Positions 1-64,000 of a stretch of 64,000 nt of DNA are shown here, piece by piece. Numbering within the stretch: the stretch's first letter is position 1; every line of letters starts with the position of its first letter. The notes beneath the pieces are model-generated. The model had not been told where the DNA came from, searched no databases, and saw only the letters and a list, made by a program, of their open reading frames with translations. The translations under genes were made by a program, and so were the position numbers. Source of the stretch: a virus. The stretch spans positions 24,519 to 88,518 of IMG/VR virus record IMGVR_UViG_3300042430_000335; one strand, written 5' to 3'.

Positions 1-1
1 A

Positions 2-556
2 CATGGTGTATTTGATAGCAAGTTTGACAGGGTGATTATATCCAAGTTGGATTATATTCCTCTGAATGTTAATATAAAATATGATGCCTCTGTTCAACAG
101 TTTTATATTAATAAAACTTATGGAGAAATAATTGTAAAAACATTTATAGATCTTTCAGATTCAGAGTATTTCTGTAATAGGTCATGGACTCTCTCTTTCA
201 ACTTCAATACTAATTCATGGATAAGCTTCCATAGTTATATTCCTAATTGGTATATTGCTGAGAATAATTTCTTCTATTCAGGAATTAATGGAAGTTGTGA
301 TCTTGAAGCAATTGCTGCTGAAGAAGTTCCATGTATTCCAAATTGTGACTTAGCAGGAACCATATCTGCACTTAATTGTAATTTGGCTGGTACAATATCG
401 GTTATAACTACGACCACTACAACAAGTAGTAGCACAACCACAACAACTAGTACAAGCACAACTACAACAACTACTACTGCTGCTCCTCTATGTAATCTTG
501 CAGGAACTATACAACCTATAACCACCACCACAACAACAACTACAGCAATTCCTTAA
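2..556 (+). CDS. Tail structural protein, crAss-like (C-terminal part, cut by window edge)
   Basis: The reading frame is open to the left edge, so only the C-terminal part (about 184 residues) is seen; an internal GTG at 32 is not needed as a start. The piece with WTLSFNF followed by WISFHSYIPNWY resembles a conserved segment of a large tail/structural protein of crAss-like phages. This is recalled family knowledge, not a search result. After FYSGINGS the protein changes character: three copies of a C(D/N)LAGTI motif are linked by long Thr runs and it ends in AIP. The continuation of the usual structural domain seems to appear in the third gene (1208-2080), suggesting the ancestral gene was broken up by Thr-rich inserts. 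Role: virion, probably tail. Confidence 0.6.
   Translation, partial: HGVFDSKFDRVIISKLDYIPLNVNIKYDASVQQFYINKTYGEIIVKTFIDLSDSEYFCNRSWTLSFNFNTNSWISFHSYIPNWYIAENNFFYSGINGSCDLEAIAAEEVPCIPNCDLAGTISALNCNLAGTISVITTTTTTSSSTTTTTSTSTTTTTTTAAPLCNLAGTIQPITTTTTTTTAIP
405..553 (+). repeat. Thr-codon (ACN) low-complexity tracts
   Basis: Long runs of ACA/ACC/ACT with AGT encode Thr/Ser. Equivalent tracts occur at about 793-870, 25733-25830, 46911-46936, 48750-48825 and 48988-49045, each inside a coding sequence and mostly at its 3' end. Similar DNA at distant sites could let genes exchange their ends by recombination. Confidence 0.75.
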
Positions 557-567
557 TAAATAAGAAT

Positions 568-1197
568 ATGGCACAAACAGCATTAATAACATTAACAACC
601 GCAGGAGCTGATACAGGACCCTTTGATCTTTATTCAGACATTGACGGATATTCAGTTCCTTTTGAAACAGGTGTAAGTAAAACTTCTTTAGTTGCTGGAT
701 ACACTTCTACACTTATTCCTAATGGAGCTACAATAGTTAGGGTGAAATCAGATAATGTTTTATGTACAAACTACATAGATCTTTATTTGGTTCCCACCAC
801 TACAACTACAACTAGTAGTACAAGCACTACATCAACAAGTAGCACTACAACCACTACAACTACAGCAGCTCCTTTAACAGTAACAATTGATGCGTGCGGT
901 AGTCAACAGGCTGATCCATCTGGTAATGTATTGATATATGCATATGCTAGTTTTCCTGTAGCTACAACTCTTACAGTTGGTGTTACATGGACAGCTTCTG
1001 ATACTAGTACAATATCTGGAACTGTTACAATTTTAGCAGGAGAAACATGTGGAACAACAACGTTGGTAGCTGATCCTAATGAAACTGGAGCTAATCTAGA
1101 AATTACATCAATTACTCCAGGATCATTTGATAATCAAACATATGTTGAAGGTGTAGAAACATTAGCTGATGTATGTACAACATGTCCTATACCGTAA
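568..1197 (+). CDS. Virion-associated protein with Thr-rich linker
   Basis: A 209-residue protein. Residues 1-75 form a small beta-rich domain (TALITLTTAGADTGPF, then LYSDIDGY) ending in a Cys (CTNYIDLYL). Residues 76-100 are an almost pure Thr/Ser run. Residues 101-209 form a second beta-rich, probably Ig-like domain with Cys near its end (CTTCPIP). It starts 11 bases after the upstream gene. A diverged copy of the first domain opens the next protein, so this is a mobile module of the tail region. It is probably a decoration or adhesin subunit; no enzymatic motif is visible. Placement among tail genes makes a virion role likely, but the precise function is unknown. Confidence 0.55.
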   Translation: MAQTALITLTTAGADTGPFDLYSDIDGYSVPFETGVSKTSLVAGYTSTLIPNGATIVRVKSDNVLCTNYIDLYLVPTTTTTTSSTSTTSTSSTTTTTTTAAPLTVTIDACGSQQADPSGNVLIYAYASFPVATTLTVGVTWTASDTSTISGTVTILAGETCGTTTLVADPNETGANLEITSITPGSFDNQTYVEGVETLADVCTTCPIP

Positions 1198-1207
1198 ATG
1201 AATAAAT

Positions 1208-2080
1208 ATGTCTAAGACAATTGTCATAAAGTTGAAAAAGGCTGGCAGTAGAGTGACTACATTTTCCATATCTGATGATATGGGAAATGTACTCGCTACT
1301 GATGTGCCCAAGAAGAAGTTGATTGAGGGACTAGCTCTTAGTGTAAATGATTCTGTAAAAGTGGTTGTTCTAACTTCTACAGGGATAAATTGTTGTTCAA
1401 AAGTATGGAACATTCCAGTTACAGAAATTTGTGTAACAGAATTAGCTGCTATTAAGTTTCAAGAAAAGAACACGGCATCTCTGTGGAGACATCTTACGAA
1501 TCCTGTAATATACAATACATATTACGGATGTATTAGACCGTACATGATTGAATATCCATTTGCATATCAATATCATGATGAGATTTTACAGAATGTAAAA
1601 GACTACACTAAGGCATACAGATACTTCCCTAGTACGGATGGTGTATTTGATGACAGTAGGAAAGTACAAACAGACAATCAATATTTCAATAAAGCTGTAT
1701 TGTACAACGATCAGCAGTCTTCAGGTGTTCTTAAGTTGGTTCCCAAACCAATGCACAACCTAAAAGAATACATGAAGTATCCTGTGTATAACGTTGATAG
1801 TAAGACAATTACGTTCACAAAGAGTGATAACTTCTATCAATATAATACATTCTGGGGATTGGTTAAGGATAAGACAGTTACACTATTCAACTCAACTTGT
1901 GAGTCTATGTCAATTGATAAAGTTGTTAACCAAGTGAATATGGACTACTCCAAACGCAGTTTCAAAAAAGAACCTCTAAGAGCTAAAGATCTAAAGGTGA
2001 GGCATATATTAGATGACAAAGATGACGTACATTTGGTTAGTCAATTTATTTACACACCTGCTCAAATCTCCTACAAGTAA
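1208..2080 (+). CDS. Tail structural protein, second half of a split crAss-like gene
   Basis: A 290-residue protein with two parts. Residues 1-75 are a diverged copy of the domain that opens the upstream protein (VIKLKKAG..., CCSKVWNIPV). Residues 80-290 (LWRHLTNP, YYGCIRPYMIEYPF, then FNKAVLYNDQQSSGVLKL) look like the C-terminal continuation of the crAss-like structural domain whose earlier part ends at the gene at the left edge. I infer a split ancestral protein whose halves probably still meet in the tail. The stop overlaps the next start by one base (TAATG), so translation of the two is probably coupled. Confidence 0.55.
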   Translation: MSKTIVIKLKKAGSRVTTFSISDDMGNVLATDVPKKKLIEGLALSVNDSVKVVVLTSTGINCCSKVWNIPVTEICVTELAAIKFQEKNTASLWRHLTNPVIYNTYYGCIRPYMIEYPFAYQYHDEILQNVKDYTKAYRYFPSTDGVFDDSRKVQTDNQYFNKAVLYNDQQSSGVLKLVPKPMHNLKEYMKYPVYNVDSKTITFTKSDNFYQYNTFWGLVKDKTVTLFNSTCESMSIDKVVNQVNMDYSKRSFKKEPLRAKDLKVRHILDDKDDVHLVSQFIYTPAQISYK

Positions 2081-3423
2081 TGAAAAAGTGGCTTGATAAA
2101 TATAAGGACATATCTATAGCACAAAATGGTATAGAAGGAACAATGGGTGGATTGACAGACATTGGTTTCAATTACAATGGTGCATGGGGTGGCACAATGC
2201 AGATGGGAGGATCTATGCCTGGTGCTGTAGGATTCACGTATGCACGTACGGGAGGTATTCCTTCCAATGGTCCTTATGCAAAGAAGACAAAGGCTAGTGC
2301 ACAGAATGGAATGGAAATGAAATTCTACCAAGAAGGACTAGATTGGAAACCTAGGAATATTAGTAAGCAGGGATCTAAAATAAAGAAGGATGACATGGGT
2401 TATTGGAATCCTGATAACTGGGGAGAACCTGTAGAAATAGGAAGTAATGAAATAACAATGCAAGGAGTGTATGAACCCCTTCTTGGCATTTCTGATACAG
2501 GAGACACACAAATGATGTATCCTGGAGAAGACTATGAGTTTGATGGAGAATCAGTAACAGAATACCCTGTAATGCAACCAGGTGGAAAGATAGTTCCAAA
2601 TCCAGGCGTTGCATATACAAAGAAGTATCCACCTATATATTTAGATAATCCTAAAGATCCTAGAATAGGTATGTATACAGAAAAAGGTAATCAATATTTA
2701 TACAAAAAACCTATAGCAAAAGAAAGTCAACTTCCCACTATATATACAGAGAATCCAAAAGATAAAAGAATTAAATCATATCAAGACAGCTTAAGTTTAT
2801 ATAATAAATTTAAAGACGCTAAAAGTAACTATATAAATACTATTACTTCTAAAGGATTTAATCCTTCTTATGTAGAAGAGTGGACAACAGATGGATATGT
2901 TGACAAGGATGTAAATCCTAAAATAGGAGCAATTAAGTATGGAATTTTACAAAATCCAGGAGGTGGTTTTGATAGAGATGAAAAAGGGAATCCAAGATAT
3001 TTTAATTATTATCCTACTAAGTCAGGTAAAGAATTGAAAGTGTATTTAGATACTGACCTTGGTAAAGCTATTAGTACTAGATATCCTATCTATAAAAAAC
3101 CTGTACAGCCTGTTAAGTATAAAAAGCCTGAACCTAAAAAACCAGAATCAAAACCACAACGAGAAACAAAAAAAGATCTTGTTGTGCCTATTAGTAAAAT
3201 GGAAACGCCCACTGCTCTGAATAAAACTGTTCCCAATCTTCCTTACAGAGTAGATTATTCAGGAAACTCACAATACTTTGCCTCAGATAAAGAAGGTGAA
3301 GAATTTATAAAAAATCTGAATAAAGACTTTATGGAAAATAAAATATCAAGTCCTGGAAATGTTTCTGGATATTATGAAACAAAAAAGAAAAAGAACGGTG
3401 GTTGGTTAGAGAAATATAAATAA
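2080..3423 (+). CDS. Virion structural protein with AQNG/GG motifs
   Basis: A 447-residue protein starting in a TAATG overlap with the upstream stop. The N-terminus is Gly-rich and holds recurring short motifs: SIAQNGIEG near residue 13, GTMQMGGSMPG, KASAQNGME, and VMQPGGKIV near 170. The middle and C-terminus are Lys/Pro/Tyr-rich with a repeated YTxNPKDxRI element (YLDNPKDPRI and YTENPKDKRI). The end, NGGWLEKYK, resembles its own start, MKKWLDKYK. No enzyme family is recognised. Its position between tail and cargo genes and the motifs shared with the next gene and the small basic proteins suggest a virion component that could be processed during assembly. Function is inferred. Confidence 0.5.
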   Translation: MKKWLDKYKDISIAQNGIEGTMGGLTDIGFNYNGAWGGTMQMGGSMPGAVGFTYARTGGIPSNGPYAKKTKASAQNGMEMKFYQEGLDWKPRNISKQGSKIKKDDMGYWNPDNWGEPVEIGSNEITMQGVYEPLLGISDTGDTQMMYPGEDYEFDGESVTEYPVMQPGGKIVPNPGVAYTKKYPPIYLDNPKDPRIGMYTEKGNQYLYKKPIAKESQLPTIYTENPKDKRIKSYQDSLSLYNKFKDAKSNYINTITSKGFNPSYVEEWTTDGYVDKDVNPKIGAIKYGILQNPGGGFDRDEKGNPRYFNYYPTKSGKELKVYLDTDLGKAISTRYPIYKKPVQPVKYKKPEPKKPESKPQRETKKDLVVPISKMETPTALNKTVPNLPYRVDYSGNSQYFASDKEGEEFIKNLNKDFMENKISSPGNVSGYYETKKKKNGGWLEKYK

Positions 3424-3444
3424 AAACCTGTACAATAACATATT

Positions 3445-6400
3445 ATGAAGAAAGACATTTTAAAAATTGCTGGTGTTAAATCTGAAGCTGAGTTGTACGC
3501 TAAGTATGGTACAGAGGCTGAGTTTATGGCTAAACATGGTGGTGCATTTAAAAAAGCTAAAATGGGATCAGCTATGGTTAAGAAGCAATTGATCCAGCTT
3601 ACTGATTTTGCTAATCCTCCACAGGCTCAGGATGGTGTAGATGTTCCACAATATCAATATGCAGGAATGCCTTTGAAAGCAAATTTGCAAACACCTTCTT
3701 TCATGCAGCCATTTAACTTTAATGCTCCTGCTTATCAACAATATCAACCTATGGGTTTACCAGACAGTAGATCTGAAGATATAGTGAATTCTTCTGTATA
3801 TGATATTACAGGAATGGATAGGTATTATGGAAAACCCCTTACACCAAAATCACCCAAACCTTTTGTATCTAAAGTACCCCCTAAAGAAAATAAATTAACT
3901 AAAGATAATATTTTTGATGCAGGTTTAGATATTGTACAAGGCATTGTGCAATCTAAAGAAGACAGAGAAAACATGTTAAGAGCTAAACAGTTTTCTGCTA
4001 TGAGCGATGTTGCACTACAAGCTGCTAGCGTGCGTGATGATATTAAAAATAGATATCTTCGTCCTGAAGATATGATGTTTGATCCAAATCAACTTTCTCG
4101 TTCTTATGGAACAGGATATGATGTGCTTCAAGCAACTGCTGAGGATGGTACAAAGATTGGTGGTAATCCAACAGAGATTCAAAATATGTACAATCCTGGA
4201 GACATCTATTCCAATCTTGGTTATGAACCATTGGATGAAAGCAGTAAGGTGAAACAGTTCCAAGGTGGTGGTGCTATATTTGCTAATTGGAAACAAGATT
4301 TGACATCCTTTGGAGCAGATAGTGCAGGTGATCTTGGTGGTGGACTTGGTAGTTATATTGGTGGAGGAAAAGGTGAAGCCTCTGGTGCTAGTAAAATTGG
4401 TGGTGGACTTGGTCAATTAGCAGGAACAGCATTAGGAGGACCTCTTGGTGGTGTTATCGGTAGTGCTGCTGGTTCCTTACTTGGTGGTGTAATTGGTGGA
4501 GCACAACAAAAGAAAATTGATGATATGTTGGCTCAAGGACAAGCTAATGCAGCAAATGCATCTTTTCAACAATTACAACAAGGTCGATTTAGTTCATTTA
4601 TGGAAGATGGTGGAGAAGTTGGACTTAAGTATTTAAGTCATGATTGGCAGCCACAAGTGATTGCTACATTTGGTGAACACAAACTAAAAGATTTGTTACG
4701 TCCTGATAATCAATCAGATATCATGAGATCTGGTGGTCATCTAAAAGATTATAGTTACACTCCTCCTAGTGCAAGAGCTATGTCTACAGAAAGACCTAAT
4801 ATGCAAATGGGAGGAAACCTTAAACCTCTTTGGGGTGGTGATATTGAGCCTGTGTCTTATAATCCATATATGCCTGGTGATGGTATGACGTATGAAGCAT
4901 TTGGTGACTACCACAAAGATGGTGGTGTAGGAATGGACTATGCAGGATCAAAAGTTGAAGTGCAACCTAAAGAACCTATATTTGAAACAGAAGATGGTGG
5001 ATCTATAGGACCTGACGGACAACCTGAGAAATCTGCTACAGTTCTTGGAGGAATGCGTATTGATAAAACATTTGCTCCTGAGCTTGGTGAAGAAATATCT
5101 AAAGGTTTAACATTCCAGAAATACGGACAAAATCTTAGCAAGCTAGAAGTTAAACAGAACAAAATTATGGACAAGGGTGTGTCTCTTGTAGATGAAATAA
5201 ATGGTGATAATCCTTTTGACTTGTTAAAGTTAAATTCTGGAAAAGCTCTAATGGCTGGTGCAAATATGAAACTTAAAGGAATTGCTGATAAGAAAATTAC
5301 AGCTGCCAACATTCAACAATCTATACATGAGGAAGCAGAAAAGTATGGATATAAAGATGTTGACAAGTTTAATGAAGATTTATTTAAAGGTAAGTTTAAA
5401 GGATCGAAGATGGCTAAATTTGGTGCTAAGATGGAAACTGCTCAAGGAGGTCTTCGTTTGTACGGAGATCCTGTAGAACAATCTACATTTGGTCCTGGTG
5501 GGGGATATCAAGCTCCTTTGCCACCAGCCACAGTTTCTAAAGGTGTTCCTGGTAAAAGAAATGCAGTTGAGGTTACAGACATCTCTCAAGTGACAGATAA
5601 TGATTTGAGAGAACTGTACACTAAGGCAGAAAAATATAAAGGTAAAGGTGCTAACAAAGCTGTAGCTGATTTCCAAAGAGCATTCCATGCTAAGTATCCA
5701 GAAGTTGCAACACAAATCTTAAGTGAATACGATGTTACGAATCTTGGAAAAACTAAAGGATTAGGTAAATCTAATCTTGAAAGTAACGTAGATCAATACT
5801 TTGGTCCTAGGACAGAGAGGTATAGGGCTGCACTAGAGAACATTGGTCGTAAGCCTATGTTGGAAAAACCCACTAGACTAAACAGTGAGCTACCTCCTGC
5901 AATTGTTCCACCTAAGACAATTTCTCCAAAAACTCCTACAATGCAAACTTCCACTCCTCCTTTGAAAGGTCCAGGAGTGTTAGATGTAGCATACTCACTT
6001 CTTGAACCATATACAAGGAGAGGATATAAAGTGACTCCTGATTTGTCTTCTGAAATGTTTGCACTAGCGTCAAATCAATTAGATCCTGTACAAGCACAAA
6101 CATTCAAACCTTTGTTAGAAACTCCTCAAACAGTTTCTTATCAGGATATATTAAATGCTAATCAGGCTGACTTCAATGCTTTGCAAAGAAGAGTGGGATA
6201 TAATCCAGCAGCTCTATCTGAACTATCTTCAAAGAAATATGCTGCCAATGCTGCTGCAAAAGCACAAGAGTTTAGAGAGAACCAAGGACTTGCTATGGGT
6301 GCGTACAACAGGAACAGGTCACTATTAAATGATTCCACTTTAAAGAACCTAGCAATTCTAGATACTCAATACCAAAGACAGTCTCAGGCTAGATCTAATA

Positions 6401-6636
6401 CAAAAGCACAAGCTCAAGCGGCTCTTAACTCCATCTCAGATAAAATTGCTAAGAGTAAACTTGAGTCTATGACAATGAATGTTTATCAAAATATGTTCCC
6501 TCAGTTTACATTTGATTCTTCAGGAAGAGCAATTAAGACTGGTGCTCCCACTAGGTTTAATATTGGACAGGTAGCTAAGAAAGGAGCCAAAGTTAATAGA
6601 AATGGCTCCATAGTAAAAGCTATCAAAAATCTATAA
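3445..6636 (+). CDS. Large virion protein with glycine-zipper segment (cargo candidate)
   Basis: A 1,063-residue protein. The N-terminus (about 1-60) is basic and ends in QAQDGVD. Residues about 288-352 are a glycine-zipper stretch (GGGLGSYIGGG, then GGPLGGVIGSAAGSLLGG) of the kind that can insert in a membrane. The motifs FMEDGGEVG, MRSGGHLK, NMQMGGNLK and TAQGGLRL recur through the middle. The C-terminal third is helical and charged. This layout suits an internal virion protein ejected with DNA that helps cross the cell envelope, as proposed for crAss-like cargo proteins. No catalytic motif was seen. A terminator-like hairpin follows it, so it probably closes the first structural transcription unit. 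Confidence 0.5.
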   Translation: MKKDILKIAGVKSEAELYAKYGTEAEFMAKHGGAFKKAKMGSAMVKKQLIQLTDFANPPQAQDGVDVPQYQYAGMPLKANLQTPSFMQPFNFNAPAYQQYQPMGLPDSRSEDIVNSSVYDITGMDRYYGKPLTPKSPKPFVSKVPPKENKLTKDNIFDAGLDIVQGIVQSKEDRENMLRAKQFSAMSDVALQAASVRDDIKNRYLRPEDMMFDPNQLSRSYGTGYDVLQATAEDGTKIGGNPTEIQNMYNPGDIYSNLGYEPLDESSKVKQFQGGGAIFANWKQDLTSFGADSAGDLGGGLGSYIGGGKGEASGASKIGGGLGQLAGTALGGPLGGVIGSAAGSLLGGVIGGAQQKKIDDMLAQGQANAANASFQQLQQGRFSSFMEDGGEVGLKYLSHDWQPQVIATFGEHKLKDLLRPDNQSDIMRSGGHLKDYSYTPPSARAMSTERPNMQMGGNLKPLWGGDIEPVSYNPYMPGDGMTYEAFGDYHKDGGVGMDYAGSKVEVQPKEPIFETEDGGSIGPDGQPEKSATVLGGMRIDKTFAPELGEEISKGLTFQKYGQNLSKLEVKQNKIMDKGVSLVDEINGDNPFDLLKLNSGKALMAGANMKLKGIADKKITAANIQQSIHEEAEKYGYKDVDKFNEDLFKGKFKGSKMAKFGAKMETAQGGLRLYGDPVEQSTFGPGGGYQAPLPPATVSKGVPGKRNAVEVTDISQVTDNDLRELYTKAEKYKGKGANKAVADFQRAFHAKYPEVATQILSEYDVTNLGKTKGLGKSNLESNVDQYFGPRTERYRAALENIGRKPMLEKPTRLNSELPPAIVPPKTISPKTPTMQTSTPPLKGPGVLDVAYSLLEPYTRRGYKVTPDLSSEMFALASNQLDPVQAQTFKPLLETPQTVSYQDILNANQADFNALQRRVGYNPAALSELSSKKYAANAAAKAQEFRENQGLAMGAYNRNRSLLNDSTLKNLAILDTQYQRQSQARSNTKAQAQAALNSISDKIAKSKLESMTMNVYQNMFPQFTFDSSGRAIKTGAPTRFNIGQVAKKGAKVNRNGSIVKAIKNL

Positions 6637-6647
6637 TCAACTCAGTT

Positions 6648-6696
6648 ATACCAACTTAATGAAAGTAGTTATTGCTCTTGGTTGGTATTACTTTTT
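6648..6696 (+). terminator. Hairpin plus T-run after the first structural block
   Basis: ATACCAAC at 6648-6655 pairs with GTTGGTAT at 6681-6688 (8 bp, 25-base loop), followed closely by a run of five T at 6692-6696. The long loop makes it a modest terminator. Its 3' arm lies inside the spacer of the next promoter, so termination and re-initiation share the same bases. Confidence 0.5.
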
Positions 6697-6708
6697 AAAT
6701 TACATTTG
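6677..6708 (+). promoter_or_regulatory. Bacteroidota-type promoter for the cargo genes
   Basis: CTTG at 6677-6680, exactly 20 bases, then TACATTTG at 6701-6708, a full match to TAnnTTTG. The predicted start is about 6712, giving a leader of about 12 bases before the ATG at 6724. It overlaps the terminator hairpin just upstream. Confidence 0.7.
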
Positions 6709-6723
6709 CTAACTTAATCAGAC

Positions 6724-9306
6724 ATGGCTTCATTTACAGACGCAATATCACAATTTAACCCTTATGTTTCCCAACTTCCCGTAGATGCTATGGTGAAGGT
6801 GGGTATGTACAAACAGCAGAAGTATGATGAGGGAGTTCAGAAAATTCAGGGATATATAGATAGTATTGCTGGATTAGATGTTGTCAAACCTCTTCAAAAA
6901 CAATATCTGCAGTCAAAGCTTAATGAATTAGGAAGCAAGTTGAAAACTGTAGCTGCTGGAGACTTCTCAAACTTCCAACTTGTCAACTCTGTAGGAGGAA
7001 TGTCTACACAGATTGTTAAGGATCCAATTGTAAACAATGCTGTCATGTCCACTCAGAAAGTTAGAAAAGGACAACAAGACAAAGAGGCAGCAATTAAATC
7101 TGGAAAGTCTTCTCCTGAGAATGACTGGTGGTGGGATACCCAAGTAGGAGGCTGGATAAATGATGGAAAACTTGACAGCAGTTTTAATGGTGGTTATCTA
7201 GAGTATATAGATGTTGATTCTAAATTAAGAGAAGTTGCTGAAAAAGTTAAAGAAATAGATAATTCTATTGACATTCCTTACCAAAGAGATAATGCTGGTA
7301 ATTATATCCGTGACAAGAATGGTAATTTTTTAGTTGATGATGCAATGCTTCGTGTTAAAACTAAAGGAAAGTCTGCTCAAAAACTACTTGATAACTTTTA
7401 TTCAAGTTTGGATGAAAGAGAAAAGCAGCAACTTAGTGTAACTGGAATGTATCATTACAGAGGAGCAACTAAAGATACGTTTAAGAGAGACTTACAAACC
7501 ACATACGATAGAAATAAAAAGATGCTATCTGATGAGATTGTTGATTTGTCTGTTGAACTTAAATCAAACCCAAATCTTACATCTGTACAAAAAGCAGAAA
7601 AAGAAGCACAGATCAATAGAATAAATGAAACACTCAGGAGTGGTAAACTCGATAGCGAGTTAAGATCTGAACTATCTAGATTAGATAGTATAACCAATAT
7701 AGAAGATTATAAATCTAAACTGTATACACAGAAATACTTGACCAACTTAGCTCAAGATATGTCTTATCAGAGCTATGTCCAAGAAATTCAAAGTAATCCA
7801 TATGCTCAGATGAATATGGAGAAAAAGAAATTGGAGTTCTCAGTTAATAGAGCTAGACAAGAACACGCAGAGTGGGCAGCTACTCATGCTCTAAATATAC
7901 AAAAGTTTCAAGCTGAAGAAACAGAAAGAGTGAGAAAATCAATGCTTGAAGCTCCTGTTGTAACTCCTGGAGGTCTTTCTACAAGTACAAAGATGCCCAC
8001 TCTTGCTGAACTTAACACACAAATAGAAGCTGCTGGTCAAGCATCAAAACAACTTGATTCAGAATATGCTCCTCAATTATTTTCAAAATTATCAGCAGGT
8101 GAAAGACAAAAGGCTTTACAAAAGCTTGTTGATGATTATAATATTAATCCAAGAAGCATAAAAGATCCTCTACAAAAAGAATATGTAGAAAGAAAGAGAG
8201 GATTTGAAATAGACATTGCACAGAAAAACAATTTGTTTAAAACTGTACATGAAGGAAGTAAACAGTTTGATGAGCAGATTGCTAAAGCGATGGGATCTGA
8301 AGGTGGTGTTAATTTTGCAAATGGAAAACAGTTATATAGTGCAGAAGAACTTTTCTCTGTAGTGAATGACGCTAAGAAGTTTATAAGAAGTGAAGGTGGA
8401 GGTTATGGTGGAACACAAGCAAAAGTTACAATTGATTCTCAAGGACTTTTAGCTAAATATAAAGGAACTAAATATGAACCAATTGCAAGAGCTTACAGTA
8501 AACGTTTTAGTGGACAACCGTTAACTTCTGTTGAAAGTTCAATAATTAACAAAGGTATTGATCTTGAGAAGAAGTATCAACCAGCTCTTGCAGGTACAGT
8601 AAAACAAAAGCTTGATTATCAATCATCTGAATTGGCAAAAAGAATGCCTGAATATCAAGTGGCTATTGGTACAATAGATTCAAAGAATGAGAATGTTAAG
8701 AGACGCATTGATAATCTTTTAGGAAATAAGTTTCGTGAATACGAAACTCTTGGTCAAGTGGACGTTGAACGTAAAGAACAATTTAGTCCATCTGCCCTTA
8801 CAGAGCTACAAAAGAATCCTAATACAAAATATACTATTGAAAAGAAGTATGATGGTAGTGCTAATATGATTGTTACAGATGGGTCAACCACTCAAATAGT
8901 TCCAATGACTACAAATGAGTTTAGTTCTTTCTTCCCAGACTATGCACAAACACATCCTTTGAACAGTGTTAAGTATGCTGTAATGTCATCACCAAATCAC
9001 ACTACAAATCTTGCTGGTGGAAATGATGAATCTGCTGCTGTTAATGCTTATTTTACTGGATACAATATTCCTGGTTTGGCAAAAACTGCAATAGCTCCTA
9101 AAGTTAGACTTGATGTAGAAGGTAATCCTTTTAACAATGGTGGTCCTAGTGATAAGTATAGTGTTAGGATGTATGTATATGATGGCAATACATGGAAGAC
9201 AGATATTCTTAATCAACAAGGATTCCTTACAGAAGATGGTGTAATTGGAGTAATTAACAATATTGGAACAAACACTGTAGAAGATCTACTGAAAAAAAAT
9301 AGATAA
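6724..9306 (+). CDS. Cargo protein upstream of the virion RNA polymerase (crAss-like)
   Basis: An 860-residue, mostly helical, hydrophilic protein. Its N-terminus (QFNPYVSQLPVD, then QQKYDEGVQKIQ) has the form I associate with a conserved crAss-like virion protein encoded just before the giant polymerase protein. No signal peptide, membrane segment or catalytic motif is visible. Coiled-coil-prone stretches occur around residues 255-330 and 360-410. It begins a new transcription unit with its own promoter and is separated by 3 bases from the 3,839-residue gene, so the proteins are probably made together and packaged together. Role inferred: internal or ejected virion protein. Its exact function is unknown. 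Confidence 0.6.
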   Translation: MASFTDAISQFNPYVSQLPVDAMVKVGMYKQQKYDEGVQKIQGYIDSIAGLDVVKPLQKQYLQSKLNELGSKLKTVAAGDFSNFQLVNSVGGMSTQIVKDPIVNNAVMSTQKVRKGQQDKEAAIKSGKSSPENDWWWDTQVGGWINDGKLDSSFNGGYLEYIDVDSKLREVAEKVKEIDNSIDIPYQRDNAGNYIRDKNGNFLVDDAMLRVKTKGKSAQKLLDNFYSSLDEREKQQLSVTGMYHYRGATKDTFKRDLQTTYDRNKKMLSDEIVDLSVELKSNPNLTSVQKAEKEAQINRINETLRSGKLDSELRSELSRLDSITNIEDYKSKLYTQKYLTNLAQDMSYQSYVQEIQSNPYAQMNMEKKKLEFSVNRARQEHAEWAATHALNIQKFQAEETERVRKSMLEAPVVTPGGLSTSTKMPTLAELNTQIEAAGQASKQLDSEYAPQLFSKLSAGERQKALQKLVDDYNINPRSIKDPLQKEYVERKRGFEIDIAQKNNLFKTVHEGSKQFDEQIAKAMGSEGGVNFANGKQLYSAEELFSVVNDAKKFIRSEGGGYGGTQAKVTIDSQGLLAKYKGTKYEPIARAYSKRFSGQPLTSVESSIINKGIDLEKKYQPALAGTVKQKLDYQSSELAKRMPEYQVAIGTIDSKNENVKRRIDNLLGNKFREYETLGQVDVERKEQFSPSALTELQKNPNTKYTIEKKYDGSANMIVTDGSTTQIVPMTTNEFSSFFPDYAQTHPLNSVKYAVMSSPNHTTNLAGGNDESAAVNAYFTGYNIPGLAKTAIAPKVRLDVEGNPFNNGGPSDKYSVRMYVYDGNTWKTDILNQQGFLTEDGVIGVINNIGTNTVEDLLKKNR

Positions 9307-9309
9307 ATA

Positions 9310-12300
9310 ATGGCTATTTTTGATAACGAACTTATTGATAATGTTTCTAATAGAGCCCCCGAGGCTCCTAAGAAGCTTCTGCCATCTCCCACTGTAAGAG
9401 ATGTTGATGTTAGTCTTGGTGGTTTTGAAACATACGGCAGTGCAGGTGTTGGAAAAACAGGGTTGAACATTGATCAACTTTCTGAGTTTTCTGGACTTAG
9501 GACAAATCAATCTTCTTTCAGTAGCCCTGTACAGATGGTTCCAAAAAGTGAACTTCTTGCAAATCAACGTTATACTACTTATCAAAGAAATGTAGATCTT
9601 GAGAATATATATGGTTTACAACAATCATGGACAGATCAATTAGCTAATGGTGTTATAAAAATGGGAGGCATTGGTGTAGGTACATTTCTACAAAGTTTTG
9701 CCACTATCCCAAATACAATCTCTGCTATTAAAAATGGTAAACTCTCCAATCTATCTGGAGGAGTGGATGGTTATGAGGCTGCTATTGATAACTGGACAAA
9801 GAACTTGGAAGACATTTTTCCAAACTATTACACTCGTGAGGAACAAAAGCATCCTTATTTGGCAATGCTTCCTTTTGCTCCAGGTTCTGCAAACTTCTGG
9901 GGTGATAAAGTTATTAAAAATCTTGGTTTTACAGCAGGTGCTATTGGTGGAGCAATTGCTCAAGATGCAGCAATAGGTCTTGTAACAGAGGGTATTGGAG
10001 CAATTCCTTTGGTTGCTGGTCAAATAGGTAAAGCTTCTCTTTTTCTAAATAAGCTTTTTGTTGGAACAAACAATGTAGAAAAAGCTCTTGATGTAGCAAA
10101 AACAGCTGGGGTTGCTGCTGATACAATACTAGATGTTAAGAAACTAGGTGACCTTGCTTCATATACAAAAATTACTGATGGATTTAGATATGGAATGTCT
10201 TTATATGGATCAGCAAGAACTGAGGCTGCTATTGAGGCTAGGGATTCCTATCGCACTGTAAGAGAAGATCTATTAAGACAATATAGACTTGAAAATGCTG
10301 GTGTTGATCCTACAGGAGAAGATGCTGAGCAAATTGAAGATTACGCAACAAGTGCAATGAATACCAGATTTGGTATTAACATGGCACTACTGACAGCATC
10401 TAATGCTATTCAGTTTGGAAATTTATTTAAATCATTTACCTCTGCAAACAAAGCTGTCTCAGGTCAACTTACAAAAGAACTTGAAGATTTTGGTAAGGTA
10501 GGTTTGAAAGAAGGATCTAAAGATGTATTTGAAGCAAAGGTTGCTACAGGATTAGGAGAAAAAGTTTGGGAGTCTGTTAGACCAAAGATGGCAAACATCT
10601 TGACAGAAGGTGTGTATGAAGAAGGTGGTCAATATGCCACTGAGAAAGGTGTGTATGATTACTATACAAGAAAGTACAAAAACCTGTCTGATCCAAAGAA
10701 TAAAGAAACCTGGAACACTGTAAATGAAACAGTAAACTCTACACTTACAGGATTAAAGAATCAGTTTGGTACTTCTGAAGGATTGGAGAACATGATGGTG
10801 GGTGCAATTAGTGCACTCATATCAGGTGGTATAATAGGAAGAATTGATGCAGCAAAAGGACAAGGAAAAGAAGCTCGTTTACAAAGTGCTATCAATATTC
10901 TTAATCAATATGGTCTCACTGGAACTCTTACAAATCAGTATGAAAATACATTAAGTTCTGCAGGTATTGCAAAAGAGATGGACGAGGCTGTAAAAGCTGG
11001 GGATGTCTTTAAGTACAAAAATCTTAAGGACGACATGTTCATTAAATTTGTACAATCACGTATTCCTTCAGGAATGCATGATGTTACAATTGAGCAGTTG
11101 AAGATGTTGAAAGATTTGGACAAAACTGAATTTGAGAAGTCATTTGGTATGGACTTCAGTTCTTCCAATAAGTCCACTGTAAATGAATATGTAGATTCAT
11201 TAATCAATGAAGCTAATCAAATTAAGAAGATTAGTAATTCAATTGATTTTACATTCAAGAATCCTTTCAAGAAGATAGATAATCCAACCACCGATGAGGA
11301 AGGGCTTGAAACATCACGTTTCGATGATTTCAATAAATGGAAAACAGAACTTACATTTCTTGCAGCAAAAGTTCCACATGTAAATAATAGATTAGATTCT
11401 ATACAACAAAGTGTTAGTGATATTAGTCCTGCTGTTACAAATGATTTGCTTTCTCAGTTGACTAATAAAGAATCACTAAAAGATCTTTCAGCATCATATG
11501 AGCAAAGTGCTAATGCTTTAAATAAAACTATCACAGATTTTACATCTGCTCAAGATAGAAAGAATATAAACGATCAGGTTAAAGCATTGCGTACAGCTTC
11601 TGAAAGAATCAATCTTGGTTTGAAAGATGGTGTAGATAATAAGCTATTTGACTACTTGCTCAACTTTGAACTCAATAATCAAGATCCAAAAGCTGATAGA
11701 CAAGTTGGTCCAGAAAACGCTCTTGATCTGTTTACATATGGTCATGATATCAATAGACTTAATTCTCTAAAAGACAAAGTGGTTAAGTTATATGATAACC
11801 TTACAAGTGAAGAAGGGTTTAATAAGTATATGGATCAGGGAGAACAATTACGTTCTGGATCTATTCCTGAAGAAGTTAAAGGAGAAGAAGTTGTTGAGGT
11901 TAAAGAAGGTCCTAAGTTTACAAATAAGGCTGGTGTTAAAGAAACATTTGAAGAGGGTAGGGAATATCAGATTCCTGTAGGAAAGAAAGCTAGAATTGAT
12001 AAAGTTGCTGATGATAGGTGGCAAGTAACTGCACCTGATGGAAATATCACCTTTCATGGATCTCAAGAAAAAGCACAGGAAAAAGTTGATTCTATAAACG
12101 AAGAACTTGGTAACCTTCAGAAGGTGAAGGTGATTGGTATTAATGATGACGGTACTGTAAAGGTTGAAGATATTAATGGTGATATATACAATCTTGATCC
12201 ATCTAATTTTGATGGATATGAAAAGATAATGAGTGCTCAAGAGAAGTTGATGAAGGATAAAAGTGACATTGAAGCTGAACAAGCTGAGATTGAAAAGTCT

Positions 12301-15300
12301 TCTGGCTCTATAGGTACAGGAAATCTAGATGATGATATTAAAAAGATTGTCATTGAGGATTCTAAAAAGAGTGCTAATATATTATATACATCTGATACAG
12401 GTGCATCTGAAGATTGGGAAGCAGGTAATCTCAAAGCATATTCTGTTAGAAGGATTGAGTTTCTTAATAATGTAAAGCTTATGCCTAATAGGGCAAGGCT
12501 CAAAACAATTCTTGTCACTCCTAAACAAAAGATTGTTGGATTAGATAGGCTTCCAGAAATTGCATTTGAAGGAGTTGGTATTACAGAGAAGGAATACAAT
12601 GATCCTATTGTAGGACTTGTAGCTTCAATATATGTAGAGCAGGATGGTAATGATTACTATTATGTAAACGTTGCTGGTAGAAGACTTGCAAAGGTGGGAG
12701 AACCAGTGGATATTGAATCTATTGTGTTTGGTACAATGCCTACAGCTTCTCTCACAAGAAGTGATAAAAAACCTAGGTATAGGTCTAATCAGAAAGCTGA
12801 AGCTGAGCAAATGTCTCAAAGGTGGCAAGCTAAAAGAAATGAACTCTTTGCTGCTCCTGAAGGAACATTCCAAGCATATTCATTTCTTGTAAGTAGAGGT
12901 ATTCCTGAGGTTGTAGACTATTATGATACAAACCTTGTAGGAGATAATCTTATTCCTGAAAACCTTATTCCTACACAAGAAGGACTTATACAAATATCAA
13001 AATCAGGATTCATTGCTCATCAGGGTGAAAACGTAGCTATCCCTAAAGGTAGACCAGCTCTTCAGTTTGGTGAAACTCTCATGTTCCTTAATAACAGGAA
13101 GTTTACAAAGCAAGAAGCTGAAGCAATATATGAACTGCTAAATCGCATTTCTAATGAAGTGAAAGATCAGTCCGATGCTAATGAGAAGATAAAGATTAAT
13201 AAGAAGATTGCAAGGTTTCTTCAGAATATTTTATTTTGGAAGTCATCTCCTTCAGATGAGAAGGGTAAGATATACATTGATACAGATTCTATGAATCTGT
13301 TTCTTGGTGGTAAAACTTACGATTTAACAAACATTGAAGCTAGTAAAGACGATATTATTTCTCAGGTTCAGGAAATGTATAACAGTGTTAATGATGACAC
13401 ACTTAAAGCATTTGGAGAACCGTTCACGGAATATTACATGAAGGAAGGTAAGGTTGTCACAAATGAATGGACAAACTACCAAACCTATCTACTCTCTGCA
13501 TCTTTCCCTAATGGTACAGCTAGACCTACAAAACAAGCGTTCCTCACTACAGCTGTAGTTAAGCCTACAGAAGCAGTACCATACAACTTCAAACAAAAAT
13601 ATGCTATTCTCCAAGGATTAGATCTTCCTATTGTATCTGTTAAGAAGGAAGAAGTTAAACCTACAGCATCTGCTCCTGGAGCTCCTAGTGCTGTAAAGAT
13701 TGGTGATTATGTATTGGATGGTCAAACAAAGAACTCATATCAACTAACTGCTGGTCCTGTTGAATTTATAGCAAACATTGATGCAGATGATAACATTTCA
13801 GTTAGTGTTGAGTCTAATGATGTAATTAGAAAGATTGCTTCTAACAAAGCAACTATGGCTAGCGTCATTGAAGCTCTTAAGAGTCAAGATCAATTTGATG
13901 CTGCTAAAGATGAAGAGCAGCTTGCTCTTGATTTTGTTGCATTGAGAATTGCAGCAGATTTGAAAAAGCAGAAGTCTGAACAAGCTCCTGCAGCTATTGT
14001 AGAAGAAGTTAAACCTGTTGGTCCTAAGAACTTCAAAGGAACTAAACCTCCAGCTAATAGTGAATATAGGAAAGTGGGTGCTGAAGGTATTGATAGAATT
14101 AGTGACGGAGAGATTGAATTGTTCAAACTATGGGCTGCTAAGAATGTTCCTGGTATTCCTTATGAAATCACTGAGAACATTCTTATTACACATGATAATG
14201 AAAAAGCATGGGGTGCATTTGAGAATGGTGTAGCTAAGTTTTATAAGTCTGCAGCTAGAGGTACAGAATACCACGAGATATTTGAGGGTGTGTGGAAAGG
14301 ATTTCTTTCTGAAGAAGAAAGACAAGCTATTCTTGATGAGTTCAAATCTAAGAAGGGTGAGTTCAAAGATAGGCAGTCTGGTAAAATGATTGCTTATGTA
14401 GATGCTACAGATCAGCAAGCTAAAGAAAGAATTGCTGATGACTTTGCTGATTTCAAAGTGGGCAAGCTCCCAGCTCGTTCTTTGGGAGAAAGAATACTTA
14501 GGTTCTTTAGAAGCATCATTGAGTTTGTAAAACAATTTGTAAATAAACCTTCTGGAAAAGAAGAGTTATTTAAGGCTATTGATACAGGTAGGTTTAAAGA
14601 AAAAGTTCTTCCAGAGAGTGTTAAAAATGACTTTGCTGAATACAGAGCTGTAGAAGGATTGAATGAAAAACAAACTAGAGAGTTTGTTGAAGACATCACT
14701 GCTAGAGCTTTCCAAACTATATTTGGAACTAATACATCACTGTTCTCTCCAGAGAAACTTACAGCTCCTCAGATATTTGATGATATAAAAACTCAATATG
14801 AGGAAGAAGGTAAGTTGGAAATTCTTGGAGAAACTGCATGGAGTGAGCTTGTTGGAAAGACAAAGGACTTTTTGCGTACCTTTAAGATTGAGTTTGACGA
14901 TAATGCTCAAGTGAACATTAATGATGAGAACTATAACAATCGCTTGTATGCTCCAGAAGCATTCTCTGTAGATTTCAAAAAACAATCTCCTTATCCAGTA
15001 AAACTTTTGTTGGGAACACTGACAGAAGCAGTTGCTACAAATCAGGAGAACTCTAGTAGTTTGGAACTTCCAAAACTAAAAACTTCTGATATAATTGGAT
15101 TAAAACTACTAAATTTTAGTAGGGCATTTGTCACTGTACTTGAGAAACTTTCTAACACAACAAAGGTTGGAAAGATGGTTGATAAACTGATTGACCTTGC
15201 CAAATATGATGGCAACTATGTTCGTTTGTTTACTCGTCTGAAAGGAGTTAGAAAAGATAATGAAGGTAATGCCACAATTGATTTCTCTAAGTTTGAACCA

Positions 15301-18300
15301 CAAGATTGGAGATTGTTTATCAACTTCTACCAAACTTTCACTAAACAGAAACCAGAAGCATTGATTCAATATATGGATAGTGGAGAGGTTTATACTGCTC
15401 CTGCTAATCTATTCACTGTAATCAAACAAACTCAAAAAGGTTGGACAGAGAACATGAAGGCTCTTTCAAAAGATGCTAGTTCTTTGATTAGTTATAATAG
15501 TGTAGATAAGGTTTACAAAGTTAAAGATCTTACCAATGTTCTTGTAGAATCTCCTCAAGAGATGGTTGAGTTTCTTTCAAGAATGGGTATTGATTTCCCA
15601 ATTGAAGTGTTCTTGAAACTCAAAGAAAAGCAACAAAAAGAATTTATTACAGCTGTAGGCTCACTTCATACATATCTTCAGAAGGTAGATGAGGTGATGA
15701 GTGTTAAAGGAGAAACTTTAAATGTAGGTGGTCAGTTGGCTAAACTTGCTGAGCTCTATGTAAGAGTGACCAATCCTGTACATGAGAACACTTACAGAAA
15801 CGTAGAAGATAAACAAACAAATGCATTTGCTGACAGTAATGCTCCATCTGTATTTGAAAGTGAATTCAATGATGTTAATACATTAGATGAACTTCTTGAG
15901 GCTAGACCAGAACTTAAAGATGTGTTCTCTAAGAACAGCGTAGTTCTTAAGAAAGGAGGACTGTTCTTTGATAAAGAAGGAAAGAAGATAAAATCAATTA
16001 AGGTTAAATATATCCAGGGGGTTAGAGATAATGATAATAAAAAAGGAACTCCTACAGACAGACTTGGTTTAAACACCAGGGCTATGTTGGAAGTTAACCA
16101 AAATCTCAATGGTGACTACTACATCCTAATTCCTGCAGATAGCTCTACAGAATGGATGATGAACTTAGGCAACATTGTGTCATTTGAAGATGTAGAATCT
16201 GGAGATGCTTGGCCTACAATCTATAGTATATTCAGAGGTTATTTGGAAGATGAGATTGCTCTGGCAAAAGCTGACAGGAAACAACTTAATAATGTTGGTA
16301 GCAGAGCACAGGAACTGAGGTTCTTTAAAGATATTCTTCCTATAAAGATTCTTGGAAGAATCAATGATATGATTTTGAATAATGAATCTAATGATGCTAT
16401 CAATACATACATCAGCGATAACATCTCTGACATTAATGAGTCTATTAAAGATTTGATTTCTCAGCAAGCAAGTGAAATTAATCTTAGGTCTGAAGAGTTA
16501 GATAGTAATTTCCTAAAGAAGGAAAAGTTAGACAAGAGTCTTTCTGAAAAGGAATACAACAGTCTTACAAACTTCTTGGCTGTAAACTACATCATAAACA
16601 ATATAGAATACCACAAGATTTTGTTTGGTGATCCTTATCAATTTGAGTTGAAGAATGGTAAGCTTGATGAAACCAAACGTATTAAATCTTTCCTTTCTCC
16701 AAGAAGAATCACTGCAGACTTCCCAGAGCTTAACTCAGCTCTTAACAGGGATTATAATAAAGCAGGAAATATTGCTCTTGATCCTGAGGAACTTGGTTAC
16801 CACACATTCAAACCATTCACTAACACAGTGACTCTCAATGACTTGAATATAGTTGGTAGCTTGGCAAACATTAATCCTGCATATGCTAAAACAAATGAAG
16901 CAGATGCTGCTTCCTGGATTATAGATAATACACATAGGGAAGTTAAACTCAAGAATGGTCAATGGACTGATGATGCAGAAAATTGGCATCAGCATGAAAT
17001 GGCTTACACCAGACTTAAGCTCCATGAGAAAGGATTGTATCAATATAAGAACAATCGTCTCAGAGAACAAGATGCTATTGAAGCTACTAAACCAAGTCCT
17101 AAATATGTAACAGAAGTTCTTAAACCTATTGTATCTGGAAACAAGTTTAACAAGACCAACTTTGATCTTGTATTAGATAAGTTTTCTCAGATGCCTTTAT
17201 ACTATAGCATGGTTGAAGGAACCAATCTTGAAGCTCTTTATTTGAAAATGTTCAAAGAGAAGATTGGTTATGTTATCATGGAAAGTGGTAGAAAGGTTGG
17301 TAAAGAAGGAAAATATAAGTTGTACAATAATGATGGTACACTTAATCAAAAACCTTTTAACAACCTTGTTCAAGTTCCATGGAAAGCTTACGGTATACAA
17401 GTGGAGAATGCTTTTGAAGGAGCTAAGGTTCAAACCAGAGGTTCTCAGTTGATGAAGATTGCTACACTAGACTTGTTTAATAATGGTAAAGCTAGTGCAG
17501 AAGCAAAAGAACAATACAACAGACACAAGAGAATACAAGATGCTCTCCACAGGAATGGATATATTGAGCTTCTGAAAAAACTTGGTATCAAAGACCTTGG
17601 TGATAGTTTTGAGCTTGTTGATAGGGCAAGTGTTTCACAACTCCTTGAGCGTGAGATGCTTAGAAGAGAAATGTCTGACAATGCTAAAGATACAGTGAGA
17701 CTTGATGATAATGGACAGTTTAGAATTCCTTTTGAAGCATCTACTGCATATGTACAAATAAGAAATATTCTATTCTCTATGGTGGACAAGTCTCTTGTTT
17801 CTCCAAAGATGAATGGTGGTGCTCATGTACAAGTTCCTGCTACAGGATGGGAAAGTTCTGCAGAAGGAAGGTCTCTTGTTATAAAGAGAGATGGTAAGTG
17901 GGTTAAGATTAATAGAGGTGAGTTTGAAAAGCTTTCTGATGAAGAAAAATCAAATGTGGCTCTTACAGATACAGCTTTGAAGTTCTATACAAAAGATGCT
18001 CCTTATTGTGAGATTCTTCTTCCTCACTGGTTTAAAGATAAGTTTGCTAATTCTAGATTCTCTACAGAAGAACAGCTTTTAGACTATCTTAATAAAAAAG
18101 AGAATCAATCTATTCTTAGGGGTATTGGTTTCCGTATTCCTACACAGGCTCTTAGCTCTGTAGAGGTGTTTAAGGTAAAAGGATTTCTTCCACAATCTAT
18201 GGGAGCTACAGTGGTTGTTCCTTCTGAAATCACCACCAAGGCAGGATCTGACTTTGATATAGATAAATTGAATATGTATTTAAAGAATACATATGTAACT

Positions 18301-20829
18301 AAGTCAGGTGACATTAAGCAAGTTCCATTCTTTGGAATTGGTGAAGAAGCAATGAACAAAGCAAAAGAGTTTATCAAAGCTCAGGATTTGGCTGGTGATA
18401 ATGGTCAGAGAACTGAAGAGGCTCTTGAAGATGATATTAATACATTAGCAGAGAGATTGTATAAACAATCCCTTGAGAATGAATACTATGAATCTCTGGA
18501 AAGCCTTCTTACGCTCCCTGAGAACTTTGAAAGACTCATCACTCCAGTAAGCGATGGTGGTTTGAAGAAGATTGCTGATAAACTTGACACTCTCAGAAAT
18601 GAGAAAGAAGAGGACATCAAGAATAAACTCATTAGCAGGAAGTTCATGGATTCAGTGAGACATGCTTTCGTAACTGGTAAAAAGTGGGTAGGTATTGCTG
18701 CTGTAAACATTACAGGTCAATCTCTTACACAGAAGTCAGAAGTGTATATTGATCCTGCAAAGTTTTTAGAATTGTCTGTTAGGGATAAAAAATTCTTAGG
18801 AGATGGTAATATTATTCTTCCTCACAATAGTGTAGAGATTGATGGTCAGAAAAGAATTTCTATATCTGGTGTATACGATGCTACAGATAAGAGTTTAATC
18901 TCTGATGGTCTGTCTGGATATGCTACATCTTTTGTGGACGTTTCTAAAGATCCATACATCCTTAGAGTAATTCAAAGTGATCTTGCTGTAGGTACATTCA
19001 TGTTCCTCCAAAGGATTGGAGTTCCTATTGAGACAGCAGCAATGTTCATGAATCAACCTATCATTTCTGAGTATCTGAATATGCTTGATAACTTAGGTGA
19101 TAAAAACCTATTTAGAAAAGCTAATATAGATCTTATAAAAGATAAATTTTTTGCTGCAGAAGAAGAAATTAAATCTGTAGAGATAAGCTTGGGTACATTA
19201 GATGAAAATATTAGCGACTATAATAGTGGTATAAGGTTCAGTGGAACAAAAAATGCAGAACAACAAAAGATATTTAATGAGTTCTTGAAGTATGCTAAGA
19301 TGGGTGAGTTTAGCTTTAAGCTTACACAGGCATCTAATTATGATACTACTAAGTTTAAGAGTGGTGACACGTTATTCAAAAAACAAACAAGAACTGATGT
19401 TGCTAGAGAAATTAACATCTTCTCCTCTGTAGATAAGATTCTTGATAATACATTTATTGGTGAACAAGCTAATCTTCTTGACAGAGCTGCTGAATCACTG
19501 GGTGAGATTCTTAAACTTGATCAAGATCAGTTTACAATCATAACTAATTCAGTATTAAAGAGTTATGCTGAGAGAGAATATCTATCTGCTGAGAAGTATG
19601 AAAAGATAGCAAACAAACTCAAAGCATCATTCCTTGATTATATTATTCAGATCAAGAGTGGAATTAACACTGAGATTAAAAGTCTATTGGTAGACAAAGG
19701 AACTTCTGTAGCAGACAGACTTGCCACTGCTAAGAAAAATCATCCTGAAGTTACTATTCTCAAAGATCTTAAGATAGAAAGTTCTGATAGAGTGGATGGT
19801 GCAAAAAGCATTAAGCTTGCTGCAAACATAAAAGAAGCTTATGATGAGAACTACTACACAGGACTCATGAGGGAAATGAGAGACACTCCTGCCACTAGAG
19901 ATTTGTATTATGATATTGTAATGTTAGCAATATTGCAAGGTACATACCAATCTGCCATCTCTATAAAGAACATTATCCCTATCGAAGACTTCAGTGAGAC
20001 TATTGCTCCCATCATATCAACTATTGTAGCAGATACGGATGTACAAGCATTCTCTCAAGGATGGTTCCAAAGAAACAATTGGAAAGATAATGACATTTGG
20101 AAAACTGTATCTCCTAAGTTTATTTTACCACAAGATGCTGGTCCTGTAGGTATAGATCAGTATGAGAATGAAATATATCAGTATACGTCTACATCATATT
20201 TTCCAAACATACAAAATCTAAATGTTCTTTCTCTAGAAAGAAGAATACTCACCCTTAGCGAAACGTTTAACTTTTTAGATGTGAGTGCTGACTTTGTTCT
20301 TGTTCCTAGAGTGATCAATCAAGAAGGTGAGCAAATAGACATGGAGACAGGAAAAACAATCACACCATCAATGTTTGCTCAAAGAAAGGCAAAAGGTGAT
20401 CTTTCTTTGAAAGAAGTGTATGGATACATGAAGGTTAAGTTTGGAAACGGTGAACCATTAACTTATACAGAAATGTATAAAGGTGAGCCTATAGTAAAAC
20501 ATGTTTACAAACTCATCAATCTTTATGGTGATGGAGCTCTTGGTTCTGAATACTATCTAGATTTCCAAAAATCTGTTCTTGATAATGGTACAAAGAAGAT
20601 CGCTAACGAGATTCCTGATGCAGACATCTTTAACTACTTTGCACCAGAGGCAGCAAACATTACAACTCTGGAAGGGTTGAAAGACTTTACAGATGAGCAA
20701 AAGAAGAATATATTGACTAACTTTGCTCAGAAATACAATATGACAGAAGCGCAAGCTCTTGATTATATAAATCAAGCTCTGTCAAAAGACAGAAAGAACG
20801 TTATTGATAAACTTAAAGAATGTTACTAA
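9310..20829 (+). CDS. Giant virion protein containing a DxDxD RNA polymerase core
   Basis: A 3,839-residue protein. Residues about 204-240 are hydrophobic and Gly/Ala-rich, possibly membrane-inserting. Around 1655-1659 the sequence HEIFE with ERIADDF at 1706-1712 looks like a zinc metalloprotease site in which the second His is Glu, so it may be inactive. Residues about 2830-2990 resemble the catalytic barrel of RNA polymerase: RIPTQ from R2942, then SDFDIDKLN with Asp at 2981, 2983 and 2985. This matches the metal-binding DxDxD loop of crAss-like virion RNA polymerases and of cellular beta-prime subunits, where the fourth residue is usually Gly rather than Ile. Likely role: ejected polymerase that transcribes early genes from the Bacteroidota-type or other phage promoters. 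The next gene abuts it directly. Confidence 0.75.
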   Translation: MAIFDNELIDNVSNRAPEAPKKLLPSPTVRDVDVSLGGFETYGSAGVGKTGLNIDQLSEFSGLRTNQSSFSSPVQMVPKSELLANQRYTTYQRNVDLENIYGLQQSWTDQLANGVIKMGGIGVGTFLQSFATIPNTISAIKNGKLSNLSGGVDGYEAAIDNWTKNLEDIFPNYYTREEQKHPYLAMLPFAPGSANFWGDKVIKNLGFTAGAIGGAIAQDAAIGLVTEGIGAIPLVAGQIGKASLFLNKLFVGTNNVEKALDVAKTAGVAADTILDVKKLGDLASYTKITDGFRYGMSLYGSARTEAAIEARDSYRTVREDLLRQYRLENAGVDPTGEDAEQIEDYATSAMNTRFGINMALLTASNAIQFGNLFKSFTSANKAVSGQLTKELEDFGKVGLKEGSKDVFEAKVATGLGEKVWESVRPKMANILTEGVYEEGGQYATEKGVYDYYTRKYKNLSDPKNKETWNTVNETVNSTLTGLKNQFGTSEGLENMMVGAISALISGGIIGRIDAAKGQGKEARLQSAINILNQYGLTGTLTNQYENTLSSAGIAKEMDEAVKAGDVFKYKNLKDDMFIKFVQSRIPSGMHDVTIEQLKMLKDLDKTEFEKSFGMDFSSSNKSTVNEYVDSLINEANQIKKISNSIDFTFKNPFKKIDNPTTDEEGLETSRFDDFNKWKTELTFLAAKVPHVNNRLDSIQQSVSDISPAVTNDLLSQLTNKESLKDLSASYEQSANALNKTITDFTSAQDRKNINDQVKALRTASERINLGLKDGVDNKLFDYLLNFELNNQDPKADRQVGPENALDLFTYGHDINRLNSLKDKVVKLYDNLTSEEGFNKYMDQGEQLRSGSIPEEVKGEEVVEVKEGPKFTNKAGVKETFEEGREYQIPVGKKARIDKVADDRWQVTAPDGNITFHGSQEKAQEKVDSINEELGNLQKVKVIGINDDGTVKVEDINGDIYNLDPSNFDGYEKIMSAQEKLMKDKSDIEAEQAEIEKSSGSIGTGNLDDDIKKIVIEDSKKSANILYTSDTGASEDWEAGNLKAYSVRRIEFLNNVKLMPNRARLKTILVTPKQKIVGLDRLPEIAFEGVGITEKEYNDPIVGLVASIYVEQDGNDYYYVNVAGRRLAKVGEPVDIESIVFGTMPTASLTRSDKKPRYRSNQKAEAEQMSQRWQAKRNELFAAPEGTFQAYSFLVSRGIPEVVDYYDTNLVGDNLIPENLIPTQEGLIQISKSGFIAHQGENVAIPKGRPALQFGETLMFLNNRKFTKQEAEAIYELLNRISNEVKDQSDANEKIKINKKIARFLQNILFWKSSPSDEKGKIYIDTDSMNLFLGGKTYDLTNIEASKDDIISQVQEMYNSVNDDTLKAFGEPFTEYYMKEGKVVTNEWTNYQTYLLSASFPNGTARPTKQAFLTTAVVKPTEAVPYNFKQKYAILQGLDLPIVSVKKEEVKPTASAPGAPSAVKIGDYVLDGQTKNSYQLTAGPVEFIANIDADDNISVSVESNDVIRKIASNKATMASVIEALKSQDQFDAAKDEEQLALDFVALRIAADLKKQKSEQAPAAIVEEVKPVGPKNFKGTKPPANSEYRKVGAEGIDRISDGEIELFKLWAAKNVPGIPYEITENILITHDNEKAWGAFENGVAKFYKSAARGTEYHEIFEGVWKGFLSEEERQAILDEFKSKKGEFKDRQSGKMIAYVDATDQQAKERIADDFADFKVGKLPARSLGERILRFFRSIIEFVKQFVNKPSGKEELFKAIDTGRFKEKVLPESVKNDFAEYRAVEGLNEKQTREFVEDITARAFQTIFGTNTSLFSPEKLTAPQIFDDIKTQYEEEGKLEILGETAWSELVGKTKDFLRTFKIEFDDNAQVNINDENYNNRLYAPEAFSVDFKKQSPYPVKLLLGTLTEAVATNQENSSSLELPKLKTSDIIGLKLLNFSRAFVTVLEKLSNTTKVGKMVDKLIDLAKYDGNYVRLFTRLKGVRKDNEGNATIDFSKFEPQDWRLFINFYQTFTKQKPEALIQYMDSGEVYTAPANLFTVIKQTQKGWTENMKALSKDASSLISYNSVDKVYKVKDLTNVLVESPQEMVEFLSRMGIDFPIEVFLKLKEKQQKEFITAVGSLHTYLQKVDEVMSVKGETLNVGGQLAKLAELYVRVTNPVHENTYRNVEDKQTNAFADSNAPSVFESEFNDVNTLDELLEARPELKDVFSKNSVVLKKGGLFFDKEGKKIKSIKVKYIQGVRDNDNKKGTPTDRLGLNTRAMLEVNQNLNGDYYILIPADSSTEWMMNLGNIVSFEDVESGDAWPTIYSIFRGYLEDEIALAKADRKQLNNVGSRAQELRFFKDILPIKILGRINDMILNNESNDAINTYISDNISDINESIKDLISQQASEINLRSEELDSNFLKKEKLDKSLSEKEYNSLTNFLAVNYIINNIEYHKILFGDPYQFELKNGKLDETKRIKSFLSPRRITADFPELNSALNRDYNKAGNIALDPEELGYHTFKPFTNTVTLNDLNIVGSLANINPAYAKTNEADAASWIIDNTHREVKLKNGQWTDDAENWHQHEMAYTRLKLHEKGLYQYKNNRLREQDAIEATKPSPKYVTEVLKPIVSGNKFNKTNFDLVLDKFSQMPLYYSMVEGTNLEALYLKMFKEKIGYVIMESGRKVGKEGKYKLYNNDGTLNQKPFNNLVQVPWKAYGIQVENAFEGAKVQTRGSQLMKIATLDLFNNGKASAEAKEQYNRHKRIQDALHRNGYIELLKKLGIKDLGDSFELVDRASVSQLLEREMLRREMSDNAKDTVRLDDNGQFRIPFEASTAYVQIRNILFSMVDKSLVSPKMNGGAHVQVPATGWESSAEGRSLVIKRDGKWVKINRGEFEKLSDEEKSNVALTDTALKFYTKDAPYCEILLPHWFKDKFANSRFSTEEQLLDYLNKKENQSILRGIGFRIPTQALSSVEVFKVKGFLPQSMGATVVVPSEITTKAGSDFDIDKLNMYLKNTYVTKSGDIKQVPFFGIGEEAMNKAKEFIKAQDLAGDNGQRTEEALEDDINTLAERLYKQSLENEYYESLESLLTLPENFERLITPVSDGGLKKIADKLDTLRNEKEEDIKNKLISRKFMDSVRHAFVTGKKWVGIAAVNITGQSLTQKSEVYIDPAKFLELSVRDKKFLGDGNIILPHNSVEIDGQKRISISGVYDATDKSLISDGLSGYATSFVDVSKDPYILRVIQSDLAVGTFMFLQRIGVPIETAAMFMNQPIISEYLNMLDNLGDKNLFRKANIDLIKDKFFAAEEEIKSVEISLGTLDENISDYNSGIRFSGTKNAEQQKIFNEFLKYAKMGEFSFKLTQASNYDTTKFKSGDTLFKKQTRTDVAREINIFSSVDKILDNTFIGEQANLLDRAAESLGEILKLDQDQFTIITNSVLKSYAEREYLSAEKYEKIANKLKASFLDYIIQIKSGINTEIKSLLVDKGTSVADRLATAKKNHPEVTILKDLKIESSDRVDGAKSIKLAANIKEAYDENYYTGLMREMRDTPATRDLYYDIVMLAILQGTYQSAISIKNIIPIEDFSETIAPIISTIVADTDVQAFSQGWFQRNNWKDNDIWKTVSPKFILPQDAGPVGIDQYENEIYQYTSTSYFPNIQNLNVLSLERRILTLSETFNFLDVSADFVLVPRVINQEGEQIDMETGKTITPSMFAQRKAKGDLSLKEVYGYMKVKFGNGEPLTYTEMYKGEPIVKHVYKLINLYGDGALGSEYYLDFQKSVLDNGTKKIANEIPDADIFNYFAPEAANITTLEGLKDFTDEQKKNILTNFAQKYNMTEAQALDYINQALSKDRKNVIDKLKECY

Positions 20830-23800
20830 ATGGCTTGTATAAATCCAAATGACGCAAGATTTCAAGAAATTCTAGGAAGAGTTGAAAACCCTCTCTTGGC
20901 AGAACTTGAATTTGAACAGGCAGAAAAGATTGCATCCTCTAAAACTGTAAAGTTAGCAAAAGACTTTCTTAACAGAATTGGTGTAAAGGTTGAAAACGTT
21001 GATGATATTATTGTTAACGGAGTAAAACTGAATGCTAATGGTATAGCTAACATCACTCAGAAACTTGTACAAGTTGTTGAGGGCAAAGAGGATATAGCAC
21101 TTCCTGAGGAAGCTATGCACTTTGCTGTTGAGATTATACAACAAACAGATCCTAAGTTATTCAATACACTCCTGAAGGAAATCAATGGGTATAGGATTTT
21201 ACAAAATGTAATTGATACATATGGATCTGATCCTAACTATCAAACAAAAGATGGCAAGCCTGATATATTAAAACTTAAGAAGGAAGCTATTGGTAAAGTG
21301 TTGGCTGAGGTGATTTCAAATAAAGCAGAAGGTTTATCTGAGAATGCCACTAATCTTGCTAAGGTGCAGAACTGGTGGAGGACAATCCTTGATGCTCTAA
21401 AGCGCATCTTCCAAAAATCTGGATTTGACACAGCAGCAATGAAGGTGTTATCTGGAGAATCTTTTGGTACAGTGGAAGATATTAGGGCTGAAGAAGATGC
21501 TATATTCTTACAGAAAAGCACATCTCAAGAAGCTGTATACAATAAACTTAAAGACATCCAATCTAAGATTGCTAAGGAGGATGATGGATATTATATAGAC
21601 GGTAAGAAAGTTCCCAGAAGGGTAACTGACTTGGTTAAAGACTGGTATGAGAGAAGGTTTAAGGCTAACGATCTTACCAAGTCTGACTATCAGAAAGCTG
21701 TTGATGATCTCAAGGCTGAGAAAGGTACATCTGGTCATGCTGATGTAGAGTATGCATTCTCTGTATTTGTAGATGATGATGGATTCCTAAGAGATAATCC
21801 TTTGGATGACTCTGCTTATGTATCTCAACTCAATCCTAATGATAGAGATATGTACGAGATCCTGAGAGATAATCTCAAAGATCGTCTTAACTCTTTTCCA
21901 AAAGAGAACGGAGGAACCAGATTTATGTCTGAGGTGATGGTGTATGATGCTAAGCGTGGACTGGCTGGTACTATTGATTTCCTTGCTATCACTCCTGATG
22001 GAAAGATGAACATCCTTGACTGGAAGTTTATGGACCTCAATATTGATAAATATGAGGATGTTCCTTGGTATAAAGTGAATGCTTGGAGAGAACAGATGGA
22101 ACAGTATAAACTTATTCTGCAGAATGTATATGGTGTTAGGTCACAAGACTTCCAGCAGACAAGGATGATTCCAATCAAAGCTTTCTACTCTCCTGGAAAT
22201 GCTAAACTTGGTGTTCTTCCACAATTACAGTCAATCAAAATAGGTGATGTTAATGTAAAGAACATCACAGATGACTATCTTATTCCTGTAGGGCTTGAAG
22301 GAGAAAGTACAGGAAACAAAAAGATTGATGCTCTCTTAGAAAAACTAAATGCTGTATATAAAAGGATTTCTGAAAAGAAGGCTCTCCCTAGCGAGAAGTT
22401 ATCTAAAGCTGAGCAGCTTAATGCTTTGTTCACAGCTATACGCCAATTGCAAATGAAGCAAAACCTGAAACCTTTGCTTCGTCAGGCTAAGATATTGAAC
22501 AAAGAGATTCAGAAAACAATTGACAGATATAAGGAAAACTGGGCTGGTAAAGATGTAAAAGATTTTGAACAGAAAGATATTAGTAAGTTCTATGAGGAAT
22601 TGGAAACAGCTAAGAACTCATTGATTGCTTACATTACATTAAACACAGACTTGAAGTTTTTGTTCCAGGGAGAACTATCTGAAGAAGATGGAGCACTTAG
22701 AGAAGAGCTTCGTGAAGTGACAGAATTAGCACAAGAACTTGATTCAAATCTTGATGATATATCAGGAGAATTTGTAAATGATTTTGTTGCTGGATCTGAA
22801 GGAGTTGATAACTACCTCTCTCCAGAGAAAGTTATCAAGGGTATAACTAAATGGTTTGTATCTACATCAAGTTTACAATTGAAAGCTCTTGAAACTTTGT
22901 ACAAAAAAGCAAACAGAGCATTTGGGTTTGCATCTATGGACACTATAGATGAAACTAAAAAGCTAGCTGCCCTCAAAGAATCCTACGATAAATGGGCTCA
23001 GGCTAAAGGATTAAACAATAAGAACTACTTTGATATTCTTAAGAAGAAAGATAAGAACGAACTTATTGATGAGTTTCAACGTGATTTTTATAAAGAACTA
23101 AAGTCTAAATCAACTGATAAAGACTTTAGTTGGGTTAGAGACAATATTGATGGGGTTGAATACAACAAGTTCCTTCAAGAAAAGCTTGCAGAAGAACTTG
23201 AGAGAATTGATAATAAGGCAAGAGTTGGTTCTGAAGATGAAGTCAATAGAGAGATTTCTAGAGAGAAGGCACAAGTTCAGAATCTTTATAACACATCTAC
23301 ATCTGAATCACCTGGTTGGTTTTTGTACGATCTTACAAAGAAGTTTCCAAAGAGAGATAAATGGGAATCTGCTGAATGGAAAGAACTTACGAAACCTGAG
23401 AACAAGGCTGCATTTGATTTCTACAATTATATCAAAGAAAGAAATGAATACTATCAAGAGATAGGATATATCAGCAAGGCTGAAGCTAGGATATTCTTAC
23501 CATTTGTTAGAAAAGGACTAATGGAGAAAATCATCTTTGGTGGAAAAATTAGTCTTGGTGAACAATTTTTAAGAAGTGTTTCTATTGATGAAGGAGATGT
23601 AGGATTTGGTAAAACAGATCCTCTTACAGGTAGACTAATTGATACAATTCCTACATATTTTACTAGAGAGATTGAAGGAGAGCTAAGCACAGACCTGTTC
23701 AGGAACATGGCTTTGTATAATGAAATGGCTATTAAATATAAATATGTAAGTGATATTGAAGCTCAGGCTAGGGCTCTTGTGAATACAGAAAGGAACAAGA

Positions 23801-25497
23801 AAGCTATTGCCACATCTACATTTGGTAAAACCAAATATAAAGATGGTAAACTTGAATACACAGCAAATAATAACGAGAACACTAAGCTTGTTGAGGATAT
23901 GATGAAGTCCATTATATATGGACAGAAATTTATACAAAGTGAAAGCTTTGATCAACTTCTTGGTAGCCTGAGTGATTTTGGAGAAAGAGCTAATAAGAAA
24001 CTTGGAATTAAGATATTCCCAGAGAACTTATCTGGAAGACAGATTAGTATCAACAAGGTGATTGACCAATTGAATAACACATTCCAACTCAACGCGTTAG
24101 GTCTTAATCCTCTATCTGCTCTTTCAAACCTGTTAGGTGGTAACTTCCAATCTATGATTAATGCTGGAACGTATTTCACCAGACAAGACTATTTATCTAC
24201 AGAACTTTGGATGGCAGGAAATAAAATGACTCGTGGTGAGGATAGGGACAAAATGATTCGTTCAATTGAATACTTCCTTCCTTTTACAGATAGTTATAAT
24301 AGAGAGCTTGCTAAAAAGTTGTCTCTCAGTAAGTTAAGTCAAGAGAACATTCAAGAGTTCATGATGGTGCTTATGAGAAACTCTGACATGTTTGTTCAGT
24401 CTGCTAACTTCTTTACATTCCTTAGAAATACAATTGTAGATGGTGACAGGGTGATTAACGTTAGAGAATATCTCAGAGAACAACCTGAATACAAGGATAT
24501 GTATTCTGGTAGTGCTGAAGAAAGAAAGGATAGAGCTAACAAGTTTGAGAAAGATGTTAAGGAACTATTGGAAACTAAGAGTGTTCTTAAACTTGGAGAA
24601 ATAAAGAATGGAGAACTTGTTATACCTGGAGTAGATAGAAAATCACAATCTGTAATTGAACTTAGAAGAAAGGTACAACAAGTTAGTAAAGATGCTCTTG
24701 GTAACCTTACAGAGGATGATGTAAGAAACATAAACATGAACATATATGGAAAATCTTTTATGTTATTTAAAAACTGGATTCCAAGATTGGTGGATGTACG
24801 TCTTGGTAATCTTAAATACAATTCTGCGTCTGATGCTTATGAATGGGGAAGAATGAGAAATGTTTTCAGGGTGATATCTGAAGACGTGGTTGGATCAATT
24901 AACAACCTAATCAACTCTGTGCAGGCTAATGATAAAGGTGTGGAATTCATGAGAAACCTTTATGAAAAGAAGAGAGAAGAGTATAAAGCTGAAACAGGTA
25001 AGGATTTGGAAATGACTCAGTCTCAGTTTATTGACCTTACTAGAAAGAACATCAAAGGACAAATGGTGGATCTGATGTTCATGTTAACTATATATGCTCT
25101 CTATATTGGACTGAAAGCAAATGCCCCAGACGATGATGAAGATGCAGCGGTTAAGAATCAATACAAGTTTATGCTCAGAGCTGCTGATAAGATTAAGGAC
25201 GAGTTGGCTTATTTCTATGATCCTACTAGTTTAACTAGTCTTGTTTCTTCTGGTATATTCCCATCAATTAGTTATTTGAATAACTTCAAGAAACTCATAA
25301 TGAACTTTAATACTGAAATGTTTGGTATGGCTGTAGGTGATGAGGAACTTGTAGAGAAAACCAAGGTGATTAAATACCTAATGAAATCATTCCCTATAAG
25401 TAACCAAGCTGCTGGTATGCTTCCTATGTTCTATCCAGAGTTGGCTAAAGATCTTGGTATCAGAGCACAGTCACAAGCTAGACCAGTTACCTTATAA
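20830..25497 (+). CDS. Large virion protein with PD-(D/E)XK nuclease domain
   Basis: A 1,555-residue protein that starts on the base after the stop of the giant gene. Residues about 300-450 carry a RecB/Cas4-like nuclease core: Glu368, GTIDF with Asp383, ILDWKF with Asp397 and Lys399, then QMEQY (Gln422, Tyr426), the QxxxY motif of that superfamily. LPEEAMHF at 91-98 is reminiscent of a degenerate metalloprotease helix, but this is weak. A hydrophobic segment near 1412-1435 precedes an acidic stretch (PDDDED). It ends the cargo transcription unit. A nuclease carried in the virion could attack host DNA on entry or process phage DNA; both are inferences. The PD-(D/E)XK assignment rests on a clear ordered motif set. 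Confidence 0.65.
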   Translation: MACINPNDARFQEILGRVENPLLAELEFEQAEKIASSKTVKLAKDFLNRIGVKVENVDDIIVNGVKLNANGIANITQKLVQVVEGKEDIALPEEAMHFAVEIIQQTDPKLFNTLLKEINGYRILQNVIDTYGSDPNYQTKDGKPDILKLKKEAIGKVLAEVISNKAEGLSENATNLAKVQNWWRTILDALKRIFQKSGFDTAAMKVLSGESFGTVEDIRAEEDAIFLQKSTSQEAVYNKLKDIQSKIAKEDDGYYIDGKKVPRRVTDLVKDWYERRFKANDLTKSDYQKAVDDLKAEKGTSGHADVEYAFSVFVDDDGFLRDNPLDDSAYVSQLNPNDRDMYEILRDNLKDRLNSFPKENGGTRFMSEVMVYDAKRGLAGTIDFLAITPDGKMNILDWKFMDLNIDKYEDVPWYKVNAWREQMEQYKLILQNVYGVRSQDFQQTRMIPIKAFYSPGNAKLGVLPQLQSIKIGDVNVKNITDDYLIPVGLEGESTGNKKIDALLEKLNAVYKRISEKKALPSEKLSKAEQLNALFTAIRQLQMKQNLKPLLRQAKILNKEIQKTIDRYKENWAGKDVKDFEQKDISKFYEELETAKNSLIAYITLNTDLKFLFQGELSEEDGALREELREVTELAQELDSNLDDISGEFVNDFVAGSEGVDNYLSPEKVIKGITKWFVSTSSLQLKALETLYKKANRAFGFASMDTIDETKKLAALKESYDKWAQAKGLNNKNYFDILKKKDKNELIDEFQRDFYKELKSKSTDKDFSWVRDNIDGVEYNKFLQEKLAEELERIDNKARVGSEDEVNREISREKAQVQNLYNTSTSESPGWFLYDLTKKFPKRDKWESAEWKELTKPENKAAFDFYNYIKERNEYYQEIGYISKAEARIFLPFVRKGLMEKIIFGGKISLGEQFLRSVSIDEGDVGFGKTDPLTGRLIDTIPTYFTREIEGELSTDLFRNMALYNEMAIKYKYVSDIEAQARALVNTERNKKAIATSTFGKTKYKDGKLEYTANNNENTKLVEDMMKSIIYGQKFIQSESFDQLLGSLSDFGERANKKLGIKIFPENLSGRQISINKVIDQLNNTFQLNALGLNPLSALSNLLGGNFQSMINAGTYFTRQDYLSTELWMAGNKMTRGEDRDKMIRSIEYFLPFTDSYNRELAKKLSLSKLSQENIQEFMMVLMRNSDMFVQSANFFTFLRNTIVDGDRVINVREYLREQPEYKDMYSGSAEERKDRANKFEKDVKELLETKSVLKLGEIKNGELVIPGVDRKSQSVIELRRKVQQVSKDALGNLTEDDVRNINMNIYGKSFMLFKNWIPRLVDVRLGNLKYNSASDAYEWGRMRNVFRVISEDVVGSINNLINSVQANDKGVEFMRNLYEKKREEYKAETGKDLEMTQSQFIDLTRKNIKGQMVDLMFMLTIYALYIGLKANAPDDDEDAAVKNQYKFMLRAADKIKDELAYFYDPTSLTSLVSSGIFPSISYLNNFKKLIMNFNTEMFGMAVGDEELVEKTKVIKYLMKSFPISNQAAGMLPMFYPELAKDLGIRAQSQARPVTL

Positions 25498-25545
25498 AAT
25501 GGTACATGTATAGCTATATTATATCCAATTTTTTTTCGTAACTCA

Positions 25546-25574
25546 TTGAAAATCATTAATAATCACTAATTTTA
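25546..25574 (+). promoter_or_regulatory. Possible promoter of the fibre genes
   Basis: TTG at 25546-25548, an 18-base gap, then TAATTTTA at 25567-25574, which misses the last G of TAnnTTTG. The ATG follows 5 bases later, as at other near-leaderless starts in this window. The rest of the 82-base gap is AT-rich with an eight-T run and no convincing hairpin. Confidence 0.4.
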
Positions 25575-25579
25575 CAACT

Positions 25580-25837
25580 ATGCGTATTGCTACAATTTGT
25601 CCAACCTGTGCTACACTAGTAAATGCCCTTTGTGTCATTTATGATGGTGACTATCTAGCTAATATTGGAGCTCAACCTGGAGATACACTTGAAGATATTC
25701 TTGCTAAAATAAATGCAGCTCTTCCAAGTACAACTACTACTAGCACAAGCACAAGCACAAGTACTAGTACCAGTACAACTAGCACTACAACTAGTAGCTC
25801 TAGTACAACTACCACTACTACTACTTCTGCACCATAA
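25580..25837 (+). CDS. Short fibre-adaptor protein with Thr-rich tail
   Basis: An 85-residue protein. Residues 1-50 are a small Cys-containing domain (CPTCATLVNALCVIYDGDYLANIG, described here in pieces: CPTC, then LCVIYDGDYL) ending in a helix (LEDILAKINAAL). Residues 51-85 are almost only Thr and Ser, ending SAP. The first part aligns by eye with the N-termini of the next two proteins (CPVxLNxTCVxYEG, then LQTALEKxxxK), making a tandem family of three. It is probably the virion-attachment domain of a fibre with the long shaft replaced by a Thr tail. It may cap or compete for the fibre socket; this is inference. Confidence 0.55.
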   Translation: MRIATICPTCATLVNALCVIYDGDYLANIGAQPGDTLEDILAKINAALPSTTTTSTSTSTSTSTSTTSTTTSSSSTTTTTTTSAP

Positions 25838-25841
25838 TGAT

Positions 25842-26024
25842 ATGAATGTCACTTGTGGAACATATTCATGTCCAGTATTATTAAATAGCACCTGCGTGTT
25901 CTACGAAGGTGCTAATTTAATATACATAAATGTTAACTCAAATGACAACATTCAAACTGCATTGGAAAAGGTGAATGATAAGGTTAGGGAGCTTGAGGAA
26001 AGATTGAGGATTTTAGAATCCTAA
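25842..26024 (+). CDS. Short fibre-adaptor protein with coiled-coil end
   Basis: A 60-residue protein. The ATG at 25842 is chosen because the in-frame sequence upstream is only the shifted Thr-repeat of the previous gene. Residues 1-45 match the N-terminus of the giant fibre closely (SCPVLLNSTCVFYEG, then NDNIQTALEKVNDK). The rest is a short charged coiled coil (VRELEERLRILES). It starts 4 bases after the previous stop. It may be a stand-alone adaptor or a hetero-oligomer partner of the 2,590-residue fibre; no shaft or tip is present. Real-gene status is supported by paralogy on both sides. Confidence 0.6.
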   Translation: MNVTCGTYSCPVLLNSTCVFYEGANLIYINVNSNDNIQTALEKVNDKVRELEERLRILES

Positions 26025-26052
26025 TAAGTTCATATAATAAAATTTATATATA

Positions 26053-29000
26053 ATGATTGTTGGTTGTGAAGCAACTCCTTGTCCTGTTATATTAAATGCC
26101 ACTTGCGTATTTTACGAAGGTGAGAATTTGATATATACAGGCATTAATACTAATGACAACTTGCAAACTGCACTCGAAAAGATCGATGCTAAGTTTCAAG
26201 ATGCTACTATTGGGTATATATTTGACAACGGAATCATTCAACTTTCTCCTGGTCAACCAGTAAAACTAGGGGGTGCTCTTATAGAAGATACAGTAATCAA
26301 TAGTGCAGGATATACATTTACCCTTACAGGGTCTATTGAAACTGCTGCTTTCATTACAACAGGTGGAACTTCTAATGATTTTGTTAAAGGAGATGGATCT
26401 TTAGATTCAACATCTTACCAGCCTGCTGGTAATTACATCACCAACCTCACTGGTGATGGTACAGCATCTGGTCCAGGCAGTGTTCCATTTACACTAGCCA
26501 CTGTGAATGTTTCTCCAGGAACATTTGGATCTTCTACAACTGTTCCTGTTGTAACAGTGAACGGTAAAGGATTAGTAACAAACATTACACCAGTACCAAT
26601 CAATCTCCCATCAGACATCATCATTCTCCAAGGAGATGTTTCTGGTGTTGGTAACACAGGAGTTCCTCTGACAACCACCCTTGCTACAGTTAACAGTAAT
26701 GTGTATGGATCAAATACACCTCTAAAGTTTGCTGTAAACGCAAAAGGATTGGTAACCTCCGCTGCTCCCTTGACAGCTGGAGACATTATTGGATTATTGG
26801 GATATACACCAGTTCCAGACTCTAGAACTATTACAATCAATGGTGTCACTAGAGATCTCACTGCAGATAGAACTTTTAATGTTGGTACAGTTACAAGTGT
26901 ACAGGCAGCAGTTCCTCCTGCATTTTCTGTAACCACTCCTCCAATTACAAGCTTTGGAACAATTAATATTGTTGCAACAGGTAATACATCTGAATATATT
27001 AGAGGAGATGGTGCTCTAGCAATTTTTCCAGTTACAACATCTGGAACTGCAGGAAGTTCTGGAACAAGTGGAACCTCAGGTAGCTCTGGTACAACAGGTA
27101 CATCAGGAAGTTCAGGAAGCTCATCTACCTCTGGATCTAGTGGTACAAGTGGCACTACAGGAACTAGTGGTAGTAGTGGAACAAGTGCTACATCAGGAAC
27201 ATCAGGAACCTCAGGCACTACAGGAACCTCTGGTACCACGGGTACTTCTGGAACGACAGGAACCTCTGGTAGTTCTGGAACCTCTGGTAGTACAGGTACG
27301 TCTGGAACCTCTGGCACTTCTGCAACAAGTGGTACAAGCGGAACTAGTGCTACAGATGGAACAGGGGGTACAAGTGGTACATCAGGTACGTCAGCAACTA
27401 GTGGAACTAGTGGTACAACAGGAACTAGTGGGTCTAGTGGCACCAGTGGAACAAGTGGTTCATCTGGTACTGATGGTAGTGGTGGTACAAGCGGTACATC
27501 TGGCTCATCAGGAACAGATGGAACTAGTGCAACATCAGGAACTAGTGGTACTACAGGTACCTCAGGAACCTCTGCAACTAGTGGAACATCAGGAACATCT
27601 GGCATCTCTGGTACGGATGGTTCAGGAGGAACAAGCGGTACATCAGGTACATCTGCCACTTCAGGTTCATCAGGATCTTCTGGAACTAACGGTTCTGCAG
27701 GAACATCTGGTACAAGTGGTACGAGTGCTACAAGTGGTTCATCTGGAAGCTCAGGATCTTCTGGCTCAAGTGGAACTACTGGTACATCAGGAACTGCTGG
27801 TACGAGTGGTACATCTGGAACAAATGGTTCAGCTGGTAGTAGTGGAACTAGTGGAACATCAGGAAGTAGTGGAACTACAGGGACTTCTGGTACCGCTGGA
27901 ACATCAGGAACAACTGGTACTAGTGGAACGTCAGGGTCTAGTGGAACTTCTGGAACATCTGCAACCAGCGGAACAAGTGGAACTAATGGTACTGGAGGAA
28001 CTAGTGGTACCACAGGCACATCAGGAACGAGTGGTACTAGTGGCACAAATGGATCTGGGGGCACTTCAGGAACAAGTGCAACTAGCGGAACTAGTGGAAC
28101 AAGTGCTACATCAGGTACTTCTGGTACAGCAGGAACAACAGGTACATCTGGATCTTCAGGTTTGAGTGGTGATAGATTTGCCACAACATCAACATCAACA
28201 TATACATTAGGAGCTGTAGGTACAACGGGAACTATTACAGTGGGAACAGGATTAGCATATACAATTGCTCAGTCTATTATTGTTGCCTACGATGCTAACA
28301 ATCACGTAGAAGCTGAGGTTACATCTTATAACCCAGCAACTGGCTCATTGAGCTTTATTGTATTTAGGCTTACAGGGTCTGGTACATATAGCACATGGCA
28401 AGTAAACCTTGATGGTGCTACAGGGGGAGATGGTTCAAGTGGATCATCAGGTACAAGTGGTACGTCTGCAACAGCAGGCACTTCGGGCACTACAGGTACC
28501 TCAGGATCAAGTGGGTCTTCAGGAACTACAGGTACATCTGGTACATCTGGCAGTCCTGGTACATCTGGAACCAGCGCTACTAGTGGAACATCTGGAACTA
28601 CGGGTACTTCGGGCACCACAGGAACTAGTGGTACCTCTGGCTCTTCAGGCACTTCAGGAACTAATGGGTCTGGAGGAACAAGCGGAACCAGTGGAACTAC
28701 AGGCACATCTGGAACAGCAGGTTCTTCTGGTACAAGCGGTACAAGTGCAACCTCTGGAAGCTCAGGTACAAGTGGCACCAATGGAACAGGTGGAACATCT
28801 GGTACAAGTGGTACCACAGGTACATCTGGTTCAAGTGGAACATCAGCCACATCAGGATCAAGCGGTTCTAGTGGATCTTCTGCCACCTCTGGTACATCTG
28901 GCACATCTGGTACAAACGGTAGTGCTGGATCAAGTGGATCTAGTGGAAGCTCTGGTAGCTCAGGATCATCTGGTACAGCTGGTACAGCAGGTAGTCCAGG

Positions 29001-32000
29001 TACATCTGGTACATCAGGCTCTAGCGGCACTACAGGAACTAGTGGTACATCTGGCACTACAGGTACAAGCGGTACAACAGGTACTTCTGGAACTAGCGGA
29101 TTGTCTGGATCTAGTGGTACAAGTGGAACAAACGGTACTGGTGGTACATCAGGAACTTCTGGATCTTCTGGCACTGCTGGTAGCTCAGGAACAGCAGGAA
29201 GCAGTGGAACTAGCGGAACTGCAGGCACTTCAGGCACTAATGGCTCAGGAGGAACTAGTGGAACAAGCGGAAGCAGTGCCACATCTGGAACCTCTGGAAC
29301 AACAGGAACTAGTGGCTCTTCAGGAACAGCAGGTTCAAGTGGTACATCTGTAGCTGTAGCTGGTACGCCAGAATATATAGTGAAGTTTACATCATCTACA
29401 ACAATTGGCGATAGTAAAACATGTCAAAAGACTAACGGTGACCTATGTGTCAACCTAGTTGGTGGCAGTGGTGTTGATGTTGGTAAGGGTGGTGGAAGTA
29501 TTGCTTCTAACACAATAGTAGGAACTAATGCTCTACAATACAATTCTACAGGAGTACAAAACACAGCTGTTGGATTATATGCTTTAAGAAATAACAATAT
29601 AGGTACTTTTAACACAGCTATGGGTTCCCAAGCCCTAAGAGCCAATACTTCAGGAACAGGTAATACAGCTGTAGGTCATCAATCTCTTTATAAAAATACA
29701 ACCGGTATTTCAAATACTGCTGTTGGTCAAGGTGCTTTAATATGTAATACTGTTGGAAACAGCAATACAGCTGTTGGTAGAGAAGCATTAAACTTAAACA
29801 CAGCATCAAATAACACAGCATTAGGATTTAGTGCGTTAAGAAATAATACTACTGGTACAGACAACACAGCAGTAGGTAGGCTAACTTTATCAAACAATAC
29901 AGTAGGTGCTAGTAACGTAGCAATAGGAGGTTTATCTTTACTTAATAATACATCAGGTGCAACGAATACCGCAATAGGTGCCAGTACATTAAGGTATAAT
30001 ACAGTAGGTACAAATAATATAGCAGTTGGATTAAACGCTTTGTTTTGTAATACAACTGGTAATTGCAATTTAGCTATTGGAATTAATGCTTTATACTGTA
30101 ACACAGCCTCAAACAACACAGCAGTCGGATTCTGTGCATTAAGAAGCAATACTACTGGTACTTATAACACAGCTATAGGAAGAAGTTCTCTAGCTTCTAA
30201 TACTATAGGCACCTACAACTCAGCATTAGGATTTTATGCACTTATAGGTAATACAACCGGTAATTGTAACTTAGCAGTAGGAGTAAACGCACTACGATGT
30301 AATACTGTAGGAGGTAATAACATAGCATTAGGTGTACATGCACTTTGTTTAAATACAGCATCATCCAACACAGCAGTAGGTGCTAGCGCATTAAGAAATA
30401 ATACAACAGGAGTATTTAATACAGCAGTTGGATTTAATACACTTCTTAGTAATACCACAGGATATAGTAATACAGCTGTTGGGTACAGAACACTACAATG
30501 TAACACAAGAGGACTTGATAACACGTCTATAGGTACACTTTCTTCCTGCTGTAACACAACAGGATGTTACAACACTGTAGTTGGATCTTCAGCACTTAGG
30601 TATAATACAACAGGAAACAGTAATGTAGCGATGGGTTTCTTTGCCCTTCGTCAAAACACAGCATCAAACAATACAGCAGTTGGATTCTGTGCGTTAAGAA
30701 GTAATACCACAGGAAACAGTAACATAGCTTTAGGTCCTTATGCATTAAGAAAAAACACTACTGCCTGTGCTAACGTTGCGATAGGAACAAGTGCACTAGA
30801 AAATAATACGACTGGAACTAATAACACAGCAGTCGGTACACTTGCCTTATACACTAACGTTGTAGGTACTAATAACACTGCTCTTGGTAGAAACGCTTTG
30901 TTTGCCAACACAGCCTCAAACAACACAGCAGTCGGGTTCTGTGCATTAAGAAGTAATACAACTGGTACAGTTAATACAGCTATAGGTACCGATGCATTAT
31001 CTTCAAACACATCTGGTGAACGAAATATAGCAATCGGTGCTAATGCTTTACAGAATAATTTAATAGGAAATCGTAATACAGCTATTGGTCAGGGTTCGTT
31101 GTATAAAAATACAGCATCATATAACACTGCTGTCGGATATTTTACTTTAGCATGTAACACTACTGGTATTAGTAATACAGCAGTGGGTGTAAGAGCATTA
31201 ACAAAAAATACAATAGGTGTAGGAAATATTGCAGTGGGCGGAGGTGCATTACAATATAACTTGTCAGGAACATGCAATACTGCTATAGGTTTACAATCGT
31301 TATTATGCAATACAGCAGGTGTTAACAATACTGCTATTGGCCATCAATCACTTTATTGCAACACAGCATCAGCCAATACAGCAGTCGGTTTTTGTGCATT
31401 AAGAAGTAATACAACAGGTGCATATAACGTTACTATTGGTGTAAGCTCACTTAAAAATAATACGACAGGTGCCGCTAATACAGCTGTAGGTGTAGATGCT
31501 TTATATTCTAATACTGTAGGTCTTAACAATACAGCCTTAGGCAGAAGTGCATTACTTTGCAATACAGCATCAAATAACACAGCAGTTGGTTTACAAGCTT
31601 TAAGGAGTAATACAACAGGTACTTCAAACACGGCTGTTGGTTTACAAGCATTATTTTCTAATACAGTAGGTATAAATAATGCAGCGTTTGGTCATGGAGC
31701 TCTTTTCAATAATACAACAGGATACAACAACAATGCTTTTGGTAATTCAGCATTAGCAAATAACACAGTAGGTGCTAATAACACCGCTATGGGTCAAACA
31801 GCACTGTATAAAAATACTACAGGTGTTAACAACGTAGCAATTGGTAGAGAAGCACTTACACAAAACTTAGTTGGAGCGTGTAATACTGCTCTTGGAACAA
31901 GAGCTCTTGAATGTAATTTAGCATCAAACAACACAGCAGTCGGGTTCTGTGCATTAAGAAGTAATACTACTGGTACTAGTAATGTAGCAATAGGAGGTAA

Positions 32001-33825
32001 TGCTTTATTATCTAATACAATTGGTGGTTCAAATGTCTCTATAGGTTTTTGCTCATTAGTTAATAACACTTCAGGCGGTAATAACACAGCAATAAACAGA
32101 TACTCATTACTTTATAATACCACAGGTGCTAATAATACCGCGGTGGGTGTTGCTAGTTTGTTTGCTAATACTGTTGGTACTTCTAATACTGCTATAGGTG
32201 TTGACTCGTTAAGATGTAACACAGCATCAAACAATACAGCAGTAGGTTTCTGCTCATTAAGAAGTAATACTACTGGTGCATACAATACAGCGTTGGGCTG
32301 TAGAGCATTAGTTTGCAATACAATAGGAAACCAAAACACAGGATTAGGTGTTAATGCATTGTTTAGTAACACAACAGGTGTTTGTAATACTGCTGTAGGT
32401 GTAAATGCCTTAAATTCTAATACTGTAGGTAGTAATAATACAGCAGTAGGTCTTCAAGCCCTCTATTCAAACACAGCCTCAAACAACACAGCAGTTGGTT
32501 TTTGTGCATTAAGAAGTACTACTACTGGTATAGACAACGTAGCAGTAGGAGTCTGTGCATTAGAAGCAAATACAATAGGAAGTGACAATACTGCTATTGG
32601 TTCTTTAGCATTAGCAAGTAACACTACAGGAACTCTCAATATAGCTATTGGTAGACTTGCTTCAGAAAAAAATACAACTGCAGTCAATAATATATCTATA
32701 GGTGTTGAAGCTCTTAGATGTAACACAACAGGCTGTAATAACGTAGCAATAGGTAGAAGCGCTTTAAGAGTAAATACAGGCAGGTATTTAACAGCAGTAG
32801 GTGACAGAACATTATATTCAAACACATCAGGCACAGGAAACTCTGCATTTGGTAGAACAGCTCTATTTACTAATACAACAGGAATAAATAACACTGCTGT
32901 TGGATATTCATCACTACAACAAAACGTTACTGGAGGCGGTAATACTGCTGTAGGGTTTTATTCTCTACAAGCAAATACAGCATCCGATAATACAGCAGTA
33001 GGATTTTGCGCATTAAAAGCTAATACTACTGGATATCAAAACACCGCTACTGGAAACCTAGCGCTCTCCTGTAACACTATTGGTTACGGCAACACAGCAA
33101 TGGGATTCTGTGCATTACGCTGTAATACAACAGGTGCAGGAAATACTGCAGTAGGTAAAGGCGCTTTAAATCTCAACACTACTGGTCTTTGGAATACAGC
33201 TGTTGGAGATAGAGCTTTAAATTCTAATGATGTAGGTAGAGCAAATATTGCCGTTGGGCAGTTTGCAATGCAATTTAATAGCAACGGTAAGTATAATATT
33301 GCAATTGGTAATAGTTCTGCTGCTAACTTTTATGCTGGTACAGATAATAATATTGTTATAGGAGACAACGCTACAACTTCTGCAATAGATAATCACACCG
33401 TATGGGGTAACGCAAACAACAACGTTTGCAACTGCGTATATGCAGCTTGGTCTGTAGTGTCAGACTGTCGTGATAAGACAAATATTAAACCTCTTCCAGA
33501 TGGTTTAGGTCTCAACTTCATTAAGAAGATTAAGCCTGTAACCTACAATTGGGACAACCGTGATAACTATGTTAAGGAGTGTGGGTTTGAGTATGGAACA
33601 AAAGATGGTACGCTGTCTGGTGTAAGAGAACATTATGGAGTGATAGCTCAGGATGTGAAAGCTGCTATAGATGAGCTAGGAGTAAAGTTTGATGCTCTGG
33701 GACATGATGAAGATAAAGATGCCTATCGTGTAACATATGAAGAACTCATAGCACCAATTATCAAAGCTATACAAGAGCTAGATGGAAGAGTGGAAAATCT
33801 AGAAAAAAGTTGTGGAAATAAATAA
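26053..33825 (+). CDS. Giant tail fibre: adaptor, GTS collagen-like stalk, YadA-head-like repeats, S74 chaperone
   Basis: A 2,590-residue protein. Residues 1-50 are the adaptor shared with the two upstream proteins. Residues 50-325 are beta-rich, baseplate-proximal. Residues about 328-702 and 788-1100 are Gly-X-Y triplets in which X and Y are nearly always Ser, Thr or Ala, separated by a small globular domain. Residues about 1150-2426 are roughly 75 repeats of 17 residues of the NTAVGxxALxxNTTGxx type, like the beta-roll head of YadA adhesins. From about 2471 a Peptidase_S74 intramolecular chaperone follows (SDCRDKTNIK, then HYGVIAQDV), which usually guides trimer folding and cleaves itself off. 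It ends in a short coiled coil. Role: host binding. The Ser/Thr load makes it a candidate glycosylation substrate. Confidence 0.85.
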   Translation: MIVGCEATPCPVILNATCVFYEGENLIYTGINTNDNLQTALEKIDAKFQDATIGYIFDNGIIQLSPGQPVKLGGALIEDTVINSAGYTFTLTGSIETAAFITTGGTSNDFVKGDGSLDSTSYQPAGNYITNLTGDGTASGPGSVPFTLATVNVSPGTFGSSTTVPVVTVNGKGLVTNITPVPINLPSDIIILQGDVSGVGNTGVPLTTTLATVNSNVYGSNTPLKFAVNAKGLVTSAAPLTAGDIIGLLGYTPVPDSRTITINGVTRDLTADRTFNVGTVTSVQAAVPPAFSVTTPPITSFGTINIVATGNTSEYIRGDGALAIFPVTTSGTAGSSGTSGTSGSSGTTGTSGSSGSSSTSGSSGTSGTTGTSGSSGTSATSGTSGTSGTTGTSGTTGTSGTTGTSGSSGTSGSTGTSGTSGTSATSGTSGTSATDGTGGTSGTSGTSATSGTSGTTGTSGSSGTSGTSGSSGTDGSGGTSGTSGSSGTDGTSATSGTSGTTGTSGTSATSGTSGTSGISGTDGSGGTSGTSGTSATSGSSGSSGTNGSAGTSGTSGTSATSGSSGSSGSSGSSGTTGTSGTAGTSGTSGTNGSAGSSGTSGTSGSSGTTGTSGTAGTSGTTGTSGTSGSSGTSGTSATSGTSGTNGTGGTSGTTGTSGTSGTSGTNGSGGTSGTSATSGTSGTSATSGTSGTAGTTGTSGSSGLSGDRFATTSTSTYTLGAVGTTGTITVGTGLAYTIAQSIIVAYDANNHVEAEVTSYNPATGSLSFIVFRLTGSGTYSTWQVNLDGATGGDGSSGSSGTSGTSATAGTSGTTGTSGSSGSSGTTGTSGTSGSPGTSGTSATSGTSGTTGTSGTTGTSGTSGSSGTSGTNGSGGTSGTSGTTGTSGTAGSSGTSGTSATSGSSGTSGTNGTGGTSGTSGTTGTSGSSGTSATSGSSGSSGSSATSGTSGTSGTNGSAGSSGSSGSSGSSGSSGTAGTAGSPGTSGTSGSSGTTGTSGTSGTTGTSGTTGTSGTSGLSGSSGTSGTNGTGGTSGTSGSSGTAGSSGTAGSSGTSGTAGTSGTNGSGGTSGTSGSSATSGTSGTTGTSGSSGTAGSSGTSVAVAGTPEYIVKFTSSTTIGDSKTCQKTNGDLCVNLVGGSGVDVGKGGGSIASNTIVGTNALQYNSTGVQNTAVGLYALRNNNIGTFNTAMGSQALRANTSGTGNTAVGHQSLYKNTTGISNTAVGQGALICNTVGNSNTAVGREALNLNTASNNTALGFSALRNNTTGTDNTAVGRLTLSNNTVGASNVAIGGLSLLNNTSGATNTAIGASTLRYNTVGTNNIAVGLNALFCNTTGNCNLAIGINALYCNTASNNTAVGFCALRSNTTGTYNTAIGRSSLASNTIGTYNSALGFYALIGNTTGNCNLAVGVNALRCNTVGGNNIALGVHALCLNTASSNTAVGASALRNNTTGVFNTAVGFNTLLSNTTGYSNTAVGYRTLQCNTRGLDNTSIGTLSSCCNTTGCYNTVVGSSALRYNTTGNSNVAMGFFALRQNTASNNTAVGFCALRSNTTGNSNIALGPYALRKNTTACANVAIGTSALENNTTGTNNTAVGTLALYTNVVGTNNTALGRNALFANTASNNTAVGFCALRSNTTGTVNTAIGTDALSSNTSGERNIAIGANALQNNLIGNRNTAIGQGSLYKNTASYNTAVGYFTLACNTTGISNTAVGVRALTKNTIGVGNIAVGGGALQYNLSGTCNTAIGLQSLLCNTAGVNNTAIGHQSLYCNTASANTAVGFCALRSNTTGAYNVTIGVSSLKNNTTGAANTAVGVDALYSNTVGLNNTALGRSALLCNTASNNTAVGLQALRSNTTGTSNTAVGLQALFSNTVGINNAAFGHGALFNNTTGYNNNAFGNSALANNTVGANNTAMGQTALYKNTTGVNNVAIGREALTQNLVGACNTALGTRALECNLASNNTAVGFCALRSNTTGTSNVAIGGNALLSNTIGGSNVSIGFCSLVNNTSGGNNTAINRYSLLYNTTGANNTAVGVASLFANTVGTSNTAIGVDSLRCNTASNNTAVGFCSLRSNTTGAYNTALGCRALVCNTIGNQNTGLGVNALFSNTTGVCNTAVGVNALNSNTVGSNNTAVGLQALYSNTASNNTAVGFCALRSTTTGIDNVAVGVCALEANTIGSDNTAIGSLALASNTTGTLNIAIGRLASEKNTTAVNNISIGVEALRCNTTGCNNVAIGRSALRVNTGRYLTAVGDRTLYSNTSGTGNSAFGRTALFTNTTGINNTAVGYSSLQQNVTGGGNTAVGFYSLQANTASDNTAVGFCALKANTTGYQNTATGNLALSCNTIGYGNTAMGFCALRCNTTGAGNTAVGKGALNLNTTGLWNTAVGDRALNSNDVGRANIAVGQFAMQFNSNGKYNIAIGNSSAANFYAGTDNNIVIGDNATTSAIDNHTVWGNANNNVCNCVYAAWSVVSDCRDKTNIKPLPDGLGLNFIKKIKPVTYNWDNRDNYVKECGFEYGTKDGTLSGVREHYGVIAQDVKAAIDELGVKFDALGHDEDKDAYRVTYEELIAPIIKAIQELDGRVENLEKSCGNK
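27037..28160 (+). repeat. Collagen-like Gly-Thr-Ser repeat block 1 (coding)
   Basis: About 125 consecutive Gly-X-Y triplets, dominated by GTS, GSS, GTT and SAT-containing variants, with no proline. Synonymous codons are thoroughly mixed, so the DNA is less repetitive than the protein. The block also creates long spurious reading frames on both strands. Confidence 0.9.
28418..29352 (+). repeat. Collagen-like Gly-Thr-Ser repeat block 2 (coding)
   Basis: About 104 Gly-X-Y triplets of the same composition as block 1, with only two prolines (both as GSPGTSG). It is separated from block 1 by a globular insert of about 85 residues (about 28160-28418). Confidence 0.9.
29500..33330 (+). repeat. YadA-head-like 51-base repeats (coding)
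   Basis: About 75 units of 17 residues (51 bases). Twelve units are one residue shorter and read N(T/L)AS-x-NTA instead of NTTGxxNTA; they begin near 29799, 30099, 30352, 30655, 30906, 31108, 31360, 31560, 31915, 32218, 32469 and 32975. Gaps between them are about 200, 250, 300, 350 or 500 bases, which equals whole numbers of 51-base units plus one of 48, so the array has a higher-order structure. Confidence 0.85.
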
Positions 33826-33840
33826 AACTACATATATTTG
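33809..33840 (+). promoter_or_regulatory. Bacteroidota-type promoter of the glycan/sulfation operon
   Basis: GTTG at 33809-33812, exactly 20 bases, then TATATTTG at 33833-33840. If the last G lies at about -4, transcription starts at the A of the ATG at 33844, giving a leaderless mRNA. Confidence 0.7.
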
Positions 33841-33843
33841 CCT

Positions 33844-34503
33844 ATGCGTAGAGTGCTCATAGGTACACCCTCATATGATGGAAGGATAGATGTTTGGTTT
33901 GCAAACTCGCTCTTGGGTACGGTTAAACTGGCTTATGAAAAGGAAATATTTGTCCACGCCATCTATACAAGCTATGACAGTCTCATCCAAAGAGCTAGAA
34001 ACAGTCTATTTAGACTTGCTATGGAGGGAGGGTATGACGATCTGTTCTTTATAGATTCTGATGCTGAATGGGAACCAGAATGGTTTTTCAGGCTTTTGGA
34101 TAGACCAGAACCATTTATAGGTGGGGCTCTTGTAAAAAAGAGTGATAAGAATGAGGGGTATACAGTGAAGTTGATGGACAAAACTCTTAAGAAGTCTAAG
34201 GATGAAAAGCTTATAGAAGTGGATGGTGTAGGTACTGGCTTCCTCAAAATAAGTAGATTTGCATTGGAGAAGCTTTGGGATATAAGTGATGAGTATATGA
34301 GTGAAGGTGAAAAGCATAGAATGGTGTGTGACATAAAGGTGGAGAATGGTGATCTTATATCTGAAGACTACATCCTTTGTAACAAGTGGAAATCCTTAGG
34401 ATATAAGGTGTGGTTAGATCCAACCATTACACTCAACCACATAGGAACAAAGAAATTCAAGGGTGATTTTAATACCTTTATAACAAAACACGGATATGTT
34501 TGA
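33844..34503 (+). CDS. GT-A type glycosyltransferase
   Basis: A 219-residue protein from the ATG at 33844. An in-frame TTG at 33838 lies inside the promoter -7 box and is rejected as start. The N-terminus VLIGTPSYDGRID and the segment FIDSDAEWEPEW, with an Asp-Ser-Asp metal site near residue 75, fit a GT-A nucleotide-sugar transferase. The C-terminal part has EDYILCNKWKSLGYKVWLDP, as in family-2-like enzymes where a late acidic residue acts as base. It is first in the operon and overlaps the next gene by 8 bases. Substrate unknown; the setting beside the giant Ser/Thr-rich fibre suggests virion or cell-surface glycan work. Confidence 0.75.
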   Translation: MRRVLIGTPSYDGRIDVWFANSLLGTVKLAYEKEIFVHAIYTSYDSLIQRARNSLFRLAMEGGYDDLFFIDSDAEWEPEWFFRLLDRPEPFIGGALVKKSDKNEGYTVKLMDKTLKKSKDEKLIEVDGVGTGFLKISRFALEKLWDISDEYMSEGEKHRMVCDIKVENGDLISEDYILCNKWKSLGYKVWLDPTITLNHIGTKKFKGDFNTFITKHGYV

Positions 34504-35407
34504 TAAACCAATGGGCGGTACAGAGCTTATGTATAATGAACTCATGAGAAGACTGCCTGAAGAATATAAAGACAAATGGTCTATATTCAACTACATAGGA
34601 GATGCTGACTTTGAAAAACCTACCATCTATTGGAACCAGTTGAGCTATGACCAACAGGCTGTACAATGGTTGACAGATCCTAAGAACGTTGAAGCAATTG
34701 ATCAGTTTGTTTTTGTAAGTCACTGGCAATCAGAATATTATAGGAAACTATTCAACATTCCTGGATACAAAACTTCTGTTATAAAGAACGCTTGTGTTGG
34801 TGTAGAACCACGTAAACCAGGAGAAAGAGATATAGTGAAGCTTTGTTATACGTCCACACCCTTCAGAGGACTTGATGTTCTTCTAAAGGCATGGGATATA
34901 CTTAAGCTTAAAAACTGTGAACTACATGTTTTCTCTAGCTGTAAAATATATGGAGAAGACTTTGCTTCTACAGAAGATCCTAAATATACAGACTTATATA
35001 ACGCCTGTCTAAACACAGAAGGAATTGTATACAGAGGATCTATTCCTAACGAGGAGCTGAGGAAGGAACTTTCCAGCTTTGACATTTTAGCCTATCCCTG
35101 TACATTTGAGGAAACCTCTTGTATAGCTGTGATAGAAGCTCTGTCAGCTGGTCTAAGGGTGGTAACAAGTAACATAGGAGCACTGCCTGAAACTACAGAA
35201 GGATGGGCAACTATCTATCCCTATCTGATGGATAAGGATAAACATGCTGAGGTGTTTGCTTCCATTCTTAAGAAAGAAATAGAAGCTGTGAGAAACGGAA
35301 TGCACCTTGAAGAACAAGTGAAGACATATGCTCCTAAGTGGAGCTGGGACAATAGAATAAACCAATGGACAAACTATTTAGACACATTGACCCCAAAAGA
35401 GCTTTAG
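34496..35407 (+). CDS. GT4-like (GT-B fold) glycosyltransferase
   Basis: A 303-residue protein. MGGTELMYNEL at the N-terminus resembles the acceptor-side loop of GT4 enzymes. CYTSTPFRGLDVLLKAW is the usual donor-domain start and FEETSCIAVIEALSAG (around 205-222) is the EX7E retaining-transferase motif, with Glu contacting the nucleotide sugar. It is somewhat shorter than typical GT4 proteins, with a reduced N-terminal domain. It overlaps the gene before by 8 bases and the FkbM methyltransferase after by 43 bases, so the operon is tightly packed. Donor and acceptor cannot be told from sequence. Confidence 0.8.
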   Translation: MFDKPMGGTELMYNELMRRLPEEYKDKWSIFNYIGDADFEKPTIYWNQLSYDQQAVQWLTDPKNVEAIDQFVFVSHWQSEYYRKLFNIPGYKTSVIKNACVGVEPRKPGERDIVKLCYTSTPFRGLDVLLKAWDILKLKNCELHVFSSCKIYGEDFASTEDPKYTDLYNACLNTEGIVYRGSIPNEELRKELSSFDILAYPCTFEETSCIAVIEALSAGLRVVTSNIGALPETTEGWATIYPYLMDKDKHAEVFASILKKEIEAVRNGMHLEEQVKTYAPKWSWDNRINQWTNYLDTLTPKEL

Positions 35408-35964
35408 ACATAGGGGCACATGTAGGTTCTTTTACTAAAGAACTCTACTATAAATTCCCTGAGTGTCAAATAGTTATGATAGAGGCTAACAAAAACTGTG
35501 AGCCCTATCTAAGACTGCTGGGTAAGCCCTACGAAATTGTAGCTCTGTCTGATAAAAATGGAACAGCTGAGTTACATATAGAGGATGTAAATCCAATTGG
35601 TACAGGAAGTTCCTTGTATAAGGAGAACACCAATTGGTACACAGAGGGTAAAACACAGACAGTGATTACAAAGCGCCTAGATGATTGCAACTACTTTGAT
35701 GGAGCTCCTATAGATTTCATTAAACTAGATGTACAAGGTTCTGAGTTAGACATAATTAGAGGTGGTGAGAATACAATAAAAAATACTACCTTTGTAATGA
35801 TGGAGGTGTCCTTACTTGAATACAATCAGGGAGCACCTCTCATGGATGCTGTGGTGAACAAGATGATAGACCTTGGGTTTTATATTGTAGATATTGTTGA
35901 CTACCATTGTTCTAACGGCATCATCTTCCAATTGGACTTATTATTTAAAAACTTAAAACAATAA
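35365..35964 (+). CDS. FkbM-family methyltransferase
   Basis: A 199-residue protein. RALDIGAHVGSFT (residues 12-24) is the SAM-binding motif I, MIEANKNCEPYL follows with the acidic ribose-binding residue, and IDFIKLDVQGSELDIIRGG (about 115-133) is the hallmark of the FkbM family. Known members methylate hydroxyls of sugars or natural products. Its start lies 43 bases inside the upstream glycosyltransferase gene. Here it probably caps or decorates a glycan made by the neighbouring transferases. Confidence 0.8.
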   Translation: MDKLFRHIDPKRALDIGAHVGSFTKELYYKFPECQIVMIEANKNCEPYLRLLGKPYEIVALSDKNGTAELHIEDVNPIGTGSSLYKENTNWYTEGKTQTVITKRLDDCNYFDGAPIDFIKLDVQGSELDIIRGGENTIKNTTFVMMEVSLLEYNQGAPLMDAVVNKMIDLGFYIVDIVDYHCSNGIIFQLDLLFKNLKQ

Positions 35965-35970
35965 TTAGCT

Positions 35971-36321
35971 ATGAAAATGCTTTTTGCAAAGATCAATCCC
36001 GTTGCTGAAATTCCTGAAATGGAATCTCCTTTTGCCTATGATGTTAAAACAGCTGACTATCTAACAGCGGTAGCATCTCCTTATCGCTTAGGTGCTGAAG
36101 AAGTGAGCTTTAGTCTCATCTATGGTACTGCTACATTTGATGCTGAAGGAAACATGGAAACCTTCAAACGTCTGTTGGGCGGTAGCCTCAACTTGGGTGC
36201 TCCTTACATTCAAGAGTGGGGTATTGATGACACTGTAATTCTTGGCACTATTTGTGAGCAAGTAGGAACAGAAGCTGTTGAGTTTATTGAAGGAAATCCA
36301 AAGGACTTCAATCCATTCTAA
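35971..36321 (+). CDS. Conserved-looking protein of unknown function
   Basis: A 116-residue acidic protein without a membrane segment, signal peptide or Cys cluster. It is rich in hydrophobic beta-like stretches (EEVSFSLIYGTATFD and TVILGTICEQVG). I do not recognise the family. It lies in the same direction 6 bases after the methyltransferase and 25 bases before the sulfotransferase, so it belongs to the glycan/sulfation operon by position. It could be a structural or accessory protein; nothing in the sequence decides. Confidence 0.5.
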   Translation: MKMLFAKINPVAEIPEMESPFAYDVKTADYLTAVASPYRLGAEEVSFSLIYGTATFDAEGNMETFKRLLGGSLNLGAPYIQEWGIDDTVILGTICEQVGTEAVEFIEGNPKDFNPF

Positions 36322-36346
36322 TTGAACATTAAAACCAACAAACATA

Positions 36347-37168
36347 ATGGTCAAGAAGATATTCTACAACAGCTCTCTCCCAAGAGCTGGAAGTACCCTT
36401 ATTCAAAACATTCTAGCACAGAATCCAGAGATTCATTCCACTCCTACATCTGGCATCTTTGAGATGTACACAAATGCCCGTAACTATTTCTCTAACGGAT
36501 TAGAGTTTAAGGCACAGGATCAACAACTCATGGAAGCAGGGTTTAAGGGAATGTTGAAAGATGGACTCTATGGATTCTATAATGCTATAACAGAACGTCC
36601 GTATGTTATGGAAAAATCTAGGGGTTGGGCAATGGAGCGTGATTTTCTTCATGCCTTTGATCCCAACCCCAAGATTATTTGCATGATTAGGGACATCCGT
36701 GCTATATATTCTTCTCTAGAGAAGAAGTATAGACAGAACCCTTTGGTGGACACAAACATTGCTAACTGGGGAAACCTAACAGGTACCACCACAGATAAGC
36801 GTATGGTGGTGTGGTCCAACAATCCTCCTATTGGTCCAGCTCTGGACCGATTATACCAGACACTCGTAGCTGGTACACATCAACACATCCTATTTATTAA
36901 ATTTGAAGAACTGTGTATAGATCCTAATGCGCAACTAAAGCGCATCTATGACTATCTAGAGATTCCGTTCTTCCAACATGACTTCAAAAATATTCAACAA
37001 TACTCCACAGAAGATGATAAGTGGTATGGAATATTTGGAGATCATGTCATTCGTGGTGAACTCAAACCTGTAAAGGATGATTATCGTGAAGTGTTAGGAC
37101 CTAATGCTTGTAAGATAATAGAGGACAGTTATAGATGGTTCTTTAATGATTTTGGATATAAAATATAA
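36347..37168 (+). CDS. PAPS-dependent sulfotransferase
   Basis: A 273-residue protein. SLPRAGSTLIQNILAQ (residues 9-24) is the 5'-phosphosulfate-binding loop of sulfotransferases and IRDIRAIYSSLEKKYR (about 121-136) is the 3'-phosphate-binding segment, in the right order and spacing for the fold. The enzyme moves sulfate from PAPS to a hydroxyl or amine, on a glycan, protein or lipid. An APS kinase and a nucleotidyltransferase follow two genes later, so the phage appears able to support its own PAPS supply. The acceptor is unknown; fibre glycans are the nearest candidate. The protein lacks a signal peptide, so it is probably cytoplasmic. Confidence 0.8.
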   Translation: MVKKIFYNSSLPRAGSTLIQNILAQNPEIHSTPTSGIFEMYTNARNYFSNGLEFKAQDQQLMEAGFKGMLKDGLYGFYNAITERPYVMEKSRGWAMERDFLHAFDPNPKIICMIRDIRAIYSSLEKKYRQNPLVDTNIANWGNLTGTTTDKRMVVWSNNPPIGPALDRLYQTLVAGTHQHILFIKFEELCIDPNAQLKRIYDYLEIPFFQHDFKNIQQYSTEDDKWYGIFGDHVIRGELKPVKDDYREVLGPNACKIIEDSYRWFFNDFGYKI

Positions 37169-37171
37169 CCA

Positions 37172-38119
37172 ATGAACGTAGGATATAAAACAGAAGCAGA
37201 AGCAGAAGAAAAACTAACAGTGTTAGAAGACCGTTCTGTAGATAGTAATAAGTATGTTGTATGGCACATCGAAGGTGGGTTAGGAAAGAACATAGCAGCA
37301 ACATCTCTTATAAAGGATGTGAAAGAACGCTATGCTGATAGAAAACTCATTATGGTGGTATCCTATCCAGAGATATTCCTAAACAACCCTAACATACACA
37401 GGGTGTATAGAGTGGGTTCCACTTCTTACTTCTATGATGATTATATAAAGGATAGGGACACTATTGTATTTCGTCATGAGCCTTATTTCCAAAGTGACCA
37501 CATCATGCGTAAGAAGCATCTGATACACAACTGGTGTGACCTGCTTGATGTTTCTTATAAAGAACAGCTTCCTCAGCTTCATCCCAATGCTGTACAGAAG
37601 ATGTTGCAATACAACTGGCAAAGAGAAAAACCTGTAATGGTAATACAAACTAATGGAGGTTCATTTAATAGTACATTCTCTTATGCTTGGACTAGAGACA
37701 TGCCTTATGAAGTAGCTGTGGCTATTGCTGAGCGTTATAGTAACACTCATCACATTATACAGGTGACTAGACCAAACACCAATCTGATTCCTAATGTAGA
37801 ACATGTAACACAACAAATGTCCAACTTTGAAATGTTCTCCATCCTTGCCACATCTCAAAAACGTGTGTTAATAGATTCTTTCTTACAACATGCTGCAGCA
37901 GGAATGGGACTTTCTTCTACAGTGTTATGGGTAGGAACATCTCCTGTCAACTTTGGATATAAGATGCACAATAATATTGTCGCTAAAGATCCTCCTGGCA
38001 CTACAAAGCTTATAGATAGCTACATCTTTGATTATTCCTTTGAAGGAACTGTTCACGAATGTCCTTACAACAGTATAGAGGAAATGTTTGACATTAATAA
38101 CATATTGAAAACTATATGA
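37172..38119 (+). CDS. GT9-like (heptosyltransferase-like) glycosyltransferase
   Basis: A 315-residue protein with a GT-B outline. GGLGKNIAATSLIKDVKERY (about 35-54) and LIMVVSYPEIFLNNPNIHRVY are typical of the N-terminal domain of GT9 enzymes, which include lipopolysaccharide heptosyltransferases. The C-terminal half has FEMFSILATSQKRVLIDSFLQHAA and GLSSTVLWVGTSP, the sugar-nucleotide site. It starts 4 bases after the sulfotransferase and its stop overlaps the APS kinase start (ATGA). A heptose donor is possible, given the heptosyltransferase-like module in the gene at 39104-42523, but this is inference. Confidence 0.7.
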   Translation: MNVGYKTEAEAEEKLTVLEDRSVDSNKYVVWHIEGGLGKNIAATSLIKDVKERYADRKLIMVVSYPEIFLNNPNIHRVYRVGSTSYFYDDYIKDRDTIVFRHEPYFQSDHIMRKKHLIHNWCDLLDVSYKEQLPQLHPNAVQKMLQYNWQREKPVMVIQTNGGSFNSTFSYAWTRDMPYEVAVAIAERYSNTHHIIQVTRPNTNLIPNVEHVTQQMSNFEMFSILATSQKRVLIDSFLQHAAAGMGLSSTVLWVGTSPVNFGYKMHNNIVAKDPPGTTKLIDSYIFDYSFEGTVHECPYNSIEEMFDINNILKTI

Positions 38120-38562
38120 TTATTGCACTCTTTGGACAACCACATAGTGGTAAGTCAACAATAGCAAACCAGTTTCCTTCTTATAAAAATATAGATGGGG
38201 ACAAGCTCAGAGAGTTATTTGCTAACAAGGACTATAGCAGAGAAGGACGTATTAGAAACTTGAACAGAGCTAGTGATATTGCTCACTACCTACATAGTCA
38301 TGGTAATAACATCACTCTATCTCTTGTATATCCATATAAAGAAGCTCGAGACTATCTCAACAGTCTCACAGAAGATGTGTGTTGGATATATTTAACATAT
38401 GAAGGAGAAAGAGGAAGAGAGAAGTTTCATGTTCAAGACTTTGAACAACCTTCAGAAGAAGAAGCTTTGTACATTGATACATCTTCCTTATCTTTGGATC
38501 ATTGTGTACAACTAATAAACAACTACATCAATGCAAAACGTTCTAGCAAAAGCAGCAAGTAA
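38116..38562 (+). CDS. APS kinase-like protein (PAPS synthesis)
   Basis: A 148-residue P-loop kinase. GQPHSGKST (residues 7-15) is the Walker A loop, NIDGDKLRELF holds the Asp-Gly-Asp substrate motif of adenylylsulfate kinases, and SREGRIRNLNRASDIAHYL followed by LVYPYKEARDYL matches the APS-binding helix and the lid region. APS kinase turns APS plus ATP into PAPS, the sulfate donor of the sulfotransferase two genes upstream. GREKFHVQDFEQP is the usual late segment. It overlaps the gene before by 4 bases and the gene after by 32. Assignment is strong by motif; activity is untested. Confidence 0.8.
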   Translation: MIIALFGQPHSGKSTIANQFPSYKNIDGDKLRELFANKDYSREGRIRNLNRASDIAHYLHSHGNNITLSLVYPYKEARDYLNSLTEDVCWIYLTYEGERGREKFHVQDFEQPSEEEALYIDTSSLSLDHCVQLINNYINAKRSSKSSK

Positions 38563-38917
38563 ATCAGGACAATGGGCAATGTTCATTGGTAGATGGCAAC
38601 CATGGCACGAAGGACACAGATGGTTGATTGACCAAGCATTTAACGAAGATAAAAAGGTGCTCTTGTGTATAAGGGATGTTCCTGTGGATGAGAAGAACCC
38701 CTGGTCTGCTATTGAAGTGATGATGAACCTCACTAACGAACTAATAGATCTTGTTGAGGAAGGTAAGTTGAGAATCATCATCATCCCTGATATTGAATCT
38801 ATCAATATTGGTAGAGGAGTGGGTTATGATGTTATAGAACATGTTCCTCCTGCAGACATACATGACATCTCTGCTACAAAGATTAGAGAACAAATGAAAG
38901 CAGAGGGTAAGTTATGA
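38531..38917 (+). CDS. HxGH nucleotidyltransferase beside APS kinase
   Basis: A 128-residue protein of the cytidylyltransferase-like superfamily. GRWQPWHEGHRWL carries the HxGH motif (His-Glu-Gly-His) and ISATKIREQM near the C-terminus is the ISxTxIR motif. ATP sulfurylase, NMN adenylyltransferase and glycerol-3-phosphate cytidylyltransferase share this fold. Its place after an APS kinase suggests it may make or handle APS, as ATP sulfurylase would; it is too short to be a classical one. The start is uncertain: the ATG at 38531 overlaps the upstream gene by 32 bases, and an ATG at 38579 just before FIGRWQP is the alternative. Confidence 0.7.
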   Translation: MQNVLAKAASKSGQWAMFIGRWQPWHEGHRWLIDQAFNEDKKVLLCIRDVPVDEKNPWSAIEVMMNLTNELIDLVEEGKLRIIIIPDIESINIGRGVGYDVIEHVPPADIHDISATKIREQMKAEGKL

Positions 38918-39141
38918 TGCAAGTAGAAAGAAAACGACACATAGCTAAAACTGTTAGCTACCGCCTCATAAGTACACTCATTGGTGTTCTCACTATGTTT
39001 ATTGTAACAGGATCTATAAAAGCAGGTGCTGCATTTGGTGTGGCTGAGTTGTTATGGAAACCTATACAATACTACATCCACGAACGTATATGGTATAAGT
39101 GGATTAGATATGGTTTAAAAGGACAAAAACAACCTGACTAG
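38914..39141 (+). CDS. DUF2061 small membrane protein
   Basis: A 75-residue protein (ATG at 38914 or 38917) starting in an ATGA overlap. The sequence HIAKTVSYRLISTLIGVL, FIVTGSIKAGAAFGVAELLWKPIQYY and HERIWYKW are hallmarks of DUF2061, with two predicted membrane helices (about 15-32 and 38-58). The function of the family is unknown; I recall it occurring with sulfate-activation genes, which its place here supports. It may help sulfate entry or anchor the PAPS-making enzymes. Its last 38 bases overlap, tail to tail, the gene on the other strand. Confidence 0.75.
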   Translation: MMQVERKRHIAKTVSYRLISTLIGVLTMFIVTGSIKAGAAFGVAELLWKPIQYYIHERIWYKWIRYGLKGQKQPD

Positions 39142-42100
39142 CATCTATCTTCTGGTGGCATTCAAACTGTCTGTCTGTTCCCTTGTGTTCAGGACACCAG
39201 TCCCAATCTCCTGCATCAAATCTTACGTCTTCTCTATTCCAACACCCGTGACAAACATTTTTGTTTGTAATTCTAATACAATCAAACTCGTGGTTATCTT
39301 CAGTGAAATTACTGATCATAACCACTTTTTTATTCATAGCCCAGGCTAACCAACTAAGTCCACTAGATAGTCCTATGAACAGATGACTGTGATGAATGAT
39401 ATTCATAGTGTTCTCTATGGATGCATCTTCTATCTGCTCACAATTGTCAAAAGGATTCTTCTCCTTAGATACATTGATAACATTGTATCCCTTCTCGTGT
39501 AGGAAGTTTATTACAAGCTGCCATCCTTCCTTGGTCCAGAACTTACATCCAGAGGTAGAATTTGTAGCTATTGTAACATATTTACCATATAAATTGTTAC
39601 GAGGAGTGAACGCAATTCTTGGTTTAAGTTCTTGATAATCAAGACCTAAGATGTTAGTGGCTGCCTCTTGGAGGTTTACAGTGTTGCACAAAGCTGGTTC
39701 TTTATCTGGATTGTAGAACCAACCTATGCTATACATACCAAATATACTTTCAGCCCTCTGACCAGGCTCAATAAACTCAAGCTCTGGATAGACATCCTTG
39801 AACAGGAAGTTCTTAAACGTGCTCACTATTACATGGCAGTTGTGTTTCTTCTTAAACTCTAGCACATATGGCATCCAAGCTATTGTGTCTCCTAAGGATT
39901 GACTATCAAATGCTATGTAAACACGTTGGTTTGTATAGTCTAGAGTGTATTCATAATAAGGAACATCATCTTTCCACATCTTAATCGTCCACTTGGTGAA
40001 CCACCTCCTATTTAGCTTAATCCAGTTCTGGACACCTATTGTGTTTCTGTAATGACACACACCTGCTTCATCGTAATATTCCACTCTAAACTTGCTCTTA
40101 GATCTTCCCTTGATTTCAAGGAATGGTTCTAATACAAAGTTGTGATCAATTGTCACATGTTCGCTAGATTGTACAACATTTTGTACAACTTTCTGATAGA
40201 TGGTAAGATGTGTAAGAGCAAATTCAAGCTCCTGGTTCTCAGGAATGTTATAAGTCTTTAGGTTCTTAAGCTGCTCATACACCTGTTCTTTCAGCTTAGA
40301 TGGATCTAAATCAGTAATATATTTCGTAAACATGTCTCCATACTGAGGAAGATTCCTAGCAATGATCGGTAGTCCATGCCCTATGGCTTCTCTAATCACT
40401 AATGGATTGCATTCAAATGTACTGTTGAACAGGAACAAATCAGATCCTGCCATAAACTCATCTACATCATTACGCTCTCCCCATACATGTACATTATCAG
40501 GAAGGTCTTTCATCAGGGGCTCCCAGTAGTGCTGGAAGTTACCAGCTTGGTTACCTACAAAGTGGAAATGTACATCTGGTATTTGTCTAGCTAGTTCTAC
40601 AGCTTCTCCTTGATTCTTGCCAGGTGTCCATAGTCCTACATTGAGCACATGCATTCCCTCTCCAAACATAAATTTAGTGGCCTCCTTCTTCTCTATAGGA
40701 AACTCCACTACATACTTAGGAGAAGGCATGTTTGCAAATGTCTTTAGATGATGTGGTGTACAGAACATGTAGCTGTCTGGGTGGAAGCGCTTCTCAATGT
40801 CTGGCTTGAATATAATGTTGTGACATGTCTCAATCATCCTCCATGTCCTATCTGGAGCATACAAAGCTTCTCTCAGGGATTCTGGCCAATTGTTCCAGCC
40901 ATCTTCCACCATTTCTTCTATATGTACAACATCAATATTATTATTCTTGATGATGTCCATCACCTCCATCTTATCCTCTCCCAGTGTCCAGAAGTGACGC
41001 ACTAACTTTTTTATCTGATCTTTTTGTACAACAAAGTGATCGCTGTGATTGGAATATTCCACAACATAGATTTCTACATTTGTGTGAGCCTGCAAAGCCT
41101 GTATTCTTCTCAAGAGAAAGGCAGGCATCCCACCAGTGGATAGATGTGGTGCTATGAATAGTATTCTTAAGTAATTCTTCTGGCGTTCTAACATCTTATA
41201 CATAGTGGCAGCATCCTTCTCTCCATGATAGAATAACAACTCATTCACTGAGGCTGGTGTAGATACAAAATGACCAATCTGTTTTTTATATCCAGCAAAC
41301 TCTACATTGTTCACTCTATCTAGAGATGCGTTCATGTAGATGTAAGGAAGCCCTTTGAGCCCTTTCTGAGCCCATAAGAGAATGTTAGCTATTGTTTCTT
41401 CGTGGTAGGGAGCATAATATTGTGGATTTTGTAACACTTTAGGATGATTACACATCCACCACCACTCATCCAAGAACTCTATACACCACTGTCCAGCCAC
41501 AAAATAGCCCGTCTGTCTGTATTTATCTCTTATATATTGGTTTACACCAAACAGCTCACATGCTGGATGTTCAAGACTTGTAGACATGTCATCTCTACTT
41601 TCTACACCACCTCTACCATTAATAATCATCCATTCGTATATCCCTTCTGTGAAATATGGATAGTTGTTCTTGGATGGGAAATAGTCAAATATTCTGTCTA
41701 CATACCTGGTAGCTACACTATCAGCATCTACATATGCCACCACCTTAGCATACTTCAGTGCATCTTTAACAATGCATGGACGCTGGATGAGCATATTGTA
41801 AACATCTATGTTAACCCTATCAATATATTTCTGCTGAGGGAGGTCTTTTGTTTTACAATCCCAACGGAAAGTGATAGCTCCATCTATATCTATATCTGAG
41901 TTGAGCATGTATACCATCACTGGGAAACTACTAAATGTCCTGATAGAAGCTACACAGGCTAATACAGTTTCTTTATAACTCTCTGTAGCATAGAGTACAT
42001 AAGCTTTTTCCCATCTTCTGTCCTCATTGACATAGTACCCATACCACTGATTGTCATACAGTTTTATCAATCCTGGATAGCGTTCTAACATTACATCTGG

Positions 42101-42523
42101 TGTAAGGTCTGCTTGGTGATGAGTTTCATACTCGTTCCCATACTCCTCACCATCCTGAGGCATCATATAGGGAACTGCCACAAGAAATCTTTTATCTATT
42201 AGGTTAAAGTGTGTAAGTAGATCTGTAGCTTTCTCTGTGTGAACATGTTCAAGAACATCTCCTAGAATGATAAAGTCATAGGACATTACATCAAATGTTA
42301 GGATGTCTCCAACATAAACATTGTCATATTTAGACCTCAGGTTAAACTGGTCTATATAAGGAGCCCATATTTCTACAGCATCCATTCTATATCCTAAATT
42401 CCTTAGCAAGTCTGAATATGTTCCCTGTCCAGGACCTACATCTAGAATGCGTGTTCCTGTAGGAATATTGTCTATAAACCACTGTTTTATGTCAGATTTG
42501 AAATAAGAATAACTGTTTGGCAT
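39104..42523 (-). CDS. Four-domain protein: methyltransferase, two glycosyltransferases, TibC/Aah-like heptosyltransferase module
   Basis: A 1,139-residue protein from the ATG at 42523; an in-frame TTG at 42586 lies upstream of the promoter and is rejected. Residues 1-190: SAM methyltransferase (ILDVGPGQGTY). Residues about 190-450: GT-A-like, with AYVDADSV as metal motif. Residues about 455-790: GT4-like, with STFECNPLVIREAIGHGLP. Residues about 800-1139: a module that resembles the autotransporter strand-loop-strand O-heptosyltransferases (BAHT; TibC, Aah), including a Cys cluster at 1091, 1094, 1110 and 1122 like their iron-binding finger, followed by the GTDRQFEC ending. BAHT enzymes heptosylate Ser on repetitive adhesins. 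It has its own promoter and lies near the giant repetitive fibre, a plausible substrate. Confidence 0.7.
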   Translation of the reverse strand: MPNSYSYFKSDIKQWFIDNIPTGTRILDVGPGQGTYSDLLRNLGYRMDAVEIWAPYIDQFNLRSKYDNVYVGDILTFDVMSYDFIILGDVLEHVHTEKATDLLTHFNLIDKRFLVAVPYMMPQDGEEYGNEYETHHQADLTPDVMLERYPGLIKLYDNQWYGYYVNEDRRWEKAYVLYATESYKETVLACVASIRTFSSFPVMVYMLNSDIDIDGAITFRWDCKTKDLPQQKYIDRVNIDVYNMLIQRPCIVKDALKYAKVVAYVDADSVATRYVDRIFDYFPSKNNYPYFTEGIYEWMIINGRGGVESRDDMSTSLEHPACELFGVNQYIRDKYRQTGYFVAGQWCIEFLDEWWWMCNHPKVLQNPQYYAPYHEETIANILLWAQKGLKGLPYIYMNASLDRVNNVEFAGYKKQIGHFVSTPASVNELLFYHGEKDAATMYKMLERQKNYLRILFIAPHLSTGGMPAFLLRRIQALQAHTNVEIYVVEYSNHSDHFVVQKDQIKKLVRHFWTLGEDKMEVMDIIKNNNIDVVHIEEMVEDGWNNWPESLREALYAPDRTWRMIETCHNIIFKPDIEKRFHPDSYMFCTPHHLKTFANMPSPKYVVEFPIEKKEATKFMFGEGMHVLNVGLWTPGKNQGEAVELARQIPDVHFHFVGNQAGNFQHYWEPLMKDLPDNVHVWGERNDVDEFMAGSDLFLFNSTFECNPLVIREAIGHGLPIIARNLPQYGDMFTKYITDLDPSKLKEQVYEQLKNLKTYNIPENQELEFALTHLTIYQKVVQNVVQSSEHVTIDHNFVLEPFLEIKGRSKSKFRVEYYDEAGVCHYRNTIGVQNWIKLNRRWFTKWTIKMWKDDVPYYEYTLDYTNQRVYIAFDSQSLGDTIAWMPYVLEFKKKHNCHVIVSTFKNFLFKDVYPELEFIEPGQRAESIFGMYSIGWFYNPDKEPALCNTVNLQEAATNILGLDYQELKPRIAFTPRNNLYGKYVTIATNSTSGCKFWTKEGWQLVINFLHEKGYNVINVSKEKNPFDNCEQIEDASIENTMNIIHHSHLFIGLSSGLSWLAWAMNKKVVMISNFTEDNHEFDCIRITNKNVCHGCWNREDVRFDAGDWDWCPEHKGTDRQFECHQKIDASQVVFVLLNHI

Positions 42524-42531
42524 AAGTGGTT

Positions 42532-42563
42532 CAAAGGTAGAAAAAATATTTGGTAGTTTCAAA
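42532..42563 (-). promoter_or_regulatory. Bacteroidota-type promoter of the heptosyltransferase-like gene
   Basis: On the minus strand: TTTG (42563-42560), exactly 20 bases, then TACCTTTG (42539-42532). The ATG follows 8 bases later, so the leader is only about 5 bases. It interleaves with the divergent plus-strand promoter at 42549-42580. Confidence 0.75.
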
Positions 42564-42580
42564 TTAATTACATAGATTTG
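42549..42580 (+). promoter_or_regulatory. Bacteroidota-type promoter for the leader RNA / lysis cassette
   Basis: TTTG at 42549-42552, exactly 20 bases, then TAGATTTG at 42573-42580. Predicted start about 42584. This is the only good plus-strand promoter before the lysis genes; the first of them begins at 42760. Confidence 0.75.
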
Positions 42581-42583
42581 CTT

Positions 42584-42744
42584 CAATAAGTGTAATGTGC
42601 ACTTTACGCTATATTATGCAAAAAAGCATACAAAAAACATTCCTCTATAGTTGTTAGTAGGAGTGTTTTACTTTTTATAAATTTATCCCTTCACCATAAC
42701 TAAATAGCATTTCCCTATCTACAGGATAGGTATGTGCTATTTTT
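42584..42744 (+). ncRNA. Structured leader or small RNA before the lysis cassette
   Basis: About 160 bases between a promoter and a terminator-like hairpin. Hairpins seen: AAGTG/CACTT (42588-42605), TATGC/GCATA around six A (about 42615-42630), CATTCCT/AGGAGTG (about 42638-42665), then the final hairpin. A 20-codon open frame (ATG 42595 to TAG 42657, starting MCTLRYIMQK) lies inside and could be a leader peptide. It may be a stand-alone small RNA or a leader that attenuates the lysis genes. Stems were found by eye. Confidence 0.45.
42702..42744 (+). terminator. Terminator/attenuator-like hairpin before the lysis genes
   Basis: AAATAGCA (42702-42709) pairs with TGCTATTT (42735-42742) and inside it CCTATC (42714-42719) pairs with GATAGG (42725-42730); five T follow at 42740-42744. 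The 8+6 bp stem is interrupted by an internal loop. It sits 16 bases before the first lysis-cassette start. Confidence 0.5.
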
Positions 42745-42759
42745 ACATTATGTAAGAAC

Positions 42760-43032
42760 ATGAAAGACAATCCTACAGTTGCAGTGATAAAATCTTGGAT
42801 ATTCCCAGGACTTGTATCATTAGTTTCCATCATGATCTGGAACGACGTGAATGAGATCAAAGCTGATGTAAAGGCATTGATGGCTCAGTCAAACATTGAC
42901 AAAACTCGTATAGATAATCTAGAGAGGAATGTATATAAGACAGTTACAAATCACCCTGATGAAAATCCAATGATGATATTGGCTAGATTTGAAGGTGTTC
43001 TTCCAAAAAATAAAGAAATAGATGAAGACTAG
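42760..43032 (+). CDS. Single-span membrane protein with coiled coil (lysis cassette)
   Basis: A 90-residue protein. One hydrophobic helix at about 11-28 (IKSWIFPGLVSLVSIMIW) is followed by a heptad-like stretch (VNEIKADVKALMAQSN...IDNLERNV) and an acidic tail. The layout suits a phage holin accessory or an inner-membrane component of a lysis system. It is first after the structured leader and overlaps the next gene by 11 bases. The family is not recognised, so the lysis role rests on position beside a holin-like protein and the endolysin. Confidence 0.5.
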   Translation: MKDNPTVAVIKSWIFPGLVSLVSIMIWNDVNEIKADVKALMAQSNIDKTRIDNLERNVYKTVTNHPDENPMMILARFEGVLPKNKEIDED

Positions 43033-43630
43033 TTATATTATAAACTCAGTTGTAATTCTATTTGCCATCATCATGCTCTATAGAACAGAATGTGGCAAGC
43101 CTGTTGTTCCAGGTGAGACAATTAAAATCGATGGAAAAAAGTATGAGGTGATCAAACAAGTGATTGATACTCAATACATTAAAGTGAAAGAAACCAAATA
43201 CAAGAAAGGAGAGGACATCTATCATGACACTACTATTTATCTACCTGTGCCTGTGCTTGACTCTGCACAGATTGATTCGATACTCTCGCAATTTTATGCA
43301 AAAAACACGTTCAAAGACACTATGAAGGTGGGTAAGTTTGGACAGATATATATAGATGATACAGTGCAATATAATAAACTTGTAGGTAGAGCTATGTCTG
43401 CAGACTTACAATTTCCTTCTGTAACCAATACAATCACTGTAAAAGAGAAACCTAAAGCACAACTATACCTAGGTGGTAGAGTGGATTATTTACAAGGACA
43501 AGGAATCCAAAGTCCTTCAGTTGGAGTGATGGTTAAAACCAAACGTGATAGGTTATATGGAGCATCTGTAGGAATTGGTAATAACCAAAGGACTGTATAC
43601 GGACTTAATATGTATATAAAATTATTCTAA
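43022..43630 (+). CDS. Membrane-anchored protein of the lysis cassette (spanin-like candidate)
   Basis: A 202-residue protein with an N-terminal hydrophobic helix (about 5-20) followed by a Cys-Gly (ECGKP). The rest is hydrophilic: a Lys-rich strand region (KKYEVIKQVIDTQYIKVKE) and a C-terminal beta-hairpin-like part (LYGASVGIGNN, YGLNMYIKLF). The topology, an inner-membrane anchor with a long periplasmic domain, fits a protein that helps breach the outer membrane at lysis, but no spanin signature is clear. It lies between two small membrane proteins upstream of the endolysin. Alternative: a virion or periplasmic protein unrelated to lysis. Confidence 0.45.
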   Translation: MKTSYIINSVVILFAIIMLYRTECGKPVVPGETIKIDGKKYEVIKQVIDTQYIKVKETKYKKGEDIYHDTTIYLPVPVLDSAQIDSILSQFYAKNTFKDTMKVGKFGQIYIDDTVQYNKLVGRAMSADLQFPSVTNTITVKEKPKAQLYLGGRVDYLQGQGIQSPSVGVMVKTKRDRLYGASVGIGNNQRTVYGLNMYIKLF

Positions 43631-43631
43631 T

Positions 43632-43868
43632 ATGATAAAGAACTTTATTTGGAGCCTATTGGCTGAAGATGGAAAACTTAGCAGCAAGAGATTTGCTGGC
43701 TTAATATCAACACTTTTCCTATGCATCACCCTACTTTGGAATAGCTTCAGCGAAGAACATATTGCGCCTTCAACCATTCTTGTTGAGTGTGTTACAGCTG
43801 TAGCAATTGGTGCTCTTGGTATTTCAGCTGCCCAGACAATCTTCAAAAAACCTGAAGAAAAAGAATGA
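43632..43868 (+). CDS. Holin-like two-helix membrane protein
   Basis: A 78-residue protein with a Lys/Glu-rich N-terminus, a first membrane helix (about 20-36, FAGLISTLFLCITLLW), a short loop and a second helix (about 50-68, ECVTAVAIGALGISAAQ), ending in a charged tail (KKPEEKE). Size, two helices and charged end are typical of holins that form the inner-membrane lesion timing lysis. It is followed by the PAS-domain membrane protein in an ATGA overlap and then by the endolysin. Assigned from topology and position only. Confidence 0.6.
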   Translation: MIKNFIWSLLAEDGKLSSKRFAGLISTLFLCITLLWNSFSEEHIAPSTILVECVTAVAIGALGISAAQTIFKKPEEKE

Positions 43869-44617
43869 AGAATCTCTCAAAGGAAGAGCTCTTAAGTAGG
43901 CTTGAAGCAATCAATCGTTCCAATGCTATCATCTACTTTGACTTGGAAGGGTACATCTTGGGGATGAACTCAATCTTTCTCTTGGCAATGGGATATCAAG
44001 AGGAAGACCATAAGCAACTAATTGGAAAGCATCATAGTATTTTTGTAAGTTATGAGTATTCCAAATCTGATGAGTATAAAAAGTTTTGGGAAACGTTAAG
44101 AAGCGGCAAGTTTTTTGAAGGTGAATTTGAAAGGAAGAAGATGGATGGTGCACCTATATTTTTACAAGCAACCTACAATCCTATCTTTGATGAAAACAAT
44201 GTCATCACAAAGGTGATGAAGATTGCGACTGACATAACAGAAACAATCAATTATAAGAACAAGATTGATGCTCTTTCTAAAGACTTGCAACTTGAGCTGG
44301 ATAAGTCACAACAACTAAAAAACGCAATTGAGATAGAGAAGAACGCTGCTTTGAATGACTTGGATATACTGATGAAGAAGTCACAATCCGAGTTAATCAA
44401 GACAATTGTTGTAGTTGCTTTGGTAGTTATTATGGGTGTTGGTGTTGTAACAACTATTATGTATTGGATGGCTATGGTTACTGGCAGAGATACACAGATA
44501 ATAGGGTCAACCTGGTCAAATATGTTTAGCGTACTATTGACCAACGCATTTTCAATAGTGGGAACAATTATGGGTATCAAATATGCCACTCAAGACGATG
44601 GTAAACAAAAAAAATAA
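43865..44617 (+). CDS. PAS-domain protein with two C-terminal membrane helices, next to endolysin
   Basis: A 250-residue protein. Residues about 12-125 are a PAS domain of the type found in chemoreceptors and BdlA (NAIIYFDLEGYILGMN, then LIGKHHSIFV with His56-His57, and ATYNPIFDENN...VMKIATDIT); such domains often bind haem or flavin. Residues about 128-175 are a coiled coil. Membrane helices follow at about 178-203 and 218-240, then a basic tail. No kinase, cyclase or methyl-accepting output domain is present, so the output is the membrane part itself. It sits 3 bases before the endolysin gene. I infer a sensory holin or holin regulator; a stand-alone signalling role is the alternative. Confidence 0.65.
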   Translation: MKNLSKEELLSRLEAINRSNAIIYFDLEGYILGMNSIFLLAMGYQEEDHKQLIGKHHSIFVSYEYSKSDEYKKFWETLRSGKFFEGEFERKKMDGAPIFLQATYNPIFDENNVITKVMKIATDITETINYKNKIDALSKDLQLELDKSQQLKNAIEIEKNAALNDLDILMKKSQSELIKTIVVVALVVIMGVGVVTTIMYWMAMVTGRDTQIIGSTWSNMFSVLLTNAFSIVGTIMGIKYATQDDGKQKK

Positions 44618-44620
44618 AAT

Positions 44621-45220
44621 ATGAATCTGACAAAACTCAACACAATCATTCCAGCCACTGTAGCAGATCAAATCCCTGCTGTAATTGAGAAGTTTCAAAT
44701 AAATACACCACTTAGGCTGGCTCACTTCTTGGCACAATGTGCTCATGAGAGTGGCAACTTCAAAGCTGTTAGTGAAAACCTTAATTATGGTGCAGCAGGA
44801 CTGCGTTCTATATTTGGGAAATACTTTAAAGACGATGCATCAGCTAAGGCTTCTGAAAGAAAGCCTGAGAAGATAGCTAATAAAGTGTATGCTTCTAGGA
44901 TGGGTAATGGAGATGAAGCTAGTGGAGATGGATTCAAGTTCAGAGGTAGAGGATATATTCAACTGACAGGTAAAGATAATTATTCAGCATTTGATAAAGT
45001 GGTAGATGATAACATCCTCAGTGCTCCTGAGTTGGTGGCTACCAAATACCCATTGTTATCAGCAGCCTGGTTCTGGAACAGTAGAAGTTTAAATGCTTTG
45101 GCTGATAAAGGAGCTACAGTGGCAGATGTTACAGCAATCACTAAGAAAGTGAATGGTGGTACTCACGGTCTTGATGACAGAATAAGTAAGTTTAAAACAT
45201 TCAACGCAGCACTAGCATAA
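44621..45220 (+). CDS. Endolysin, glycoside hydrolase family 19
   Basis: A 199-residue protein. HFLAQCAHESGNF and SENLNYGAAGL give the two expected acidic residues (Glu43 and Glu52) of the GH19 fold, and FRGRGYIQLTGKDNY (about 107-121) is the family signature. GH19 phage enzymes cut peptidoglycan glycan strands although the family was named for chitinases. No signal peptide is present, so export through a holin is needed, in line with the membrane proteins just upstream. It is of ordinary single-domain length without a wall-binding domain, as usual for Gram-negative hosts. Confidence 0.88.
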   Translation: MNLTKLNTIIPATVADQIPAVIEKFQINTPLRLAHFLAQCAHESGNFKAVSENLNYGAAGLRSIFGKYFKDDASAKASERKPEKIANKVYASRMGNGDEASGDGFKFRGRGYIQLTGKDNYSAFDKVVDDNILSAPELVATKYPLLSAAWFWNSRSLNALADKGATVADVTAITKKVNGGTHGLDDRISKFKTFNAALA

Positions 45221-45230
45221 ATTTAATAAG

Positions 45231-45359
45231 ATGGCAAAAGGAAAATCATCAGGAGAAGCCAAGAAAATCAACTTTGGCAAACGTAAAAATGGAAAAGCTT
45301 CTAAAACTAGAGGTCCAAAAGACAAACCAGTTAAGAAATATGTAGGACAAGGTAAATAA
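45231..45359 (+). CDS. Small Lys-rich protein
   Basis: A 42-residue, strongly basic protein (MAKGKSSGEAKKINF..., ending YVGQGK) starting 10 bases after the endolysin stop. About a third of the residues are Lys or Arg. Composition resembles the small basic proteins at 50159-53284, which may bind DNA in the virion. No family recognised. Coding status rests on ATG start, clean length, gene spacing and composition. Confidence 0.5.
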   Translation: MAKGKSSGEAKKINFGKRKNGKASKTRGPKDKPVKKYVGQGK

Positions 45360-45415
45360 TCAATTTGATTAGAGTGGATTTAATTGACTTAGTTAAGCAA
45401 ATTTAACATAGGTCA

Positions 45416-45445
45416 TTGATAATCAAAACTTATTACATAAATTTG
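45416..45445 (+). promoter_or_regulatory. Bacteroidota-type promoter before the virion surface protein
   Basis: TTG at 45416-45418, 19 bases, then TAAATTTG at 45438-45445, a full TAnnTTTG match. The ATG at 45453 is 7 bases further, so the leader is about 4 bases. The 93-base gap holds nothing else clear. Confidence 0.65.
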
Positions 45446-45452
45446 TGCAGTT

Positions 45453-46796
45453 ATGGCTATTTTATCAAAACAAATAGGTTGGAGCCAAGAGAGTAATCTT
45501 CTTTGGGAACTGTTAAAAGAAGTTAACAGGCTTTCTGGTATAACGTCTACACTAAACAATATTACAGTTGATAGTGCTATAACCTATGCTGACAGTACAG
45601 GGTTAGATGCTTTTGCTAGACTTAGAGCATCTTTACCATTTACTATTGGAGACTATAAACATGTGTACGGACTAAATATAAATTTTCTTGACAAGTTAGC
45701 AAATGGGGGAACTGTTACGTTTCAACCAGATCAGTCAAGTGCTTTATTATCTACAACGTCAAATCCTGCAAGTAGTGCTATTCATCAGACAAAAGTCTAT
45801 CATAACTATATTCCTGGAAAGAGCCAATTGATATTTTCAACTATTTGTTTTAAAGCAGCTGTTGTTAATGTTACAAAAAGAACAGGTTATTTTGATGATG
45901 ATAATGGTATTTACTTTGAACAAAATGGTGCTGGTGTTTTAAGTTTTTGTGTAAGAACAAACACTAGTGGAACACCTAGTGATGCTTCTAAGGTTGCGCA
46001 GTCTTCATGGAACACTGATAAATGTGACGGTACAGGACCTTCAGGATATAATCTAGATATAACTAAAACACAGTTCTTTTATACAGATTTCACATGGCTT
46101 GGTCTTGGTAGAGTGAGGTGTGGATTTTTAGTTAATGGACAATTTATAATAGCCCATGAATTTAGAACATCAAACACAATTGATGTTCCTTATATGTCTA
46201 GTCCTAACTTACCTTTAAGATGTGAGATATTTAATACAGGAACTACAACAGGCGGTTCAATGAACCAAATATGCTCATCAGTAATAAGTGAGGGTGGTGA
46301 TGCTGATGCTGGTCAAGACTGGTCAACATTAAATTCAACATTAAGAACAGTTGCTGCAGGAGATACACTTCCATTAATAGCAATTAGGTTAACCAATACA
46401 TTTCAAAGCTATCCAAATAGACTTTTTGTTCGTTTACAGGAATTTAGTCTTTATTCTGTAAAGGAACCTCTTGTGTACAAAGTGATAAAGCTTCCAGATT
46501 CATCCTATTTAACTGGAGAAACTTGGGCTCCTGTAGATGCAAGGTCTGGGGTGGAGTATAGCGTAAATGCTACAGCATATACAGATGGTCTTACATTTGC
46601 TTCAGGATATGTTTCTGCTGCTGTTGGGAATAGAGGAGCTGTGAATGCTGATGCAAATGCATCAGACGCAAGACAGAATTACATTTCACAAAACTACGAC
46701 TCTACAGATTCAGAAATTTATATAATTGCAGTGACTAATATTGGTACTACATCTACAACAGCAGGCGCTTCTGTTCAGTGGAGAGAAATATATTAA
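45453..46796 (+). CDS. Phage virion surface protein (tail/adhesin family)
   Basis: A 447-residue protein. The N-terminus SKQIGWSQESNLLWELLKEV is an anchor segment repeated in the short gene just downstream. From about residue 60 (FARLRASLPFTIGDYKHVYG, PDQSSALLSTTSN, YHNYIPGKSQLIFSTICF, RTGYFDDDNGIYFEQ, VARQ-free region with KCDGTGPSGYNLDITKTQFF) it follows a beta-rich structural protein widely seen in aquatic tailed-phage genomes, to my recollection. The C-terminal 100 residues are a separate beta domain. No enzyme motif. Probably a receptor-contacting or decoration protein. It has its own near-leaderless promoter. Confidence 0.65.
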   Translation: MAILSKQIGWSQESNLLWELLKEVNRLSGITSTLNNITVDSAITYADSTGLDAFARLRASLPFTIGDYKHVYGLNINFLDKLANGGTVTFQPDQSSALLSTTSNPASSAIHQTKVYHNYIPGKSQLIFSTICFKAAVVNVTKRTGYFDDDNGIYFEQNGAGVLSFCVRTNTSGTPSDASKVAQSSWNTDKCDGTGPSGYNLDITKTQFFYTDFTWLGLGRVRCGFLVNGQFIIAHEFRTSNTIDVPYMSSPNLPLRCEIFNTGTTTGGSMNQICSSVISEGGDADAGQDWSTLNSTLRTVAAGDTLPLIAIRLTNTFQSYPNRLFVRLQEFSLYSVKEPLVYKVIKLPDSSYLTGETWAPVDARSGVEYSVNATAYTDGLTFASGYVSAAVGNRGAVNADANASDARQNYISQNYDSTDSEIYIIAVTNIGTTSTTAGASVQWREIY

Positions 46797-46807
46797 ATTA
46801 ATTTAAA

Positions 46808-46945
46808 ATGGCAATACCAAGTAGACAAATAGGTTGGAGTACAGAGTCAAACCTTCTTTGGCAGATTTCCAAGCAATTGGATCAGTTGATTAAGGTGACT
46901 GCATCATTGACTACCACAACCACTACCACTACAGCTGCTCCATAA
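46808..46945 (+). CDS. Short paralogue of the surface protein anchor with Thr tail
   Basis: A 45-residue protein. Residues 1-32 (MAIPSRQIGWSTESNLLWQI, then SKQLDQLIKVTASL) copy the N-terminal anchor of the protein at 45453-46796; residues 33-45 are eight Thr followed by AAP. It is thus the anchor alone with a Thr-rich tail. It could be a decayed duplicate or a short virion subunit that occupies the same site. The same 'adaptor plus Thr tail' plan occurs at 25580-25837. Confidence 0.55.
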   Translation: MAIPSRQIGWSTESNLLWQISKQLDQLIKVTASLTTTTTTTTAAP

Positions 46946-46977
46946 GAGAATTAGTTAGAAACCAACAAACTACATAT

Positions 46978-47580
46978 ATGAAGGATCTTAAGTTCATCTG
47001 TACTTCTGAAGAATGGAGAGAGGTTCCTGAATTTGATGGATATCAGGTGAGTAGTTTTGGTAGAGTTAGAGGAGTAGATAGACTTAGAAACAGTAAACAT
47101 GGACTTCGTTTAATTAGAGGAAAAGAGTTAAAACAGGTTCTTAATAAAAAAGGGTATCCTGAGGTTAGACTTCGTAAAAATGGATCTCATACGAGATTAG
47201 TTCACAAACTTGTAGCTAGTGCCTTTCTAACAAAACCTGAACATTGTACTCAAATTAATCACGTCAATGGTATAAAAACTGATAATAGAGTGACTAATCT
47301 TCAATGGGTAACTCAATCAGAAAATCAACTACATGCCTATAAATTAGGACTACAACCTAATAGATCTGGTGAAGGTAACGGTAGAGCAACTCTTACAGAC
47401 GAGAAAGTTACTGCTCTAAAGGAACTGTATAACTCAGGGAAATCTACAAAAGAAGTTGCTGAGATAATGAATATTAGTATTTATATAGTTAGAGCAATTA
47501 TAGCTGGAAAAAGTTGGAAGTTCAATGTAACTGATATTCTGAGAAGAGATGAAAGGCGTAAACCAATAGTAACTATATAA
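46978..47580 (+). CDS. Homing-type endonuclease, NUMOD4-HNH
   Basis: A 200-residue protein. EEWREVPEFDGYQVSSFGRVR (about 10-30) is the NUMOD4 module, HKLVASAFL and INHVNGIKTDNRVTNLQWVT (about 92-112) are the HNH nuclease core with Asn-His and Asn metal/active-site residues, and a C-terminal helix-turn-helix-like part (STKEVAEIMNISIYIVRAII) follows. Such free-standing genes spread by cutting DNA lacking them. It lies between virion genes and its stop overlaps the next start (TAATG). It is a mobile gene unrelated to virion function. Confidence 0.85.
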   Translation: MKDLKFICTSEEWREVPEFDGYQVSSFGRVRGVDRLRNSKHGLRLIRGKELKQVLNKKGYPEVRLRKNGSHTRLVHKLVASAFLTKPEHCTQINHVNGIKTDNRVTNLQWVTQSENQLHAYKLGLQPNRSGEGNGRATLTDEKVTALKELYNSGKSTKEVAEIMNISIYIVRAIIAGKSWKFNVTDILRRDERRKPIVTI

Positions 47581-48599
47581 TGAGAAAAGAATTAAAGTTT
47601 ATAACTTGTCAGCCTGATGATACATATTATACATGGCAAGTGCATCTCTGGTTAGAGAGTTTAAGAAAGATAGGACACTCAGACAAAGCAACTGTTCTCA
47701 TCTTTATTCCAAACTTCAGAGAGAGAAATCCTAAATGGGAACAAGTTATGGCACTCTATCCAGAGTCTGAATTTGTTTTCTATAAGGATGTAGATAACGC
47801 CAGTAAGCTGTTGGGAATATATATTCCCATTATTCGTCCCTATGTCTTGATGAAATATTTCAACGAGCATCCAGACATGGTTAACAAAGCTGTGTTCTAT
47901 TGTGATTCAGACATAGTTTTTACAGAACGATTTGATATTGAGCAATATATACATGATGATGTATGTTATTTGTCAGATACAAACAGCTACATAAACGCCT
48001 CATATTTTGATAGTAAGATAAAAGATGTCAAGCCTGAAATGCTTGAAGAGTATAAGAAAATAGACATCCTTTCAGAAATCACAAGTTTGATTGGTATCAC
48101 TAGAGAGATCTGTGAGAAAAACAATCTACATTCTGGAGGAGCACAATACCTCATAAAGAATATAGGTGGGAGTTTCTGGGATAAGGTGATGACAGATTGT
48201 TTGTTGATTAGAACCTATCTCAGTAATATAAACAAACAGTTTTTTGAAAGTGAGGCAAAAGGATTTCAATCATGGTGTGCTGATATGTGGGCTGTTCTCT
48301 GGAATCTCTGGTTAAGAGATCAAGAGACAAAGGTGGTTCCTGAAATGGAATTTGCTTGGAGCTCAGACAACATATCTAAACTAGATAGAATGGGGATTCT
48401 TCATAATGCAGGGATAGTAGGTAATACACAAGGTGATATTCCTACGTTCTATAAAGGTAACTATCATACAGGAAGTAGTCCTTTTGAAGATCCACACTTA
48501 TATAAAGTGTATAATGATGAGAAAAGTAAAACACTTTGCAATCATCATTACGTTTCACAACTTATTGATATTAAAAATAAATACAATTTAAATTATTAA
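47580..48599 (+). CDS. GT-A-like glycosyltransferase
   Basis: A 339-residue protein starting in a TAATG overlap. FYCDSDIVF (about 103-111) is an Asp-Ser-Asp metal motif, SGGAQYLIKN is the usual acceptor-side loop and HNAGI lies near 280, as in nucleotide-diphospho-sugar transferases. A long Trp-rich helical part (SWCADMWAVLWNLWL) is in between. Substrate unknown. It stands apart from both glycan clusters, among genes for Thr-tailed virion proteins, and could modify them. Placement in the fold is good; the exact family is not certain. Confidence 0.65.
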   Translation: MRKELKFITCQPDDTYYTWQVHLWLESLRKIGHSDKATVLIFIPNFRERNPKWEQVMALYPESEFVFYKDVDNASKLLGIYIPIIRPYVLMKYFNEHPDMVNKAVFYCDSDIVFTERFDIEQYIHDDVCYLSDTNSYINASYFDSKIKDVKPEMLEEYKKIDILSEITSLIGITREICEKNNLHSGGAQYLIKNIGGSFWDKVMTDCLLIRTYLSNINKQFFESEAKGFQSWCADMWAVLWNLWLRDQETKVVPEMEFAWSSDNISKLDRMGILHNAGIVGNTQGDIPTFYKGNYHTGSSPFEDPHLYKVYNDEKSKTLCNHHYVSQLIDIKNKYNLNY

Positions 48600-48601
48600 T
48601 T

Positions 48602-48835
48602 ATGGCCACAATTGACAGACGCCCTCTCAAAGCATACGTACGCTTTGATGGTACTGGGAGAATCGTTCCCAGCAGCCTAATCCTTAGAAGAAAGATACCC
48701 AAGGTGGGTAAGTGGGTGGAGATTCCAGCTTATGAATGTTGCAATCCTACTACCACTACTAGTACCAGCAGCACTAGCACAACTACTAGTACCAGTAGCA
48801 CAACAACCACCACAACCACTGCTCCTCCTCTCTAA
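48602..48835 (+). CDS. Small virion protein with Thr-rich tail (paralogue 1)
   Basis: A 77-residue protein. Residues 1-49 form a basic beta-rich domain (LKAYVRFDGTGRIVPSSLIL, KVGKWVEI, AYECCNP); residues 50-77 are Thr/Ser with APPL at the end. The next gene is a clear paralogue with the same domain and a similar tail. The domain ends in a Cys pair just before the tail, suggesting that the tail projects from a cross-linked or metal-bound base. Likely a virion decoration protein; function unknown. Confidence 0.55.
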   Translation: MATIDRRPLKAYVRFDGTGRIVPSSLILRRKIPKVGKWVEIPAYECCNPTTTTSTSSTSTTTSTSSTTTTTTTAPPL

Positions 48836-48846
48836 ATTAATATAAC

Positions 48847-49053
48847 ATGGCAACTAATAATAAATTAAAAGCATACGTTCGTTACGATGGTACAGGACGT
48901 GTTATCGCTGGTAGCTTGATTCTTCAGAGGTTCAAACCTAAGGTGGGTAATTGGCAAGAGATTGATGCAAACGAGTGTTGTAATCCAACAACTACAACCA
49001 CTACAACCACTGCAACTCCCACCACTACCACTACTACCACTACAGTTCGTTAA
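48847..49053 (+). CDS. Small virion protein with Thr-rich tail (paralogue 2)
   Basis: A 68-residue protein, paralogue of the gene 11 bases upstream: LKAYVRYDGTGRVIAGSLIL, KVGNWQEI and ANECCNP align without gaps. The tail (residues 48-68) is shorter and interrupted by ATP, ending VR. The tandem pair probably arose by duplication, with the tail varying faster than the domain. The repetitive ACN codons may help recombination between such genes. Confidence 0.55.
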   Translation: MATNNKLKAYVRYDGTGRVIAGSLILQRFKPKVGNWQEIDANECCNPTTTTTTTTATPTTTTTTTTVR

Positions 49054-49063
49054 AAACTAAACA

Positions 49064-49471
49064 ATGGCAAAATCAATATTTCCTTCAGAAATGCTTGTTG
49101 GATCAGAAATGTCTGTGGATAGTGTGGCTGCAAAGCTTACTTATTTTCATGAGCAACTACATCTATTGCACTGGCAGACAACTAGTTATGCAGAACATCA
49201 AGCTCTTGGTGGATTGTATGATTATGTGCATGATTTTAAAGATGGTGTAGTAGAGAAACTCATGGGTTACACAGGCAAGCGTCCTAAGGCATTCAAGATA
49301 GAACCTCTATCTGATGGAGCAGGTGCTTCTAATGTCGTAAGTGAACTCATGAGTTTTTCTTCTAGCCTAAAAAGCTATGGTGAAAGCAATGGTTATCATG
49401 ATATTTCAAATCTAGCTGATGCTCTCTCTGGAGAGGCGGCTAAAACAAAATATTTGTTAACACTGTCATAA
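49064..49471 (+). CDS. Dps/ferritin-like protein (DUF5856 type)
   Basis: A 135-residue helical protein. TYFHEQLHLLHWQTTSYAEH (about 26-45) followed by LYDYVHDFKDGVVEKLMG resembles the first two helices of Dps proteins, where His, Asp and Glu bind iron at a ferroxidase site; I associate this form with DUF5856 of Bacteroidota phages. Dps proteins oxidise and store iron and may protect or compact DNA. The C-terminal part is shorter than in a classic Dps. It sits just before the small basic proteins, so a packaging or protection role is possible. Its stop overlaps the next start (TAATG). Confidence 0.65.
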   Translation: MAKSIFPSEMLVGSEMSVDSVAAKLTYFHEQLHLLHWQTTSYAEHQALGGLYDYVHDFKDGVVEKLMGYTGKRPKAFKIEPLSDGAGASNVVSELMSFSSSLKSYGESNGYHDISNLADALSGEAAKTKYLLTLS

Positions 49472-49758
49472 TGCAGATAAACAAGAAGTTCTTTCCTAAT
49501 GTAATGAAGGAGAATGAACTGGCGTATTTTGCTCATCTACAAGGCATCATTGATTCTGTGGATGAGCTCTCTACTTTAGAGGTGACAAAGCATCCAGATA
49601 GCTATCATTTTAGATTAGCTCCGTCACTACCAATGTACAACAGTATGCTTCTTGAAGAAATATTAAAACTACATAACATGTTGAACATCAAGCTCAACCT
49701 CTCCAAGAGTATCAAGAGCTCTGCAACAATAAACTTTAAAATACATTTGGAAAATTGA
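49471..49758 (+). CDS. Hypothetical protein
   Basis: A 95-residue protein, helical in prediction, with His/Tyr-rich middle (KHPDSYHFRLAPSLPMYN) and a C-terminal basic part. It starts in a TAATG overlap with the Dps-like gene and may be co-translated. No family is recognised. The end of the gene contains the -33 element (TTTG at 49746-49749) of the next promoter. Confidence 0.5.
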   Translation: MQINKKFFPNVMKENELAYFAHLQGIIDSVDELSTLEVTKHPDSYHFRLAPSLPMYNSMLLEEILKLHNMLNIKLNLSKSIKSSATINFKIHLEN

Positions 49759-49777
49759 AAAAGTTTTCCCATCTTTG
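49746..49777 (+). promoter_or_regulatory. Bacteroidota-type promoter within gene end and gap
   Basis: TTTG at 49746-49749, exactly 20 bases, then CATCTTTG at 49770-49777, one mismatch to TAnnTTTG. The next ATG is at 49801. It would start the transcript of the small basic protein genes. Confidence 0.55.
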
Positions 49778-49800
49778 TAAGTAAATCAAAAATTTAATAT

Positions 49801-50076
49801 ATGGAACAAGCTATCGATCAACAACCAGCAAGTGAGCAAACTGTAACATTCGATCCTAACAAGAAATACATCTGGGGTCAAGATGATCTATTTATTGTAT
49901 CAGGTGGTGAATTTGGTGTATTGCTTAACGCAATCCGTGCAATAATCAACACTCCTGAGTCACAAAGAATTCTGTTGGCTTCTAAAGCTAACGATATTGT
50001 TGAGAACGCTCTTGCTAGAGCTGTAGAAAATGGTGTAGTGAAAGAAGCTCCAGAAGAAAGTTCTTCATCTTTGTAG
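49801..50076 (+). CDS. Hypothetical protein
   Basis: A 91-residue acidic protein. The middle (DLFIVSGGEFGVLLNAIRAIINTPESQRILLASKA, given in part: SGGEFGVLLNAIRAI) is predicted helical and could form a dimer; the C-terminus is Glu/Ser-rich. Family not recognised. It is first after the promoter at 49746-49777 and 2 bases before the microprotein gene, so it probably belongs to the late small-protein operon. Confidence 0.5.
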   Translation: MEQAIDQQPASEQTVTFDPNKKYIWGQDDLFIVSGGEFGVLLNAIRAIINTPESQRILLASKANDIVENALARAVENGVVKEAPEESSSSL

Positions 50077-50078
50077 AA

Positions 50079-50159
50079 GTGAACCTTTGTGGCATTCATA
50101 TAATACCTCTTGACAATGATGGACTATGTCCTAAATGTCTAGAAGAAAGCAATAAATAA
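50079..50159 (+). CDS. 26-residue zinc-knuckle microprotein
   Basis: GTG start at 50079, stop TAA at 50157-50159. The product, read with fMet, is 26 residues with CGIH (Cys4, His7) and CPKC (Cys18, Cys21) spaced as C-x2-H-x10-C-x2-C, a zinc-knuckle pattern. It begins 2 bases after the previous stop and its own stop overlaps the next start as TAATG, the junction used many times in this window, which supports translation. It may bind a nucleic acid or a partner protein. Very short, so caution applies. Confidence 0.45.
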   Translation: MNLCGIHIIPLDNDGLCPKCLEESNK

Positions 50160-50515
50160 TGCCTACTATTAAGAAACTTTTAGAATCTGCTCCAAGGATG
50201 CGTAACGTAACACCTGTCCCTAATGGTCCCTTAATTAAAAAGAAGGGACCATTTAAAGGGTCCACTCTTAAAGATGGTGGAAAGGTAAAAGTTACAGCAG
50301 GTGGTGAGAAGCACGTAGTTTACAAAGCTTCTAAAAACAGTAGTAAAGCTACCAAAGGAGACATAATTGTAAACCATCCTACAAAAGACAAGGGTCAATG
50401 GGACACAATCAATCTCACTAAAAAGGGTAGAGCCAAAACTGTTAAACAGGGCGTAGCTTCTACAAAGAAATGGCACAAGGACAATCCTGATTACAAATAT
50501 AAAAAGTCTAAATAA
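50159..50515 (+). CDS. Small basic protein with GG motif
   Basis: A 118-residue protein, Lys-rich throughout, with LKDGGKVKV near residue 38 and KKWHKDNPDYKYKKSK at the end. The middle (GDIIVNHPTKDKGQWDTINL) is beta-like. It shares the basic character and the GG motif with its neighbours. Starts and ends in TAATG overlaps. A DNA-condensing or internal virion protein is likely by analogy with T4 internal proteins; no family is recognised. Confidence 0.5.
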   Translation: MPTIKKLLESAPRMRNVTPVPNGPLIKKKGPFKGSTLKDGGKVKVTAGGEKHVVYKASKNSSKATKGDIIVNHPTKDKGQWDTINLTKKGRAKTVKQGVASTKKWHKDNPDYKYKKSK

Positions 50516-50718
50516 TGAAAAAGGTTAAGAAAGCACAAGCTGGCTTAAAAGCTTCTAACAAACGTGTAGGACCTATTGATCCTAAAGGAGCTTTTACTGA
50601 GGTGCAAGAAATGAATCTTCCTCCTCGCAATGTAAAGACTAAGGTTAGTCTTACTAAGAACAAACAATTGGGTGCTACAAAGATGATGAAGTCTGGTGGT
50701 AAAGCAAAAAAGAAATAG
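50515..50718 (+). CDS. Small basic protein with N-terminal KKAQAG
   Basis: A 67-residue, Lys-rich protein. The start MKKVKKAQAGLK carries the KKAQxG motif found at the N-terminus of three other small proteins nearby, and MKSGGKAKKK closes it. The middle (FTEVQEMNLPPRNVKTK) is the only less charged part. It starts in a TAATG overlap. It may be packaged with DNA; the shared N-terminus could be a targeting or cleavage signal (inference). Confidence 0.5.
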   Translation: MKKVKKAQAGLKASNKRVGPIDPKGAFTEVQEMNLPPRNVKTKVSLTKNKQLGATKMMKSGGKAKKK

Positions 50719-50720
50719 TC

Positions 50721-51104
50721 ATGGCTACAATTAAAAAGGCTCAAGGTGGTAATAAACTAAAACCTAATTATAGCAATATAAAAGGTAAAGGTTGGGATTT
50801 GTTCAAAACTCCTACATCTAAAGATAGTGCTGATTACAGAAAAGGCTTTGATAAAAAGATCAAGGGTGAAGATCTTAAACAGTATCCTTCTCCAACAGGG
50901 GCTGAAGTAAGAGGATATAATGAAGCTTCAAAAAGAACTACTAAGGCTAAAGATGGTAAATGGATTCAGAAAGCCACTGCATCTATCAAACGTAGAGGTA
51001 CAGAAGGTAAATGCACTCCTATCACCAAACCTGGATGCACTGGTAAAGCTAAAGTCTTAGCTAAGACATTCAAGAAAATTGCTAAAGCTCGTAAGGGTAA
51101 GTAA
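50721..51104 (+). CDS. Small basic protein with N-terminal KKAQGG
   Basis: A 127-residue protein starting MATIKKAQGGNK. The middle (DLFKTPTSKDSADYRKGFDKKI) recurs in altered form in the protein at 52261-52704 (SSQDSAEYRKGYSIGV), so the two are paralogues. The C-terminus is very basic with a Cys pair (CTPITKPGC). It is separated from its paralogue by the GIY-YIG endonuclease gene and two others. Likely internal virion or DNA-binding protein. Confidence 0.5.
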   Translation: MATIKKAQGGNKLKPNYSNIKGKGWDLFKTPTSKDSADYRKGFDKKIKGEDLKQYPSPTGAEVRGYNEASKRTTKAKDGKWIQKATASIKRRGTEGKCTPITKPGCTGKAKVLAKTFKKIAKARKGK

Positions 51105-51110
51105 TATAAA

Positions 51111-51785
51111 ATGGCATATGTTTATAGACATATAAGAGTTGATAAAAATGAACCATTCTATATAGGTATTGGTAAAGGTGATGGTTATGAATTCGAAAGG
51201 GCTTATTATAAATCTATAGAAAAAAGAAATAAAATTTGGATAGATATTATAAATAAGACATCTTATGAAGTAGAAATTCTATTTGATAATATTACTTGGG
51301 AAGAAGCTTGTCAAAAAGAAAAAGAATTTATCACTTTATATGGTAGAATAAATTTAGGTACAGGAACCCTTGCTAATATGACTAATGGCGGTGAGGGTAT
51401 GGTAGGAGTAGTTAGATCAGAAGAATATAAGTTAAAATTATCTCAAAGACAAAAAGATGGAAAAGCCTATTGGTTTGGTAAGAAATTTACAAATGAACAC
51501 AAGGAGAAAATAATAAATTCTTTAAAAGGTAGACCTGTTTCTGAAAAAACTAGAGAAAAAATAAGTAACTCTTTAAAGGGAGAAAAACATCCTCAATACG
51601 GAAAAACTAGTTATAAAGCAATAAAAGTAATTGACACAAGCACAAATATTATATATGACTCTATTACTTTGTGTCAAAAACATACAAATTACAAAAAACT
51701 AGTTGATAAACTTTCTGGAAATAGAAAAAATAATACTCCTATAATTTATTTAAAAGATTATAATAATAACTTAAGTGATTCATGA
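51111..51785 (+). CDS. Homing-type endonuclease, GIY-YIG with NUMOD modules
   Basis: A 224-residue protein. YVYRHIRVDKNEPFYIGIGKG (about 3-23) is the GIY-YIG catalytic motif with variant residues, followed by KEFITLYGRI with the conserved late Glu region. Residues about 115-165 hold NUMOD3-like repeats (FGKKFTNEHKEKI, KTREKISNSLKG) and the end, AIKVIDTSTNIIYDSITL, resembles NUMOD1, a DNA-binding module. Base composition is more AT-rich than the flanking genes, as expected for a mobile gene. It has entered a set of small basic protein genes and overlaps the next gene by 11 bases. Confidence 0.85.
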   Translation: MAYVYRHIRVDKNEPFYIGIGKGDGYEFERAYYKSIEKRNKIWIDIINKTSYEVEILFDNITWEEACQKEKEFITLYGRINLGTGTLANMTNGGEGMVGVVRSEEYKLKLSQRQKDGKAYWFGKKFTNEHKEKIINSLKGRPVSEKTREKISNSLKGEKHPQYGKTSYKAIKVIDTSTNIIYDSITLCQKHTNYKKLVDKLSGNRKNNTPIIYLKDYNNNLSDS

Positions 51786-51975
51786 ATTTATTAATAGAGT
51801 AGAGGTTTCGACTCCAAAAGGAGATGGTGTGCTATTTTATGTAATAGACTACGGTCATGAGACAGACACAATATACACTGTAATTATTAACAATACAGGT
51901 GAAATGTGGCAACTTAGACACAAAGACATTATTGTAAAGAACAATATAACATTCGGAAGAAATGGCAACAGTTAA
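51775..51975 (+). CDS. Hypothetical small protein
   Basis: A 66-residue protein with GTG start at 51775 inside the end of the endonuclease gene. The sequence (VEVSTPKGDGVLFYVIDYGHETDTIYTVII, in part: GDGVLFYVIDYG, MWQLRHKDIIV) is beta-rich and resembles a small barrel. It overlaps the next gene by 14 bases. It is unlike the basic neighbours. No family recognised. Confidence 0.45.
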   Translation: MIHEFINRVEVSTPKGDGVLFYVIDYGHETDTIYTVIINNTGEMWQLRHKDIIVKNNITFGRNGNS

Positions 51976-52243
51976 AAAATCTGCAGCCTGGCAAAGGAAA
52001 GAAGGTAAATCAGAATCAGGAGGATTGAACGCTAAAGGTGTTGCAAGCTATAGAAGGGAAAATCCAGGTAGTAAGCTCAAGATGGCAGTAACTACACCTC
52101 CTTCAAAGTTAAAGAAGGGTAGTAAGGCTGCTAAGAGAAGACGTAGTTTTTGTAGTAGAATGTCAGGAGTTAAAGGACCTATGACAAAACCTAACGGTAA
52201 ACCTACTAGAAAATCACTGGCACTTAAAAAATGGAACTGCTAA
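51962..52243 (+). CDS. DUF6321-like basic protein
   Basis: A 93-residue protein. WQRKEGKSESGGLNAKGVASY, then NPGSKLKMAV, KRRRSFCSRMSG and the end ALKKWNC follow a small phage family I recall as DUF6321. It is strongly basic with three conserved Cys. Function is unknown; conserved position among virion and small basic proteins suggests DNA or RNA binding or packaging. It starts 14 bases inside the preceding gene. Confidence 0.65.
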   Translation: MATVKKSAAWQRKEGKSESGGLNAKGVASYRRENPGSKLKMAVTTPPSKLKKGSKAAKRRRSFCSRMSGVKGPMTKPNGKPTRKSLALKKWNC

Positions 52244-52260
52244 CCTATTAAAATAAAAAT

Positions 52261-52704
52261 ATGGCAACTGTAAAGAAAGTTAAGAAAGCACAAGATGGTC
52301 TTAGAGCTAAAGCTGATAACACTAGTGTTAAAAAACCTGTAACAAGTAAAGTTCCTGGAACTAATTATAAATATTTAGATAACTGGACTGCGTCAGGAAA
52401 AACACCTAGTTCACAAGACAGTGCTGAATATAGAAAAGGATATAGTATAGGAGTTAGTGGAAGAAAACCAGGAATATTTGAACCTTTACGTACACATATT
52501 GGAGCACAAGAAGGTTTGGAGAACAGTAAAAAGTATGAGAAAAAGAAATCTGGTGGAAAGGTGATGATTAAACGCGCAGATGGATCTGTATCTCAAAGAG
52601 GACTTTGGGATAACATCAGGGCTAATAAAGGATCTGGAAAGAAACCTACAGCACAAATGCTCAAGCAAGAAAAGAAGATTAAGTCACAAACTAAAAAGAA
52701 ATAA
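52261..52704 (+). CDS. Small basic protein with N-terminal KKAQDG
   Basis: A 147-residue protein starting MATVKKVKKAQDGLRA. It shares SSQDSAEYRKGYSIGV with the paralogue at 50721-51104 and contains KKSGGKVMIKRADG near residue 97. Lys makes up a large share of the C-terminal half. The N-terminal motif and composition match the other small basic proteins. It is 2 bases from the next gene. Function inferred as internal virion protein. Confidence 0.5.
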   Translation: MATVKKVKKAQDGLRAKADNTSVKKPVTSKVPGTNYKYLDNWTASGKTPSSQDSAEYRKGYSIGVSGRKPGIFEPLRTHIGAQEGLENSKKYEKKKSGGKVMIKRADGSVSQRGLWDNIRANKGSGKKPTAQMLKQEKKIKSQTKKK

Positions 52705-52706
52705 TA

Positions 52707-53126
52707 ATGGCAAAGGTATCAAAAGCTCAAATGGGCAAAGCTGTAGTTAAAAAGAAAGCTGTTAAAGATTCAGTTGAAAGTGAAATGAATCCTGGTAAGA
52801 TGATTCCTAAATCTGCTGTAACCAAAGGACCATACATCACTACTAAAAAGAAAGAAGAAGCTCCTAAGAAGAAAATGAAAGATGGTGGTTCTCTTGGAAT
52901 GAAATCAGTGAAAGCTGGTTATGACAGCAATCCAGGTGTAACTCGTGCTGACATCATTGTAGCTGCTAAAAAGAAAGCTAAAAGTGGTGCAACTCTTGCT
53001 CCTTCTAAAAAAAGCGTTTCTTCTAATCTTGGTGGATATAAGAAAGTTCTTGGTAAGAACTATTCAAAAGCTAAGAGTGGAGTAAAAATGATGATGGGTG
53101 GTGGTAAATGTAAATACGGTTGCTAA
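52707..53126 (+). CDS. Small basic protein with N-terminal SKAQMG
   Basis: A 139-residue, Lys-rich protein starting MAKVSKAQMGKA. It has MKDGGSLGM near residue 58 and ends in MMMGGGKCKYGC, so the GG motif occurs in the middle and at the end. GVTRADIIVAAKKK is a probable helix. Its stop overlaps the next start (TAATG). It fits the same group of candidate packaged proteins; two late Cys are odd for such a protein. Confidence 0.5.
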   Translation: MAKVSKAQMGKAVVKKKAVKDSVESEMNPGKMIPKSAVTKGPYITTKKKEEAPKKKMKDGGSLGMKSVKAGYDSNPGVTRADIIVAAKKKAKSGATLAPSKKSVSSNLGGYKKVLGKNYSKAKSGVKMMMGGGKCKYGC

Positions 53127-53284
53127 TGACATCAGGTAAAGCTAAGAAATCAGGTAAGCCACGTAAAGCACCAAAGGTACCAGCTCCTAAACCAATTAAT
53201 GGTAATTATATGAAGGAGTCTGATACAAAGTTACAAAGAAAGAGTCCTATGCTTCCTATGAAGCAGAAGAGGCTTTCAAAATAA
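53126..53284 (+). CDS. Small Lys/Pro-rich protein
   Basis: A 52-residue protein (MTSGKAKKSGKPRKAP..., ending MKQKRLSK) starting in a TAATG overlap with the upstream stop. It is highly basic with many Pro, like a disordered nucleic-acid-binding tail. It is the last gene of the plus-strand block. Coding status rests on the coupled start and composition. Confidence 0.5.
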   Translation: MTSGKAKKSGKPRKAPKVPAPKPINGNYMKESDTKLQRKSPMLPMKQKRLSK

Positions 53285-53419
53285 TTGTCTTCTCCTGCAT
53301 CCCAACGAACTGCACGCTCAGGTTGATCCTCCAGTTTCTAGAACTGTGGTCTTAAAGAAGAGTCATTTCCCCCCTATAGTCTCAGTATTATAGGTCTGCT
53401 CCCACTGGGAGAAAAGAAA
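53285..53419 (+). other. Structured non-coding stretch at the end of the late block
   Basis: No reading frame of note. Three hairpins are visible: CAGTT/AACTG around 53330-53350, CCTATA/TATAGG around 53378-53400, and CTCCC/GGGAG around 53400-53413, just before the terminator. It is not a tRNA. It may be a stable 3' end or a small RNA cut from it; it may also protect the block's mRNA. Stems were found by eye. Confidence 0.4.
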
Positions 53420-53443
53420 AGCCCTCAATTAGAGGGCTTTTTT
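53420..53443. terminator. Bidirectional terminator between the two gene blocks
   Basis: AGCCCTC (53420-53426) and GAGGGCT (53432-53438) form a 7-bp GC-rich stem with a 5-base loop. T-rich sequence follows on the plus strand (53438-53443) and the complement of AAAAGAAAA gives a T-rich tail on the minus strand. It separates the plus block from the convergent minus block. Confidence 0.8.
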
Positions 53444-53444
53444 A

Positions 53445-54098
53445 TTAAATGTTTACGATCGTTTTATAGGAAGAAGCATTTGTTGCATTGTTCATGTAGA
53501 ACATAAACTCCTCATTGTTCTTAGCTTCCTCAATAGAGAATTCCCATGGGTAGTGTTTGGCTACATAAGGAAATGTAGTGGATGAACCTCCTATGAAATA
53601 CACAGGGGGTTTATATAAAGCAAATGTAGTGTCTATTTGCACTTCAAGAGCCACTCCATCCTTCTTAGGAGATTTGACCCATCTATCTTTTTCATATAAA
53701 TGAAGACGGTCGTAATAAGGAGATTTACTTTCCACTCTCTGCCAGTCCAGACCAAGCCCCACCTTATCTAATTGTAAACTATTGAGTTTGTCCAATAGAT
53801 AAAGTAGGGTGTCTTTTGGTGTATCATTTAGACCAAGATCTGGATCAGTTACAACATATGGAACACCTTTTAAGCTTTCTACCACTCCTGATATCCAAGG
53901 AGCAGCTACACCAACATTGTTATTTAATCTTTCTATTCTACAGGGATTAGTAGCATACCATTCTAGTAAAGGTGGATAGGTGGAAGCATTGTCCACAATA
54001 ATTATTTCTCCCACTCCGTCATATTCTTTTATCTTCTCCACCATAGCCTTAGGCCATGTGACAAAGTTACGGTTGTTTATTATAACAGGAATCTTCAT
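53445..54098 (-). CDS. GT2-like glycosyltransferase
   Basis: A 217-residue protein. IIIVDNASTYPPLLEWY (about 32-48) is the nucleotide-binding start of GT-A family 2 enzymes and VVTDPDLG (about 81-88) carries the Asp-x-Asp metal site. The C-terminal domain is short (FIGGSSTTFPYVAKHYPWEF). It is the last gene of the minus-strand block and its start overlaps the methyltransferase stop by 4 bases. With three neighbours it forms a second glycan cluster. Substrate unknown. Confidence 0.7.
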   Translation of the reverse strand: MKIPVIINNRNFVTWPKAMVEKIKEYDGVGEIIIVDNASTYPPLLEWYATNPCRIERLNNNVGVAAPWISGVVESLKGVPYVVTDPDLGLNDTPKDTLLYLLDKLNSLQLDKVGLGLDWQRVESKSPYYDRLHLYEKDRWVKSPKKDGVALEVQIDTTFALYKPPVYFIGGSSTTFPYVAKHYPWEFSIEEAKNNEEFMFYMNNATNASSYKTIVNI

Positions 54099-54640
54099 CG
54101 TTTCTGAATAATAAGAAGCTTTGTATCAAGCAGTAGGGTCATAAAATAGGACTGACCAGCTATAAACTCTGTAACAGTTTTAATGGTCTCTTGCCTATTA
54201 GCATGTCCTGCATGCAAGTCTTCAATGAAATAATATCCTCCAGGCTTTAGATGTTGCCACAACATCTTAAATGATGCTGTAATATGATGACCTACGTGGC
54301 TTCCATCATCTATGATGAAGTCAAATGGACCACCGTTATTAGTAATCTCATCTATTATAGAAGCATCTGTCTGATCTCCAATATAAATGTGATAGGGATT
54401 GGGTTGTTGTATCCATTGATTAACGTTCTCATCTATATCAATTGCATAGATTTCTAACTCTGGGTTATATTCTTCCCACATCCTTAGAGAATCTCCGTGA
54501 TATATTCCTATCTCAAAGAGCTTGTACTTACCAGCTTCAGGAATATATTGATCATACACTTCTGTATATCCGTGTTTTTCAAAATGTTCTGTACCCTTGT
54601 CAGTTTTCTGACGGTTAGCAATATCTGTAAGTCTTCCCAT
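54095..54640 (-). CDS. SAM-dependent methyltransferase (CmcI/macrocin O-methyltransferase-like)
   Basis: A 181-residue protein. KLFEIGIYHGDSLRMW is motif I, IYAIDIDEN the acidic loop, and FIIDDGSHVGHHITASFK with YYFIEDLHAGH the metal-linked motif known from macrocin O-methyltransferase and CmcI-like enzymes that methylate sugar hydroxyls. It overlaps the next glycosyltransferase gene downstream by 4 bases, so the two are probably coupled. A sugar-modifying role is likely. Confidence 0.75.
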   Translation of the reverse strand: MGRLTDIANRQKTDKGTEHFEKHGYTEVYDQYIPEAGKYKLFEIGIYHGDSLRMWEEYNPELEIYAIDIDENVNQWIQQPNPYHIYIGDQTDASIIDEITNNGGPFDFIIDDGSHVGHHITASFKMLWQHLKPGGYYFIEDLHAGHANRQETIKTVTEFIAGQSYFMTLLLDTKLLIIQKR

Positions 54641-54644
54641 AAAA

Positions 54645-55214
54645 TTAGTTGTGTACGAATAGCACTTTCTCCACTTTAATAATCTGTTCTTTTGGAAACT
54701 TTTGTTTAAACTGCTCTACAAACCATCCATCAGCAGCAAAATCTATTCCTAATGAGATTTGTTGAGCTAAGTCTCTACGGGTGGCAAATGCTCCCATATC
54801 AATTTGTCCTCCTGCTGGTCTGCATTTAAAATATGCATAATCATAATGAGAATGCACCATATCCCAATAAATCATACCCACTTCCACTTCACATAATGAT
54901 CTAATCTCTTTAATGAAATTAGGAGTGTAATAATTGTCATCACCAGTCATGATGATGTATTCAGCAGTGCTCATTTGCTTACCAATTTCTCTTGGTGTGT
55001 GTCCCCAATCATTATATCTCTTATCTGTAACCGTATAGGTTATCCTAGAATCATTAATAGATTTAATAACCTCTAATGTTTCATTGAGATGATCTGTCCC
55101 ATCAATAACAACATTAGCTCCCCAGTGCCCATCGGTTTGGGCAACTAGGGATGCTAACATGCATTTCAAGGGAGCTGGACGATTATATGTTGGAATTATG
55201 AAGTCTACTAGCAT
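54645..55214 (-). CDS. GT2-like glycosyltransferase
   Basis: A 189-residue protein of GT-A family 2 type. VDFIIPTYNRPAPLKCML is the classical N-terminus and YIIMTGDDNYYTPNFI (about 86-101) holds the GDDN metal motif in place of DxD. It is shorter than usual, ending soon after the donor domain. Its start lies 32 bases inside the upstream gene. Part of the minus-strand glycan cluster. Confidence 0.75.
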   Translation of the reverse strand: MLVDFIIPTYNRPAPLKCMLASLVAQTDGHWGANVVIDGTDHLNETLEVIKSINDSRITYTVTDKRYNDWGHTPREIGKQMSTAEYIIMTGDDNYYTPNFIKEIRSLCEVEVGMIYWDMVHSHYDYAYFKCRPAGGQIDMGAFATRRDLAQQISLGIDFAADGWFVEQFKQKFPKEQIIKVEKVLFVHN

Positions 55215-55947
55215 TGAAGTCTTTTAATAGTTGAATATAATCATGTCTAAAATAAGGATCTAACTTAATTTCTCCTGTTGGAATTGTTCCTTTAACTCTT
55301 TGGAGCTCAATGTAGGCACTGTGTCTTTGAATAACATTAGGTGAGCCTTCTTTATCATGTCCTTGTCCAGACATGTGATAGCCTCTACCACCCCACATAT
55401 AGAACCAACTCACTTCATCATTAGGAGGCTCTGCAAGAACAATGTTTCCAAGACTATGCATCTTTTCTACAAGAGTCATATCATACCCAGCATTCTCAAT
55501 AGGATGCCTACCAATACTTTCCCATGCCTGTTTTGTATAAACAATTCCAGAGTTTCCTATCCATGTAATGTCTGTAATGTTTGGATCGTTATAATACACT
55601 CCTTTCTTCCAATGTAACAGATTTGTTCCAGGGGTGAAATATTTGGCTATGTTCATCAGATGATTAGGCATTGCTATATCATCATCATCCCATTGTACAA
55701 TGATGTCAAACTGACATTGCTCTACAGCAAAGTTTTCTTTTTCACCTATTGTATCAAATGTTTTGTCAAGATTTAAAATCTTCACATCTGGATGATCATA
55801 CACCAATTTCTGAAGAGGGTAATCGTTAACAATTACCAACTCCTTCTTCCCAGGATATTCCTGTTTGAGGAAAGAATTAAGAGATTCCTCTAGAAGATGA
55901 ACTCTTCCATAGGTGATCATTTTACATGAAATAGACGGATAGTTCAT
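55183..55947 (-). CDS. GT2-like glycosyltransferase
   Basis: A 254-residue protein. MITYGRVHLLEESLNSFLKQ and LVIVNDYPLQ are the usual N-terminal strand-helix elements, and IIVQWDDDDIAMPNHL (about 83-98) is a strong Asp-rich metal site. The second half has WIGNSGIVYTKQAW and a Gly/His-rich segment (MWGGRGYHMSGQGHD). First transferase of the cluster; its start overlaps the stop of the upstream hypothetical gene (TAATG). Confidence 0.78.
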   Translation of the reverse strand: MNYPSISCKMITYGRVHLLEESLNSFLKQEYPGKKELVIVNDYPLQKLVYDHPDVKILNLDKTFDTIGEKENFAVEQCQFDIIVQWDDDDIAMPNHLMNIAKYFTPGTNLLHWKKGVYYNDPNITDITWIGNSGIVYTKQAWESIGRHPIENAGYDMTLVEKMHSLGNIVLAEPPNDEVSWFYMWGGRGYHMSGQGHDKEGSPNVIQRHSAYIELQRVKGTIPTGEIKLDPYFRHDYIQLLKDFNASRLHNSNI

Positions 55948-56246
55948 TATATAGAAGTCAATTCAAAAAATCTTTTAGCGTCTTCTGGTTCTAAATAGAT
56001 TTCAGACTGGAAAGTGTTACGCTGCCTCTTAACACCTTTAACCTTGTTAGTACGAACATCTACATCAGGAACCTCTTGGGATCTTTCATGCAAGTCATCT
56101 AACAGAATAAGAACACGACCGTCCTCAATTCCTACGCTTCTTACTACTTTTTCCATGTTAAAGCTGTCTCTAAATTCGTTGTACACAGGGTTCTCTGGTG
56201 TACCACTCTTCAACTCTTTGCGAGTGTAGAAAAACTGATTCTTCAT
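55947..56246 (-). CDS. Hypothetical protein
   Basis: A 99-residue charged protein. KVVRSVGIEDGRVLILLDDLHERSQEVP and YLEPEDAKRFFELTSI suggest one mixed alpha/beta domain. No family is recognised. Start and stop both sit in TAATG junctions with neighbours, linking it to an HNH-like gene upstream and glycosyltransferases downstream. It could belong with either group. Confidence 0.5.
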   Translation of the reverse strand: MKNQFFYTRKELKSGTPENPVYNEFRDSFNMEKVVRSVGIEDGRVLILLDDLHERSQEVPDVDVRTNKVKGVKRQRNTFQSEIYLEPEDAKRFFELTSI

Positions 56247-56635
56247 TATAATTCGTATTTGATTTTTAATAATTCACGTCTTCTGTTAACTTCTGGATAC
56301 TTATATACATCCCTTTCAACATTGTCATGCTCTTCTAATGTCAAAAGTATGATATTTTCTTCATCAAACATAGCCTGAGGATATTTTTCTTTTGGAAGAA
56401 TGTGATGAAAGAATACTGACATAGGTTCTTTGCCTAAATAATCCATGCTCACCTCTGAATGGTGTGGTCTTTTTCTCCAAACACGTAAGAAAAACTCTTG
56501 CATTTCGGATATTTGTTGAATTTCCTCTTCAGATTTGTCAAGTTTTTTGCTAGAAGAAACAGCTAAAGGCTTTTTTCGTTTATGAAGAAAACAATACTCA
56601 GTTTCTGCATTTTTTCCACAGATTTTACATTTCAT
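56246..56635 (-). CDS. Zinc-finger/HNH-like nuclease
   Basis: A 129-residue protein. The N-terminus MKCKICGKNAETEYCFLH is a four-ligand zinc finger (two CxxC/CxxH-type pairs). The C-terminal half, FFHHILPKEKYPQ followed by DEENIILLTLEEHDNVERD, looks like an HNH core (His-His, Asn, His). Related phage proteins act in recombination or as homing enzymes; I cannot tell which. It overlaps the endonuclease VII-like gene upstream by 4 bases. Confidence 0.6.
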   Translation of the reverse strand: MKCKICGKNAETEYCFLHKRKKPLAVSSSKKLDKSEEEIQQISEMQEFFLRVWRKRPHHSEVSMDYLGKEPMSVFFHHILPKEKYPQAMFDEENIILLTLEEHDNVERDVYKYPEVNRRRELLKIKYEL

Positions 56636-57075
56636 CTTTTTTTGTACTTTTTTAAATATTGAATAGCTTTTTTCATAACATGTTCATATTCCTTAAAAAA
56701 ACCTATACCAGAATTACAATTATTACACAATAGTCCTCTTACTTTTCCTGTTATATGACAATGATCTACACAAAACTCCTTAGGATAATCATCTTTATGT
56801 ATATCACATATTCCACAAGAGTAGTTTTGTTCTTTTAACTTTAAATCATACTCTTCTTGAGTTAAATTGTACTTAATCTTTCTTTGATAAGCTTTATGGT
56901 AATTGATATTTCTGCCAATATGAGCACAAAATTTACAAGGAGAATTAAATCTGTAACGGTTAGTGTTTTTATCAGCTTTTATATGAAATTCACTAACTGG
57001 TAACATTTCATTGCATTTATTACATTTTCTAGTAGCACCAGCAGCTATTAGTTCCTCTAATTTTTCTTTTGTCAT
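56632..57075 (-). CDS. Recombination endonuclease VII-like protein
   Basis: A 147-residue protein. Two zinc-binding pairs open it (RKCNKCNEMLPVSEF, CKFCAH), and the catalytic part CGICDIHKDDYPKEFCVDHCHITGKVRG, quoted in pieces as FCVDHCHITGKVRGLLC and CNNCNSGIGFF, matches the endonuclease VII family (HNH-type, Asp-His-Cys-His). T4 endonuclease VII resolves branched DNA; many relatives in phages are homing enzymes. It has its own promoter with operator-like repeats and an AGAGGA ribosome-binding-like sequence just before the ATG, unusual in this window. Confidence 0.85.
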   Translation of the reverse strand: MTKEKLEELIAAGATRKCNKCNEMLPVSEFHIKADKNTNRYRFNSPCKFCAHIGRNINYHKAYQRKIKYNLTQEEYDLKLKEQNYSCGICDIHKDDYPKEFCVDHCHITGKVRGLLCNNCNSGIGFFKEYEHVMKKAIQYLKKYKKR

Positions 57076-57088
57076 ATCCTCTTTTTTG

Positions 57089-57120
57089 TAAAGATATAAC
57101 TAATTTTTCATATTGTCAAG
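57089..57120 (-). promoter_or_regulatory. Promoter of the endonuclease VII-like gene
   Basis: Minus strand: CTTG (57120-57117) with TTGACA context, exactly 20 bases, then TATCTTTA (57096-57089), one mismatch to TAnnTTTG. The ATG is at 57075, 13 bases further. Confidence 0.6.
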
Positions 57121-57161
57121 AAAAATGTCAAGAAGTTTTATGTGCAGAAAACTTGACATTT
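57114..57161. promoter_or_regulatory. Operator-like repeats over the -33 element
   Basis: TGTCAAG occurs at 57114-57120 and 57126-57132 (direct repeat, 12-base step). AAATGTCAAG at 57123-57132 has an exact 10-base inverted partner at 57152-57161, with a 19-base spacer. The first copy covers the -33 element of the promoter. It could be a repressor site or a hairpin. Confidence 0.45.
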
Positions 57162-57171
57162 CTGCTTCATG

Positions 57172-57402
57172 TTACACCTTGTTGTAAGTTTTAAATTTAG
57201 ATCTAGAGTTGTACATATGAATTAGGAAGTTTATCCTTTCTTTCCATTCTGCAACTTGTTTCTTCTTTCTACCGTCGATTTGTTTTCCTTCTTCAAAAAG
57301 CTTCTCAATCTCTTCGTGTAGGTCTACAAGGCTAATGTATTGTTTGTTGAACAATTTTAAATCATCTTCTGCTACACTGAGGATTAATTTACTCTTCGCC
57401 AT
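57172..57402 (-). CDS. Hypothetical helical protein
   Basis: A 76-residue, Lys/Glu-rich helical protein (LVDLHEEIEKLFEEGKQID, then KQVAEWKERINFLIHMYNS). It could form a coiled coil or an antiparallel helix pair. No family is recognised. Its start overlaps the end of the upstream zinc-binding gene by 14 bases, and it ends just before the operator-like repeats. Confidence 0.5.
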   Translation of the reverse strand: MAKSKLILSVAEDDLKLFNKQYISLVDLHEEIEKLFEEGKQIDGRKKKQVAEWKERINFLIHMYNSRSKFKTYNKV

Positions 57403-57781
57403 ACATTCTATATTGTTTTTCCATTAGAAATAATATCAGATATTCATCACGCATTGTTGCTGTTTGTGCAGGAGATGGAATGTAATATAGAAGAATAGCT
57501 TGTAACCAATCATCAGGAATGTCTTTGAGAAGAACATATTTCCCAATAACATTATTCCATCTATAGAAATACTGTCTAATGATAGAAAATGGGTGGTCCT
57601 CTATGAACATACTAAAATCAATTACACTATTCTCTTCACGCCACCCCCATCTAGCATAGTTTAATCCCCCATCCACCATGGCATTCCCACAAGAACAATG
57701 CTTGTAGTCATGACCATAGTAGCTTTGTATATTGTCACCACATAGATTACAATGTACAGAGTTATAGAATAGGGTTTTCAT
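57389..57781 (-). CDS. Zinc-ribbon protein of unknown function
   Basis: A 130-residue protein. VHCNLCGDNIQSYYGHDYKHCSCGNAMVDGG (about 9-39, given in part: HCNLCGD, HDYKHCSCGNA, VDGGLNYARWGW) has two CxxC-type pairs and a His, a zinc ribbon I have seen in small phage proteins. The C-terminal half is helical and aromatic. Function unknown; a DNA or protein-binding role is possible. It starts 1 base from the microprotein gene upstream. Confidence 0.6.
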   Translation of the reverse strand: MKTLFYNSVHCNLCGDNIQSYYGHDYKHCSCGNAMVDGGLNYARWGWREENSVIDFSMFIEDHPFSIIRQYFYRWNNVIGKYVLLKDIPDDWLQAILLYYIPSPAQTATMRDEYLILFLMEKQYRMYGEE

Positions 57782-57782
57782 C

Positions 57783-57926
57783 TTAGTTCACGATTAATGA
57801 TTCCAGCCACATTTTAGCAGCTTTCATTGTAGTGAAATTCTTGCTAATGCGTACACCATTTACATACTTCCTAGCTCTGTAGGTTCCGCTAATGGTCTTG
57901 TACATGTTTGTTGTCTTCTTTTTCAT
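57783..57926 (-). CDS. 47-residue basic protein, possible DNA-binding module
   Basis: Reads MKKKTTNMYKTISGTYRARK, then YVNGVRISKNFTTMKAAKMW and LESLIVN (given in pieces). The pattern, three short strands with Arg/Lys followed by one helix, resembles a minimal AP2 or integrase-arm DNA-binding fold. It ends 1 base before the zinc-ribbon gene start and lies 18 bases after the dUTPase end. Coding status is supported by composition and tight spacing. Function inferred and uncertain. Confidence 0.5.
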   Translation of the reverse strand: MKKKTTNMYKTISGTYRARKYVNGVRISKNFTTMKAAKMWLESLIVN

Positions 57927-57944
57927 GCTATTTGGTTTTTATTG

Positions 57945-58391
57945 TTATTTAGTTCCTGTGGATCCAAATCCACCCTCACCTCTTTCTGACTCATTAAGAC
58001 TATCCACTTCTTCAAACTCTACATTCTCAATCTTCTCAAAATAGATTTGAGCCACTCTTTCTCCAGCTTCATAAGGGAATGGATAAAGCCAAGCGTTATC
58101 TGTAACATTGGTAAAGACTGCCATCCATTCTCCTCTATAATCACTGTCAATTATTCCTATAGAGTTGTTCATAATCCAGTTATGCTTTGTAAAATTACTA
58201 CGTGGAACCAATACGCCTCTATAGCCCTCTGGAATCTCTGTAGCAAACCCTAGTCCTACATATCTCTTGTTAGGAAACTTAGCATTATAGGTTACGCTCT
58301 GTGCGTAAACATCAAAACAAGCAGCATGCAAACTACCCTTTATAGGTAGTTTTGCATCTGGGTAGAGTTTTTTAAATTTCACTTTTAACAT
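57945..58391 (-). CDS. dut: dUTPase
   Basis: A 148-residue protein with the five trimeric dUTPase motifs in order: AACFDVYA (I), PRSNFTKHN (II, a variant of PRSS), NSIGIIDSDYRGEW (III, with the catalytic Asp), YEAGERVAQIYFEK (IV) and RGEGGFGSTG (V). It hydrolyses dUTP to dUMP, keeping uracil out of phage DNA and feeding dTMP synthesis. It overlaps the recA-like gene by 20 bases and fits with the ribonucleotide reductase in the same block. Confidence 0.92.
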   Translation of the reverse strand: MLKVKFKKLYPDAKLPIKGSLHAACFDVYAQSVTYNAKFPNKRYVGLGFATEIPEGYRGVLVPRSNFTKHNWIMNNSIGIIDSDYRGEWMAVFTNVTDNAWLYPFPYEAGERVAQIYFEKIENVEFEEVDSLNESERGEGGFGSTGTK

Positions 58392-59400
58392 GTTCTTCAG
58401 ATTTTATTTCTGTTTGTTTAATTTTAGATTTAATCTTTTCTTTAATGTCGTTATAGAACTCTTCGTTATCTAACAATAGTGCACTAAATTGCTCAAGATC
58501 ATACTTAGTCTCTCCAAATGTAATGGTTTTACCCCACTTCTTGAAAATCTCAAACTCACTACCAAGTTCCATAATCTCTTTCTCCTTATCAATTCCCAGA
58601 CCATAAACAATCTCAAATTGATGAACTTTGTAGGGAGGAGACATTTTGTTCTTTGTAGCCTTCACCTTTGTCAGATTTGCATAGTTTACGTCACCCTCTT
58701 TCAACAAGCTTTTGCTCACCTCAATGCGACAGTCTGAATAGTATTTCAGCGCATGTCCACCTTGAGTGGTAGTGGGATTACCAAACATTACACCAATCTT
58801 CTCACGGTATTGACTGATTACAATTACACAAACATTGTGCTCAGCAAGAGCAGATTTCATTTTTGGATAGGCAGAGCTATTCAACAAAGCTTTCCTACCA
58901 ATAGAAGAATCTCCTACATCACCATCCAACATCTTTTTAGGAATCAATGAGCTGTCACTATCTATGATTACAAGATCAATAGTTCCAGTGCTAATCATTT
59001 CCATAGCAATATTAAAACCTTCTTCACCGCAACTAGGCTGAGCAATTAACATCTTTGTAGTGTCTACACCAATAGTTTCAAAATACTTCTTATCTACAGC
59101 ATGCTCACCATCTATATACAATACAACACCACCTTTCTTCTGACATTCTGCCACAGCATGACCACATATTGTAGACTTACCTGAACCCTCCCATCCCATA
59201 AGTTCGTACATCCTACCTTTAACGAATCCACCTGTACCAAGTGTAATCCAATCAAATCCAATACTTCCTGTGCTGATTACATCATAATCACCTTCTGTCT
59301 TGCTGTCTAATGTGAGGATTGTACCTACACCATAAGTCTTGTTCAACTTGTCCATTGCATCCTGGAACTTATTTCCAGTTGGTTCTTTTGTCTTTGCCAT
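58372..59400 (-). CDS. recA: RecA-family recombinase
   Basis: A 342-residue protein. ELMGWEGSGKSTICGH (Walker A, about 66-81), LYIDGEHAVD, LVIIDSDSSLIPKKML (Walker B) and VISQYREKIGVMFGNPTTTQGGHALKYY (loop L2 region, quoted in part: GNPTTTQGGHALKYY) show a true RecA rather than a short Sak4. It forms filaments on single-stranded DNA and drives strand exchange. The C-terminus is a charged tail. A promoter with a perfect Bacteroidota form lies 16 bases before the ATG. The RecE-type nuclease at the right edge could be its partner. Confidence 0.88.
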   Translation of the reverse strand: MAKTKEPTGNKFQDAMDKLNKTYGVGTILTLDSKTEGDYDVISTGSIGFDWITLGTGGFVKGRMYELMGWEGSGKSTICGHAVAECQKKGGVVLYIDGEHAVDKKYFETIGVDTTKMLIAQPSCGEEGFNIAMEMISTGTIDLVIIDSDSSLIPKKMLDGDVGDSSIGRKALLNSSAYPKMKSALAEHNVCVIVISQYREKIGVMFGNPTTTQGGHALKYYSDCRIEVSKSLLKEGDVNYANLTKVKATKNKMSPPYKVHQFEIVYGLGIDKEKEIMELGSEFEIFKKWGKTITFGETKYDLEQFSALLLDNEEFYNDIKEKIKSKIKQTEIKSEEHVKSEI

Positions 59401-59416
59401 AGTTTTTTTCTTTTAC

Positions 59417-59448
59417 CAAATATACAAAATATAATTAATCGGGCCAAA
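59417..59448 (-). promoter_or_regulatory. Bacteroidota-type promoter of recA-dut
   Basis: Minus strand: TTTG (59448-59445), exactly 20 bases, TATATTTG (59424-59417). Predicted leader about 13 bases. The -33 element lies 4 bases after the T-run of the upstream terminator. Confidence 0.8.
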
Positions 59449-59452
59449 TAAT

Positions 59453-59485
59453 AAAAAAAGAGCCCCAGGATAGAAATCCCAGGGC
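59453..59485 (-). terminator. Terminator after the DUF5522 gene
   Basis: On the minus strand a stem GCCC..GGAT / ATCC..GGGC (4+4 bp around a 2x2 mismatch, 59462-59485) is followed by seven T (59459-59453). It closes the ribonucleotide reductase operon, 24 bases after the DUF5522 stop. Confidence 0.75.
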
Positions 59486-59508
59486 GTAAATCGAAAAACA
59501 GATATACG

Positions 59509-59685
59509 TTATAATTCTTTCTTTTTCTCCAGTTCTTTGTTACCCTTTACAGGGGGCTTTGTAAACGGACAATGCCTACATTTGTTGCCACAGCACGTGC
59601 CCCTCTGTAAAAAGTAAGCTTCTGTGAAAATCACTTTATCCCCATCGAGATAGTAGTGTACGTCTCTTATAAATTCTTGTTTCAT
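59509..59685 (-). CDS. DUF5522 small Cys-rich protein
   Basis: A 58-residue protein: YYLDGDKVIFTEAYFLQRG then TCCGNKCRHCPF. The CC-x3-C-x2-C cluster after a Phe-Thr-rich start is the DUF5522 signature as I recall it, a small Bacteroidota family probably binding a metal. Its ATG overlaps the reductase stop by one base (TAATG), so it is translation-coupled to the reductase. A link with radical or metal chemistry is possible but unproven. Confidence 0.75.
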   Translation of the reverse strand: MKQEFIRDVHYYLDGDKVIFTEAYFLQRGTCCGNKCRHCPFTKPPVKGNKELEKKKEL

Positions 59686-61610
59686 TAGATGTTGATTTCA
59701 CATGCACCACCTCCGCATGCCTGTATAGCACCAAAATCAACTGAATCATCCATTTCAGTCACCTTAGTTAAATCAATAGATGTCAATGAGGTGATACGTT
59801 TGTTGTATTCTTCTTCAGTAATGTCCTCGAAAGGTGCTTGAGAATAACTACCTCCCCAATAGGGCAATACCGACAAACCATTATACACTTCACGATTGTT
59901 AAACATCCAATTTCCTACAATTTCCCATTCATTATCTTCTCCCTTCTCAGATGGAGTGTAATTAGGTGATCCATCAGGAGTAATACAAGTTGAATATTTT
60001 CTACTACTATCAATAGAAATTGTAGCACTTACGTTATGTGTATTATCACCATTAATGTGTCCTGGTTTGATCCATTCTAGAGAGAACCTTTTAACACGTT
60101 CTAATGTGTCAATAGCTGTTTCTGTCCTGAATATAGATCCTTCTGGGGCTTTAACAGGAATACGTACACAAACTGTGTCTGTAGGTCTGAGGACATCATC
60201 TTCACAGAGCTCTGGATGATTTACCATTAGGTAAGCTGCCATGTCTTCATTCTTATTAAACCTCATAGTCCTGAGGTAATAAGGAGCATGCCATGCATGA
60301 ATACCACTAGCTGTACCTAACACTAGACTGGTTGTACCACTAGGCTTAATACATGTAATCCTAGCTGCCTCATTAGTTCCTATTACATTACTAATCATGC
60401 TATTCATCACCTTGGCTACATGTGCTGCTATGTCAAGATCATACTTAAGAATCTCACCAGATCCTATTCCTGTCATACCAATTCCCAATAGAGCATCCTT
60501 TTGTGTTGTCTTTTGCCAAATTGGACGGAGATAATGAAAATCTGTAAACCCAGCCTGAAGAGTTCCAAAGAATGCTGCTGTAGCAACACGCTCATTCAAA
60601 TCCTCTTGACTAGTTACATCGCTTACATTCACCTCACACAGGTTACAGAATTGATATGGTCTGAGAGCAATCTCACAACATGGATTAGTTCCCCAATCTT
60701 TATTGTTTGTCCAATAGATTCCTGGTTCACCAGATCCACTTGCTTCAATCCTCTTCCATAGAGCATTGAATTCTTCTTCACCTACCACTCCTCTTTCAAG
60801 TACAGCACTGTTATTAGCCCTACCACGCTGCTCATTTAGCATATACCACTCACCATACTTACATGTTACCATTTCCTCATCATCATGGCTAAACAAAGCA
60901 ATCATAGCACTTCTGCGGATACCACCAGCAAGTACACTGTTAGCAATATGACAAAGCATATCATGACACTCTAGAGGTGTGAGATGTTCCCCTTCTTGTT
61001 TCCTATCAAGAATAGCTTGTACGTGAGACAAACAAAGCTTAAGAGGTTCAGGACCAGGAGCTTTACCACCAGCTGTAATCAATCTAGCACCCTTCTGACG
61101 GATGGATCTAAAGTCAAACTCAGGCATAAACTTTCCCTCTAAATAGGCTTTAAACAGCACTTTTACAGCATCTGCCCATCCCATAATAGAATCTTCCACC
61201 AAATAGTGCCTTTTCTTGCCTGTTTTAGTGATTGCAGGAAGTTGTGCTACATGATGCTTCTGTACAGAATATCCAACTCCTGTTCCTCCTAATAGCAAGA
61301 ACATAGTTTCACTGAAGCTATGTAAGCTATCTATTGGAAGAAAACAACAGTTATAAATCCTTGAATTGTTCACTTCAGCAGCTGGACCAGCAAATTGAAG
61401 AGCTCTCATAGAAGGTAAGATCTTCTTATCCCTGATCATTTTAGCACTACTTACAATAGCGTTTTCTAATTTAGGATATTTCTTAATCATCATACCCTGG
61501 TACCTGTCTACAATTTCATCCCAGGTTTCTCTGCGTTTTTGTTCTGGCAAATATTTTGAATATTTACTAAACACGGTTATTTTACTCAATGCGTCCAATC
61601 CTAAATCCAT
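59685..61610 (-). CDS. Ribonucleotide reductase, class II (B12-dependent, monomeric type)
   Basis: A 641-residue protein. SRIYNCCFLP holds the first redox Cys, NPCCEIALRPYQFCNLCEVN the central active-site stretch (Asn, Cys, Glu), ITCIKPSGTTSLVLG and HAWHAPYYLRTMRF follow, and GGGACEINI closes with the C-terminal Cys pair used for re-reduction. The layout and absence of a radical-storing beta-subunit gene or glycyl-radical tail fit class II, which uses adenosylcobalamin to reduce ribonucleotides. It supplies dNTPs without oxygen dependence but needs host cobalamin. Its promoter lies inside the terminator of the upstream gene. Confidence 0.85.
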   Translation of the reverse strand: MDLGLDALSKITVFSKYSKYLPEQKRRETWDEIVDRYQGMMIKKYPKLENAIVSSAKMIRDKKILPSMRALQFAGPAAEVNNSRIYNCCFLPIDSLHSFSETMFLLLGGTGVGYSVQKHHVAQLPAITKTGKKRHYLVEDSIMGWADAVKVLFKAYLEGKFMPEFDFRSIRQKGARLITAGGKAPGPEPLKLCLSHVQAILDRKQEGEHLTPLECHDMLCHIANSVLAGGIRRSAMIALFSHDDEEMVTCKYGEWYMLNEQRGRANNSAVLERGVVGEEEFNALWKRIEASGSGEPGIYWTNNKDWGTNPCCEIALRPYQFCNLCEVNVSDVTSQEDLNERVATAAFFGTLQAGFTDFHYLRPIWQKTTQKDALLGIGMTGIGSGEILKYDLDIAAHVAKVMNSMISNVIGTNEAARITCIKPSGTTSLVLGTASGIHAWHAPYYLRTMRFNKNEDMAAYLMVNHPELCEDDVLRPTDTVCVRIPVKAPEGSIFRTETAIDTLERVKRFSLEWIKPGHINGDNTHNVSATISIDSSRKYSTCITPDGSPNYTPSEKGEDNEWEIVGNWMFNNREVYNGLSVLPYWGGSYSQAPFEDITEEEYNKRITSLTSIDLTKVTEMDDSVDFGAIQACGGGACEINI

Positions 61611-61632
61611 AGTTTTTTTTTGTTTATTAGTT

Positions 61633-61667
61633 AAAAAAAGGGGATTGCAAACTTACTGCAATCCCCT
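61633..61667 (-). terminator. Strong terminator between the small-gene operon and the reductase
   Basis: A perfect 11-bp stem AGGGGATTGCA / TGCAATCCCCT (61667-61657 with 61649-61639) with a 7-base loop, followed on the minus strand by seven T (61639-61633). It ends the transcript of the genes at 61694-64000. Confidence 0.88.
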
Positions 61668-61679
61668 CTAATAACCAAG
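61648..61679 (-). promoter_or_regulatory. Reductase promoter embedded in a terminator
   Basis: Minus strand: CTTG (61679-61676), exactly 20 bases, TAAGTTTG (61655-61648). The -7 element covers the hairpin loop and the first bases of the 3' arm. Predicted start about 61644, leader about 34 bases. Confidence 0.65.
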
Positions 61680-61693
61680 ACATTTTGAAAATT

Positions 61694-61948
61694 CTATCTA
61701 ACTAACATTCTTATTTTCACTCCCAATTCCATATCATTTGAAGTGGTTTTAACAAGATTGATTATCTCAGCATTCTGGCTAATAATCTTCTCAATGTACA
61801 ATGTAGCATCTTGAAGTTCCTCTTGGAGATGTAATAGATAGTTGTCGTGATTGTTTTCATATAACGTTGTGTTATACTTTCTTATTCCAACAGCACTTCT
61901 CTGTTGAAACTTTTCAATCACTTGGTCTACAATTGGGTCTGTTCGCAT
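61694..61948 (-). CDS. Small helical protein, MazG-like motif
   Basis: An 84-residue helical protein. VIEKFQQRSAVGIRKYNTTL then YLLHLQEELQDATLYIEKI resembles short phage proteins related to all-alpha NTP pyrophosphatases, where an EExxD-type helix binds metal. Only one such helix is visible, so activity is doubtful. It overlaps the gene upstream by 22 bases and is followed by the strong terminator. Confidence 0.5.
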   Translation of the reverse strand: MRTDPIVDQVIEKFQQRSAVGIRKYNTTLYENNHDNYLLHLQEELQDATLYIEKIISQNAEIINLVKTTSNDMELGVKIRMLVR

Positions 61949-62307
61949 ATTTTATCATTTAATAGTTTAAACGCATCTAGAATAGCAATCTTCTCCACTT
62001 CCTTCCTAGTGTCATACCATACAACATCTAAGAATTTAATATCTCTAGGATATATTTTGTAAGAAAACTTATCATTTGATACACTTATTTCAATGTATAT
62101 TTGATTTTCATCAAAAACATCAAATAGCGCTCTTGGAGAACCGTCAATGATTTTAGCTATTTTATCATTGCCAACTCCCATTTCTCTTACAAACTCCTTA
62201 AAGTTTTCAGGAAGACTGTCATCATTCAAACTTTTTAACATAATTTCTAGGTAGTAGTTATTTACCACCTTTGCTGCTTCTGGATACTTCTCTAATGTTT
62301 CTAGCAT
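61927..62307 (-). CDS. Hypothetical protein
   Basis: A 126-residue acidic protein with a helical N-terminus (KVVNNYYLEIMLKSLND) and a beta-rich middle (IYIEISVSNDKFSYKIYPRDI). No family is recognised. It overlaps genes on both sides (22 and 7 bases) in a compact small-gene operon that starts beyond or near the exonuclease gene. Confidence 0.5.
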   Translation of the reverse strand: MLETLEKYPEAAKVVNNYYLEIMLKSLNDDSLPENFKEFVREMGVGNDKIAKIIDGSPRALFDVFDENQIYIEISVSNDKFSYKIYPRDIKFLDVVWYDTRKEVEKIAILDAFKLLNDKICEQTQL

Positions 62308-62507
62308 GGTTCATTATTTTTTAAACGTTCTGCTCTTTCAGCCCACCAGTCTCTTTCATACTTAATCTCTGATATAGATATGGCATCACCCATATCCATC
62401 TCTTCATACTGCGCACCGTATTTATCACTCTCAATCTGACAAAATATAATAGCTTGGTCTACACCATGCTCATAAATCACTTTTTGTAAAAACTCTTCGT
62501 TATACAT
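62301..62507 (-). CDS. Hypothetical small acidic protein
   Basis: A 68-residue protein, helical and acidic (IIFCQIESDKYGAQYEEMDMGD, in part; then RDWWAERAERLKNNEPC). Size and charge are like phage host-takeover or inhibitor proteins, but no family is recognised. Overlaps both neighbours by 7-8 bases. Confidence 0.45.
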   Translation of the reverse strand: MYNEEFLQKVIYEHGVDQAIIFCQIESDKYGAQYEEMDMGDAISISEIKYERDWWAERAERLKNNEPC

Positions 62508-63051
62508 GTTCTTTAAGTTTATTAATGTCTAATGTTTCGTTTTCTTCTATAAATCCTTGCCAAACTTCCATAGAATCATCAAATTCTACACCAAGCTTTT
62601 CCTCCCAGAATTTCTTCAAATCCTCTGTCTTATTAAATATACGATATTGCAAAGAAATCTCATCTTTATGCAATCCGTTCTTTTTAATCTTGATGATCTT
62701 TGGAAACATAGCTTGGAACTCTCTTGATGTTTTGGAATATTTACCCATCTTTATAAGAGAGAAGTCCTTTTGAAACTTCTTGTTGAGTTCATAAACAACC
62801 ACTACAAATCCACCAGAATGGTCATAATCATCTACGATTAATTTTGTACGCTCATACTCATCGTCTAGAAACAGTTTGAATTTGTCCAAACTAGTAGGAT
62901 GAAACAGTAGATATATAGAATTCTTATACTGTACATCTCTACTTCCGTCGATTATATAAGCATTTATAAAACCATTATCTCTCAATCTTTCTCTGTCAAC
63001 TTTAAGAGTCGGCACCATGAATATACTTGTAATAGTTTTCTTAAGCTCCAT
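62500..63051 (-). CDS. Hypothetical protein
   Basis: A 183-residue protein of mixed alpha/beta character (FINAYIIDGSRDVQYKNSIY, FVVVVYELNKKFQKDFSLI, in pieces). The C-terminus is acidic and helical. No family is recognised; a conserved early phage protein is likely from position between the exonuclease and small acidic genes. It starts 2 bases after the exonuclease stop. Confidence 0.5.
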   Translation of the reverse strand: MELKKTITSIFMVPTLKVDRERLRDNGFINAYIIDGSRDVQYKNSIYLLFHPTSLDKFKLFLDDEYERTKLIVDDYDHSGGFVVVVYELNKKFQKDFSLIKMGKYSKTSREFQAMFPKIIKIKKNGLHKDEISLQYRIFNKTEDLKKFWEEKLGVEFDDSMEVWQGFIEENETLDINKLKEHV

Positions 63052-63053
63052 TC

Positions 63054-64000
63054 CTACCTCCTTATGTTTACTAATCCATTAGATAAATAATTCTCTCTTG
63101 ATATATTCCATACATCATTCTCCTTAGCCCATTTCAAATCTTCAATTAGACTAGTTACACCTGGATAGTTACGTCCTTTATGCTCAAATCCAGTGAGAGC
63201 ATCCTGCATGTCGTCTGTATCAAGTGTGTAAATCAAAGGATTAAAATAGTTTGTACTGTCACAAACGATAAACTTTGGATATTCTACATAATAATCTACA
63301 ATATCAAGTTCTTCCTTAAACTTAGTACAAGCCACCCAATACAGATAGGCTTGAATATATGCTCTTCTATAGAGATAGTATTCTTCATAGAATCCTTCTA
63401 CAGCCCAAACACATTTAAGGTCATAAACTTGTACAGTCTTGTTGGTATGATCGACAATCAATTTATCCATCATACTCTTAAACTCAACTCCTCCAACTTT
63501 ATATCCTTCTATCTGCACTTGATTGAACACTTCCCATCTTGCGCTGTTTATAAGATTAACCACTTCTGCAGTGACACTATTAGTCTTCAGTTCTGTCACA
63601 ATCTTTTCAGAATTTGTGACATCTTCTGTTGTAATCACTGTTAGTCCTTTGCTTCTTACAGTTCTGATTTCATTGTAATAAATCTCAGCATCTGTTCCTA
63701 CAAATTTACCAATTACAGCATCAAATTTGATTTTGAAACCGCTTTCAACATATGCATCTTTTGCAATTTCCTCAAACTGCCTGGAAATATTACCAAATTC
63801 ATCTGTAGCATCTTTAGTAAACTTATATAAAGCTTCTACAAATGCAAGCATTAGTCCTGTAGGAGCTGTTGCGCAGCTAGACATATAGAACCTATTGTCA
63901 AACTCTTCTGGTTCTAATAGCAATGTTTCTACAATTCTACCAATTGTAGCAGCCTGGGTGTCCTTATCATCAATCTTCTCTCCAAGAACATACTTACGAT
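63054..64000 (-). CDS. RecE/Exo VIII-like PD-(D/E)XK exonuclease (N-terminus beyond window)
   Basis: The frame stays open to the right edge, adding RKYVLGEKIDDKDTQAAT and GRIVETLLLEPEEFDNRF, so the gene continues outside. GRIVETLLLEPEEF is typical of the start of the RecE/DUF3799 nuclease core. SMMDKLIVD and VQVYDLKC give the Asp...Asp-x-Lys catalytic residues, and AYIQAYLYWVA carries the following Gln-x3-Tyr-type motif. Such enzymes chew one strand to feed a recombinase, here probably the RecA in the same block. Confidence 0.75.
   Translation of the reverse strand, partial: RKYVLGEKIDDKDTQAATIGRIVETLLLEPEEFDNRFYMSSCATAPTGLMLAFVEALYKFTKDATDEFGNISRQFEEIAKDAYVESGFKIKFDAVIGKFVGTDAEIYYNEIRTVRSKGLTVITTEDVTNSEKIVTELKTNSVTAEVVNLINSARWEVFNQVQIEGYKVGGVEFKSMMDKLIVDHTNKTVQVYDLKCVWAVEGFYEEYYLYRRAYIQAYLYWVACTKFKEELDIVDYYVEYPKFIVCDSTNYFNPLIYTLDTDDMQDALTGFEHKGRNYPGVTSLIEDLKWAKENDVWNISRENYLSNGLVNIRR

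Follow-up and report, generated by a model that had tools for sequence, protein, structure and literature searches.

The PAS-hairpin gene, at positions 43865..44617 of the DNA analysed here, is proposed to encode a one-component switch through which a phage lysis module responds to a signal, and we assign this reading as a whole a probability of roughly 0.6. The window, by which we mean the whole 64,000-nucleotide stretch that was analysed, covers positions 24,519 to 88,518 of the IMG/VR record IMGVR_UViG_3300042430_000335, which is an 88.5-kb fragment. In the proposed mechanism a cytoplasmic PAS domain, most likely with FAD, would read the redox or oxygen state of the host cell during infection, and a coiled coil would connect it to a membrane hairpin whose two ends would both face the cytoplasm. 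When the PAS domain changes, a continuous helix would pass this on and alter the assembly of the hairpin, the invariant second membrane helix (TM2) would be the effector surface, and the hairpin would set when the nearby holin and endolysin act, either by triggering them in the manner of a holin or by holding them back. The hairpin of sister phages, which carries another N-terminal domain, would be driven by a phage histidine kinase together with a single-receiver response regulator.

Protein architecture and the predicted ligand of the PAS domain

The features of the lysis region, all on the + strand, are listed below in the order of their coordinates.

42760..43032, +, 90-aa protein with a membrane helix and a coiled coil; opens the same-strand gene run
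43022..43630, +, 202-aa protein with an N-terminal membrane helix, a periplasmic part and a beta-rich C terminus (YIKLF); relatives in the same loci
43632..43868, +, HOL0, 78-aa two-helix holin-like protein; weak match to the holin profile phrog_13404 (E 0.046)
43865..44617, +, PAS-hairpin protein gene, 250 aa; open frame with ATG start, PAS by Pfam and NCBIfam, 259 IMG/VR relatives
43865..43918, +, N-cap helix, residues 1-18, MKNLSKEELLSRLEAINR; from alignments and AF2 (helix 6-18)
43919..44245, +, PAS domain, predicted FAD type, residues 19-127; H57 at 44033-44035, W75 at 44087-44089
44246..44392, +, coiled-coil linker, residues 128-176; within AF2 helix 125-206, aligns with the linker of the two-component effector
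44402..44473, +, membrane helix 1 (TM1), residues 180-203; from hydropathy
44504..44590, +, TM2 with flanks, residues 214-242, GSTWSNMFSVLLTNAFSIVGTIMGIKYAT; 28/29 positions invariant (n=66)
44621..45220, +, GH19-type endolysin, 199 aa; phrog_181 endolysin (E 8.5e-71), Glyco_hydro_19 (E 7e-7)

The PAS-hairpin protein is ordered as a PAS domain, a coiled coil and a two-helix membrane hairpin. Four Pfam models exceed their curated cut-offs for the PAS assignment, and residues 22-126 match PAS_9 (E 1.6e-10, 41.6 bits, cut-off 27) as well as PAS_3 (E 5e-10, 39.9 bits, cut-off 25.6), while the NCBIfam sensory_box model is matched with E 4.8e-12 (46.1 bits, cut-off 22.9). Profile searches of Pfam, PHROGs and NCBIfam found no further domain, and at the C terminus neither Pfam nor NCBIfam found an MCP signalling domain or HAMP, in whose place the membrane hairpin stands. 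The open reading frame and the profiles agree with the earlier note, made from the letters of this DNA, which had described a PAS sensor, a coiled coil, two membrane helices and nothing else. The hydrophobic segments that follow the long helix are located at about residues 180-203 and 214-240, with three lysines in the 15 residues preceding TM1 and four from the end of TM2 onward, and we infer a hairpin topology in which both ends would be cytoplasmic.

The AF2 model was built with 66 relatives and has a mean pLDDT of 62.5, with moderate confidence in the helices and low confidence in the PAS half. It contains the N-cap helix, strands and helices in PAS-like order, and a helix at residues 125-206 that leads without a break from the PAS domain by way of the coiled coil into TM1; a short turn connects this to a helix at residues 211-243. 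Because confidence in the PAS part is low, use of the model was restricted to secondary structure and to a fold search. The alignments also showed that the N-cap helix is similar to the linker that precedes the membrane-proximal PAS domain in phage kinases (...NRMNAINRSNAV).

The comparison with Aer bears on the ligand of the PAS domain. The His56-His57 pair, to which the earlier note had drawn attention, is present and invariant in 66/66 aligned non-redundant sequences. The Aer residues H53 and W70 have H57 and W75 as their counterparts in the alignment, while R90 replaces Aer N85 and A121 replaces Aer R115; H57, W75 and R90 are invariant in the 66 sequences. In Aer both H53 and W70 contact FAD, the former by stacking on the flavin ring and the latter on the adenine (PMC9668731). 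Trp and His were described as the determinants of chemoreceptor FAD-PAS domains, with the F-alpha Trp as the main one and the His common to two of three clusters, and the Asn is conserved in clusters 4 and 14 only, not in cluster 9 (PMC10468136). As the Asn is missing from cluster 9, an arginine at the position of Aer N85 is compatible with FAD. The PAS domains of BdlA and McpS have also been predicted to carry FAD (PMC8694187). The closest solved relative of the window PAS domain is MmoS (PDB 3ewk, profile E 3.8e-11), which also came first in the fold search with the AF2 model, where NifL and Aer were also listed. The H57 and W75 equivalences together with the nearest structures (MmoS, Aer and NifL) lead us to prefer FAD over haem, and FAD is the likeliest ligand predicted for this domain, with redox or oxygen as the likeliest signal. 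The two histidines do not single out haem, which is a less likely ligand and was rejected as the preferred one on these residue equivalences and solved relatives; FAD with a redox signal is the better prediction.

In sequence and fold the domain is like those of E. coli Aer and the AerC/BdlA chemoreceptors, which have a cytoplasmic PAS domain with the FAD-site His and Trp. Aer has the order PAS, linker helix, membrane anchor. Unlike Aer and BdlA, the window protein contains no HAMP or chemoreceptor signalling domain, its conserved part is the hairpin, and its context is phage lysis. The similarity to MmoS, an FAD redox sensor with tandem PAS domains, likewise concerns PAS sequence and fold, and about half of the family has tandem PAS domains; MmoS belongs to a two-component system of bacteria, whereas the window PAS domain is fused to a membrane hairpin.

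The most conserved part of the protein is TM2, in which 28 of the 29 positions are fully invariant in 66 sequences, as compared with mean per-position identities of 0.81 in the PAS domain, 0.79 in the coil and 0.81 in TM1. The TM2 stretch had partly served as a search seed, and the conservation was checked in loci selected by seeds outside it, where the 29-residue sequence was identical in 57/57. Synonymous codons vary throughout the stretch; because they vary freely, selection acts on the protein. To judge from these sequences, a plain anchor would not be expected to show conservation of this kind, while a self-packing helix or one with a highly conserved host partner would.

In IMG/VR there are 259 relatives of the PAS-hairpin protein, and further ones were reached via its C-terminal part. 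Two sub-forms occur, with a single PAS domain (about 250 aa) or with tandem PAS domains (about 370 aa). The number of relatives, the TM2 sequence identical in 57/57 loci and the synonymous codon variation rule out that the open reading frame arose by chance. The searches also bear on the idea that the gene is bacterial chemoreceptor debris or mis-assembled host DNA, which we regard as very improbable. The PAS domain is indeed of the chemoreceptor type, and matching records filed as phage include PAS-chemoreceptor fragments. Against this idea, among 84,980 bacterial and archaeal genomes there was no confirmed match to the whole protein and no match to a degenerate TM2 pattern, the gene is flanked by phage endolysin and virion genes, and it occurs in hundreds of phage contigs. 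The PAS-hairpin gene was absent from the cultured phages of INPHARED, where three matches cover PAS alone; those inspected are PAS-chemoreceptor genes. In two of these records, L082 (MT836939.1) and L083 (OR848229.1), the matching gene encodes a PAS chemoreceptor with an MCP-like signalling part, and both records, although filed as phage, appear to be bacterial.

Association with lysis genes

The PAS-hairpin gene overlaps the end of the HOL0 gene by 4 bp (ATGA), and 3 bp separate its stop codon from the ATG of the GH19 endolysin gene at 44621, in agreement with the 3 bases to the endolysin and the overlap with a holin-like gene that had been claimed. The relatives were reduced to 66 non-redundant loci, and genes were called around each. 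Among the 59 complete loci, which show three genes on either side, an endolysin gene is located at most three genes away in 50, and an endolysin or holin-like gene is present in 56. Membership in a lysis cassette, proposed earlier from the window, is thus borne out in other phages, and the homologues are not found mainly away from lysis genes. The endolysins belong to four unrelated kinds, which are GH19, peptidase M15, GH24 lysozyme and a 264-aa peptidoglycan-binding protein, in which the binding domain alone was recognised. On the tree of the PAS-hairpin protein (57 labelled loci) the neighbouring endolysin switches type about 22 times and side 11 times. As the neighbourhood was kept through many endolysin exchanges, a functional link is favoured over shared ancestry of one arrangement. 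By our own estimate, which assumes that a genome has 100-200 genes and one or two endolysins among them, chance would place roughly 5-10% of loci within four genes of an endolysin, as compared with 57 labelled loci of 66-67.

A phage_holin_4 protein or HOL0 is usually near the PAS-hairpin gene. Relatives of HOL0, present in 48 of the 66 non-redundant loci, are 14-52% identical to the window copy. These two-helix proteins of 72-105 aa, which accompany lysis loci, form a very variable family, and HOL0 probably represents an undescribed holin family. A relationship of the hairpin to HOL0 was considered and rejected (hhalign probability 1.5%). The PAS-hairpin protein itself has both properties of the holin criterion used here, membrane-spanning helices and a gene beside an endolysin. 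In searches with 15 members no PHROGs holin profile matched below E 0.5, the best being phrog_689 with E 0.53 in one member, and Pfam gave no holin family match. A weak match to phrog_1544, considered as a possible known PHROG family of the hairpin, was found for 12 of the 15 members (best 1.3e-3), while the two-component effectors described below had no match to it at 0.01.

Other genes of the region were also inspected. The 202-aa protein at 43022..43630 is a candidate spanin-like partner. Similar proteins near endolysins were noted at L152:5533-6111 (phi14:2 g076) and in loci L051, L025, L064 and L104; like the protein at 43022-43630, they begin with a single membrane helix or a signal peptide, continue with a periplasmic stretch and close with a short beta-rich part whose last residue is aromatic (YIKLF, KKLF, NLF). 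On this pattern they could be spanins held in the outer membrane by beta strands. On the opposite strand to the lysis genes, positions 39104-42586 (-) encode a 1160-aa protein, in which a methyltransferase-like N terminus and several glycosyltransferase-like stretches were recognised by eye. A Shine-Dalgarno motif was found in 0 of the 21 genes checked, and the upstream regions are A-rich, which suggests a host from the Bacteroidota.

Membrane-tethered PAS proteins of a different build are also encoded near lysis genes in cultured phages. The g078 protein of Cellulophaga phage phi14:2 (Crassvirales) has the order TM, coiled coil, PAS, and its gene overlaps a GH19 endolysin gene by 4 bp, while gp249 of Chryseobacterium phage MA9V-2, a distant relative of g078, is encoded two genes past a GH108 gene. 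Genes for TM-coiled coil-PAS proteins in cultured Bacteroidota phages were noted at L152:4357-4986, L154:4019-4627, L155:4019-4627 and L157:4992-5633. Unlike the window protein, g078 and gp249 have the reversed order, a single N-terminal helix and another PAS type, and comparison with the window protein detected no sequence similarity. They are probably an independent invention, and their unrelatedness and reversed order make it seem that membrane-tethered PAS proteins near lysis genes arose more than once.

A second form with a kinase and a receiver

To follow the hairpin independently of the PAS domain, IMG/VR was scanned with the TM2 DNA pattern alone, ignoring the rest of the protein. The scan gave 80 readable proteins, and the 69 complete ones comprised 29 with tandem PAS domains, 11 with a single PAS domain and 29 without PAS. 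The non-PAS form, about 190-225 aa long, consists of a small N-terminal domain of roughly 60 aa with the conserved motifs EGN and R.KRL.VTKQVQ, a long helix and the same hairpin. Its AlphaFold2 model has a pLDDT of 83.7, and a fold search with it gave no significant match. The profiles of the PAS and non-PAS forms align over 120 columns with an hhalign E of 8e-49.

The neighbourhood of the second form was analysed in 46 non-redundant loci. A 145-aa receiver is encoded at most two genes upstream of the hairpin gene in 41/44, and a membrane histidine kinase within three genes of it in 38/39, the hairpin being the third gene of a kinase-receiver-hairpin operon; wherever the three genes adjoin, they share a strand and are spaced by -31 to +22 bp. 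Pfam recognised HATPase_c (E 3e-15 to 1e-14 or better), PAS and Response_reg in the operon, the last scoring 33.7 bits in the receiver (cut-off 30.2). The phage kinases had no Pfam match to the HisKA family; the H-box RHDMHSGINTY and the G2 box are each present in 40/40 and the N-box in 39/40. Exact receiver motifs were found for the acidic pocket, the phospho-Asp (FVDLN) and the Ser/Thr in 43/43 each and for the Lys in 40/43, and the Lys column is conserved to at least 97% in the alignment. The membrane-proximal PAS domain of some kinases is up to 55% identical to the window PAS domain, and is thus closer to it than the bacterial chemoreceptor fragment that was found (40%). The kinase inputs vary by inspection: some kinases have no sensor, and others have a single PAS, two PAS, two PAS preceded by a longer N-terminal region, or a periplasmic region, and the kinase core, receiver and effector stay constant while these inputs exchange freely (L163, L180, L206, L208, L218). 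The two-component effector and the receiver had no match in INPHARED.

An endolysin or HOL0 gene is located within -6 to +8 genes in 28 of the 46 second-form loci, and 18 (about 39%) have no recognised endolysin or HOL0 gene in this range, which shows that the kinase form is less tightly linked to lysis than the PAS form. Several of these 18 adjoin baseplate genes, as read by eye. A conserved 176-aa gene (cluster u1) directly follows the operon in 15/46 loci (among them L283, L289 and L311), often near baseplate-like genes.

The two forms were not found together. Each of 19 long virus contigs (75-304 kb) carries one form and never both: the 11 PAS-form contigs have one hairpin gene and no receiver, and the eight kinase-form contigs have one of each. 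The record to which the window belongs, an 88.5-kb fragment, yielded neither a kinase nor a receiver gene. The unrooted hairpin tree separates the forms by a single branch (SH-aLRT 99), of which the simplest reading would be that one domain exchange switched between a kinase-driven and a PAS-driven effector, in either direction. That two systems with different wiring have the hairpin in common supports the earlier claim that the membrane part is the sole possible output. On this comparison of sequences, the window protein is a one-component version of a predicted phage signalling pathway with the hairpin as output. The early interpretation stood with regard to the lysis neighbourhood, and missed the kinase-receiver-hairpin operons and the tandem-PAS variant. 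A separate output protein, which it had named as speaking against itself, does occur in the kinase-receiver-hairpin relatives, though in a new way.

Proposed role in lysis and its meaning

An action of the PAS-hairpin protein on lysis is inferred from the sequences, and two versions of it, both held tentatively, differ in what the hairpin would do. By analogy with T4 lysis inhibition, it could be an antiholin-type brake that blocks a co-encoded holin, a version that we consider possible rather than probable. It would agree with the usual presence nearby of HOL0 (48/66 loci) or a phage_holin_4 protein, so that the hairpin need not be a holin, and a state-dependent delay of lysis is known in T4 and ICP1 (PMC7182436). 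It fits less well that TM2 is fixed while HOL0 is only 14-52% identical, which is unlike a holin-specific interface, and that the hairpin has no sequence relation to HOL0. In the other version, which we would not expect to hold without further support, the protein is a signal-gated holin whose hairpins associate via TM2 to form lesions, through which the endolysin would escape or the membrane potential would be lost. The two-helix plan with positive charge just past TM2, the polar and small residues on this invariant helix, its invariance as such, which fits self-assembly, and the four endolysin families nearby are consistent with it, as is the N-in/C-in topology that has been reported for LysF1a and other holin-like proteins with two helices (PMC13056207). 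A second holin candidate is, however, usually present, and the conservation of TM2 far exceeds that of the HOL0 holin candidates. As a separate holin candidate is usually nearby, the hairpin may not act on lysis alone, and the presence of other holin candidates favours a regulator. As TM2 is invariant while HOL0 varies widely, a dedicated contact with HOL0 via TM2 is unlikely; the invariance speaks rather for a lesion formed by self-assembly or for a conserved target in the host.

A conserved host target could also be expected if the protein were a membrane-anchored sensor without a role in lysis, one that would alter superinfection exclusion, host respiration or motility and whose position near lysis genes would come from the clustering of late membrane genes. 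Both the lack of such a role and this origin of the position appear doubtful to us. It agrees with this explanation that no recognised lysis gene is in view around 18 of the 46 kinase-form operons, and a conserved membrane complex of the host could be the partner of the invariant TM2, but the lysis linkage of the PAS form is nearly constant through about 22 endolysin changes, and the differently built membrane-tethered PAS proteins of phi14:2 and MA9V-2 are encoded by genes that overlap endolysin genes or are close to them. A one-component switch of the lysis module remains the reading that we prefer.

The hairpin is not covered by Pfam, PHROGs or NCBIfam, and PDB profile searches matched the PAS domain alone. 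In the openly licensed literature, bioRxiv preprints excepted, no report was found that ties a phage PAS domain, kinase or receiver to lysis. The component parts are of known kinds, and the assembled system is not a known one. The T4 lysis inhibition system consists of the RI antiholin and the T holin. The proposed switch would be like lysis inhibition in T4 and ICP1 in that a phage membrane protein would shift lysis timing on a signal; unlike there, the sensor here is a cytoplasmic PAS domain or a kinase-receiver pair, and the proposed likeness is one of function. VqmA of vibriophage VP882 is a phage-encoded quorum receptor (PMC8284805). The window protein would resemble it as a phage-encoded small-molecule sensor of the PAS kind that bears on lysis, whereas VqmA is a DNA-binding transcription factor and the window protein has no DNA-binding domain, its other part being membrane only.

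These data suggest that these phages may sense the state of the cell to help decide the time of lysis. More broadly, we see about an even chance that a widespread group of phages controls lysis via a signalling pathway of their own with a private membrane effector, driven by a kinase and receiver or by a fused redox-sensing PAS domain, and that timing is thereby tied to the energy or oxygen state. Lysis timing is usually described as a clock of holin accumulation, and T4-type lysis inhibition is the best-known case of sensing. If the proposal is true, two small gene sets would allow a direct test of whether phages read metabolic state before lysing. The proposal would further contribute a family of membrane effectors with an invariant transmembrane helix, which the searched profile libraries and structures do not recognise, and it would provide a clear case of one- and two-component versions of one pathway within viruses.
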